Below, piece after piece: positions 1 through 37,297 of a stretch of 37,297 nucleotides of DNA (the stretch's first letter is position 1; every line of letters begins with the position of its first letter). The position numbers and the translations under genes were made by a program. The DNA lies in the NCBI GenBank assembly GCA_015486105.1, contig WFSI01000034.1:1-37297 (forward strand), given 5' to 3'. The notes beneath the pieces are model-generated. The model had not been told where the DNA came from and did no database searches. It saw only the letters and a program-made list of their open reading frames with translations. Source of the DNA: Aquificota bacterium. GTDB lineage: Bacteria > Thermosulfidibacterota > Thermosulfidibacteria > Thermosulfidibacterales > B14-G1.

Positions 1-486
1 CATCTCTCTGTTAAATTTCTCCACAGCTTCGCCCAGTCTCGTAGACCTTATAGAGAGAAGATTGTCCTTGTAGATGTCCATATATCTCTCGTTCCTAAAG
101 TCTATGAACATCCCGCACTCTGGGCATTTTTCAGTCCTATAGGGTACCTGAACGTTACAAAAGGGACATGCCTTTGTATCCTCATCTAATCTTCCATGGA
201 GAAAATTCCACAGATGCTGCTTCGAGTCACCATCCAACTCGGTAAATTTTACAGCTACTCCATTATCGTCTTTACGCACTACCCTTCCCCTAACCTTGAG
301 AGGACCCGACGGAAGCTGCATCTCCAAATCCACATGGAAATCCTTGGGAAAACTCATCCCTGAGTTAACGAAGGTACCGAATAAGCTAACATCTCTGGTA
401 AAAGCATCATAAGTGGCACCACTAATATCCGTCGTAGAAAACTTAACGGGCACGTTGGCCGCACACCTCAAATCTAACCTAGCCAT
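1..486 (-). CDS. PilZ domain protein with C-terminal zinc ribbon (partial, 3' end outside window)
   Basis: My own translation of the reverse strand gives 162 residues that run off the left edge without a stop. Residues 3-7 form an RxxxR motif and residues 32-37 (DVSLFG) the DxSxxG motif, the two c-di-GMP-contacting motifs of PilZ domains, so this is probably a c-di-GMP receptor. After the PilZ barrel (to about residue 100) come two CxxC knuckles, C107/C110 and C121/C124, which look like a zinc ribbon, then a helical charged tail. The ATG at 484-486 is preceded by a good Shine-Dalgarno AGGAGG at about 492-498. No neighbour tells what it controls. The PilZ plus zinc-ribbon order is not an architecture I can name. 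The PilZ call is fairly secure; the output function is unknown. Confidence 0.8.
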   Translation of the reverse strand, partial: MARLDLRCAANVPVKFSTTDISGATYDAFTRDVSLFGTFVNSGMSFPKDFHVDLEMQLPSGPLKVRGRVVRKDDNGVAVKFTELDGDSKQHLWNFLHGRLDEDTKACPFCNVQVPYRTEKCPECGMFIDFRNERYMDIYKDNLLSIRSTRLGEAVEKFNREM

Positions 487-601
487 TTCTAACCTCCTCT
501 TTATATTTTACACAATTGTTTCATTATTAATTATCCATAAACCTATCCCGTTGACAGTCGTTTTTTTCAGAATGTCTCTGACTTTCCTAAGTGAGGTCTG
601 G

Positions 602-625
602 TTACGGAGGAGGAGCCCGAGCCAT
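602..625 (-). other. Candidate leader peptide (MARAPPP) with near-perfect Shine-Dalgarno
   Basis: On the minus strand, AAGGGGAGGTGAT (complement of 630-642) matches the anti-SD tail of 16S rRNA almost completely. It precedes an ATG at 623-625 and only seven codons, Met-Ala-Arg-Ala-Pro-Pro-Pro, then TAA at 602-604. Directly upstream is an imperfect hairpin (about 643-665, arms around ACCTG/CAGGT). The start of the PilZ gene lies about 115 bp downstream. Three prolines before a stop is a known ribosome-stalling context, which makes a regulatory leader conceivable. No promoter or terminator is clear, so this may be chance. Confidence 0.25.
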
Positions 626-765
626 GATTATCACCTCCCCTTACTTACCTGAAGCCAGGTGAGTATCTCTTACTAAAAAACTTCCAAAAACAGCATTCTA
701 TAAAACTGGAGAATTAAAATCCCTTAGTCGGATTATTACTATAACTACAAATTTTAGACAAGCGA

Positions 766-787
766 ATAAGGGAAAAATCTCCCTTAT
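766..787. terminator. Weak stem-loop downstream of kdsD
   Basis: ATAAGGGA (766-773) and TCCCTTAT (780-787) form a perfect 8-bp stem with a 6-base loop, 45 bp past the kdsD stop. There is no clear T-run on the minus strand after it, so it is at best a weak terminator or an RNA 3'-end stabiliser for the pyrG-kdsA-kdsD transcript. Confidence 0.3.
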
Positions 788-831
788 CATTAGGTAAAAT
801 AAAGTAATAGCATGAGATACTGGGTTTTAGG

Positions 832-1806
832 CTATACGATGCCTGCTTTTAAAAGATCATGGAGATGGATAATGCCTGTGGGTTTTCCCTCTTCATTGGG
901 AACCACTAGAGCAGTTATAGAATGTTTCTCCATTACCTGAAGAGCCCGGGCAGCTAAGGCATCGCCATAGATGGTCTTAGGGTTCTTGGTCATAACCTGG
1001 CCTGCCTCCAACTCAAAGAAGGACCTCCCATGGCGCTCCAGGATCCTTCTCAAATCCCCATCTGTTATAACACCTTGGAGGCGCCCTTGATAATCGACGA
1101 CGGTGGTTATACCAAGACGCTTGGAAGATATTTCCAAGATAACATCCTTCATAGTCGTCTCTAAATTAACTAAAGGCATCTCTTTGCCAACATGCATAAG
1201 GTCCTCCACCTTCAGGAGAAGCCTCTTCCCTATAATGCCTCCAGGATGAAGAAGGGCAAAATCCTCCTCAGAAAAGCCCTTCATCTCCAAGAGGGCCACA
1301 GCCAAAGCATCTCCCATGGCCAAAGCCGCTGTGGTACTAGCCGTGGGAGCCATGGCTAAAGAGGACGCTTCCTCCTCCACCGAAACATCCAAGACCACAT
1401 CGCTTCTCTTCGCCAAGGTAGAACTATGCTTTCCTGTCAGGGCAATGAGAGGAATTGCCAAGCGCTTGATAACAGGCAATAGAGATAAAATCTCCGCTGT
1501 CTCCCCACTATTGGAGATGGCCAAAACAGCGTCCCCTTTAACCACCATGCCCAGATCCCCATGGCTTCCCTCGGCGGGATGGAGGAAAAAGGAAGGTGTC
1601 CCTGTACTGGCCATGGTGGCAGAAATCTTTCTTCCCACTATTCCCGACTTTCCCATTCCCGTGACAACCACCCTCCCTTTACACCTATAGAGAAGCCCCA
1701 CAGCTTGGACAAAAGAGTTGTTTAAGCGAGTCAAAAGGTCACCTACAGCTTTCTGTTCAACACTGATCACTCTTCGAGCTACCCTAAGGACATCATCCGG
1801 TTTCAC
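832..1806 (-). CDS. kdsD: Arabinose-5-phosphate isomerase, SIS + two CBS domains
   Basis: The 324-residue protein has the KdsD/KpsF/GutQ architecture: an SIS sugar-phosphate isomerase domain at about 35-170 and a CBS pair at about 205-320. Visible family motifs are GMGKSGIVGRKIS, HPAEGSHGDLGM, the phosphate-binding SNSGETAEI and LHPGGIIGKRL. It converts ribulose-5-phosphate to arabinose-5-phosphate, the first step of KDO synthesis, in the cytoplasm. The GTG start overlaps the kdsA stop (GTGA, 4 bp), indicating translational coupling as the last gene of pyrG-kdsA-kdsD. The kdsC and lpt genes that often follow in proteobacteria are not here. Length is typical of the family. GutQ-type isomerases share the fold, but adjacency to kdsA favours kdsD. 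Confidence 0.93.
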   Translation of the reverse strand: MKPDDVLRVARRVISVEQKAVGDLLTRLNNSFVQAVGLLYRCKGRVVVTGMGKSGIVGRKISATMASTGTPSFFLHPAEGSHGDLGMVVKGDAVLAISNSGETAEILSLLPVIKRLAIPLIALTGKHSSTLAKRSDVVLDVSVEEEASSLAMAPTASTTAALAMGDALAVALLEMKGFSEEDFALLHPGGIIGKRLLLKVEDLMHVGKEMPLVNLETTMKDVILEISSKRLGITTVVDYQGRLQGVITDGDLRRILERHGRSFFELEAGQVMTKNPKTIYGDALAARALQVMEKHSITALVVPNEEGKPTGIIHLHDLLKAGIV

Positions 1807-2624
1807 TCCCCCATGGCCTCCCGAATCTTGAGCATCCTCTCCAATATTCCAGGAAGGCGACTCAGAGGAATCATATTAGGACCATCAGACAGGGCCTTAG
1901 ATGGATTAGGATGAACCTCCATAAAAAGGGCATAACAACCTACCGCCACCGCAGCCCGAGCCAAGGGTTCCACAAACTCCATCTGTCCACCAGACATCCC
2001 TCCCCCTCCACCAGGGAGCTGCACGGCATGGGTAGCATCAAAGACCACAGGATAGCCCAAGGAAGCCATCACAGAAATGGATCTGAAATCCACCACAAGA
2101 TTGTTGTACCCAAAAAAAGTACCCCTTTCAGTGAGAAGTATCTTACCGTTCCCCGTACTCTCAATCTTCTCCACCACATACTTCATATCCCAAGGACCCA
2201 TAAACTGACCCTTCTTCACGTTCACAGGTTTACCCGCCTCTGAAGCCTCCAAAAGCAGATCCGTTTGCCTGCAAAGAAAAGCCGGGATCTGAAGAGCATC
2301 CAACACCTTGGATGCTGCCTCCACTTCCGTTTCCTTGTGAACATCAGAAAGCACAGGAATACCGTACCTCTCTTTCACATTATGCAACATCTCCAATCCC
2401 ATAAGGAGACCCGGCCCTCTAAAGGAACGAAGGGATGTACGATTCGCCTTGTCATAGGAGGCCTTGAAAATCACAGGAACACCCAAACTCTCTCTAACCT
2501 CTAAAAGACTCTCAGCCACTTGATAAAGGAGATCTTGGCTCTCTATGACACAGGGACCAGCTATAAGAGCCAAGGGCTGGCCGGGGCCTATAACAACTGT
2601 GCCTACCTTAACCCTTCTGACCAT
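1803..2624 (-). CDS. kdsA: 3-deoxy-8-phosphooctulonate (KDO8P) synthase, Cys/metal-type
   Basis: The 273-residue protein condenses arabinose-5-phosphate with phosphoenolpyruvate to give KDO8P. Family motifs are [10 protein letters not shown] at 20-29, [33 protein letters not shown] and [13 protein letters not shown]25 in AGPC is at the position of the metal-binding cysteine of Aquifex-type, metal-dependent KDO8P synthases, where E. coli has asparagine; the His (DATH) and later Glu and Asp ([15 protein letters not shown]) fit the remaining ligands. The ATG at 2622-2624 lies inside the end of pyrG (17-bp overlap), and its stop overlaps the GTG of kdsD. It is the middle gene of the pyrG-kdsA-kdsD operon, which links CTP supply to KDO activation. 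Confidence 0.96.
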
Positions 2625-4218
2625 GAGTCCTCCTCTCCCAGGACTTCTCCACCAACTTTCTGAAGAGGGGATGGGGTCTTAAAGGCCTAGACTTAAATTC
2701 GGGATGGAACTGGACCCCAACAAACCAGGGATGATCCTTCACCTCTACAATCTCCACCAGATCCCTCTTAGGATAAATGCCAGCTATTATCATACCTTTA
2801 TCTTTAAGAAGATCCCTATACTCGTTATTGAACTCATAACGATGCCGGTGCCGCTCCACAATCTCCTCTATACCATAAGCTTCATAGGCCATAGTATCCT
2901 TCTTTAAAAAACAGGGGTATGCACCAAGTCTCATGGTTCCTCCCTTATCCACAATACCTTCCTGCTCAGGGGAAAGATGGATCACAGGGTAGGGAGTATC
3001 CGTACTAAACTCCGTGCTCCCAGCTCCCTCTAACCCACAAACATTCCTGGCAAACTCCACCACGGCACATTGCATCCCTAAGCAGATGCCTAAAAAGGGT
3101 ATCCCCTCCCCCCGGACATAAGAGATGGCCTTGATCTTTCCTTCTATTCCTCTAGAACCAAAGCCCCCGGGAACGATTACACCATCCAGATTCTCCAAAA
3201 GGCGAGCACCCTCCCTCTCAACATCCTCAGCATCTACCCACCTAATAGTCACCCTCAACCTGTGATAGGCCCCTCCGTGGTGGAGGGCCTCTACCAAGCT
3301 CTTATAAGAATCTCTGAGGTTAGCATACTTCCCCACAATGCCTATCTCCACCTCCCCTTGGGGCTCCTTCATCCTAGAAACCACCTGAGCCCAAGGGGCA
3401 AGATCTACCTCCTTCTGAGGAAGCTCAAGCTTCCCTACAACTATGTCTCCCAAGCCCTCTTTATCAAATATAAGGGGAACCTCGTATATCACATCCACGT
3501 CCTTGGCAGTTATAACCGCTCCTTCCTCTACATTACAGAAAAGGGAAATCTTAGCCTTGATATCATGGGGAAGAAACCTGTTGGTCCTACATAGCAAAAC
3601 ATCAGGCTGGATACCAATAGCCCTCAACTCCTTCACACTGTGCTGGGTAGGCTTAGTCTTTAGCTCACCGGCTGTTTCTATGTAAGGCACCAAGGTGAGA
3701 TGGACATATAAAACGTTCCTCCTTCCCTCCTCCAAGCCAAACTGCCTTATAGCTTCCAAAAAAGGTAGGCTCTCAATGTCTCCCACTGTGCCCCCCACCT
3801 CAACAATGACCACATCCACATCCTTAGCCACCTTACGAATGGAACCTTTGATCTCATTGGTGATATGTGGGATCACTTGAACCGTGCCTCCAAGAAACTC
3901 TCCTCTCCTCTCCTTGGTAATGACAGAGTAATAGATACAACCCGTGGTCACGTTATTATCCTTGGTGAGTTTGACATGGGTAAACCTTTCATAGTGACCT
4001 AGATCCAAATCGGTTTCGGCTCCGTCTTCCGTCACGTAAACCTCTCCATGTTGAAAGGGATTCATAGTTCCAGGATCCACATTGATATAAGGATCAAACT
4101 TCAGAAAGGTGACTTTAAACCCCCTGGCCTCCAAAAGGGCCCCAATAGATGCCGACGCTATGCCCTTTCCCAGAGAGGAGAGCACCCCTCCCGTCACAAA
4201 TACGTACTTGGTCTTCAC
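2608..4218 (-). CDS. pyrG: CTP synthase (glutamine-hydrolysing)
   Basis: The 536-residue protein makes CTP from UTP, ATP and glutamine. The N-terminal amidoligase domain (about 1-265) starts with [16 protein letters not shown], the hallmark of the family, and contains [11 protein letters not shown]. The C-terminal class I glutaminase domain (about 290-530) has VPGGFGSRG, the nucleophile region GICLGMQ (about 375-382) and the catalytic HPEF near the end. The start is GTG at 4216-4218 with a GGGGGG-type SD just upstream. It is first in an operon with kdsA and kdsD, sensible because CMP-KDO synthesis consumes CTP. A likely promoter and a large inverted repeat lie in the 170-base leader. Full length with all catalytic motifs intact. 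Confidence 0.97.
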
Positions 4219-4333
4219 ACCTATCCCCCCTTAATACCTCTACCCATACAGTATCAACACCTACTCCCTGAGCTTCTCCCACCTCCTTGGCCCATGGGTG
4301 TCCCCAAATTAAACACAAAAAACCCTCCAGAAA

Positions 4334-4394
4334 AACCCGTTGGACACGAGCCACATCGAAAACACAGTTACTATCACTCACCCCCCAACGGGTT
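4334..4394 (-). promoter_or_regulatory. Inverted repeat in the pyrG leader, possible attenuator or operator
   Basis: AACCCGTTGG (4334-4343) and CCAACGGGTT (4385-4394) are perfect 10-bp inverted arms separated by 41 bp. Read on the pyrG strand, the second arm runs into TTT, and a T6 run follows eight bases later. The first arm overlaps the predicted transcription start, and a G6 run follows it. A leader terminator or a DNA operator would both fit. If transcription starts near 4389-4391, only part of the first arm is transcribed, which weakens the RNA version. Confidence 0.35.
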
Positions 4395-4397
4395 GGG

Positions 4398-4427
4398 ATG
4401 ATAAGGCCCCCCACCGACTTCTGTCAA
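4398..4427 (-). promoter_or_regulatory. Predicted sigma-70-type promoter of pyrG-kdsA-kdsD
   Basis: On the minus strand TTGACA (complement of 4422-4427), an 18-bp spacer and TATCAT (complement of 4398-4403) match the -35 perfectly and the -10 in five of six positions. The start would be near 4390, leaving a leader of about 170 bases before the GTG of pyrG. Confidence 0.55.
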
Positions 4428-4472
4428 TTCCTTCCCAAAGCCAAGAAATTTATTAAAATAGTATCAACTATC

Positions 4473-4502
4473 TTGACAATAATCAACTAAGAATTATAAT
4501 TC
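4473..4502 (+). promoter_or_regulatory. Consensus promoter of hsp20 with overlapping palindrome
   Basis: TTGACA (4473-4478), a 16-bp spacer and TATAAT (4495-4500) match the housekeeping consensus at all twelve positions. The -10 sits inside a perfect 12-bp palindrome, GAATTATAATTC (4491-4502), a possible operator. CAACTA recurs at 4465-4470, 4484-4489 and 4515-4520 around it. The remainder of the pyrG/hsp20 gap (4219-4532) holds the pyrG promoter and leader described separately. I see no CIRCE element. Confidence 0.75.
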
Positions 4503-4532
4503 AATAAAAATATCCAACTAAGGAGGTGTAAC

Positions 4533-4979
4533 ATGGCTATCGTGAGAAGGGATCCTTTCAGGGAGTTGAATCTCCTTAGAAGTCAGATGGACAGGATCTT
4601 TGAAGATTTAGTGGGCAGAAGCGACAAAGAAGAATGGGGAAAGGCATCCTGGTATCCCCCCGTGGATATTTATGAGACGGAAGGCGACATCGTACTGAAA
4701 GCCGAGATCCCTGGAGTAGACCAAAAGGACATGGAAATCAAAGTGGAAGACGATACTCTAATACTTAGAGGAGAAAAGAAGGTAGAACGGGATACCAAGA
4801 CAGAAAACTTCCTCAGAGCGGAAAGGGCCTATGGAGCCTTTCAGAGAAGTTTCGCCCTACCACAAACGGTAGACAGGGAAAATATAAAAGCCAGCCTTAA
4901 GAAGGGAGTCCTCACTCTGATCCTACCCAAAAAAGAAGAAGTAAAACCTAAACAGATCTCCATCCAAGTAGAAGTATAA
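4533..4979 (+). CDS. Small heat shock protein, Hsp20/alpha-crystallin family
   Basis: The 148-residue protein is an ATP-independent holdase chaperone that would bind unfolding proteins in the cytoplasm. The alpha-crystallin domain spans about 40-135, with AEIPGVDQKDMEIKVED, LILRGEKK and the signature ASLKKGVLTLILPKK. The C-terminal I-x-I anchor needed for oligomer assembly is present as ISI. A strong SD (AGGAGGTG, 4521-4528) precedes the ATG. It has its own consensus promoter and is followed by a hairpin at 4992-5014, so it is probably mostly monocistronic. Length is normal. Which heat-shock regulator acts here cannot be read from the sequence. Confidence 0.95.
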   Translation: MAIVRRDPFRELNLLRSQMDRIFEDLVGRSDKEEWGKASWYPPVDIYETEGDIVLKAEIPGVDQKDMEIKVEDDTLILRGEKKVERDTKTENFLRAERAYGAFQRSFALPQTVDRENIKASLKKGVLTLILPKKEEVKPKQISIQVEV

Positions 4980-4991
4980 CCCCTGTTCCCC

Positions 4992-5016
4992 AGGCCAGGC
5001 TTCCAGCCTGGCCTTT
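4992..5016 (+). terminator. Hairpin after hsp20
   Basis: AGGCCAGGCT (4992-5001) and AGCCTGGCCT (5005-5014) form a perfect GC-rich 10-bp stem with a 3-base loop. Only TT follows before a C-run, so termination may be partial and some transcripts may continue into nrdJ, which has no convincing promoter of its own. Confidence 0.6.
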
Positions 5017-5054
5017 CCCCCTCCTTTACCCTATCTTAACAAAAAGGAGGAGAT

Positions 5055-7250
5055 ATGAAACTGGGTCCCCACGCTTTAAGGATTCTAGAGAAGCGGTATC
5101 TGCTGAAAGATCCCAAGGGAAGGCTGATAGAGTCCCCCCAAACACTCTTCCGAAGGGTGGCCCAGGCCATAGCGAAAGGGGAAAAGGAAACCCACAAGTG
5201 GGAAGAAGCCTTTTACAACATGATGACCCAACTCTTATTCCTCCCCAACAGTCCCTGCCTTATGAACGCAGGAACAAAGCTGGGTCAGCTAGCAGCCTGC
5301 TTTGTTTTACCCATAGAAGATTCCATGGAATCTATCTTTCAAACCTTAAAGGAAGCAGCTGTCATCCACAAGAGCGGGGGAGGAACGGGTTTTGATTTTT
5401 CCAAGCTCCGTCCCAGAGGGGATGTCGTGAAGTCCACCGCTGGGGTTTCCAGCGGCCCTGTCTCTTTTATCAAAGTCTTCGACGCCGCCACAGAAGAGAT
5501 AAAACAGGGAGGCAAAAGGAGGGGAGCCAACATGGCTGTACTCTCTGGAAACCACCCCGATATCATGGAATTCATAAGGGCCAAAGAGAGACCGGGTCAC
5601 CTGCCCAACTTCAACCTCTCAGTAGCTCTGGATCAAACCTTTATGGAGGCCTTGGAAGAAGCTAAGGACTATCCCCTAAGAAACCCCAGAAACGGCCAAG
5701 TAGTAAGACGCCTCTCGGCCTTGGAGGTCTTCTCCCTCATTTCCCGTATGGCATGGAAGGGCGGAGAACCGGGCATCCTCTTCTTAGACAGGGTAAACGC
5801 CTTCAATCCTACCCCTTCCCTGGGCAAAATAGAGAGCACCAACCCCTGCGGCGAGCAACCCCTCCTTCCCTATGAGAGCTGTGTTTTAGGCTCCATAAAT
5901 CTATCCGCCATGATCCAAAACGGGTCTATCGACTGGGACCTACTCAAAGATACTGTAGAAAAAGGAACAAGGTTCCTGGACAACATGATAGAGGTAAACC
6001 TCTATCCTCTATCTCCCATAAGAAAAAGAACCCTTCTCACTCGAAAGATAGGCTTGGGAGTTATGGGTTTTGCAGACATGCTCATAAAATTAGGAATTCC
6101 CTACGCCTCCGCCCAGGCCCAAGAAATAGCCAAAAAAGTGATGGCCTTCATCCAGTTCCATTCCAAAAAGACCTCTGTAGTCTTAGCCCGGGAAAGAGGA
6201 GCATTCCCCCTTTACCCAGAGAGCATTTATAATCAGAGTAATCTGCAATCTCTCCTCAACATCTCCGAAACCCCCCACCTTCCCTGGGACTCTCTAATAG
6301 AAGAGATAAAAAAGGAAGGTATCCGAAACGCCACTACCACCACCATCGCTCCCACAGGAACCATTAGCCTAATTGCAGGGGTTTCCAGTGGCATAGAGCC
6401 ACTCTTTGCTTTAGCTTACAGGAGAAGGATGATGGGAGAAACCCTGGAGTACGTGCATCCCTTAGCACAAAGAATACTGGAAAACCTGGATAAAGATCTC
6501 TGGGAAAAGGTAGTGGAAGAAGGAAATCTGGAAAAGACTCCCCTGGACCCCTCTCTTAAAAACCTTTTGGCCACAGCCTACGAGATCCCCCCTGAGACCC
6601 ATGTGGAGATGCAGGCCGCCTTCCAGCTCTTCACGGACAATGCCGTATCCAAAACCGTTAATTTACCCCATAATGCCACGCCCCAGGACGTAGAAGAAGT
6701 ATACAGACTCGCCTACAAAAAGGGGTGCAAGGGTATCACTGCCTTCAGGGACAGAAGCCGGGAACAGGTGGTGGTAACGGGAAGAAAAGAGGAGGACTTA
6801 AGACCCCGATCAAGGCCCCAGGTAACTCGGGGAGCCACATGGAAAATCCTCACGGGCTGTGGCAATCTATACGTCACCATCAATGAAGACCAACACGGTT
6901 TATGCGAGGTTTTCTCCCAAATGGGAAAGACAGGGGGCTGCGCCGCTTCCCAACTGGAAGCCACCAGCCGGCTAATATCCTTAGCTCTCAGGTCAGGCAT
7001 ATCAATAAATGCTCTCCTCAAACAGCTTCAAGGTATCAGGTGTCCCATGCCTTCCTGGGATCAGGGAGAACAGATCCTCTCCTGCTCCGATGCCATAGCC
7101 AAGGCTATAATACGCCACCTAAGGCTAACCAAAGGGGAGGGGAAAAAGAGATTCAGGGGTCACGGAGGGGTATGCCCGGAATGCGGTCACCTTCTCATAA
7201 CGGAGGAGGGATGCATCAGTTGCCCCTTCTGTGGTTACTCTCCCTGTTGA
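5055..7250 (+). CDS. nrdJ: Adenosylcobalamin-dependent (class II) ribonucleoside-diphosphate reductase
   Basis: The 731-residue protein reduces ribonucleotides to deoxyribonucleotides using adenosylcobalamin, with no oxygen requirement. It shows NSPCLMNAG at 65-73, the redox cysteine C82 (AACFVLP), GGGTGFDFSKLRP at 108-120, and the catalytic block NPCGE at 263-267 with thiyl cysteine C265 and redox partner C276, eleven residues on as in Thermotoga NrdJ. PTGTIS and the C-terminal TSCPD-like domain (about 590-700) follow. The tail CPECG...CISCPFCGYSPC is a cysteine-rich knuckle for re-reduction or zinc. The SD AAGGAGGAG sits just before the ATG. The last 35 bp overlap the oppositely transcribed DUF2520 gene. 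It requires B12, which fits an anaerobe. Confidence 0.96.
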   Translation: MKLGPHALRILEKRYLLKDPKGRLIESPQTLFRRVAQAIAKGEKETHKWEEAFYNMMTQLLFLPNSPCLMNAGTKLGQLAACFVLPIEDSMESIFQTLKEAAVIHKSGGGTGFDFSKLRPRGDVVKSTAGVSSGPVSFIKVFDAATEEIKQGGKRRGANMAVLSGNHPDIMEFIRAKERPGHLPNFNLSVALDQTFMEALEEAKDYPLRNPRNGQVVRRLSALEVFSLISRMAWKGGEPGILFLDRVNAFNPTPSLGKIESTNPCGEQPLLPYESCVLGSINLSAMIQNGSIDWDLLKDTVEKGTRFLDNMIEVNLYPLSPIRKRTLLTRKIGLGVMGFADMLIKLGIPYASAQAQEIAKKVMAFIQFHSKKTSVVLARERGAFPLYPESIYNQSNLQSLLNISETPHLPWDSLIEEIKKEGIRNATTTTIAPTGTISLIAGVSSGIEPLFALAYRRRMMGETLEYVHPLAQRILENLDKDLWEKVVEEGNLEKTPLDPSLKNLLATAYEIPPETHVEMQAAFQLFTDNAVSKTVNLPHNATPQDVEEVYRLAYKKGCKGITAFRDRSREQVVVTGRKEEDLRPRSRPQVTRGATWKILTGCGNLYVTINEDQHGLCEVFSQMGKTGGCAASQLEATSRLISLALRSGISINALLKQLQGIRCPMPSWDQGEQILSCSDAIAKAIIRHLRLTKGEGKKRFRGHGGVCPECGHLLITEEGCISCPFCGYSPC

Positions 7251-8085
7251 TCATATCCTCCATAGCTCTCAGGGCATCCGGGGAGACGGGAAGACTACCT
7301 TCCCGAATCATCTGGAGGGTCCTCAAAGCCATGAAGCAGTAAAAATCCTTCAACTTCCCATAGGGCTGAAGGCTCTTTAGATGACACTCTATGGTACCAG
7401 AATCCCCCCTTACTAAGGGACCCGTAAGGGCCTGAGGGACTCCGCAGGACTTAGCATTTCTCAGGGTACCATCCACCAACGCTCCTAAGCCAGACAGTCC
7501 CTCCTTCCAAGGTATCCCTGCGGCTTCCATGGCCTTGAGGGCCTCGTAGAGAAGGGTAATAAGATAGTTGGACGCTATACATGCTGCAAGGTGGTAAAGG
7601 GGTTTCTGGGCAGCGTTAATTTCCATAGCCACCCCCCCTAAGGCCCCCACCACCTTCTTCCCCCACTCAAGGCCTACTCCATCGCCTTCTAAAGTGAAGT
7701 AGGATCCTGGAAGATTAGACACAGCTTCCTCCAAACTGGCGAAACTCTGAAGGGGATGAAGGGACAGCCTATGCCCCTCGCCCAGGATAAGGGAAGAGTG
7801 AAGGCCACTGGTATGTACGAGGAGGGCAGCAGGGTAAAGGCGGCGCAATCTCTTTGCAACACCCTCAATGGCATCATCCCTAACGGCTATGAGAAAAACA
7901 GGGGAGGAAGGCAGATCCTCTATGAAAAGGCTTCCAGGTACCTCTCCCTCAAGGAGATTTATAGCCCTCTTGAGGGCCCCGGGATCCCGATCCGCCAAAC
8001 CCTGGATCCCATAACCCTTCTTCCGAAGGGCCACAGCCAAGGCTGTTCCCACCCGGCCCAGACCCACAATAGAAACTACAGTCAT
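7216..8085 (-). CDS. Rossmann-fold/DUF2520 putative oxidoreductase
   Basis: The 289-residue protein begins with a dinucleotide-binding fold, VSIVGLGRVGTALAVAL (GxGxxG at about 8-13), followed by an acidic residue after the second strand (GLADRD). From about 150 on it matches my knowledge of DUF2520, an all-helical domain found after such Rossmann domains and resembling ketopantoate or pyrroline-carboxylate reductases. Conserved-looking pieces include SLHPLQSFAS and the helix LAACIASNYLITLLYEAL. The substrate is unknown. Its ATG overlaps the stop of the upstream secreted-protein gene (ATGA), and its 3' end overlaps nrdJ tail to tail by 35 bp. Family call good; reaction not known. Confidence 0.8.
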   Translation of the reverse strand: MTVVSIVGLGRVGTALAVALRKKGYGIQGLADRDPGALKRAINLLEGEVPGSLFIEDLPSSPVFLIAVRDDAIEGVAKRLRRLYPAALLVHTSGLHSSLILGEGHRLSLHPLQSFASLEEAVSNLPGSYFTLEGDGVGLEWGKKVVGALGGVAMEINAAQKPLYHLAACIASNYLITLLYEALKAMEAAGIPWKEGLSGLGALVDGTLRNAKSCGVPQALTGPLVRGDSGTIECHLKSLQPYGKLKDFYCFMALRTLQMIREGSLPVSPDALRAMEDMINRESNHRRGN

Positions 8086-8522
8086 GGATTCCCAGCAATA
8101 AGCCTAATCTTTAAAGGAAGCACGTCATGAAACCTCCCAAGGTAACTCCTGCAAGGAATCTCCACTACACATTGCCCCACCACACCAGGATTATCCACCA
8201 CCACCTTTATGTAGCCCTTCCTCTTTATGAAGAGTTTCCATCCATCGGATCCCCGGTAAAAGTTGGGTTGAGGCTCCAAATGAACGGTAGCCCCTTGGCA
8301 ATCAACGGTAGAAGGTATCTCAAAGACAGTAGCTGTAAGCCTCCGGTGATTCCAAACCAGAATCCAATGAACGCTTCTCCCAGGAGGGGCAACTACAGTA
8401 TCCCTTCTCACCTCAACGTAATCGTAGAAATCCCTTCCTTGAAGAACCTTAAGGGCATGGACAGGAAGAGATAGGGAAACTACCAAAAGAATCACCCCTG
8501 CAACAACCATTCCCTTTTTCAT
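8082..8522 (-). CDS. Secreted or lipid-anchor-free periplasmic protein of unknown function
   Basis: I do not recognise this 146-residue protein. It has a clear signal peptide: a KK start, a hydrophobic stretch at about 5-20, and a cleavage-like VHA at 21-23. The mature part of about 120 residues is beta-rich in appearance, with three cysteines (near 75, 118 and 124), compatible with one disulfide. There is no lipobox. The ATG is preceded by a GGGGGAAAGGGA stretch. Its stop overlaps the start of the DUF2520 gene, so the two are probably co-transcribed, which does not explain either function. Confidence 0.7.
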
Positions 8523-8546
8523 TCCCTTTCCCCCTTAATGGTTATG

Positions 8547-8575
8547 AGGATATACAGCCAAGGGCCTTTCTGCAA
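8547..8575 (-). promoter_or_regulatory. Possible promoter of the secreted protein/DUF2520 pair
   Basis: Minus-strand TTGCAG (8570-8575), a 17-bp spacer and TATCCT (8547-8552) match the consensus at four of six positions each and lie 25 bp before the start codon. Confidence 0.35.
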
Positions 8576-8594
8576 GAAAAGAGATGGGGCTCGG

Positions 8595-8623
8595 TTGACA
8601 CGGAACTGATGCGGTTATATTTA
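8595..8623 (+). promoter_or_regulatory. Predicted promoter of the ribBA operon
   Basis: TTGACA (8595-8600), a 17-bp spacer and TATTTA (8618-8623). It overlaps the earliest in-frame ATG at 8609, which argues that the real ribBA start is the ATG at 8654. The leader would be only about 25 bases, too short for an FMN riboswitch, and none is visible. Confidence 0.5.
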
Positions 8624-8653
8624 ATCCCCATCAAAAGATTAGGAGTACATGTC

Positions 8654-9868
8654 ATGAAGGAATTTTCTTTTAACACTATAGAAGAAGCCATAGGAGACAT
8701 CCAGGCAGGAAAGATGGTGATCATGGTAGACGATGAAGACCGGGAAAATGAGGGGGACCTATTTTTATCAGCAGAAAAGGTCACACCCGAAGCCATCAAC
8801 TTTATGGCCAAATATGGAAGGGGACTCATATGTCTGGCCCTTACCCCTGACAGGGCAGACCAACTTCAGCTTCCTCTCATGGCCCCCCAAGACAACGGCA
8901 CCCCCTTTGGCACAGCTTTCACCGTTTCCGTAGATGCACGCCATGGGATCACTACTGGAATATCCGCTGCCGACCGGGCCCACACCATAAAGGTAGCCAT
9001 TGATCCTACAGCCAATCCCCATGATCTCGTGAGACCCGGTCACATCTTCCCTCTGAGGGCCAGGAGGGGAGGGGTTCTTAGAAGAGCAGGACATACCGAA
9101 GGCTCTGTGGATTTAGCTCGCTTGGCAGGGCTGTACCCAGCCGGGGTAATCTGCGAGATTATGAACGACGACGGTACCATGGCCCGGGTTCCCCAGCTCA
9201 TGGAATTCGCTAAAAAACACGGCCTTAAAATTATCACCATCGCCGACCTCATCCACTACCGACTCCAGAAAGAGTTTCTGGTGTATAGGGTGGCTGAGGC
9301 TGAGTTACCCACAGACTTTGGGAACTTTGGAATTATCGCCTATGACAATCACATAGACAACTTCACCCACGTAGCCCTAACCATAGGAGATGTGGCCACG
9401 GAAAAGCCCGTGCTGGTAAGGATGCACTCCCAATGTCTCACAGGGGACGTATTCCACTCCAAAAGGTGCGACTGTGGCTCCCAACTCCACAGATCCATGG
9501 AGATGATAGCCCAGGAAGGAAGAGGCGTCCTGGTTTACCTATCTCAGGAGGGGCGAGGTATTGGCTTGGACAATAAAATAAAGGCCTACCATCTCCAGGA
9601 CAAGGGACTGGACACAGTGGAAGCCAACGAGAAACTGGGTTTCCCCCCTGACCTCAGGGACTATGGCATAGGTGCCCAGATCCTGGTAGACTTAGGAGTA
9701 AAGAAGATCCGACTTCTCACCAACAACCCCAGAAAAATTATTGGCCTTAAAGGGTACGGCTTAGAGGTAGTAGAAAGGGTACCAATAGAGGTTCCACCAT
9801 CAGAGTGTAACAAAGACTACCTATCTGCTAAAAAAGAGAAGATGGGCCATTATTTGTGCCATCTTTAA
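8654..9868 (+). CDS. ribBA: Bifunctional DHBP synthase / GTP cyclohydrolase II
   Basis: The 404-residue protein supplies both precursors of riboflavin. The N-terminal half (about 1-200) makes 3,4-dihydroxy-2-butanone 4-phosphate from ribulose-5-phosphate and carries [11 protein letters not shown] and [13 protein letters not shown]. The C-terminal half (about 205-400) opens GTP and carries the zinc-binding cysteines of [20 protein letters not shown] and [11 protein letters not shown] chose ATG 8654 over the in-frame ATG 8609 because it aligns with family N-termini (FNTIEEAI), has AGGAG at 8641-8645, and because 8609 lies inside the promoter. ribH follows, but ribD and ribE are not in the window. 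A ribBA-ribH-nusB order is common in bacteria. Confidence 0.95.
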
Positions 9869-9888
9869 AAACACAAGGAGCAAAGAGC

Positions 9889-10356
9889 ATGCAGATAATA
9901 GAAGGTGAGCTAAAAGGGCAAGGGCTAAGATTCGCCCTGGTAGCAAGCAGGTTCAATGACTTCATCACATCCAAACTGGTAGAAGGGGCCTTGGATCAGC
10001 TTCTCCGCCACGGTGTGGATAAAGGGGATGTCCATATAGTCAAAGTCCCAGGGGCCTTTGAGGTCCCTCTGGTAGCCAAAAAACTCGCCTCTTCAGGAGA
10101 CTACCAGGGTATTATTTGCCTGTCAGCGGTAATTAGGGGATCAACTCCGCACTTCGAATATGTGAGTTCCGAGGTGACCAAGGGAATAGCCCAAGTGAGC
10201 CTGGAGACAGGTATACCTGTGATCTACGGGGTCATTACGGCGGATACTATCGAACAGGCTGTGGAAAGGGCTGGGACAAAGATGGGGAACAAAGGAGGAG
10301 ACGCTGCCTTGGCTGCTTTGGAGATGGCCAACCTAATAAATAAGCTCCCCACATGA
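9889..10356 (+). CDS. ribH: 6,7-dimethyl-8-ribityllumazine synthase
   Basis: The 155-residue protein joins the DHBP product of RibBA with 5-amino-6-ribitylaminouracil to form lumazine, the penultimate riboflavin intermediate. Motifs include [12 protein letters not shown], the phosphate/substrate site VPGAFEVPL, the catalytic-histidine region [14 protein letters not shown] and [17 protein letters not shown] chose the ATG at 9889 because AAGGAG (9875-9880) is correctly spaced and the preceding 11 codons are not part of the family. It begins 20 bp after ribBA and ends one base before nusB. The full-length family size suggests an icosahedral or pentameric enzyme. Confidence 0.95.
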
Positions 10357-10357
10357 A

Positions 10358-10768
10358 ATGAAACCCAGGGACAGGAGCAAGGCGAGAGAACTGGCCCTAG
10401 CTCTCCTATTCCAGGATCACTTCCAAAGACATCCCCCCATAAAGGAGGCCTTTGCCCTTTTAGAAAACAAGCAGCCCCAGATCAGAGAGAGGGCCCTCCA
10501 CATAAGGGAAGGAGTAAAGGAAAGAGAGAGAGAATTGGAGATTATTATAGAAGAATACAGCAAATGGAAGAAGGAACGGATAGACATTATAGACAAAACC
10601 ATTTTAAAAATGGCTCTCTACGAGATGTTATACGATCCCCAAGTTCCCCCTGCTGTTGCCATAGACGAAGCTGTGGAATTGGCTAAAAAGTTTTCCTCTG
10701 GCAACGCTTATAGATTCATCAATGGCCTTTTAGACCGGGTAAGAAAGGAAAAGATGAGGAGACAATAA
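10358..10768 (+). CDS. nusB: Transcription antitermination factor NusB
   Basis: The 136-residue all-helical protein starts with RSKARELALALLFQ, the RNA-binding arginine-rich start of NusB. It ends with AIDEAVELAKKFSSGNAYRFINGLLDRV, the most conserved part of the family. NusB with NusE/S10 binds boxA RNA and supports rRNA antitermination. It lies one base after the ribH stop; this ribH-nusB adjacency is widespread. The end of the gene carries GAGGAGAC, which acts as the SD of der. Confidence 0.93.
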   Translation: MKPRDRSKARELALALLFQDHFQRHPPIKEAFALLENKQPQIRERALHIREGVKERERELEIIIEEYSKWKKERIDIIDKTILKMALYEMLYDPQVPPAVAIDEAVELAKKFSSGNAYRFINGLLDRVRKEKMRRQ

Positions 10769-10770
10769 CC

Positions 10771-12066
10771 TTGTTCAAGATCACCATAGTGGGTAGACCA
10801 AACGTAGGAAAATCCAGCCTCTTCAATCTCCTTGTAGGGTCAAGGAGAGCGGTGACAGCTCCCATGCCAGGGGTAACCGTTGATAGGATAACGGAAGAGA
10901 TTACATGGAGAGGTAAAAGGGCCATGCTCACAGATACAGGAGGCATCGGCTTAGAGGGATTACCCGAAGGGGAAGGAATAAAAAAACAGATGGAACAAGC
11001 CATAGAAGAGGCCAATCTATGTATATTCATGGTAGACGTGAGGGAGGGCCTCCACCCCTTAGACCGAGAGATACACAGCCTCTTGCATAGAAAAGGGAAA
11101 CCCCATCTGGTGGCTGCCAACAAAGCGGACAGTAACTCCTGGGAAAGGGAGGCTACGGCCTTTTATGAGTTGGGGATGGAAACCATCTACCCCATCTCGG
11201 TAACCCAGAAGAAAGGTATAGACAGCCTTATGAATGCCGTCTTTCTCTTAGTAGAAGGGGGAGAACCAAGGGAAAAATTCCAAGAGGCCATTCCTCTGGC
11301 CATAGTGGGTAGACCAAACGTGGGGAAATCCAGCCTCCTCAATCGCCTGCTGGGAGAAGAAAGGGTAGTGGTAAGCGAGACGCCAGGGACCACAAGAGAC
11401 TCCATCGAAGTACCCTTCTCCTATAAAGGCCACAGATTTGTTCTCATCGATACCGCGGGGCTTCGCCGCAAGGCCAGAGTAGACAAGCCCTTAGAGGCCT
11501 ATTCCATAACCAGAACAGTGGAGAGTATTCAAAAATCCCACATATGCCTTCTCCTTGTGGATGCCCAGGAAGGTCCCACCACCCAAGACCAGAAAATCGC
11601 CGCACTCATTATAAAGAAAAAAAAGGCGTGCCTTCTCACTATTAGTAAAACCGACCTCTTAACCCCAGAAACCAGGAAACGCATGGAAGCCCTCCTTCAG
11701 GTAAAGTTCCACTTTCTCCCCCCCTTCACACCCATCTACACCTCAGCAGTGACAGGGAAGGGGGTAGTCCAGGCTTTGGACAAGGCCGCATCTCTGAACA
11801 AGAAGTACACCTCTCAAGTCCCCACAAGCCTTCTTAATCAAGCCCTCAAGGAGGTCTTGTCCCGTCACTCTCCTATCCTGGAAGGAAAGAGGAGCAAAAT
11901 ATACTACGGTACCCAGATAGCTACTGCCCCTCCCCAGTTCCTTCTCTTTGCCAATGTATCCCAGGGTATCCCATCGTCCTACAGGAGATACCTGGAGAGA
12001 TGCCTCATCCAGCATCTGGGGTTGGAAGGCATCCCCATAAAGCTTACTTTTAAACCCAGGAGGTGA
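10771..12066 (+). CDS. der: Ribosome-assembly GTPase Der (EngA)
   Basis: The 431-residue protein has the two tandem GTPase domains unique to Der and a C-terminal KH-like domain (about 350-431). GTPase 1: G1 GRPNVGKS at 8-15, G3 DTGG at 55-58, G4 NKAD at 117-120. GTPase 2: G1 GRPNVGKS at 180-187, G3 DTAGLRRKARV from 227, and G4 SKTD at 292-295, where most Der proteins have NKWD. It matures the 50S subunit. The start is TTG at 10771, two bases after the nusB stop and preceded by GAGGAG. The serine in the second G4 is unusual but may still bind guanine. Confidence 0.95.
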   Translation: MFKITIVGRPNVGKSSLFNLLVGSRRAVTAPMPGVTVDRITEEITWRGKRAMLTDTGGIGLEGLPEGEGIKKQMEQAIEEANLCIFMVDVREGLHPLDREIHSLLHRKGKPHLVAANKADSNSWEREATAFYELGMETIYPISVTQKKGIDSLMNAVFLLVEGGEPREKFQEAIPLAIVGRPNVGKSSLLNRLLGEERVVVSETPGTTRDSIEVPFSYKGHRFVLIDTAGLRRKARVDKPLEAYSITRTVESIQKSHICLLLVDAQEGPTTQDQKIAALIIKKKKACLLTISKTDLLTPETRKRMEALLQVKFHFLPPFTPIYTSAVTGKGVVQALDKAASLNKKYTSQVPTSLLNQALKEVLSRHSPILEGKRSKIYYGTQIATAPPQFLLFANVSQGIPSSYRRYLERCLIQHLGLEGIPIKLTFKPRR

Positions 12067-12067
12067 T

Positions 12068-13120
12068 ATGGACTGGATTCCCCAAGAAGAAAAACCTTAT
12101 CTTTTGGGCCTTATAGCTGGGGTGGTCATTGCCACCATCTTTTTCTACCTCCTCCTCTCTTACTCCTACGTGATTAACGCACCCCTATGCCAGGGAAACG
12201 CTTCGGCATTGGTCACCTTGGAAAAAGGGGAAAGGATAGGAAGCTTCCTAAAGGAACTGGAACAGCAGGGGGTGAAGGTCAATCCCTTTTTCTTCCGTCT
12301 TTATCTAAAACTGACGGGCCACTCCCGAGATCTAAAAGCGGGGGAATACATGGTATCTACCAGTCAATCCATCAAAAGTCTTGCCCAAGCCCTGATAAGG
12401 GGGAAAATATACCTGAGAACAACTATCGTCTGGGAAGGGATGAATATGTTCGACATTGCCCACCTTCTGGTTCAATTAAATATTATATCCCAGGAAAAGG
12501 ACTTCATCAATGCAGCAACTAACCCTGTTCTCCTTAGAAAACTCAAAATACCAGGGAAAACCGCCGAAGGTTTCCTCTTTCCAGAAACCTACCGGTTTCC
12601 TAAGGGATATCCTGCCTTCCGGATAGTAGAAAAGATGGCCTACACCTTTTGGGACAGGCTTCCTAAAGAAATCAGGGAAAAGGAGAGGCTTGACCTTTAT
12701 CAAACTATCACTTTGGCCTCTATTATCCAAAAGGAGACCTTTCTAAAAGAAGAGATGCCCCTTGTATCCGCCGTATACCATAATAGGCTAAGGAAAGGCA
12801 TGAGACTTCAGGCAGACCCCACTGTGATATACGCTATCAGGCTCAAATACGGCAAAGAAAAGCCCATCCTCAGCAAGAAAGATTTGCACATCAAGTCTCC
12901 ATACAACACTTATATGCATCAGGGACTCCCACCGGGGCCTATCTGTAATCCCGGCCTGGACGCTTTGAAAGCCGCTGTTCATCCGGCAAAGGTAGGATAC
13001 CTCTATTTTGTGGCAAGAGGAGACGGCACTCACGTATTCTCCCGCACCCTGGCAGAGCATAACAGAGCTGTAGCCCGATACATCAGAGAATTACAGAAAC
13101 AAAGAGAAACAGCTCGCTAA
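12068..13120 (+). CDS. mltG: Endolytic murein transglycosylase MltG
   Basis: The 350-residue protein is a YceG-like inner-membrane lytic transglycosylase that cuts nascent glycan strands. A single transmembrane helix lies at about 11-33 after a short cytoplasmic start, and a LysM-like region at about 45-105. The catalytic domain carries FPETYRFP, LASIIQKET with catalytic Glu at about 223, and YHNRLRKGMRLQADPTVIYA. The ATG starts one base after the der stop, so it is the last gene of the ribBA-ribH-nusB-der-mltG run. The stop lies inside an inverted repeat shared with convergent atpC. Confidence 0.95.
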   Translation: MDWIPQEEKPYLLGLIAGVVIATIFFYLLLSYSYVINAPLCQGNASALVTLEKGERIGSFLKELEQQGVKVNPFFFRLYLKLTGHSRDLKAGEYMVSTSQSIKSLAQALIRGKIYLRTTIVWEGMNMFDIAHLLVQLNIISQEKDFINAATNPVLLRKLKIPGKTAEGFLFPETYRFPKGYPAFRIVEKMAYTFWDRLPKEIREKERLDLYQTITLASIIQKETFLKEEMPLVSAVYHNRLRKGMRLQADPTVIYAIRLKYGKEKPILSKKDLHIKSPYNTYMHQGLPPGPICNPGLDALKAAVHPAKVGYLYFVARGDGTHVFSRTLAEHNRAVARYIRELQKQRETAR

Positions 13121-13141
13121 AGGACCTTACTAAGCTGTTTC
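13106..13141. terminator. Bidirectional hairpin between convergent mltG and atpC
   Basis: GAAACAGCT (13106-13114) and AGCTGTTTC (13133-13141) are a perfect 9-bp inverted repeat; the loop contains a smaller AAGG/CCTT stem. Both stop codons (mltG TAA at 13118-13120, atpC TAG at 13130-13132) lie inside it. T-runs are only three bases long, so strength is uncertain. Confidence 0.45.
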
Positions 13142-13537
13142 CAAGACCTTAAGCTGAGCCCTTACCCTCTCCAGTTGGCGGGATATGGCCTCCCTCTCCT
13201 CCGGTGACACATCTCCCTTCAAGCGCTGAGAGAACTCCTCATAGTCCCTCCTAACGGCATCCCTATCAATCTCAGAAGGTCTCCGTGCCATCTCAGTAAG
13301 TATAAGCACCCTGGAAGGACCCACTTCGGCATAGCCCCAACCAACAGCTAAGGCCTCCCTTTTTCCAACGGACTCATAGACCAATCGGCCAGGCCTCACA
13401 GTAGTGAGAAAAGGGGTATGCCCTGGGAGTACCCCAAATTCACCCTCTCCCCCAGGGACTGTGACTATCTCCACCTCCTGGGAAACCACCTGGCTCTTGG
13501 GAGTAACTATTTCCAGCTTGAGGGCCTCTTCTGCCAT
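13130..13537 (-). CDS. atpC: F-type ATP synthase epsilon subunit
   Basis: The 135-residue protein has the epsilon beta-sandwich with EIVTVPGGEGEFGVLPGHTPFLTTVRPG in the first 60 residues and a two-helix C-terminal domain (about 88-135). It sits in the F1 central stalk and regulates ATPase activity. It is the last gene of the cluster, three bases after atpD, with a typical length. It converges on mltG with a gap of nine bases. Confidence 0.94.
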   Translation of the reverse strand: MAEEALKLEIVTPKSQVVSQEVEIVTVPGGEGEFGVLPGHTPFLTTVRPGRLVYESVGKREALAVGWGYAEVGPSRVLILTEMARRPSEIDRDAVRRDYEEFSQRLKGDVSPEEREAISRQLERVRAQLKVLETA

Positions 13538-13540
13538 ACT

Positions 13541-15854
<2,314 letters not shown>

Positions 15855-15863
15855 GGCCCCCTC

Positions 15864-17372
15864 CTATACCACAAACGTCTTTTTGAACTCTTCCACCGTC
15901 CCTTTCATCTGGCCTTCCAAATCAGTGGGAATCTCCCTTTTGTCCTTTATCTCTTTGAGAATATCTAAATGAGAGCTCTTGAGATACTGTAGATACTCCT
16001 CCTCAAAACGGCGACACACATCTACAGGAAGGTCATCCAAATAACCGTTAATCCCCACAAAAATAATAGCTATCTGCTCCTCAACAGGCATAGGCTGGTA
16101 CTGATCCTGTTTAAGGATCTCCACCATCCTCTCTCCCCTGATCAGGAGTTTCCTGGTAGACTCGTCTAACTCGCTGGCAAACTGGGCAAAGGCCTCCATC
16201 TCCCTGTACTGGGCCAGGTCCAACCTGAGCATGCCTGCCACTTGCTTCATAGCCTTGATCTGGGCAGCCCCGCCCACTCGAGAAACGGATAGACCCACAG
16301 ATATGGCTGGACGCACACCAGCATAAAAAAGATCTGTCACCAAGTATATCTGACCATCAGTAATAGAAATAACGTTAGTAGGGATGTAAGCTGAAACGTC
16401 ACCTGCCTGTGTCTCGATGATAGGGAGAGCCGTGAGAGAGCCACCTTTCAACTCCTCGCTCATCTTAGCGGCCCTTTCCAAGAGACGAGAGTGAAGATAA
16501 AAGATATCACCAGGGTAAGCCTCACGGCCAGGGGGACGCCTCAGCAAGAGGGACATCTCTCTATAGGCCTGGGCCTGTTTGGTAAGGTCATCGTAAATAA
16601 TGAGGGCATGCTTACCCTGATCCCTAAACCACTCACCCATGGCACAACCTGCATAGGGAGCCAAATAGAGCAGCGGTGCAGGCTCACTGGCAGTAGCTGC
16701 CACCACCATGGTGTAATCCATAGCCCCATATTGGCGGAGCTTTTCCACAATCTGAGCAACCAAGGAGCGTTTCTGACCAATGGCTACATAGATACAATAG
16801 ACATCGGTATCTTTCTGATTAATGATAGTATCAATAGCTATAGCCGTTTTACCCGTCTGCCTATCACCAATAATAAGCTCCCTCTGACCCCTACCAATAG
16901 GAATCATTGAATCTATAGCCTTCAGCCCTGTTTGAAGGGGTTCACAAACAGGCTGACGATCAACTACACCAGGGGCCAGCCTCTCTACAGGAGCAAACTC
17001 CGTAGCCTCTATGGGGCCCATGCCATCTATAGGCTGGCCCAAGGGATTCACTACCCTTCCTATAAGGGACTCTCCCACAGGCACCTGGACGATCCTTTTC
17101 GTCCTTTTTACCCTGTCCCCTTCCTTAATATAGACATCCTCTCCAAGGATAACTATACCCACACTATCCTCTTCCAAGTTGAAGGCCATGCCATAAACAC
17201 CATGGGAAAACTCCACCAGCTCCGAGTACATAACATTGTCCAAGCCGTAGACGCGGGCAATCCTATCACCCACATAGGTAATGATACCCTCCTCGGCCAG
17301 CTCCACCCCTCTCTCGAAGTCTTCAATCCGCTGCTTTAAAATTTCGCTAATCTCTTCTGCCTTGATCTGCAT
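15864..17372 (-). CDS. atpA: F-type ATP synthase alpha subunit
   Basis: The 502-residue non-catalytic nucleotide-binding subunit has Walker A GDRQTGKT at about 169-176 and [13 protein letters not shown], with [21 protein letters not shown] downstream. I use the ATG at 17370-17372 because [16 protein letters not shown] aligns exactly with alpha-subunit starts. An in-frame GTG three codons upstream overlaps the atpH stop (GTGA) and is an alternative. It follows atpH closely in the atpF'-F-H-A-G-D-C operon. Motifs and length are normal. Confidence 0.97.
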
Positions 17373-17377
17373 ACCTC

Positions 17378-17920
17378 TCACCCCTCTATGAGCTTCTCTC
17401 TAATCTGTTCTAAATTTCCCTTTATGCTTCCATCAAAAACCACACCGCCAAGAAGAGTCACCACCCCGCCAATAATGGAGGGGTCCTCTTCCACCTCCAA
17501 AACCACCTTTTTACCCACCAATTCCTGAAAACTTCTACTCAAATAAGCCACATCCTGAGAAGTAAGGGGCCTCGCCGTACGGACCCTTCCCCTCACTTGG
17601 CCCAACACCTCATCTGCCAGCTTTCTAAACTCCTCTATTATCATGTCCAAAAAGCTTATTCTCTCCTTTTCGATAAGTATGAGGACAAAGTTCTTCAAAG
17701 GGGAAGAGAGTCCCAAATCCTCCACCAAAATCTTCCCCATCTCTAAACGGTCTCTTCGAGGAACAACAGGCTGGGATAAATAGCGAAACAAACGGGGATT
17801 AGCCTCCAAAATCTGGGCAACCTTTCTAAGTTCATCGTAAGCCTTTTCAAAATCGCCCTTGTGCTCCTTGAGATTCTCCACCAGGGCATTTGCATAGCGG
17901 GTAGCCAGGGCTTTGCTCAT
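17378..17920 (-). CDS. atpH: F-type ATP synthase delta subunit (OSCP)
   Basis: The 180-residue protein begins with [15 protein letters not shown], the usual start of delta/OSCP, and ends with [27 protein letters not shown], equivalent to the conserved GG.....D.S....L..... tail. It caps F1 and connects to the b stator. Its ATG overlaps the atpF stop by one base (TAATG), giving tight coupling. Confidence 0.93.
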
Positions 17921-18513
17921 TAATGCACCCCTCTGATCTTAATCTTAGTAGCATACTCCTCCAAAAGCCTCTCCTGATCTTCATCAGTAAAGCTCTCCTT
18001 AAGAAGCTTTTCAGCCATACCTACGGAGAGTTCAGCTGCCTCCTTCTGAAGCTCTATCCTGGCCTTCTTCACCTCCAAATCAGCCGCTGCCCCTGCCTGT
18101 TCCCGGATCCTCTCCACTATCCTCTCTGTCTCTTCCTTTATCCGCTTCACCTGCTCGTCCCTTTCCCTTTCAGCCTGGTAAAGGAGATCCTTTAGCTCTA
18201 CCTCAGCACCTTTCACCTTTTCTGCGTACTCTTGGGCCCGTCGTTGAGCCTCCTCTTGAGCCTCCTTGGCCTCCTTCAAAGCTACCTCAATAGAATGAAC
18301 CCTCTCTTTAAAGTAGTTTTTCACAGGCTGTCCAACGAACTTGTAAAGTAAAAATACAAAGATAACAAAATTTATAACCCGGAAGGCCTCCATCATAATA
18401 CTCACATGATGGACCTCCTCCCCCTCCCCAGCTAAAGCCACACCCACAAATAAAAAGAACAATAACAAGGATAAAAGGATTTTCCTCAGCTCCTTAGATC
18501 CTACGACTCCCAT
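17920..18513 (-). CDS. atpF: F-type ATP synthase subunit b with N-terminal signal-like segment
   Basis: The 197-residue protein has two hydrophobic stretches: a signal-peptide-like one at about 11-28 ending in ALA, and the membrane anchor of b at about 42-62 (FRVINFVIFVFLLYKFV). After these comes a long charged coiled coil (about 70-170) that forms the peripheral stalk. The extra N-terminal segment is a feature I recall from deltaproteobacterial b subunits. It overlaps the preceding b' gene by 13 bp and atpH by one base. Two different stalk genes imply a b/b' heterodimer. Confidence 0.9.
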   Translation of the reverse strand: MGVVGSKELRKILLSLLLFFLFVGVALAGEGEEVHHVSIMMEAFRVINFVIFVFLLYKFVGQPVKNYFKERVHSIEVALKEAKEAQEEAQRRAQEYAEKVKGAEVELKDLLYQAERERDEQVKRIKEETERIVERIREQAGAAADLEVKKARIELQKEAAELSVGMAEKLLKESFTDEDQERLLEEYATKIKIRGVH

Positions 18514-18956
18514 TTTCCCCTCTCCTTGCTATCCAGAGGCCTTCCCAATAGACGCTCGGCTATGCTAATAGAAAGAACCTGGGCAAACCTCTCCAGTACC
18601 ATTGAAGCCTCCCCTCTCTCCCTTTCAATCCTCTCTTTGATCTGCTTAAGCTGACCTTCAGCGTCTTCCCTGGCCTTCGCTAGGGCTTCCTTCTGACCTT
18701 CTACAGCCTGAAGCCTACCCTCATTTACCAACCTAAGGGCCTGCTGGCGAGCTTCAGCGATCTTTTCTTCATACTCCTTCATAAGTCTCTCCGCCTCCTC
18801 AGTAAGGCGGCGGGCCTCATCCATAGCACCTTCCACTTTCCCCTTCCGCTCGTCAAAAATATTCAAAATAGGTTTTAAAATAAGCGCATTAAAAAGGACA
18901 ACCAAAACTATGAAATTCACCATCTGGATGAACAAGGTGTAATCCAGATTCACCAT
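18501..18956 (-). CDS. atpF': F-type ATP synthase subunit b' (second b-type stalk)
   Basis: The 151-residue protein has one N-terminal membrane helix (about 8-27) followed by the ILNIFDERKGKVEGAMDEAR motif and a coiled coil rich in Glu, Lys and Ala to the end. This matches b/b' stator subunits. It is the first ATP-synthase gene in this cluster; no a (atpB) or c (atpE) gene lies upstream, so the ion-conducting F0 part must be encoded elsewhere. The SD is weak (GGGTGG). Confidence 0.9.
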   Translation of the reverse strand: MVNLDYTLFIQMVNFIVLVVLFNALILKPILNIFDERKGKVEGAMDEARRLTEEAERLMKEYEEKIAEARQQALRLVNEGRLQAVEGQKEALAKAREDAEGQLKQIKERIERERGEASMVLERFAQVLSISIAERLLGRPLDSKERGKWES

Positions 18957-18999
18957 AATCCACCCCGCACCTGTTATTTATTTCTCAAACTCTCGCGGT

Positions 19000-19028
19000 G
19001 AGTAGCATAAAAAAAAAGAGAATGTCAA
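19000..19028 (-). promoter_or_regulatory. Weak candidate promoter for the atp genes
   Basis: A perfect minus-strand TTGACA (19023-19028) is followed by a T-rich tract and ATGCTACTC, with no good -10 (TGCTAC at 15 bp spacing). It lies between the bactofilin stop and atpF' and could provide separate atp transcription. I see no strong terminator between the two genes. Confidence 0.25.
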
Positions 19029-19072
19029 GGCCAAGAACCAATTCGGTAAATGGGATTTTGCCACCATCCTAA

Positions 19073-19459
19073 CTATAGGGTTCCCTTTTCCATAGGTATC
19101 ACCCTTTCCTCACCTTCCTCAAGCTCCATTTGACAATGGCCAGTGAAATGGGCACCTTCTTCCACTGCCAACTTAGGGGTAGCAACATCCCCCACCACCT
19201 TTCCTGAAGACAGGATCTCTACCCTATCCTTAGCAGTGATATTGCCAATCACTTTCCCTGCCACCTGAATAGAACCCACTTTCACCTCAGCTTGAACATC
19301 CGCCTCCCTCCCCACAACAAGATGACCATCAGAGGATATCTCACCTTCTATCTTACCGTCCAACCTCACCACACCATCAAATAGAAGGGTGCCTCTGAAC
19401 TCCGTACCTTTCCCCAAAAAGGCTTGAAGCTCTCCCTTCACTTGCTCTTTCTTTGCCAT
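19073..19459 (-). CDS. Bactofilin family cytoskeletal protein
   Basis: The 128-residue protein is a bactofilin (DUF583), a self-polymerising right-handed beta-helix. The core (about 12-115) shows repeats with regularly spaced glycine and valine/isoleucine, such as FRGTLLFDGVVRLDGKIEGEI, LVVGREADVQAEVKVGSIQVAGKVIGNI and EILSSGKVVGDVATPKL. Bactofilins scaffold cell shape and polar or envelope proteins. The ATG has a GAGAGGGGAT SD. Bactofilin directly upstream of the atp operon is, as I recall, common in deltaproteobacteria, often with parA-parB, which are not present here. Confidence 0.9.
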   Translation of the reverse strand: MAKKEQVKGELQAFLGKGTEFRGTLLFDGVVRLDGKIEGEISSDGHLVVGREADVQAEVKVGSIQVAGKVIGNITAKDRVEILSSGKVVGDVATPKLAVEEGAHFTGHCQMELEEGEERVIPMEKGTL

Positions 19460-19496
19460 ATCATCCCCTCTCTCTATGCCTATGGTTGATACCTAC

Positions 19497-19525
19497 TTTT
19501 AACTTACGGACAGAATGGGTGTCAA
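19497..19525 (-). promoter_or_regulatory. Predicted promoter of bactofilin (and possibly the atp operon)
   Basis: Minus-strand TTGACA (19520-19525), 17-bp spacer, TTAAAA (19497-19502). The -35 is perfect and the -10 weak (three of six). Confidence 0.4.
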
Positions 19526-19534
19526 TGTCAGTTA

Positions 19535-19563
19535 GCTACAGAGATACACCGGCCGGGTATAAT
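19535..19563 (+). promoter_or_regulatory. Possible promoter of the metallophosphoesterase gene
   Basis: A perfect TATAAT (19558-19563) lies 17 bp after GCTACA (19535-19540). A start near 19570 would leave almost no leader for the ATG at 19583, supporting the second ATG at 19613. Confidence 0.4.
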
Positions 19564-19612
19564 AATACCCCCCCTTGCAACCATGAAACCGAGAGGGATA
19601 AGTAAAGAAAAG

Positions 19613-20332
19613 ATGAAAGCCGTAGCCTTCATCTCTGATATACATGGTAACTTAGAGGCCTTGGAAGCAACTCTAAGGTTCCTAAAAAACCGGGGTGTTG
19701 AAACCATCCATTGCTTAGGAGATCTGGTGGGTTACGGCCCCGATCCTGGACCTTGCACAGCCCTCATTCGAAAGCATTGCCATGGCGTAGTAGCCGGAAA
19801 CCACGATTGGGCTGTCATCGGAAAGACCCCTATAGACCTCTTCAATCCCATGGCGGAAGATACAGTCCTATGGACCAGGAGAATCCTTTCATCTAATGAG
19901 GTACTTTACCTTGAGAATCTTCCCCTAATATTAGAAATTAAGGAAGGGATCTTGGCCCACGCCTCCCCCATCAACCCAGAAGCGTGGTTTTACGTTACAG
20001 ACTCCATCAGCGCAAGGGTGACACTGGACACCTATCCAAAAAAGAGGATTTTCATAGGCCATACCCACATTCCCCAGGCCTTTTCCTCATGGTCAAAGGG
20101 CATAAGAGAGCTGGCCTTCCCCTTTACCATGAAAGGGGAGATTCAATACCTAATAAACGTGGGAAGCGTAGGACAACCCCGAGACGGGGACCCCAGAGCT
20201 TGTGCTCTCACTATAGAAAATGAAAAAGCTATCCTTTGGAGGATCCCTTATGACGTAGAAACAACCGTCCAAAAGATCAAAGAACGGGGGCTACCCAAAC
20301 CTCTGGGACAAAGGCTGCTGTTGGGCATCTGA
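19613..20332 (+). CDS. Metallophosphoesterase, calcineurin-like (YfcE/MJ0936-type)
   Basis: The 239-residue protein carries the full set of two-metal phosphoesterase motifs: SDIHGN at about 8-13, GDLVGYGPDP, GNHD, LAHASP and IGHTHIP. This group includes small phosphodiesterases and phosphatases of often unknown substrate; NVGSVGQPRD near the end is typical. I chose the ATG at 19613 because MKAVAFISDIHGN matches family starts and the ATG at 19583 has no SD. The SD for 19613 is also modest (GAGAGGGAT at 19591-19599). It stands alone between divergent bactofilin and the EF-G-like gene. Confidence 0.85.
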   Translation: MKAVAFISDIHGNLEALEATLRFLKNRGVETIHCLGDLVGYGPDPGPCTALIRKHCHGVVAGNHDWAVIGKTPIDLFNPMAEDTVLWTRRILSSNEVLYLENLPLILEIKEGILAHASPINPEAWFYVTDSISARVTLDTYPKKRIFIGHTHIPQAFSSWSKGIRELAFPFTMKGEIQYLINVGSVGQPRDGDPRACALTIENEKAILWRIPYDVETTVQKIKERGLPKPLGQRLLLGI

Positions 20333-20356
20333 GCCCCGTATAAAGATGGGGCCTTC
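20333..20356 (+). terminator. Short hairpin after the metallophosphoesterase gene
   Basis: GCCCC (20333-20337) and GGGGC (20348-20352) form a 5-bp stem with a G-T closing pair, followed by CTTCC. Weak and without a real T-run, but placed directly after the stop codon. Confidence 0.35.
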
Positions 20357-20357
20357 C

Positions 20358-20386
20358 TTGACCATGGTGCCTAAATTTGTTAGTTT
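20358..20386 (+). promoter_or_regulatory. Possible promoter of the EF-G-like gene
   Basis: TTGACC (20358-20363), 17-bp spacer, TAGTTT (20381-20386). The -35 is good (five of six) and the -10 poor (three of six). Confidence 0.3.
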
Positions 20387-20437
20387 TCTTCGTGGGTTAC
20401 ACGTCCATCCATACAAATTTTGGGAAAGGAGTCAACT

Positions 20438-22516
20438 ATGAAAAAGTATGAAACCCAGCAGATTAGAAATATCGGCCTCCTATCCGATGGGGGAACAGGA
20501 AAAACCACCTTGGCAGAAGCCATCCTCTTCAATGCTGGGGTAACCACTCGATTGGGAAGGGTGGGCGATAGTAACACCGTTATGGATTATGATCCCGATG
20601 AGCATTGCCGGGGATGTTCTATAAATGCTGCTGTGGCCTTCTTCCTCCACAAAGGCAGAAAGGTTAACCTCATTGATACCCCGGGATACGCCAATTTTAT
20701 CTCCGACACCATTGGCTGCCTCAGGGTTATTGATGGAGCCATTTTCCTGGTAAGTGGTGTAGATGGCCTTAAGGTCCAAACAGAGAAACTCTGGAATTCG
20801 GCCAAGGAACTGAGAATACCCCGCCTGTTCTTCATCAACGAATTGGACAAACAGCAGACTAATTGGGAGAGGGTCCTCTCAGAAATTAAAGATGAACTGG
20901 GCATCAAACCCTCCTTAGTCACTTACCCTATAGGAAAGGGAGAAAGTTTAAAGGGGGTGGCAGACCTTCTTTCGGATAAAGCTCTTTTATTCCAAGAAGG
21001 GGCCCCTTCCTTAGGGGAAGTGCCTCCAGAATACAGAGAAGCAGTAGAAGCAGCCAGAAACGAGCTAGTAGAAGACATAGCAGAGACAGATGACGCAATC
21101 ATGGAGAAATACTTGGAGGGGGAGGAACTCAGCCAAGGCGAAATTATAAGTGCCTTAGCCCACGGAGTGAAGGAAGAAAAACTCTTCCCTGTCCTCATGG
21201 GTTCCGCCTACGAAAACATAGGTGTCCATCCCCTCATGGATCTCATGGTAGAAGTCCTACCTGCACCCCATGAGAAACCCCCTATCAAAGGCATTAATCC
21301 CAAAACAGGGGAAGAAGAAGAGAGGACCTGCACAAAGGAAGACCCCTTCTCTGCCCTGGTGTTCAAAACCATCTCAGACCCCTACGCAGGAAAGATCTCC
21401 CTATTTAAGGTCTTTTCTGGAGCGTTGGATGGAGACTCCGCCGTCTACGACTCCACCAAAGAGGTGAAGGAAAGGGTGGGCAAGCCCTTCTTTATGATTG
21501 GGAAAGATCAGAAACCCACAGACAGGGTGATAGCTGGAGATGTGGGGGCTGTGGCCAAACTTAAGGAGACAAGAACGGGGGATACCCTCTGCTCTCCCGA
21601 TGCCCCCTTCCTCTTTCCTCCTATTCCATTTCCCGAACCCATTCTGTCTTTTGCCATCAAGGCCAAAAGTAGAAGCGATGAGGAAAAGATCAGTACAGCC
21701 CTCCAAAGGCTTATGGAAGAAGATCCCAGCCTCCAGGTAAAACGGGACGAGCAAACCAAAGAACTGATCATCTCTGGTTTAGGACAGCTCCACTTAGAAA
21801 CCATTGTAGAAAGGTTGAAGAGGAAGTACGGAGTGGAAGTAGAACTCCAAACCCCCAAAGTACCTTACAAGGAAACCATCAAGAAAAAAATGAAGATGCA
21901 AGGCCGCTACAAAAAGCAGACGGGGGGAAGGGGACAATATGGAGACGTATGGATTGAGATTGAGCCTTTACCCCGGGGGACGGGCTTCGAGTTTAAAAAC
22001 CAGATTGTGGGAGGAGCCATACCCCGGCAATACATACCATCAGTGGAAAAAGGGGTAAGGGGAGCCATGGGAGAAGGGGTCTTGGCAGGATACCCTGTAG
22101 TAGACGTAAAGGTGATTCTCTATGATGGTTCCTTTCATCCTGTAGACTCCTCAGACCTGGCCTTCCAGATTGCCGGATCCATGGCTTTTAAAAAAGCTGC
22201 AGCCCAAGCCAATCCTATACTTTTGGAACCTATAATGACCTTGGAGGTCACCTCTCCCGACGACTGTGTAGGAGACGTTATTGGAGACCTCAATGCCAAA
22301 AGGGGTAAAATTCTGGGGGTAGAGGCCAAAGGGAAAAATCAAATCATAAGGGCTCAGGTACCCCTGGCAGAGATCCTCCGCTATGCCCCCGAGTTGAGAT
22401 CCATAACGGGAGGAAGGGGAACCTACTCTATGGAGTTTTCCCACTATGAAGAGGTGCCACCCCACTTGGTCCAAAAGGTCATTCAAGAAAGCAAAGGAAA
22501 AGAGGGAGAATCCTGA
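20438..22516 (+). CDS. Elongation factor G-like translational GTPase (EF-G-2 type)
   Basis: The 692-residue protein has EF-G length and the EF-G order of domains, ending in the domain IV/V segments GGRGQYGDVWIEIEPL, AYP/GYPVVDVKVILYDGS and ITGGRGTYSMEFSHYEEVP. The GTPase motifs differ from canonical EF-G: G1 is SDGGTGKTT at 16-24 rather than AHIDAGKTT, switch II reads DTPGYANF at 80-87 with Tyr84 where EF-G has the catalytic His, and G4 is NELD at 134-137 instead of NKxD. These resemble Thermus EF-G-2-like paralogues, so I do not call it the housekeeping fusA. Start chosen at ATG 20438 with AAAGGAG at 20425-20431. Its role may be in a specialised translation or ribosome step. Confidence 0.88.
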   Translation: MKKYETQQIRNIGLLSDGGTGKTTLAEAILFNAGVTTRLGRVGDSNTVMDYDPDEHCRGCSINAAVAFFLHKGRKVNLIDTPGYANFISDTIGCLRVIDGAIFLVSGVDGLKVQTEKLWNSAKELRIPRLFFINELDKQQTNWERVLSEIKDELGIKPSLVTYPIGKGESLKGVADLLSDKALLFQEGAPSLGEVPPEYREAVEAARNELVEDIAETDDAIMEKYLEGEELSQGEIISALAHGVKEEKLFPVLMGSAYENIGVHPLMDLMVEVLPAPHEKPPIKGINPKTGEEEERTCTKEDPFSALVFKTISDPYAGKISLFKVFSGALDGDSAVYDSTKEVKERVGKPFFMIGKDQKPTDRVIAGDVGAVAKLKETRTGDTLCSPDAPFLFPPIPFPEPILSFAIKAKSRSDEEKISTALQRLMEEDPSLQVKRDEQTKELIISGLGQLHLETIVERLKRKYGVEVELQTPKVPYKETIKKKMKMQGRYKKQTGGRGQYGDVWIEIEPLPRGTGFEFKNQIVGGAIPRQYIPSVEKGVRGAMGEGVLAGYPVVDVKVILYDGSFHPVDSSDLAFQIAGSMAFKKAAAQANPILLEPIMTLEVTSPDDCVGDVIGDLNAKRGKILGVEAKGKNQIIRAQVPLAEILRYAPELRSITGGRGTYSMEFSHYEEVPPHLVQKVIQESKGKEGES

Positions 22517-23374
22517 TTGAGAAACCTCCTTCACAAGATAAACTTGAGGTTGGACGCCACCCATAAATTGGGAGAAGAAAGGGAAGGTAAAAGGCGAAGC
22601 AGGGTCTACCTCCTTATAGGAATAATAGCCCTCTTGGGGCTCACCCTGGCTATCTACAAGATCTTAGGCTACCGGGCTGTAGAAAAGATAGAGGTTAAGA
22701 TTGTACAACACCGTGGTCAAACCTTGGAAAAGAAAAGACCTCTGATCTCAGCAAAAACCCAAACTAAACCCCCACCCTCAGCCTCGCTTCCATCCCAGCC
22801 AACTCCAAAGGAAGAGATGAAAATGACAACCCAGCCACCGGGGATAAAGAAGAAAGAAGGAAAGAAAGTCATCACAGTACTCCCCAAAACCTTTCAGGAA
22901 ACTCCCAAACCAACCCCCACCAAAGAAAAAATGCTTCCTCCCGAAAAGACCTTAGAGATAGCCATTTTCCCAGGGAAAACCCCTGGTCGGGTGATGGTGC
23001 TTTTGAAGAGTAAGGGTATAAAAACCCGAAAAGAAAAGAGAAAGACCACTGTGGATCTCTATCGGGTAGTAGTAGCTTCAACAGGAAAAAACCTTGCCAA
23101 AAAGCTGAAAGAGAAAACCGGGATCTTCCCCTGGAGACTTAAGAAGGACGGGAAAACCTACCTGGTGATAGCCTCTCTGATGAATGAAAAAGAGGCTCAA
23201 AAAATGATGAGAATGTTAAAAAGATTAAGGTTCTCACCACAAATCCTCACAGCCCAGAGGGATTTGAGTGTAAATGCCTTGGTTTTTTCTCTCAAAGAAA
23301 AATCTTGGGAAAACATGGAGCCCCAGTTGGAAAAAAGGGGAGCTCATACCTTAGAAATAAAAGCCCTGGAGTAA
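22517..23374 (+). CDS. Single-pass membrane protein with C-terminal SPOR-like region
   Basis: The 285-residue protein has a cytoplasmic start of about 29 residues, one transmembrane helix at about 30-50, a long Pro/Lys/Thr-rich linker (about 70-150) and a C-terminal region (about 160-265). The latter contains YRVVVASTGKNLAKKLKEK...TYLVIASLMNEKEAQKMM and resembles SPOR domains that bind denuded peptidoglycan, although divergent. The topology, N-in with an extracytoplasmic domain, fits a division or envelope protein. The TTG start immediately follows the stop of the EF-G-like gene, with GGGAG upstream. Its 3' end overlaps the convergent radical SAM gene by 31 bp. SPOR identity is inference. Confidence 0.65.
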   Translation: MRNLLHKINLRLDATHKLGEEREGKRRSRVYLLIGIIALLGLTLAIYKILGYRAVEKIEVKIVQHRGQTLEKKRPLISAKTQTKPPPSASLPSQPTPKEEMKMTTQPPGIKKKEGKKVITVLPKTFQETPKPTPTKEKMLPPEKTLEIAIFPGKTPGRVMVLLKSKGIKTRKEKRKTTVDLYRVVVASTGKNLAKKLKEKTGIFPWRLKKDGKTYLVIASLMNEKEAQKMMRMLKRLRFSPQILTAQRDLSVNALVFSLKEKSWENMEPQLEKRGAHTLEIKALE

Positions 23375-24996
23375 AGAGCTTCCTTTTCCCAGCCCGTGTC
23401 CACCACCTCCCAGGGAAAGGGCTCATGCCGATCCCTTGTCCTGTGAATATGATAGTAAAAACTTACGTTATGGGTCTTCAGTGCCCCATTCCAATCCCCC
23501 CCCATATCCAAAGAAGCTACCAAGGCCTCTCCCACCCTCCTGTCCCCCTTGGATATAAGCCCCTGTAACAAGGACCACTTGGGTCCCTCTCCCGTTACCA
23601 CTACCCCTTTAACCCTTCTAAGGTCTGATTCCACTTTACGTATCTTAGCCCTCAATACATCCCTGGTCTCCATGGGAGACCACTGGAAAGGAGTATGAGG
23701 CTTAGAAACAAAGGGGGCCAAGCTGAGATGAATCTGGGGCAGAGGAAGCCCTCTCATCCTGCATTGATGAAACACCCCTTTGGGAAAAACCGATAGGGCC
23801 TCCACATCATCATACTTCTCCCCTGGCAGCCCTATCATAAAATAGAGTTTCAAGATCTGGGCTCCCTGCTCCACACAGAAAAGTAACCTATCCATAAGCA
23901 ACTCCTGGGAAAGAGGCTTACCGACAGCCTTTCTCAATTCCTCCCCAGCCGCTTCTATCCCAAAGGTTCCCCGCTTGCTCTGGCCACAAACAGTCTTTAA
24001 AACCGCCAAAGGCGCATCCAATCTCAATGAGGAAAAGCTCACATCCTTCCCCAAAGAGAGGGCTTTATCCACAACCTCAACCAGATAGGGATAATGTGAG
24101 AGGGATGTGCCTATAAACCCCACCTTGGAAAAAGGCACATCCAAGGAGCTCAAAAGTCTCTTCTTATCCACCATTCTTAGGGGACGATAAAGATAGGCGG
24201 AAAGGCAAAACTTACATAGATAAGGGCACCCCCTACTTACCTCTAGGAGAAAGGCCTGGGGAAAAGCACCATAAGGTGTTACCAAAGACGACTGGTTACC
24301 CTTTTGGGAGAATCCCTGCCAATAAGCCCACTTTACAGGAAAAGGAGCATCCCCCCGGACTTCAAAGCGCAAAAAGCGACCAAAGTGATCGTATTTAGGA
24401 TTATAGAAAGATGGAACATACACACCTGGAATCCAGGCTAATCGGGATAGAAGTCGACGAGTTCTTCCAATACCTTCCTCCTTCAAGACTTTGAGGACAC
24501 GAGGTAACACCTCCTCACCCTCTCCCACTACTATAACATCAGCCAAAGGGGCAAAGGGTTCAGGATTGGCCGAGGGGACTATACCACCCATAATCACTAA
24601 AGGATCCTCCTCCCTTCGAAGGGAAGCCAGGGGCTCTACCCTGGACCAGTGCAACAGCCTGATCACATTCAAGAGGTCTAATTCGAAACTGATAGAGAAA
24701 GCCAACACAGGAAACTCCCTGGGAGAAGCCTTGACCTCCATGGAAACCAACTCCTCTCCCCTTTCAATAAGGGGAATTAAATGGGGCTCGGGCAGGAAAC
24801 ACCGGTCACAGGAAACGCCTCCAATAGCATTAGCCAACCGGTAAATGGTCTGGAATCCCATGTTGGCCATACCCACCCGATAGATGTTAGGAAAAAACAG
24901 GAGCATAGAAAGATCCCACCCTTGGGAACAGAGAGGGGCACCCTTCTCCTTCTCCAGAAGACAGTCCCAAGTGGCAGCCAAAGCCTTACAGATCAA
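23344..24996 (-). CDS. Radical SAM protein with B12-binding-like N-terminal region
   Basis: The 550-residue protein has an N-terminal region (about 20-200) resembling the B12-binding-type domain: [23 protein letters not shown] and [14 protein letters not shown]. The radical SAM core follows, with CPYLCKFC (CxxxCxxC at about 257, 261, 264) and glycine-rich strands. The C-terminus PWEVVDTGW...SRAFI matches a family of uncharacterised radical SAM proteins I recall (TIGR03960-like). I chose TTG at 24994-24996: it overlaps the ftsZ stop as TTGA and has AAAGGATGG upstream, while EKEKG...NIYRVGM just after it looks conserved. It follows ftsZ in the cell-wall cluster. The product is unknown. Confidence 0.8.
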
Positions 24997-26129
24997 TGCC
25001 CATCCTTTTCCAGGATCCTCTGGATGATAGGTGGAAGATCCTCTAAATCCCCCCACTCCTCCAATAGAAACCTCTCCTCTTTATCTCTCTCTTCTCGGGT
25101 TGCCTGAGAATCTGGAGAGGAAGTAGCCTCTACCACTTCCCTTTCCTGAACCACCACCTCTGAAAATTCCTCTGTGAAACCCGTAGCTATCACCGTCACC
25201 CTTACCTCTTCTTCCACCCTCTCATCCACCACAGCCCCAAAGATAATATTGGCCTCCTCATGGGCAGCCTCGTAAATCACCACCGCCGCATCCCTCACTT
25301 CTGTAAGACTCAGATCAGACCCACCAGTGATATTGATGAGCACTCCCCTGGCCCCATCCACCTTTACGTCCTCTAAAAGGGGACTGGAAACGGCCCCCAA
25401 AGCTGCCTTTCTGGCCCTGTCTTCCCCAACGGCAACAGCCGTTCCCATGAGGGCAACACCCCGGCCTTCCATGATGGTCTTCACATCGGCGAAATCCACA
25501 TTCACCAAACCTGGAACGGTGATGATGTCAGATATACCTTGGACACCTTGGCGAAGAACGTCATCGGCTATCTTAAAGGCGTCCCTCATACTGGTACTTT
25601 CATCCACCACCTGAAAGAGCCTTTCATTGGGAATGGTGATAAGGGTATCTACATGACCCTTTAACTCAGAGAGACCCTCATCGGCGTTTCTCATCCTCTG
25701 CCTTCCCTCAAAGAGAAAAGGCTTAGTCACCACAGCTACAGTGAGGGCTCCCACATCTTTAGACACCTGAGCAACTATAGGTGCAGCACCAGTTCCTGTT
25801 CCACCTCCCATACCCGCTGTCACAAAAACCATGTCAGCCCCTACCAATGCCTCCTTGACCCTGTCCACCTCCTCCTCCGCAGCCCTTCTGCCCACATCAG
25901 GATGGGCACCAGCCCCTAGACCTTTAGTTACCTTGGAGCCTATGTGGACCTTAAGGGGGGCCTTGCACCTATTCAGGGCCTGGGCATCTGTGTTAATGGC
26001 TATGAACTCTACCCCTTGAAGGCCATGTTCTATCATGTTGTCTACAGCATTCCCGCCAGCTCCCCCCACACCAACTACTTTCAATACCGCTCCTCGCATC
26101 AAATCCTCATCCAAAGTGATAAGGGGCAT
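24993..26129 (-). CDS. ftsZ: Cell division protein FtsZ
   Basis: The 378-residue tubulin homologue polymerises into the division ring. Visible are [16 protein letters not shown], the GTP-binding signature [10 protein letters not shown] at 108-117, and the T7 synergy-loop region [11 protein letters not shown] at about 209-219. A linker of about 50 residues ends in the conserved C-terminal peptide [12 protein letters not shown], the docking site for FtsA, ZipA and similar partners. The SD AAGGAGGTGGGGAT precedes the ATG, and ddl ends only 12 bp upstream, so ftsQ and ftsA are not in their usual place. Its stop overlaps the next gene's TTG. Confidence 0.98.
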
Positions 26130-26141
26130 ATCCCCACCTCC

Positions 26142-27080
26142 TTAGCTCTTCAAGGCAGACTCCAAGATACGAAGGACCAACTCCCTAAAAGAGATCCCAG
26201 CAGCCGCTGCAGCTTTAGGTAACAGACTGGTCTCCGTCATCCCAGGAATGGTGTTCACCTCCAAAGCATAAGGCGTGCCATCAGGAGAAAGGCGAAAATC
26301 CACCCGGGAGACATCCCGACATCCCAAGGCCCTGTGGGCCAAAAGGGCCATATGCTGGGTCATTACGAATGCCTCTTGAGAAAGCTGGGCCGGCACCTCG
26401 TACCGAGTCACTCCAGGTGTATACTTGGCCCTATAGTCGTAAAAGCCTCCCTCGGGAACAATCTCCACCACGGGAAGAGGCTCATCACCAAGGATGCCTA
26501 CCGTTAACTCCCTTCCCTCCACATACTCCTCCACCAAAACCGTATCTCCGTATCTGTAGGCCTCCTGGAGAGCAGACTCCAACCCGCCTTCGTCTTTCAC
26601 CAAGTTCACCCCAATAGTAGAGCCCTCTGCGGCAGGCTTAACCACCAAAGGATAGCCCAAGTCATCCAAAGGCACCTCCCCCGGCAAGGTCCATCCTTCT
26701 CTACGAGATATAGAATACCTGGGCACGGGAATGCCATGATAAGAAAAGAGTCTTTTAGAGGCCACCTTGTTCATAGCCAAAGCGCTGGCCATAACCCCTG
26801 AACCCGTATAGGGAACACCCATGTACTCTAATATTCCCTGTATCACCCCATCCTCTCCAAACCTCCCGTGGAGGGCTATAAAAACCACATGGGGCTTTAT
26901 TCTATTCAAGGCATCCACCAGCTCATCCAAGTCTTCACCTACATCCACCTCCACCACATCCAGTCCTTCCTCCTCCATGGCCCGAGCCACAGCCCTCCCG
27001 GTTTTCAGAGAAACCTCCCTCTCAGAGGAGGGGCCCCCCAGGAACAAGGCAATCTTCATTCTCTTCAAAGATCCCTGCAT
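26142..27080 (-). CDS. ddl: D-alanine--D-alanine ligase
   Basis: The 312-residue ATP-grasp enzyme makes D-Ala-D-Ala for peptidoglycan. Motifs are LFLGGPSSEREVSLKTG near the start, ALHGRFGEDGVIQGILE, PLVVKPAAEGSTIGV, and LEVNTIPGMTETSLLPKAAAAAGIS with the Mg-binding Asn. The ATG at 27080 has a GGAGGAGGAGA sequence well placed upstream and overlaps murB by 59 bp; a second ATG at 27059 (MKIALFLGG) aligns better with family starts but lacks a good SD, so the exact start is open. It follows murB and precedes ftsZ. Confidence 0.94.
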   Translation of the reverse strand: MQGSLKRMKIALFLGGPSSEREVSLKTGRAVARAMEEEGLDVVEVDVGEDLDELVDALNRIKPHVVFIALHGRFGEDGVIQGILEYMGVPYTGSGVMASALAMNKVASKRLFSYHGIPVPRYSISRREGWTLPGEVPLDDLGYPLVVKPAAEGSTIGVNLVKDEGGLESALQEAYRYGDTVLVEEYVEGRELTVGILGDEPLPVVEIVPEGGFYDYRAKYTPGVTRYEVPAQLSQEAFVMTQHMALLAHRALGCRDVSRVDFRLSPDGTPYALEVNTIPGMTETSLLPKAAAAAGISFRELVLRILESALKS

Positions 27081-27933
27081 AAACTATCTCCTCCTCCAAG
27101 GAGACGGAGAAGAAACCCTCCACCTCCCTTTTGATCACCTCTATGAGGCTCACCACATCCTTGGCTAGAGCTTCACCCATATTAACTATAAAGTTGGCAT
27201 GCAGCCGAGACACCATAGCATCCCCCACCCGGAAACCCTTCAGACCCGCCTTTTCTATGAGACGTCCAGCTTCCTCTCCCTGGGGATTCCTGAAAATAGA
27301 CCCAGCAGAGGGTTTGTCTAAGGGTTGAGACTCCCTCCTCTTTTTATTCAAGAGGGCCATCTCCCTACTGATTCCCTCCCTGTCACCAGGCACCAAGCTA
27401 AGGGTAGCCCCTACTATCCTTTTCCCTTCTAAACCCGATTTCCTGTAGCCCCAAACCAACTCATCCTTGGTCAAAACCTCCACTTTTCCCTCCATCAGGA
27501 CCTCCACCTCCTCCACCAAATCCCCCAAAAAACGACCGAAGGCCCCAGCATTCATGACAAGCCCTCCCCCTATAGAGCCAGGAATACCTCCTAAAGCCTC
27601 AAGACCCGAAAGCCCTGCCTTCTGAGCCAAGACGGCGAGAGCAGTAAGGGAAGTCCCGCTTTGGGCCCAGATCCTATACCCTTCTATCTTAACCTTTCTC
27701 AAAGACCTGGTGAGTACCACAAGCCCTGGAAATCCTCCGTCCCCCACCAAAAGATTGGAACCCCCTCCCAAGAGGAGAAGGGGCCATCCCTCTTCCTGAG
27801 CCAGGACACAAAAATCCCTCAATTCATCCACATGAGCTGGTTCAGCCAGAAAGCGAGCAGGCCCACCAATCCTGAAAGTGGTAAGCCCTTTAAGGGGCAT
27901 CCTCTCTCTCAGATTTCCTTCCCTTATCCTCAC
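27022..27933 (-). CDS. murB: UDP-N-acetylenolpyruvoylglucosamine reductase
   Basis: The 303-residue FAD enzyme completes UDP-MurNAc synthesis. Visible are LKGLTTFRIGGPARFL, the FAD-binding LLLGGGSNLLVGD, GIPGSIGGGLVMNAGA, the catalytic-serine region SAGSIFRNP, and GDAMVSRLHANFIVN. The compact length suggests a type II MurB. I chose GTG at 27931-27933 because it overlaps the murC stop (GTGA) and has GGAGG five bases upstream; the in-frame ATG at 27966 would force a larger overlap and lies before any conserved sequence. It lies between murC and ddl in transcription order. Confidence 0.94.
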   Translation of the reverse strand: MRIREGNLRERMPLKGLTTFRIGGPARFLAEPAHVDELRDFCVLAQEEGWPLLLLGGGSNLLVGDGGFPGLVVLTRSLRKVKIEGYRIWAQSGTSLTALAVLAQKAGLSGLEALGGIPGSIGGGLVMNAGAFGRFLGDLVEEVEVLMEGKVEVLTKDELVWGYRKSGLEGKRIVGATLSLVPGDREGISREMALLNKKRRESQPLDKPSAGSIFRNPQGEEAGRLIEKAGLKGFRVGDAMVSRLHANFIVNMGEALAKDVVSLIEVIKREVEGFFSVSLEEEIVYAGIFEENEDCLVPGGPLL

Positions 27934-29273
27934 AAAACCTCCAGGATCTCTGTCCCTATTCTCCAAACATCACCTGCCCCAAGGGTAAGAAGCAGATCTC
28001 CACTATCAAGGTTATCTACGAGGTAACCCCTCACCTCTTCCTTAGTGGGCAGGTACAGGGTTTGGGGGCAGCTCCTATCTTTTACACCTCTCCAGACATC
28101 TTCCCCCGTCACGCCGTTAGGGGTCTCTCCCGCCGGGTATATATCCATAATGAGCAAACGGTCCACTTCATAAAAGGCATCCCAAAACTCCTCCAAAAGA
28201 GCCCTGGTCCTGGAGTACCTGTGGGGTTGAAAAACCACCACCATTCTCCTGTCAGACCAATGCTCCCTCACGGCCTGGAGGGTGTTCTTGATCTCTGTGG
28301 GATGATGCCCGTAATCATCTACCACAACTATCCCTTTCACCTCCCCTCTGAGGGTGATCCTACGATCTACACCTTTAAAGGAAGCCAGGGCCTCCACCGC
28401 TCTATTCCATGTCACTCCCATCTCCAAGGCAATGGCCAAGGCCCCCAAGGCGTTAAGGACATTGTGATTCCCAGGGAGGGGAAGGGCAACTTCGCCCAAC
28501 TCCTCCTCTTCACGGGAACAGATAAAAGTCTGTACACCTTTGCCCTTTGTCAGACCCTTTGCCCTATAAAAGGCCCCTGGGGAAAAACCATAGGTTAGGA
28601 CATCTCCTTGAATCAGTCCCCGGAGAACAGGGTCCTCCCAACAAACCACACTTAGCCTCTGGACCCTCCCTAAAAAACCTTTAAAGGCCCCAGTCAATTT
28701 TTCAAAGCTACCGTAATGGTCCAGATGCTCCCGATCCACATTGGTCACCACGGCGTAATGGGGCAAAAGACGGAGAAAGGAACCATCGCTTTCGTCTGCT
28801 TCGGCCACGATAAGATTCCCCTTACCCAAAAGGGCATTGGTATCCATGGAGAGAAGCCTACCTCCCACCAGGACCGTGGGCTCCAGGCCAGCGCACATAA
28901 GAATAGAAGCTACCATAGAAGTAGTAGTGGTCTTCCCATGGGAGCCTGCTACAGCCAACCCCTCCTTTTGGGACATAATCATAGCCAGCATCTCTCCCCT
29001 ATGAATGACAGGGATACCCCTCACCTTAGCTCTTTGAAGCTCGGAATTGTCCCCTTTTATGGCAGTTGAATAGACCACTAACCGGGCACCTTCTACCTGC
29101 TCCCCCCTATGGCCTATATAAACCCTGGCCCCCAGCTCCTCCAACTGGTCTAAAAGCCTGTTTTTCTGAATATCTGAGCCACTCACCTCTACGCCCATGG
29201 AGAGGAGAATGCGGGCCAAGGCACTCATACCCACACCCCCCATACCCACAAAGTGAACCCTACCTTCCAGCAC
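27930..29273 (-). CDS. murC: UDP-N-acetylmuramate--L-alanine ligase
   Basis: The 447-residue Mur ligase attaches the first amino acid of the peptidoglycan stem. It starts with VHFVGMGGVGMSALARIL, which binds the UDP-sugar, followed by the ATP-binding AGSHGKTTTTSM at about 111-122, EADESDGSFL, TNVDREHLDHYGS and DDYGHHPTEIKNTL. The start is GTG at 29271-29273 with AGGAGGTG just upstream, inside the end of murG (14-bp overlap). All motifs are intact. Confidence 0.96.
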   Translation of the reverse strand: MLEGRVHFVGMGGVGMSALARILLSMGVEVSGSDIQKNRLLDQLEELGARVYIGHRGEQVEGARLVVYSTAIKGDNSELQRAKVRGIPVIHRGEMLAMIMSQKEGLAVAGSHGKTTTTSMVASILMCAGLEPTVLVGGRLLSMDTNALLGKGNLIVAEADESDGSFLRLLPHYAVVTNVDREHLDHYGSFEKLTGAFKGFLGRVQRLSVVCWEDPVLRGLIQGDVLTYGFSPGAFYRAKGLTKGKGVQTFICSREEEELGEVALPLPGNHNVLNALGALAIALEMGVTWNRAVEALASFKGVDRRITLRGEVKGIVVVDDYGHHPTEIKNTLQAVREHWSDRRMVVVFQPHRYSRTRALLEEFWDAFYEVDRLLIMDIYPAGETPNGVTGEDVWRGVKDRSCPQTLYLPTKEEVRGYLVDNLDSGDLLLTLGAGDVWRIGTEILEVL

Positions 29274-30354
29274 CCACCACCTCCTGACATCTCATAGCTA
29301 TATCCCGAGCTGCCTGAGGCCTACCCATCTCCCTGGCCTTCCGGCCCATATCTTCCAGCACCTCCTCATTGCCAATGAGATTCAAGATCCTCTCCCCCAA
29401 CACCCCAGGAGTCAACTTATCTTCTGTAATTACCACCCCTGCCCCCCTTTCTTCCAGGGCCTTAGCGTTCCGTAGTTGATGACTCCCTACGGCGTGGGGA
29501 AAGGGTATAAGCAGGGACGGCTTCCCCAAGGCAGTCACCTCCGCCAAAGTAGTAGCCCCCGCTCTACAGACCACCAGATGGGCCGTGGCATAGGCCCTGC
29601 CCATTTCATAAACAAAGGGGGCTACATAGGCCTCAAGACCTGCCTGGACATAGGCCTCTCTGACATCTGTATCATTCCCCTCCCCCGTTTGATGAATAAA
29701 AGCCAGCTCATTCTTATGGCTAGAGAATAATGCCATGTCTTCCATAATGGCCTCGTTGATCCTTTTGGCCCCTTGGCTTCCCCCAAAGACAAGGACCACC
29801 TTCCTCCCAGAAGAAAGGCCAAAGAAACCTGGCTCCCCATACGCCTCCAAAAGTTCCCTCCTCACAGGATTCCCCGTCACCAGGACTCTCGCCCTCTTGG
29901 GAAGCCCTTTAGTACCAGGATAAGAAAGAAACACCTCCCTAGCAAAGGGGGCTAAAAGCCGGTTGGCCAAGCCACAGATGACATTTTGCTCATGGAGAAA
30001 AAGGGGGATACCGAGGGAAATAGCAGCCAAACCACCAGGGAGAGAAGCGTACCCTCCCACACCCAACACCCATTGGGGACGAAGCCCCCTCAAAAGCCGT
30101 AAAGACTGAAAGTAACCCACTACCAACTTAAACAACGCCACAGCACTTCTCATTCCCTTTCCTCTAAAGCCCTCGGCAGTGATGGTATGCAGAGGGTATC
30201 CCTCCTTCGGCAGTACCCTTGCTTCTATTCCTTTAGATGTACCCACAAAATGAACCTCTTCCCAGCCCAATACTTTCATTTCCTTGGCCACTGCCAAGCC
30301 TGGAAACAGATGTCCCCCTGTACCTCCACCGGCAATGACCATCCTTTCAGCCAA
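29260..30354 (-). CDS. murG: UDP-GlcNAc:lipid I N-acetylglucosaminyltransferase
   Basis: The 364-residue GT-B enzyme makes lipid II at the inner face of the membrane. Motifs are VIAGGGTGGHLFPGLAVA at the start, GVGGYASLPG, LHEQNVICGLANRLLAPFA, FGGSQGAKRIN and CRAGATTLAEVTALGKPSLLIPFPHAVGSHQ. I chose TTG at 30352-30354 because AGGAGG lies six bases upstream and it starts just before the conserved MVIAGGG; ATG 30342 and TTG 30369 are alternatives. It is first in this cluster: mraY, murD, murF and ftsW are not upstream here. Confidence 0.95.
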   Translation of the reverse strand: MAERMVIAGGGTGGHLFPGLAVAKEMKVLGWEEVHFVGTSKGIEARVLPKEGYPLHTITAEGFRGKGMRSAVALFKLVVGYFQSLRLLRGLRPQWVLGVGGYASLPGGLAAISLGIPLFLHEQNVICGLANRLLAPFAREVFLSYPGTKGLPKRARVLVTGNPVRRELLEAYGEPGFFGLSSGRKVVLVFGGSQGAKRINEAIMEDMALFSSHKNELAFIHQTGEGNDTDVREAYVQAGLEAYVAPFVYEMGRAYATAHLVVCRAGATTLAEVTALGKPSLLIPFPHAVGSHQLRNAKALEERGAGVVITEDKLTPGVLGERILNLIGNEEVLEDMGRKAREMGRPQAARDIAMRCQEVVGAGR

Positions 30355-30512
30355 TCCAGTCCTCCTCAAAGGCAGGGGGCTCTCTTAAAAGAGCTACCTT
30401 ACAGGTAAAAATTTACAAGCCAGGATTCCTCCAAAAAACAAACAGAGAAAGCCCCAGCCCAAAGAAGAATATCCCAAGAGTTTTCAAAAAGTAAAGTGAT
30501 CCTCCTTCTGGT

Positions 30513-30541
30513 AAAAAAGGGCCTCCCTAAAGGGGAGACCC
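30513..30541 (-). terminator. Strong intrinsic terminator of the acyl-CoA ligase gene
   Basis: On the minus strand GGGTCTCCC, a 5-base loop and GGGAGGCCC form a 9-bp stem (one G-U pair), followed at once by T6 (complement of 30513-30518). It lies 23 bp after the ligase stop and separates the ligase from the murG cluster. Confidence 0.85.
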
Positions 30542-30563
30542 CGGCATAAAATCCGTCAAAGGA

Positions 30564-32240
30564 TCAAGAAATTTTAATAGTGGGATATTTCTCCTCCTTG
30601 TCCCACTCCTTCAGTATCCTGCGCAAAAGTTTCCCAGTAGGAGTCCTGGGAAGCTGATCACAGAAGGCCACAGCCCTTGGCAGCTTATAGATAGCAATAT
30701 ATTCTTTGCAGAACTCCACCAGTTCTTTGGCCATATCTTCAGATGGAGAATGACCCTCTTTAAGAATGATATAGGCTTTGGTGATCTCTCCCTTGAGAGG
30801 ATCCGGAGAGCCAATGACACCAGCATCGGCCACAGCAGAGTTCTTCTTGAGGGCATCCTCAACCTCAGAGGGTCCGATGCGGTAACCAGAACTCTTTATC
30901 ATATCGGACTCCCTGGAAACGAAAAAGATGTATCCTTCCTCATCCGTGTAAACGGCATCGCCAAGTTTAGCCCGTCCTTCTAAAACAGACTCCTTCTGAG
31001 TCTTAAGGAGACGCTCGTTATCAGCGTACGGCTTCCAATAAAGGGGACCAGTGGGACCCACAACGGTGAGTTTCCCTACATCCCCAGATTTACATTCATT
31101 GCCATTTTCATCCAGAACTTTAATATCGAAGCCAGGAACAGGGATACCAATGGACCCGGCCCTAGGCTTCATGTTCACGGCATTAGAGGTTATAAGGTGA
31201 ACCATTTCTGTAGCACCCAAACCCTCATAGATGTACTGCCCAGTCTTCTCATACCAAGCGTTAAAGGTCTCTACACCAAGGGCGTCTCCCCCCGTGGTAG
31301 ACATCCTCAAGGAGCTGAGATCATACTTGTCAAGGTCGGGGAAGCGCAGCAGCGCCCTGTAGGCCGTGGGCAAGCCGGTGAGAACGGTGACCTTGTGCTT
31401 TTGAATGGTTTCCAAAAGTACATCGGGAGCAAACTTCCCTATGAGACATACCGTGGCTCCACCGTAAAATGGAATAAGGGCAAAGGTCCCAAAACCCGCT
31501 GCAAAGGAGACAGGAGCTGAGCCACCCAGAATATCTCCTTCCACCAATCTCCATACGTACTTGTTAACCAAATAACTCTCGCACAGAAGCTCCTTGACAA
31601 AATGAATGCAGCCCTTGGGAGGTCCCGTAGTCCCAGAAGTATAAAGGAGTACCCCCACATCATCAAGGCCAACGTTCTCTGTAAATAGCTTTCCACTGCC
31701 CTTCTCCAGGAGACCAGCATAAGAGAGGTACCCTTTGGCTTCCCAATCTTTGGGAGATCCCCCCACTACTATAACATTCTCAGTAAATTTGAAGCTGTCC
31801 TTGGCCTTCTCCACTTCCCCAATAAGAGGCGCAGAAACAAAGATATACTTGGCCTCTGCGTTGTTTAGGGTAAAAGCTATCTCGTCCTTGCTCCAGAGGG
31901 GAGACATGGGTACAGGAATAGCACCCAGCCTCATAATGGCAAAAATGGTGGCCAGAGCTTCAGGACAGTTAACCATACGGATAGCCACCCTGTCCTGCTT
32001 CTCCACACCCTGCTCAGCAAGGCTACTAGCAACACGGCAAGAAGCCTCCTGAAGCTCAGTATAACTCGTGAATTTTTCACCAAAAATAACTGCTGTCCTC
32101 TTCCCCCTTCCCCCGTCTATATGCCTGTCCAAAAGAACATAAGCTAAATTGGTGTTATCGGGAATAATAAACTCATCGGGAAAGGTGTATTGGGGCCAGT
32201 ATTCCTTAGGCGGGAAGTAATTCTCGGGTATCTTAGCCAT
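30564..32240 (-). CDS. Acyl/aryl-CoA ligase (AMP-forming, benzoate-CoA-ligase-like)
   Basis: The 558-residue ANL-superfamily enzyme would activate a carboxylic acid with ATP and CoA through an acyl-adenylate. Motifs are LLYTSGTTGPPKGC at about 198-211, YEGLGATEM (A5) at about 336-344, DMIKSSGYRIGPSEVE (A8), and the catalytic lysine in RTPTGKLLRR near the C-terminus. Overall appearance (PENYFPPKEYWP start, PMSPLWSKDEI) resembles benzoate or 2-aminobenzoate-CoA ligases, but the substrate is not readable. I chose ATG 32240 because AGGAGGTG is six bases upstream. It is divergent from the U32 operon, with a shared inverted repeat between them, and ends in a strong terminator. Confidence 0.88.
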   Translation of the reverse strand: MAKIPENYFPPKEYWPQYTFPDEFIIPDNTNLAYVLLDRHIDGGRGKRTAVIFGEKFTSYTELQEASCRVASSLAEQGVEKQDRVAIRMVNCPEALATIFAIMRLGAIPVPMSPLWSKDEIAFTLNNAEAKYIFVSAPLIGEVEKAKDSFKFTENVIVVGGSPKDWEAKGYLSYAGLLEKGSGKLFTENVGLDDVGVLLYTSGTTGPPKGCIHFVKELLCESYLVNKYVWRLVEGDILGGSAPVSFAAGFGTFALIPFYGGATVCLIGKFAPDVLLETIQKHKVTVLTGLPTAYRALLRFPDLDKYDLSSLRMSTTGGDALGVETFNAWYEKTGQYIYEGLGATEMVHLITSNAVNMKPRAGSIGIPVPGFDIKVLDENGNECKSGDVGKLTVVGPTGPLYWKPYADNERLLKTQKESVLEGRAKLGDAVYTDEEGYIFFVSRESDMIKSSGYRIGPSEVEDALKKNSAVADAGVIGSPDPLKGEITKAYIILKEGHSPSEDMAKELVEFCKEYIAIYKLPRAVAFCDQLPRTPTGKLLRRILKEWDKEEKYPTIKIS

Positions 32241-32291
32241 GATGCACCTCCTAAAAAACTTTCTGAGATTTTTGTGTTGCAAACCAGGTTT

Positions 32292-32362
32292 GGGGTAGCA
32301 CATTGTGTTTGTGGTGTCAAGGTCTCAAAGGCTTGACGGGAGGCCCCTTAGGCCCATATAGA
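32292..32362. promoter_or_regulatory. Divergent promoter region with dyad between ligase and U32 operon
   Basis: Minus strand: TTGACA (32315-32320) with only a poor -10 (TACCCC at 17 bp). Plus strand: TTGACG (32333-32338), 18-bp spacer, TATAGA (32357-32362). GTCAAG (32316-32321) and CTTGAC (32332-32337) form an inverted repeat with a 10-bp spacer linking the two -35 elements, so one regulator could control both directions. The weak -10 on the ligase side suggests activator dependence. Confidence 0.4.
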
Positions 32363-32387
32363 AAGTAAAGATCCAGGGGGAAAAGTT

Positions 32388-33242
32388 ATGTCAGTTCTGG
32401 ATAAAAGATACGAGATAATTGTCCCTTGCAGCCATATCGAACAGCTTCCCTGCATCCTCAACATGGACGTAGATGCCCTCTACTTTGGAATAAGGGGATG
32501 GAGCCGATCCAATAGAGAGCTGGAGTTCTCCATTTTCCAAGTGGAGGAGCTCTGTCGAAGAAGCCATGGCAAGGGCAAAAAGGTCCTTTTAAGCTTCAAC
32601 CTTATGCCTAGTCCCATGGAAGTGGAGCAAGCCTGGATCACCCTAAGGGAAGTCCTGCTAAAAGGGATAGACGGGGTTATCTGCAGCGACCCTTCCCTAG
32701 CCATGCGAATCAGAGACAGCTTCCCCCAAACGGAGGTCCACGCCAGCTTAGGCACTCTCATCCTCTCCTCAGAAGAGGCACTTTTCTGGGGCGATATAGG
32801 CGTAAAAAGGATAGTCCTATCTCCCCATCTCACCCTTGAAGAAATCCAGGAACTATCCCTCTGCCTCTCCCACCGAGGAATAGAAACCGAGGTAATGCTC
32901 TTTGGAGTCAGATGCCAGGCTACCCTCTTAGGCATTTGCAGGATGAGCAGCTATTTTGATATGAACCTGGAAAATTCGGGTTTGAGAACAGTGATCTGGT
33001 CAGGAAGCTCGAAAAGGAGCGGCGTCTGTTATCGCACCTGCGCCCAAGAGTGGAAGGAGGTTTCAGGAAGAGAATGGGTGTGGTCTCCCCAGGTCTACTG
33101 GGACATAGAAAAGCTACCTGCTCTCCTTCAATCAGGGGTAAAGGCCTTCAAGATAGGATCCAGGGGTATGGATTGGGAGAGGTTAAACACTCTGGTAAAA
33201 GCTCTACGGGAAAAAATGAGGGAAGAGGAGAGTTATGTTTGA
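32388..33242 (+). CDS. U32-family protein A, likely 4Fe-4S
   Basis: The 284-residue protein matches the peptidase U32 family, whose studied members (UbiU/UbiV, RlhA, TrhP) are Fe-S proteins of oxygen-independent hydroxylation rather than peptidases. The TIM-barrel-like body shows DALYFGIRGWSR, VLLSFNLMPSP, VHASLGTLILSSEEALFW and IGVKRIVLSPHLTLEEI. Four cysteines are placed like a U32 cluster: C176 and C184 in the VRCQATLLGICRMS block, then C214 and C218 in RSGVCYRTC. It is shorter than TrhP and lacks C-terminal additions. It starts the six-gene operon and overlaps the next gene by 8 bp. Its substrate is unknown. Confidence 0.8.
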   Translation: MSVLDKRYEIIVPCSHIEQLPCILNMDVDALYFGIRGWSRSNRELEFSIFQVEELCRRSHGKGKKVLLSFNLMPSPMEVEQAWITLREVLLKGIDGVICSDPSLAMRIRDSFPQTEVHASLGTLILSSEEALFWGDIGVKRIVLSPHLTLEEIQELSLCLSHRGIETEVMLFGVRCQATLLGICRMSSYFDMNLENSGLRTVIWSGSSKRSGVCYRTCAQEWKEVSGREWVWSPQVYWDIEKLPALLQSGVKAFKIGSRGMDWERLNTLVKALREKMREEESYV

Positions 33243-34191
33243 GCTGAGTACCCATATACCTACCATGGAAATACTGAAAGAAACGGACATCTCTTCTTAC
33301 CATACCCTGTACTTGGGAGACCCCACCTGCCCCTATGTCCCAGGCAATATCTCTTACCATCCGGACCTCTTGAAAGAAGCCTTATATCTGGCTAAGGAAC
33401 AGGGAAAGGAGTGCTACCTTAGCCTCTATGCCGAGCCCCGGAACAAAGATCTCCCCTGGATAGAAAAGCTTTTGGAAGCTGCTTCCTCCCTACCCTTGGA
33501 CGGCATCGAAGTTCACAATCTGGGTTTAGTAAGGCTTATAAAAAGGATGAACATGCCCTTCCCCATCCACTTAGGGGTCTTTGCTAACCTCTATACCCAC
33601 GAAACGGCAAAGCTCCTTTATGGAATGGGAGTGAATAGGGTCTTTCCCAATCCAGAACTCTCCTTAGAAGAAATCAATTATATAAGGACCCACGCACCCA
33701 CCCAAGTCACCCTCCAAATCCACGGAAAAATCCCATTAGGCATCTCTGAAGGCTGTTTCATCTTGGAGCATCGACAAGGAACCTGCGAAGAGCTTTGTTT
33801 CAAACCCCACTGGCTGACCTCAGGCAAATGGACATTAAAAAACATAGGCCGGGCCACGGTCAGTGGGAGAGACCTCTGTCTCATAGAATACCTGGGATCC
33901 CTGTATTGGAGAGGCTTTAGAACCTTCTATATTCAAACCCTCAGGGAATCCAAAAGATACATTGAAACTATAGGCACCATTTATAGAGAGGCCTTAGAAA
34001 GGATAGGCCAAGGTATTGACGATTATATTGACCCTTCATCCATAGGGCTTATGTACGAACTCTCCCCTTATGGCTTCTGCAATGGATACCTCTTTAGGAG
34101 ATCAGGTCATCGCTATATTGGCCGGCTCTTCGGGGGAGAGAGGATCAGTCCTTTGGAAGTCCCCAAGGAGGAATGGAGTTATGGAGAATAA
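33235..34191 (+). CDS. U32-family protein B, UbiV-like cysteine pattern
   Basis: The 318-residue protein is a divergent U32 protein. It lacks the C-x6-C pair of its neighbours but has C32 (GDPTCPY) and then C174, C184 and C188 (EGC...GTCEELC). As I recall, UbiV binds its 4Fe-4S cluster with C39, C180, C193 and C197, a similar arrangement of one early and three late cysteines. Other U32-like pieces are LDGIEVHNLGLVRLIKR, PIHLGVFANLYTHETAKLLYGMGVNRV and LSLEEINYI. The ATG overlaps the previous gene by 8 bp with a GGAAGAGGAG SD, and its end overlaps the next gene by 11 bp. UbiV-like is a comparison, not a claim that it makes ubiquinone. Confidence 0.75.
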   Translation: MFELSTHIPTMEILKETDISSYHTLYLGDPTCPYVPGNISYHPDLLKEALYLAKEQGKECYLSLYAEPRNKDLPWIEKLLEAASSLPLDGIEVHNLGLVRLIKRMNMPFPIHLGVFANLYTHETAKLLYGMGVNRVFPNPELSLEEINYIRTHAPTQVTLQIHGKIPLGISEGCFILEHRQGTCEELCFKPHWLTSGKWTLKNIGRATVSGRDLCLIEYLGSLYWRGFRTFYIQTLRESKRYIETIGTIYREALERIGQGIDDYIDPSSIGLMYELSPYGFCNGYLFRRSGHRYIGRLFGGERISPLEVPKEEWSYGE

Positions 34192-35140
34192 AGTCTCTTT
34201 ATTGGCCCCGGGGGGAAGCCCCGAGATGGCCCAGGCGGCCTTTTTAGCCGGAGCTGATGCCGTCTATGTAGGGGCCTTAGGCTGGAGCAGAAGGACAGCT
34301 CGGTATGAACTTCCCGACCAAGATATTGGGGCCATCAATCAATTGGCCAAAGAAATGGGGAAGGGGGTGAGGGTAGCCCTCAATACCAACTTCTCCCCCT
34401 TAGAGATGGACCTATTCCTAAAAAAGGTAGAACGCTTTGCCCAATGGGGTGTTCATGGGCTTATCCTCACTGATCCAGGGGCTATGTTTTTAGTTAAAGA
34501 AAGTTTCCCTCAATTAGAGGTCCACGTGAGTGCAGGAGCCAACGCCATCAACCTGGAGGATCTTCGTTTTTACAGAGAGATTGGGGTAGACATGGTGGTA
34601 GCCCCATGCAACCTCACTGTAGAAGAGATCACCGAAATCAAAAGGTACGTGGATGTTGGCATCGAAGTGTTCCTCCACTCCAACACATGCTTCACCTACT
34701 TGGGGAAATGCCTCATGTCCAGCTATTTCAGGTATCAATGGCATCGGGACCAAGAAGGAAAAAATCACTTTTGGGGATCCCCCAATAGAGGGGGCTACTG
34801 CCACAGGGTGTGCAAAGCCCAATGGTCCATGGAAAAAGGAGACCCGGTCCTTCTCAAGAACGACATGTTCCTGGCCTTCTCCAACATACCCCGTTACTTA
34901 GAAGCTGGGGTAGACTGCCTAAAAATACAAGGAAGGGAATACTCTATAGACCTCATAAGCGACATTGTGTCCTTCTACAGAAGTCTTTTGGACGAGCTAA
35001 CCCAACAAGGAAAGGAAGTGGACATGGCTGCCTATCTCACTCAGCTCGAGGAAATCTCCATGAAAAGAGATGCCCAGAGAAACAGCAGAACCCACACGGT
35101 CCTTCAAGAAGTAGTGGAAGAAATCCCCTTACCGTTATAG
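34181..35140 (+). CDS. U32-family protein C, likely 4Fe-4S
   Basis: The 319-residue protein begins VSLLAPGGSPEMAQAAFLAGADAVYVG, the typical U32 start, and has GVRVALNTNFSP, VHVSAGANAINLEDLRFYREIG and LTVEEITEIKRY. Cysteines C170 and C177 (NTCFTYLGKCLMSSYF) and C207 and C211 (RGGYCHRVCKAQW) give C-x6-C-x29-C-x3-C, the pattern also seen in protein A. A conserved CLKIQGREYS strand follows. I chose ATG 34181, with AAGGAGG at 34165-34171, over an in-frame ATG at 34070 that lies within gene B. It overlaps gene B by 11 bp. Proteins A and C are paralogues; B is more distant. Confidence 0.85.
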   Translation: MENKVSLLAPGGSPEMAQAAFLAGADAVYVGALGWSRRTARYELPDQDIGAINQLAKEMGKGVRVALNTNFSPLEMDLFLKKVERFAQWGVHGLILTDPGAMFLVKESFPQLEVHVSAGANAINLEDLRFYREIGVDMVVAPCNLTVEEITEIKRYVDVGIEVFLHSNTCFTYLGKCLMSSYFRYQWHRDQEGKNHFWGSPNRGGYCHRVCKAQWSMEKGDPVLLKNDMFLAFSNIPRYLEAGVDCLKIQGREYSIDLISDIVSFYRSLLDELTQQGKEVDMAAYLTQLEEISMKRDAQRNSRTHTVLQEVVEEIPLPL

Positions 35141-35156
35141 CCAGTGGGTATGGCCC

Positions 35157-35558
35157 GTGGCTTTTGAAATAAGTCTTAGGGTGAGGTTTGGAGATACAGA
35201 CCCCTATGGGGTTATGTACTTTGCCTCCTTTTTTAAGTATGCCCATCAGGCTTTAGAAGATTACCTCAGATATAAGGGCATGTCCCCGGAAGAATTCTTC
35301 AAAAACCCCGATAGAAACCTGGGCATGCCTGTAATAGCTGCAGGAGGAAAATTCAAGAAGCCCGTCAAGTATGGAGAAGAAGTAAAGCTGAAGGTATCGC
35401 CCGCCCACAGGGGGACATCCTCCATCACATTCCACGTGGAATTTTGGCAAAGTAAAGGTTTTTGCGGTAGTGTAGATTTAGTGCTGGTAGCCATAGACCG
35501 ATCATGGGCTACCAGAAGGCTACCACCTGAACTCGAAGCCTTGGAGGTGGAGGATTGA
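35157..35558 (+). CDS. Hotdog-fold acyl-CoA thioesterase (4HBT/YbgC type)
   Basis: The 133-residue protein begins ISLRVRFGDTDPYGVMYFASFFKYAHQALEDYL, the signature of 4-hydroxybenzoyl-CoA and YbgC thioesterases, with Asp15 in DTD as the expected catalytic residue. It would release CoA from an acyl-CoA. The start is GTG 35157; the nearby ATG at 35150 is in another frame and hits a stop at once. It lies 16 bp after U32 protein C, and its TGA overlaps the TTG of the next gene (TTGA). With a CoA ligase divergent to the operon, one enzyme could load and the other remove CoA from the same substrate. Substrate not known. Confidence 0.85.
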   Translation: MAFEISLRVRFGDTDPYGVMYFASFFKYAHQALEDYLRYKGMSPEEFFKNPDRNLGMPVIAAGGKFKKPVKYGEEVKLKVSPAHRGTSSITFHVEFWQSKGFCGSVDLVLVAIDRSWATRRLPPELEALEVED

Positions 35559-36409
35559 AAAAAACGGGTATCTTTTATCATCCTTCCTTCAGCCGCAAAA
35601 GCTATATGACCGTGGGAAATCGCCTCGCTGACTTCCCAGAAGCATTAGACCCCCTTTTAGAGAAAAAGGGGGAAAGGCTGGTTTTATTTGAGTGCAAACC
35701 GGTAAAGGAAGAACTGGTCCTCAAAATCCATACCCGAGAAATGGTAGAAATGGTGAGGAGAGACCCCTTCTGCTCTACCGCCTTCTACTCGGTAGGAGGG
35801 GTAGTGGAAGCATCCGAGAAGATAATGGAAGAGCATATCACCAATGCCTTCTGTTTCATAGGAGCAGGGGGGCACCACGCAGGGAGAAACTACTTCTGGG
35901 GAGCCTGCTGTCTCAACGATGTGGTGCTATCCATTGTGAACATGAGAGAAAAGAAACTAGCTAACAGATTCGCCATACTGGACACCGACGCCCATCACGG
36001 AGATGGTACCAGGGAACTAATTATGAATGATCCAGACATCCTCCACCTCTGCCTCTGTGACAGAGATTGGGAAAGCCCAGATGGAACCAAGGCGGATCTT
36101 GATGTCACAGAGGTCTATTACGGGGGCAGCCCCGACCAAGTCTATCTATCCATAGTAGAGAAGGCTTTAGAAAAAGTAGAAACATGGCAACCCGACCTCT
36201 TTTTCTGGTACTTCGGTTTTGACACCTGTTCAGGAGACTATGGAAGTTTAGGGTTGAGCAGAACAACCTATCTACAAATATGCAAGAGGTGCAAAGAAAC
36301 TGCCTACGCCTGTCAAGACAAACTCCAAGTAGTCTTAGCTGGGGGAGCGGTAAGAGAGACAGCCACCTGGCTCTTGCCCAAAATTATCTGGATCTTGGCT
36401 GAGGACTAA
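35555..36409 (+). CDS. HDAC-fold amidohydrolase-like protein
   Basis: The 284-residue protein resembles histone deacetylase/acetylpolyamine amidohydrolase proteins, zinc enzymes that cleave acyl-amide bonds. The active-site histidine pair is in GAGGHHAGRNYFWG (H107, H108). Expected zinc ligands are D145 and H147 in LDTDAHHGDGT and D223 in FGFDTCSGDYG. The usual GGY or GGGGY loop with the catalytic tyrosine reads LAGGAVRETATW, with Ala265 at the Tyr position, so catalysis may be altered or another group used. It is shorter than many bacterial homologues (over 300 residues). The start is TTG overlapping the thioesterase stop, with a GGAGGTGGAGG SD. The gene is well coupled within the operon. 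Confidence 0.8.
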   Translation: MKKTGIFYHPSFSRKSYMTVGNRLADFPEALDPLLEKKGERLVLFECKPVKEELVLKIHTREMVEMVRRDPFCSTAFYSVGGVVEASEKIMEEHITNAFCFIGAGGHHAGRNYFWGACCLNDVVLSIVNMREKKLANRFAILDTDAHHGDGTRELIMNDPDILHLCLCDRDWESPDGTKADLDVTEVYYGGSPDQVYLSIVEKALEKVETWQPDLFFWYFGFDTCSGDYGSLGLSRTTYLQICKRCKETAYACQDKLQVVLAGGAVRETATWLLPKIIWILAED

Positions 36410-36410
36410 A

Positions 36411-36821
36411 ATGAAAATATCCAAAAAAGTTATCTTAGAATTTCCAAAGCATACCTGGGATCAACCTGTAATTTACACCCTCCATTCCAAGTATCATCTC
36501 ATGTTCAACATTCTTAAAGCCAAAGTTACCCCCAAATCAGAAGGCCTTATGATCTTAGAGCTTTCCGGAAACAAGGAGGACTTTGAAAAGGGGATAGAAT
36601 TCCTCAAAGAAATGGGGGTAAGGGTAAGATACCTGGCCGCCGATATCACCAGAGACGAAGAGGAATGCACCCACTGCGGCGCCTGTACTGCCATCTGCCC
36701 CACCCAGGCCCTTCACATAGATAGGGGAAGCATGGAGGTTATTTTCGACAAAGAGAAGTGCATCGGCTGCGAGTTATGCGTTTCTGTATGCCCCTTTAGA
36801 GCTATAGAACTCAAATTCTAA
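36411..36821 (+). CDS. NIL-domain 2x[4Fe-4S] ferredoxin
   Basis: The 136-residue protein has an N-terminal NIL domain (about 1-75, ferredoxin-like small-ligand or accessory fold) and a bacterial-type ferredoxin domain. CTHCGACTAICP and CIGCELCVSVCP each hold four cysteines for one 4Fe-4S cluster. It starts one base after the HDAC-fold gene and ends the operon. In methanogens a similar NIL-ferredoxin (MA1822) works with a DUF39 protein in homocysteine formation; no DUF39 gene is seen here, so that role is not supported. It is a natural electron carrier for the Fe-S U32 proteins upstream, by inference. Confidence 0.9.
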   Translation: MKISKKVILEFPKHTWDQPVIYTLHSKYHLMFNILKAKVTPKSEGLMILELSGNKEDFEKGIEFLKEMGVRVRYLAADITRDEEECTHCGACTAICPTQALHIDRGSMEVIFDKEKCIGCELCVSVCPFRAIELKF

Positions 36822-36927
36822 ACCTGAACAAGTACCCTCAACGACCCAGACGAAGGCTTGTAGATCATAAAAATAAACCCTCTCCTTATTTCCAGTGGAT
36901 AAGACAAATCAAACCCCATAACTGGTT

Positions 36928-37297
36928 CTATACTCCGAGTCTCTCCATTTCTTGGACCAACTTGTCAACATGGCCCTTTGCCTTTATGTTCCGCCATCTC
37001 TTGAGAATGGTGCCATCAGGACTGATGAGGAAAGTAGAGCGAATGACCCCCTTTGTCACCTTGCCATACATCTTCTTATCGCCGAAGGCACCGTACTCCT
37101 CCATCGTCTTCTTATCAGGGTCACTCAAAAGATAGAAGTTGAGTCCATACTTCTCCTTGAACCTCCTATGGCTGGTCAAACCATCCGGACTCACCCCTAC
37201 GACTACGGTCCTATCCCCAATCCTGTTCATACTATCCCGAAAGTCGCAGGCCTCGGTAATGCACCCCGGTGTATTGTCCCGGGGATAAAAGTAGAGG
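36928..37297 (-). CDS. bcp: Bcp/PrxQ-type thioredoxin-dependent peroxiredoxin (partial, N-terminus outside window)
   Basis: The reverse strand is open to the right edge and encodes the C-terminal 122 residues. The first visible residues, LYFYPRDNTPGCITEACDF, are the Bcp active site, with peroxidatic and resolving cysteines five apart (C-x4-C). GVSPDGLTSHRRFKEKYGL, LLSDPDKKTMEEYGAFGDKK and RSTFLISPDGTI follow and are standard. It reduces H2O2 and organic peroxides with thioredoxin. The ATG at 37230 is internal, not the start. The preceding 106-bp gap to the NIL-ferredoxin (36822-36927) shows no clear terminator. Confidence 0.93.
   Translation of the reverse strand, partial: LYFYPRDNTPGCITEACDFRDSMNRIGDRTVVVGVSPDGLTSHRRFKEKYGLNFYLLSDPDKKTMEEYGAFGDKKMYGKVTKGVIRSTFLISPDGTILKRWRNIKAKGHVDKLVQEMERLGV

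Follow-up and report, generated by a model that had tools for sequence, protein, structure and literature searches.

Known targets of U32 oxidases are of two kinds, ubiquinone precursors and RNA bases, and the chemistry of these proteins is unsolved. UbiU/UbiV, TrhP and RlhA are enzymes of O2-independent hydroxylation, which depends on prephenate (PMC11574389). The sole known job of UbiU/UbiV is hydroxylation of the ubiquinone ring, and the [4Fe-4S] ligands to which we aligned our Cys columns were mapped experimentally (PMC6747719).

We analyzed a stretch of DNA of 37,297 nucleotides from an Aquificota bacterium, here called the window. It carries six co-directional genes, encoding three U32 proteins (U32A, U32B and U32C), a 4HBT thioesterase, an HDAC-fold protein and a NIL-ferredoxin, and a divergent gene encoding an aryl-type CoA ligase. 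The features are as follows.

30518..30542, minus strand: intrinsic-terminator-like stem and T run, 3' of the ligase gene (pattern match only)
30564..32240, minus strand: aryl-type AMP-forming acyl-CoA ligase, 558 aa (PF00501, 1.1e-77; PF13193)
32241..32387, no strand: divergent intergenic region between the ligase gene and the operon, 147 bp
32388..33242, plus strand: U32A, UbiU-like U32 protein, Cys176/184/214/218 (PF01136, 5.5e-26)
33235..34191, plus strand: U32B, UbiV-like U32 protein, Cys32/174/184/188 (PF01136, 4.9e-27)
34181..35140, plus strand: U32C, UbiU-like U32 protein, Cys170/177/207/211, ATG start at 34181 (PF01136, 1.3e-43)
35157..35558, plus strand: hotdog-fold thioesterase of 4HBT/YbgC type, GTG start (PF13279, 3.4e-11; PF03061, 1.9e-9; synteny in relatives)
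35555..36409, plus strand: HDAC-fold metallohydrolase without the catalytic tyrosine, TTG start (PF00850, 4.8e-34; fold match to HDACs)
36411..36821, plus strand: NIL-domain dicluster ferredoxin (PF09383, 6.1e-16; Fer4, 8.6e-18; synteny in relatives)

A preliminary description of this DNA had listed the same seven genes, and Pfam searches agreed with it on their positions and families. Its junction lengths were reproduced when measured from the ORFs: U32A/U32B overlap by 8 bp, U32B/U32C by 11 bp and the thioesterase and HDAC genes by 4 bp, and gaps of 16 bp and 1 bp follow U32C and the HDAC gene, respectively. The ligase ORF had been drawn to 32303. Its start is very probably at 32240 instead (MAKIPENY..., with GGAGGTG upstream), since conservation among relatives begins at MAKIPENY, and therefore the divergent intergenic region measures 147 bp. 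A scan of this region for a sigma-70-like consensus gave no match, and the total of intrinsic-terminator-like sites across the scanned region was not above that of shuffled sequences. Comparison of the region with PHROGs gave nothing informative, and our literature search, limited to open-licence papers, found no description of the ligase/U32 gene set.

We observed that the genes stay together in related genomes. A search for related loci among genome contigs retrieved relatives of the window only. Among eight relatives from the taxonomic order of the window, the order of the seven genes was kept wherever contigs permitted. The set and its order are maintained in G001, G002, G003, G005, G006 and G008 as far as their contigs reach, while G004 has ligase-U32A-U32B on a truncated contig. 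One relative, with a genome 71% complete, has none of the seven genes. The same order recurs throughout this taxonomic order and partly in two other phyla, and therefore the arrangement is not due to chance.

We tentatively favor, with somewhat less than even confidence, the reading that the cluster is an oxygen-independent U32 oxidation module for a CoA-activated, probably aromatic, carboxylic acid. The ligase would turn the acid, probably an aromatic one, into its CoA thioester. U32A and U32C (UbiU-like) and U32B (UbiV-like), each with one predicted [4Fe-4S] cluster, would assemble into a complex, and this complex would hydroxylate the thioester. The oxygen donor would most simply be prephenate, by analogy with UbiU/UbiV and TrhP; the genome of the window encodes a prephenate dehydratase, so prephenate should be produced. 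In the lineage of the window, the NIL-ferredoxin may supply electrons, product release may fall to the 4HBT thioesterase, and a further metal-dependent step may be performed or sensed by the HDAC-fold protein without its Tyr, presumably in this order of events. The wider claim, that aryl-CoA thioesters are hydroxylated in the absence of O2 by a U32 Fe-S complex of three subunits and that the pathway exists in at least three phyla, seems rather doubtful to us.

Outside the taxonomic order of the window, U32A-B-C and an orthologous ligase were found again in two further phyla, one of three species and one NC10-like. In the three-species phylum the HDAC accompanies them as well. In G080, a genome from a phylum other than that of the window, U32A-B-C occur with a thioesterase and an HDAC of 52% identity to that of the window, and the orthologous ligase lies approximately 10 kb off on the opposite strand. 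The thioesterase of G080 also has the 4HBT fold but is a different protein, and BLAST detected no match between it and that of the window. In the NC10-like phylum the ligase was present in 16 of the 21 genomes with the U32B cassette versus 13 of the 74 without it (Fisher p ~1e-6, uncorrected for relatedness), and in 12 of those 21 it lies upstream of the U32 cassette, on the same strand and at most 10 kb away. A second NC10 U32 cassette (B-C-C-NMT1-C-PPDK) is entirely without the ligase. The NC10-like cassettes contain no thioesterase, HDAC or NIL-ferredoxin, and we saw the last of these solely in the taxonomic order of the window. Because U32A-B-C and the orthologous ligase recur in the two further phyla, the cross-phylum core, as judged from sequence comparison, is the ligase with the three U32 proteins, and the other three genes are lineage additions. 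The linked set of the preliminary description thus stands with all seven genes within the order, and across phyla it shrinks to these four.

The absences from the NC10-like cassettes and the unmatched G080 thioesterase would suit a pathway of the ligase and U32 proteins only, with thioesterase, HDAC-like protein and ferredoxin merely co-transcribed and serving another function, for example acyl-lysine or CoA-pool control. We consider this unlikely, as the gene order is maintained across the taxonomic order of the window and the related HDAC lies near U32A-B-C in G080 too.

The three U32 proteins scored 91.7 (U32A), 95.2 (U32B) and 149.4 bits (U32C) with PF01136 (curated cut-off 22.4). In the U32 tree, U32A and U32C formed one clade (support 100/99) and U32B a separate one (100/99), which was sister to E. 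coli UbiV on a long branch (99/97). The clade of U32A and U32C stood beside UbiU with weak support (92/51). TrhP and RlhA fell elsewhere, outside both clades, and a second tree gave the same main clades; the tight grouping with RNA hydroxylases that the preliminary description had considered was not seen. The Cys columns of U32A and U32C align with the ligand columns of TrhP/RlhA, and all four of U32B match UbiV C39/C180/C193/C197 within one column. The ligand cysteines are invariant in full-length U32A, U32B and U32C of the window's order (U32A of G005 and U32B of G006 are truncated). U32A of the NC10-like cassettes lacks one cluster cysteine, and U32C a different one. Trees and Cys columns support an Fe-S-type, UbiU/UbiV-like nature of these proteins, unlike that of the RNA hydroxylases, and the U32 core, linked to the ligase, is predicted to be of this type. 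PDB sequence searches (U32C; U32B and U32C profiles) retrieved no U32 relative. Around its cluster, U32B was modelled poorly by AlphaFold (mean pLDDT 61.6; U32 peptidase 5d88 as best PDB match), and for this reason we drew no conclusions about its pocket.

The position of U32B next to UbiV, and the weaker one of U32A and U32C by UbiU, a ubiquinone-ring hydroxylase (PMC6747719), would also fit a role in which U32A-B-C replace UbiU/UbiV on an isoprenoid quinone or its precursor, with ligase and thioesterase in the ring-forming part. This appears quite improbable: the operon contains no UbiT-like SCP2 gene, no quinone gene lies near it, and the genome of the window encodes two PF02621 (MqnA/MqnD-type) proteins and a UbiA-family gene. 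By its sequence the latter is putatively MqnP-like, and menaquinone is therefore probably made via the futalosine route, which requires neither a CoA ligase nor ring hydroxylation. Given the PF02621 proteins, we also discarded MenE/MenI roles for the ligase and thioesterase.

The loop between Cys2 and Cys3 in the U32A+C subfamily is 13-14 residues longer than in TrhP/RlhA, and therefore the chemistry may differ. A reductive or otherwise non-hydroxylating complex would use low-potential electrons delivered by the ferredoxin to take off a hydroxyl or to reduce a CoA-bound ring or double bond. A ferredoxin is indeed encoded in the operon, and for U32 proteins the possibility of an IspH-like mechanism has been raised, but all U32 Fe-S proteins of known reaction hydroxylate (PMC11574389) and the ferredoxin is outside the cross-phylum core, so we give this reading little credence. 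It is very improbable that the three proteins are the tRNA/rRNA hydroxylases of the lineage, with ligase, thioesterase and HDAC as bystanders or protein-acylation genes: we found no further U32 protein in the genome of the window, while other bacteria commonly encode TrhP-like proteins, but U32A, U32B and U32C are far from TrhP and RlhA in the trees with strong support, and their linkage to the CoA ligase was found in three phyla.

The pocket motif of the ligase, EGLGATEMVHL, resembles that of benzoate- and anthranilate-CoA ligases, in line with the earlier assignment to the aryl type. The ligase shares with those enzymes (2v7b, 4wv3) the AMP-forming fold and the motif TExxH, but together with its counterparts from the two further phyla it forms its own clade (99% support), and it did not reach the cut-off of the benzoate-CoA ligase model TIGR02262 (293.7 vs 375.25). 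In NC10 ligases the motif histidine is missing (TEMMF), so the substrate there may differ or be non-aromatic. The clade includes paralogs unlinked to U32 genes (G000:C108, 47% identity), so the ligase need not act solely for the U32 proteins. Anaerobic benzene activation, whose 'Magic' cluster has an AMP-binding protein, was rejected as a candidate, since its papers mention no U32 protein.

The HDAC-fold protein resembles histone-deacetylase-like amidohydrolases (HDAC6 CD1, 9gz5) in fold and in metal ligands (D145, H147 and the GFD aspartate), and it retains the His-His pair (H107, H108). It differs from them in a very short C-terminus and in the position of the catalytic Tyr after the GG motif, which is Ala or Ser in 6/6 copies with an intact C-terminus; two control HDACs both have Tyr. 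The amide handling assigned to this protein in the preliminary description is therefore doubtful as far as ordinary deacetylation is concerned, and an AcuC or standard deacetylase role was dropped for the same loss.

If true, hydroxylation of aryl-CoA by U32 proteins would be an anaerobic counterpart of the oxygenases working on CoA-activated aromatics. A third, operon-encoded U32 class acting on a soluble CoA-linked acid would offer a substrate easily handled in vitro, making the U32 mechanism and oxygen donor directly testable, and would give vent bacteria and NC10-like relatives a further way to hydroxylate small acids without oxygen.

In comparison with known systems, the locus shares with UbiU-UbiV(-UbiT) the use of Fe-S U32 proteins as unlike partners, but there are three of them here instead of two, linked to a CoA ligase, thioesterase, HDAC and ferredoxin, and by Pfam there is no UbiT (SCP2) gene among the seven. 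U32B has the CXnC...CX3C pattern of UbiV with a far N-terminal Cys, and scored 49.3 with the UbiV model NF047965 (NCBIfam; cut-off 275, not reached). The first three ligand columns are common to U32A, U32C and UbiU, but UbiU has CX6CX16CX38C and U32A/U32C have CX6/7CX29CX3C; with the UbiU model NF047963 (NCBIfam) U32C scored 132.9 and U32A 69.1, and the cut-off of 440 was not reached. The U32 proteins of the window scored at most 150 bits with the TrhP model (cut-off 534). With TrhP and RlhA they share the U32 fold family and four Cys columns, but they stand in a separate clade and are without the C-terminal extra domains.

We identified all seven genes of the preliminary description at the locus, and the overlaps and gaps between the operon genes were the same on re-measurement. 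Open reading frames and family assignment gave the following features:

32388-33242, + strand, U32A (U32 family)
33235-34191, + strand, U32B (U32 family)
34181-35140, + strand, U32C (U32 family)
35157-35558, + strand, 4HBT thioesterase
35555-36409, + strand, HDAC-fold protein
36411-36821, + strand, NIL-ferredoxin
start better placed at 32240, - strand, CoA ligase

The ligase start was moved because GGAGGTG precedes ATG GCT at this position and conservation in relatives begins there. The dcw cluster (murG, murC, murB, ddl, ftsZ) lies upstream of the set and a PrxQ-type peroxiredoxin downstream. Adjoining ftsZ, at 23344-25056, is a TIGR03960-type B12-binding radical SAM protein (282 bits, below the cut-off of 462 bits). 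A B12-dependent (class II) ribonucleotide reductase at 5055-7250 is consistent with an oxygen-independent lifestyle.

The set was compared in 8 genomes of the same order; beyond these, the genomes compared share only the domain with the host. The genes stay together, as the earlier pathway idea requires: all seven were present in unchanged order and orientation in G001, G002 and G008, and G003, G004, G005 and G006 showed the same order for whatever parts their contigs contain. No U32 protein was found in G007, which is 71% complete. U32A, U32B and U32C were the only U32 proteins found in the genome of the window.

Further, an HDAC profile was searched against 386 genomes sampled across families. 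The single strong match outside the order (390 bits) was in G080, a genome of another phylum, where A, B and C are consecutive and precede a 4HBT-fold thioesterase, genes which we read as coaE and MoxR-type, and the HDAC (52% identity to that of the window), in that order. BLAST similarity between the two thioesterases was not detectable. The orthologous ligase (58%) lies approximately 10 kb from U32C on the opposite strand. A U32B profile detected more orthologues in G350, which is congeneric with G080, and in a further phylum, here tentatively termed NC10-like. This phylum has two U32 cassettes; in one of them, A-B-C is preceded by the ligase in co-directional orientation. The ligase was present in 16 of 21 genomes with this cassette and in 13 of 74 others (one-sided Fisher test, p about 1e-6, uncorrected for relatedness). 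In 12 of the 16 it was located on the same strand within 10 kb, counting G405, which has only its tail at a contig end. The same partners thus recur in divergent, distant opposite-strand and co-directional layouts, which argues that the ligase and the three U32 proteins are linked by shared function, beyond mere inherited position. These comparisons strengthen the original observation of the gene set. The earlier pathway idea is supported in part, its core being reduced to the ligase with three U32 genes. We know of no description of this gene set, and open-literature searches found none.

The other cassette, conserved in L116, L152 and L153, has the order U32B-C-C, NMT1/TauA-like, a further C and a PPDK_N/PEP-utilizer protein of 854-898 aa, without the ligase. 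It may represent another U32 pathway, one that includes an aryl-phosphate-type step. In G232 (L118:408-6494) the ligase lies beside a dcw cluster (ftsQ-ftsA-ftsZ-yggS), as in the window beside murG-murC-murB-ddl-ftsZ, which may be coincidence.

Among the cassette neighbourhoods compared, the NIL-ferredoxin was seen within the window's own order only. The predicted model of the HDAC-fold protein (pLDDT 78) matches HDACs structurally, and the protein keeps two His, the metal-binding Asp-X-His and a later Asp. Two control HDACs have the catalysis-assisting Tyr, but each of the six copies whose C-terminus is intact, that of G080 among them, carries Ala or Ser at this position, which makes ordinary amide deacetylation doubtful.

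The ligases of the window, G080 and NC10 form one clade (99%) with a paralog from the window's genome; acetyl-CoA synthetase and 4-hydroxybutyrate-, benzoate- and anthranilate-CoA ligases fall outside it, these references being represented by aligned stretches. The pocket motif EGLGATEMVHL matches STEMLHI/CTENFHI of benzoate/anthranilate ligases and so favours an aromatic acid as the probable substrate. The NC10 copies have EGLGTTEMMFV, which weakens the case for a common substrate across lineages. The paralog (G000:C108:13470-15113; L168:8474-10138; 47% identity) has the same kind of motif, no U32 neighbours, and one TGA reported within the match.

The known enzymes UbiU/UbiV, TrhP and RlhA perform O2-independent, prephenate-dependent hydroxylation (PMC11574389). 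Prephenate dehydratase is encoded in the window's genome, so prephenate is implied. A MenE/MenI or ubiquinone-like role is made less likely by an MqnA/D family pair in the same genome, which points to the futalosine route as the likely source of menaquinone. The simplest reading is that the ligase would produce a CoA-activated acid and A-B-C would hydroxylate it; we infer the reaction, substrate, donor and order.

An IQ-TREE phylogeny covered 68 sequences, the references among them being UbiU, UbiV, TrhP and RlhA from E. coli. In it, A and C with their homologues formed one clade (100/99) and B with its homologues another (100/99). UbiV was sister of the B clade (99/97) on a very long branch, and A+C stood weakly beside UbiU (92/51). 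TrhP and RlhA were placed elsewhere, so the anticipated alternative of grouping with ordinary tRNA/rRNA hydroxylases did not occur. FastTree (124 rows) gave the same main clades. The [4Fe-4S] ligand cysteines of known U32 enzymes have been mapped experimentally (PMC6747719). In the joint alignment, A Cys176/184/214/218 and C Cys170/177/207/211 occupy the TrhP/RlhA ligand columns, and B Cys32/174/184/188 those of UbiV, including the far N-terminal Cys, with the last off by one column. In the NC10-like A-B-C cassettes (L092, L117, L139, L161) the A homologues lack the first cluster Cys and the C homologues have Asp instead of the third, which suggests that cluster ligation there is altered. As a mark of their subfamily, A and C have 13-14 more residues between their second and third Cys than TrhP and RlhA do. 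Since A, B and C fall far short of the UbiU, UbiV and TrhP NCBIfam equivalog cut-offs, we regard them as relatives of these proteins and not as members.
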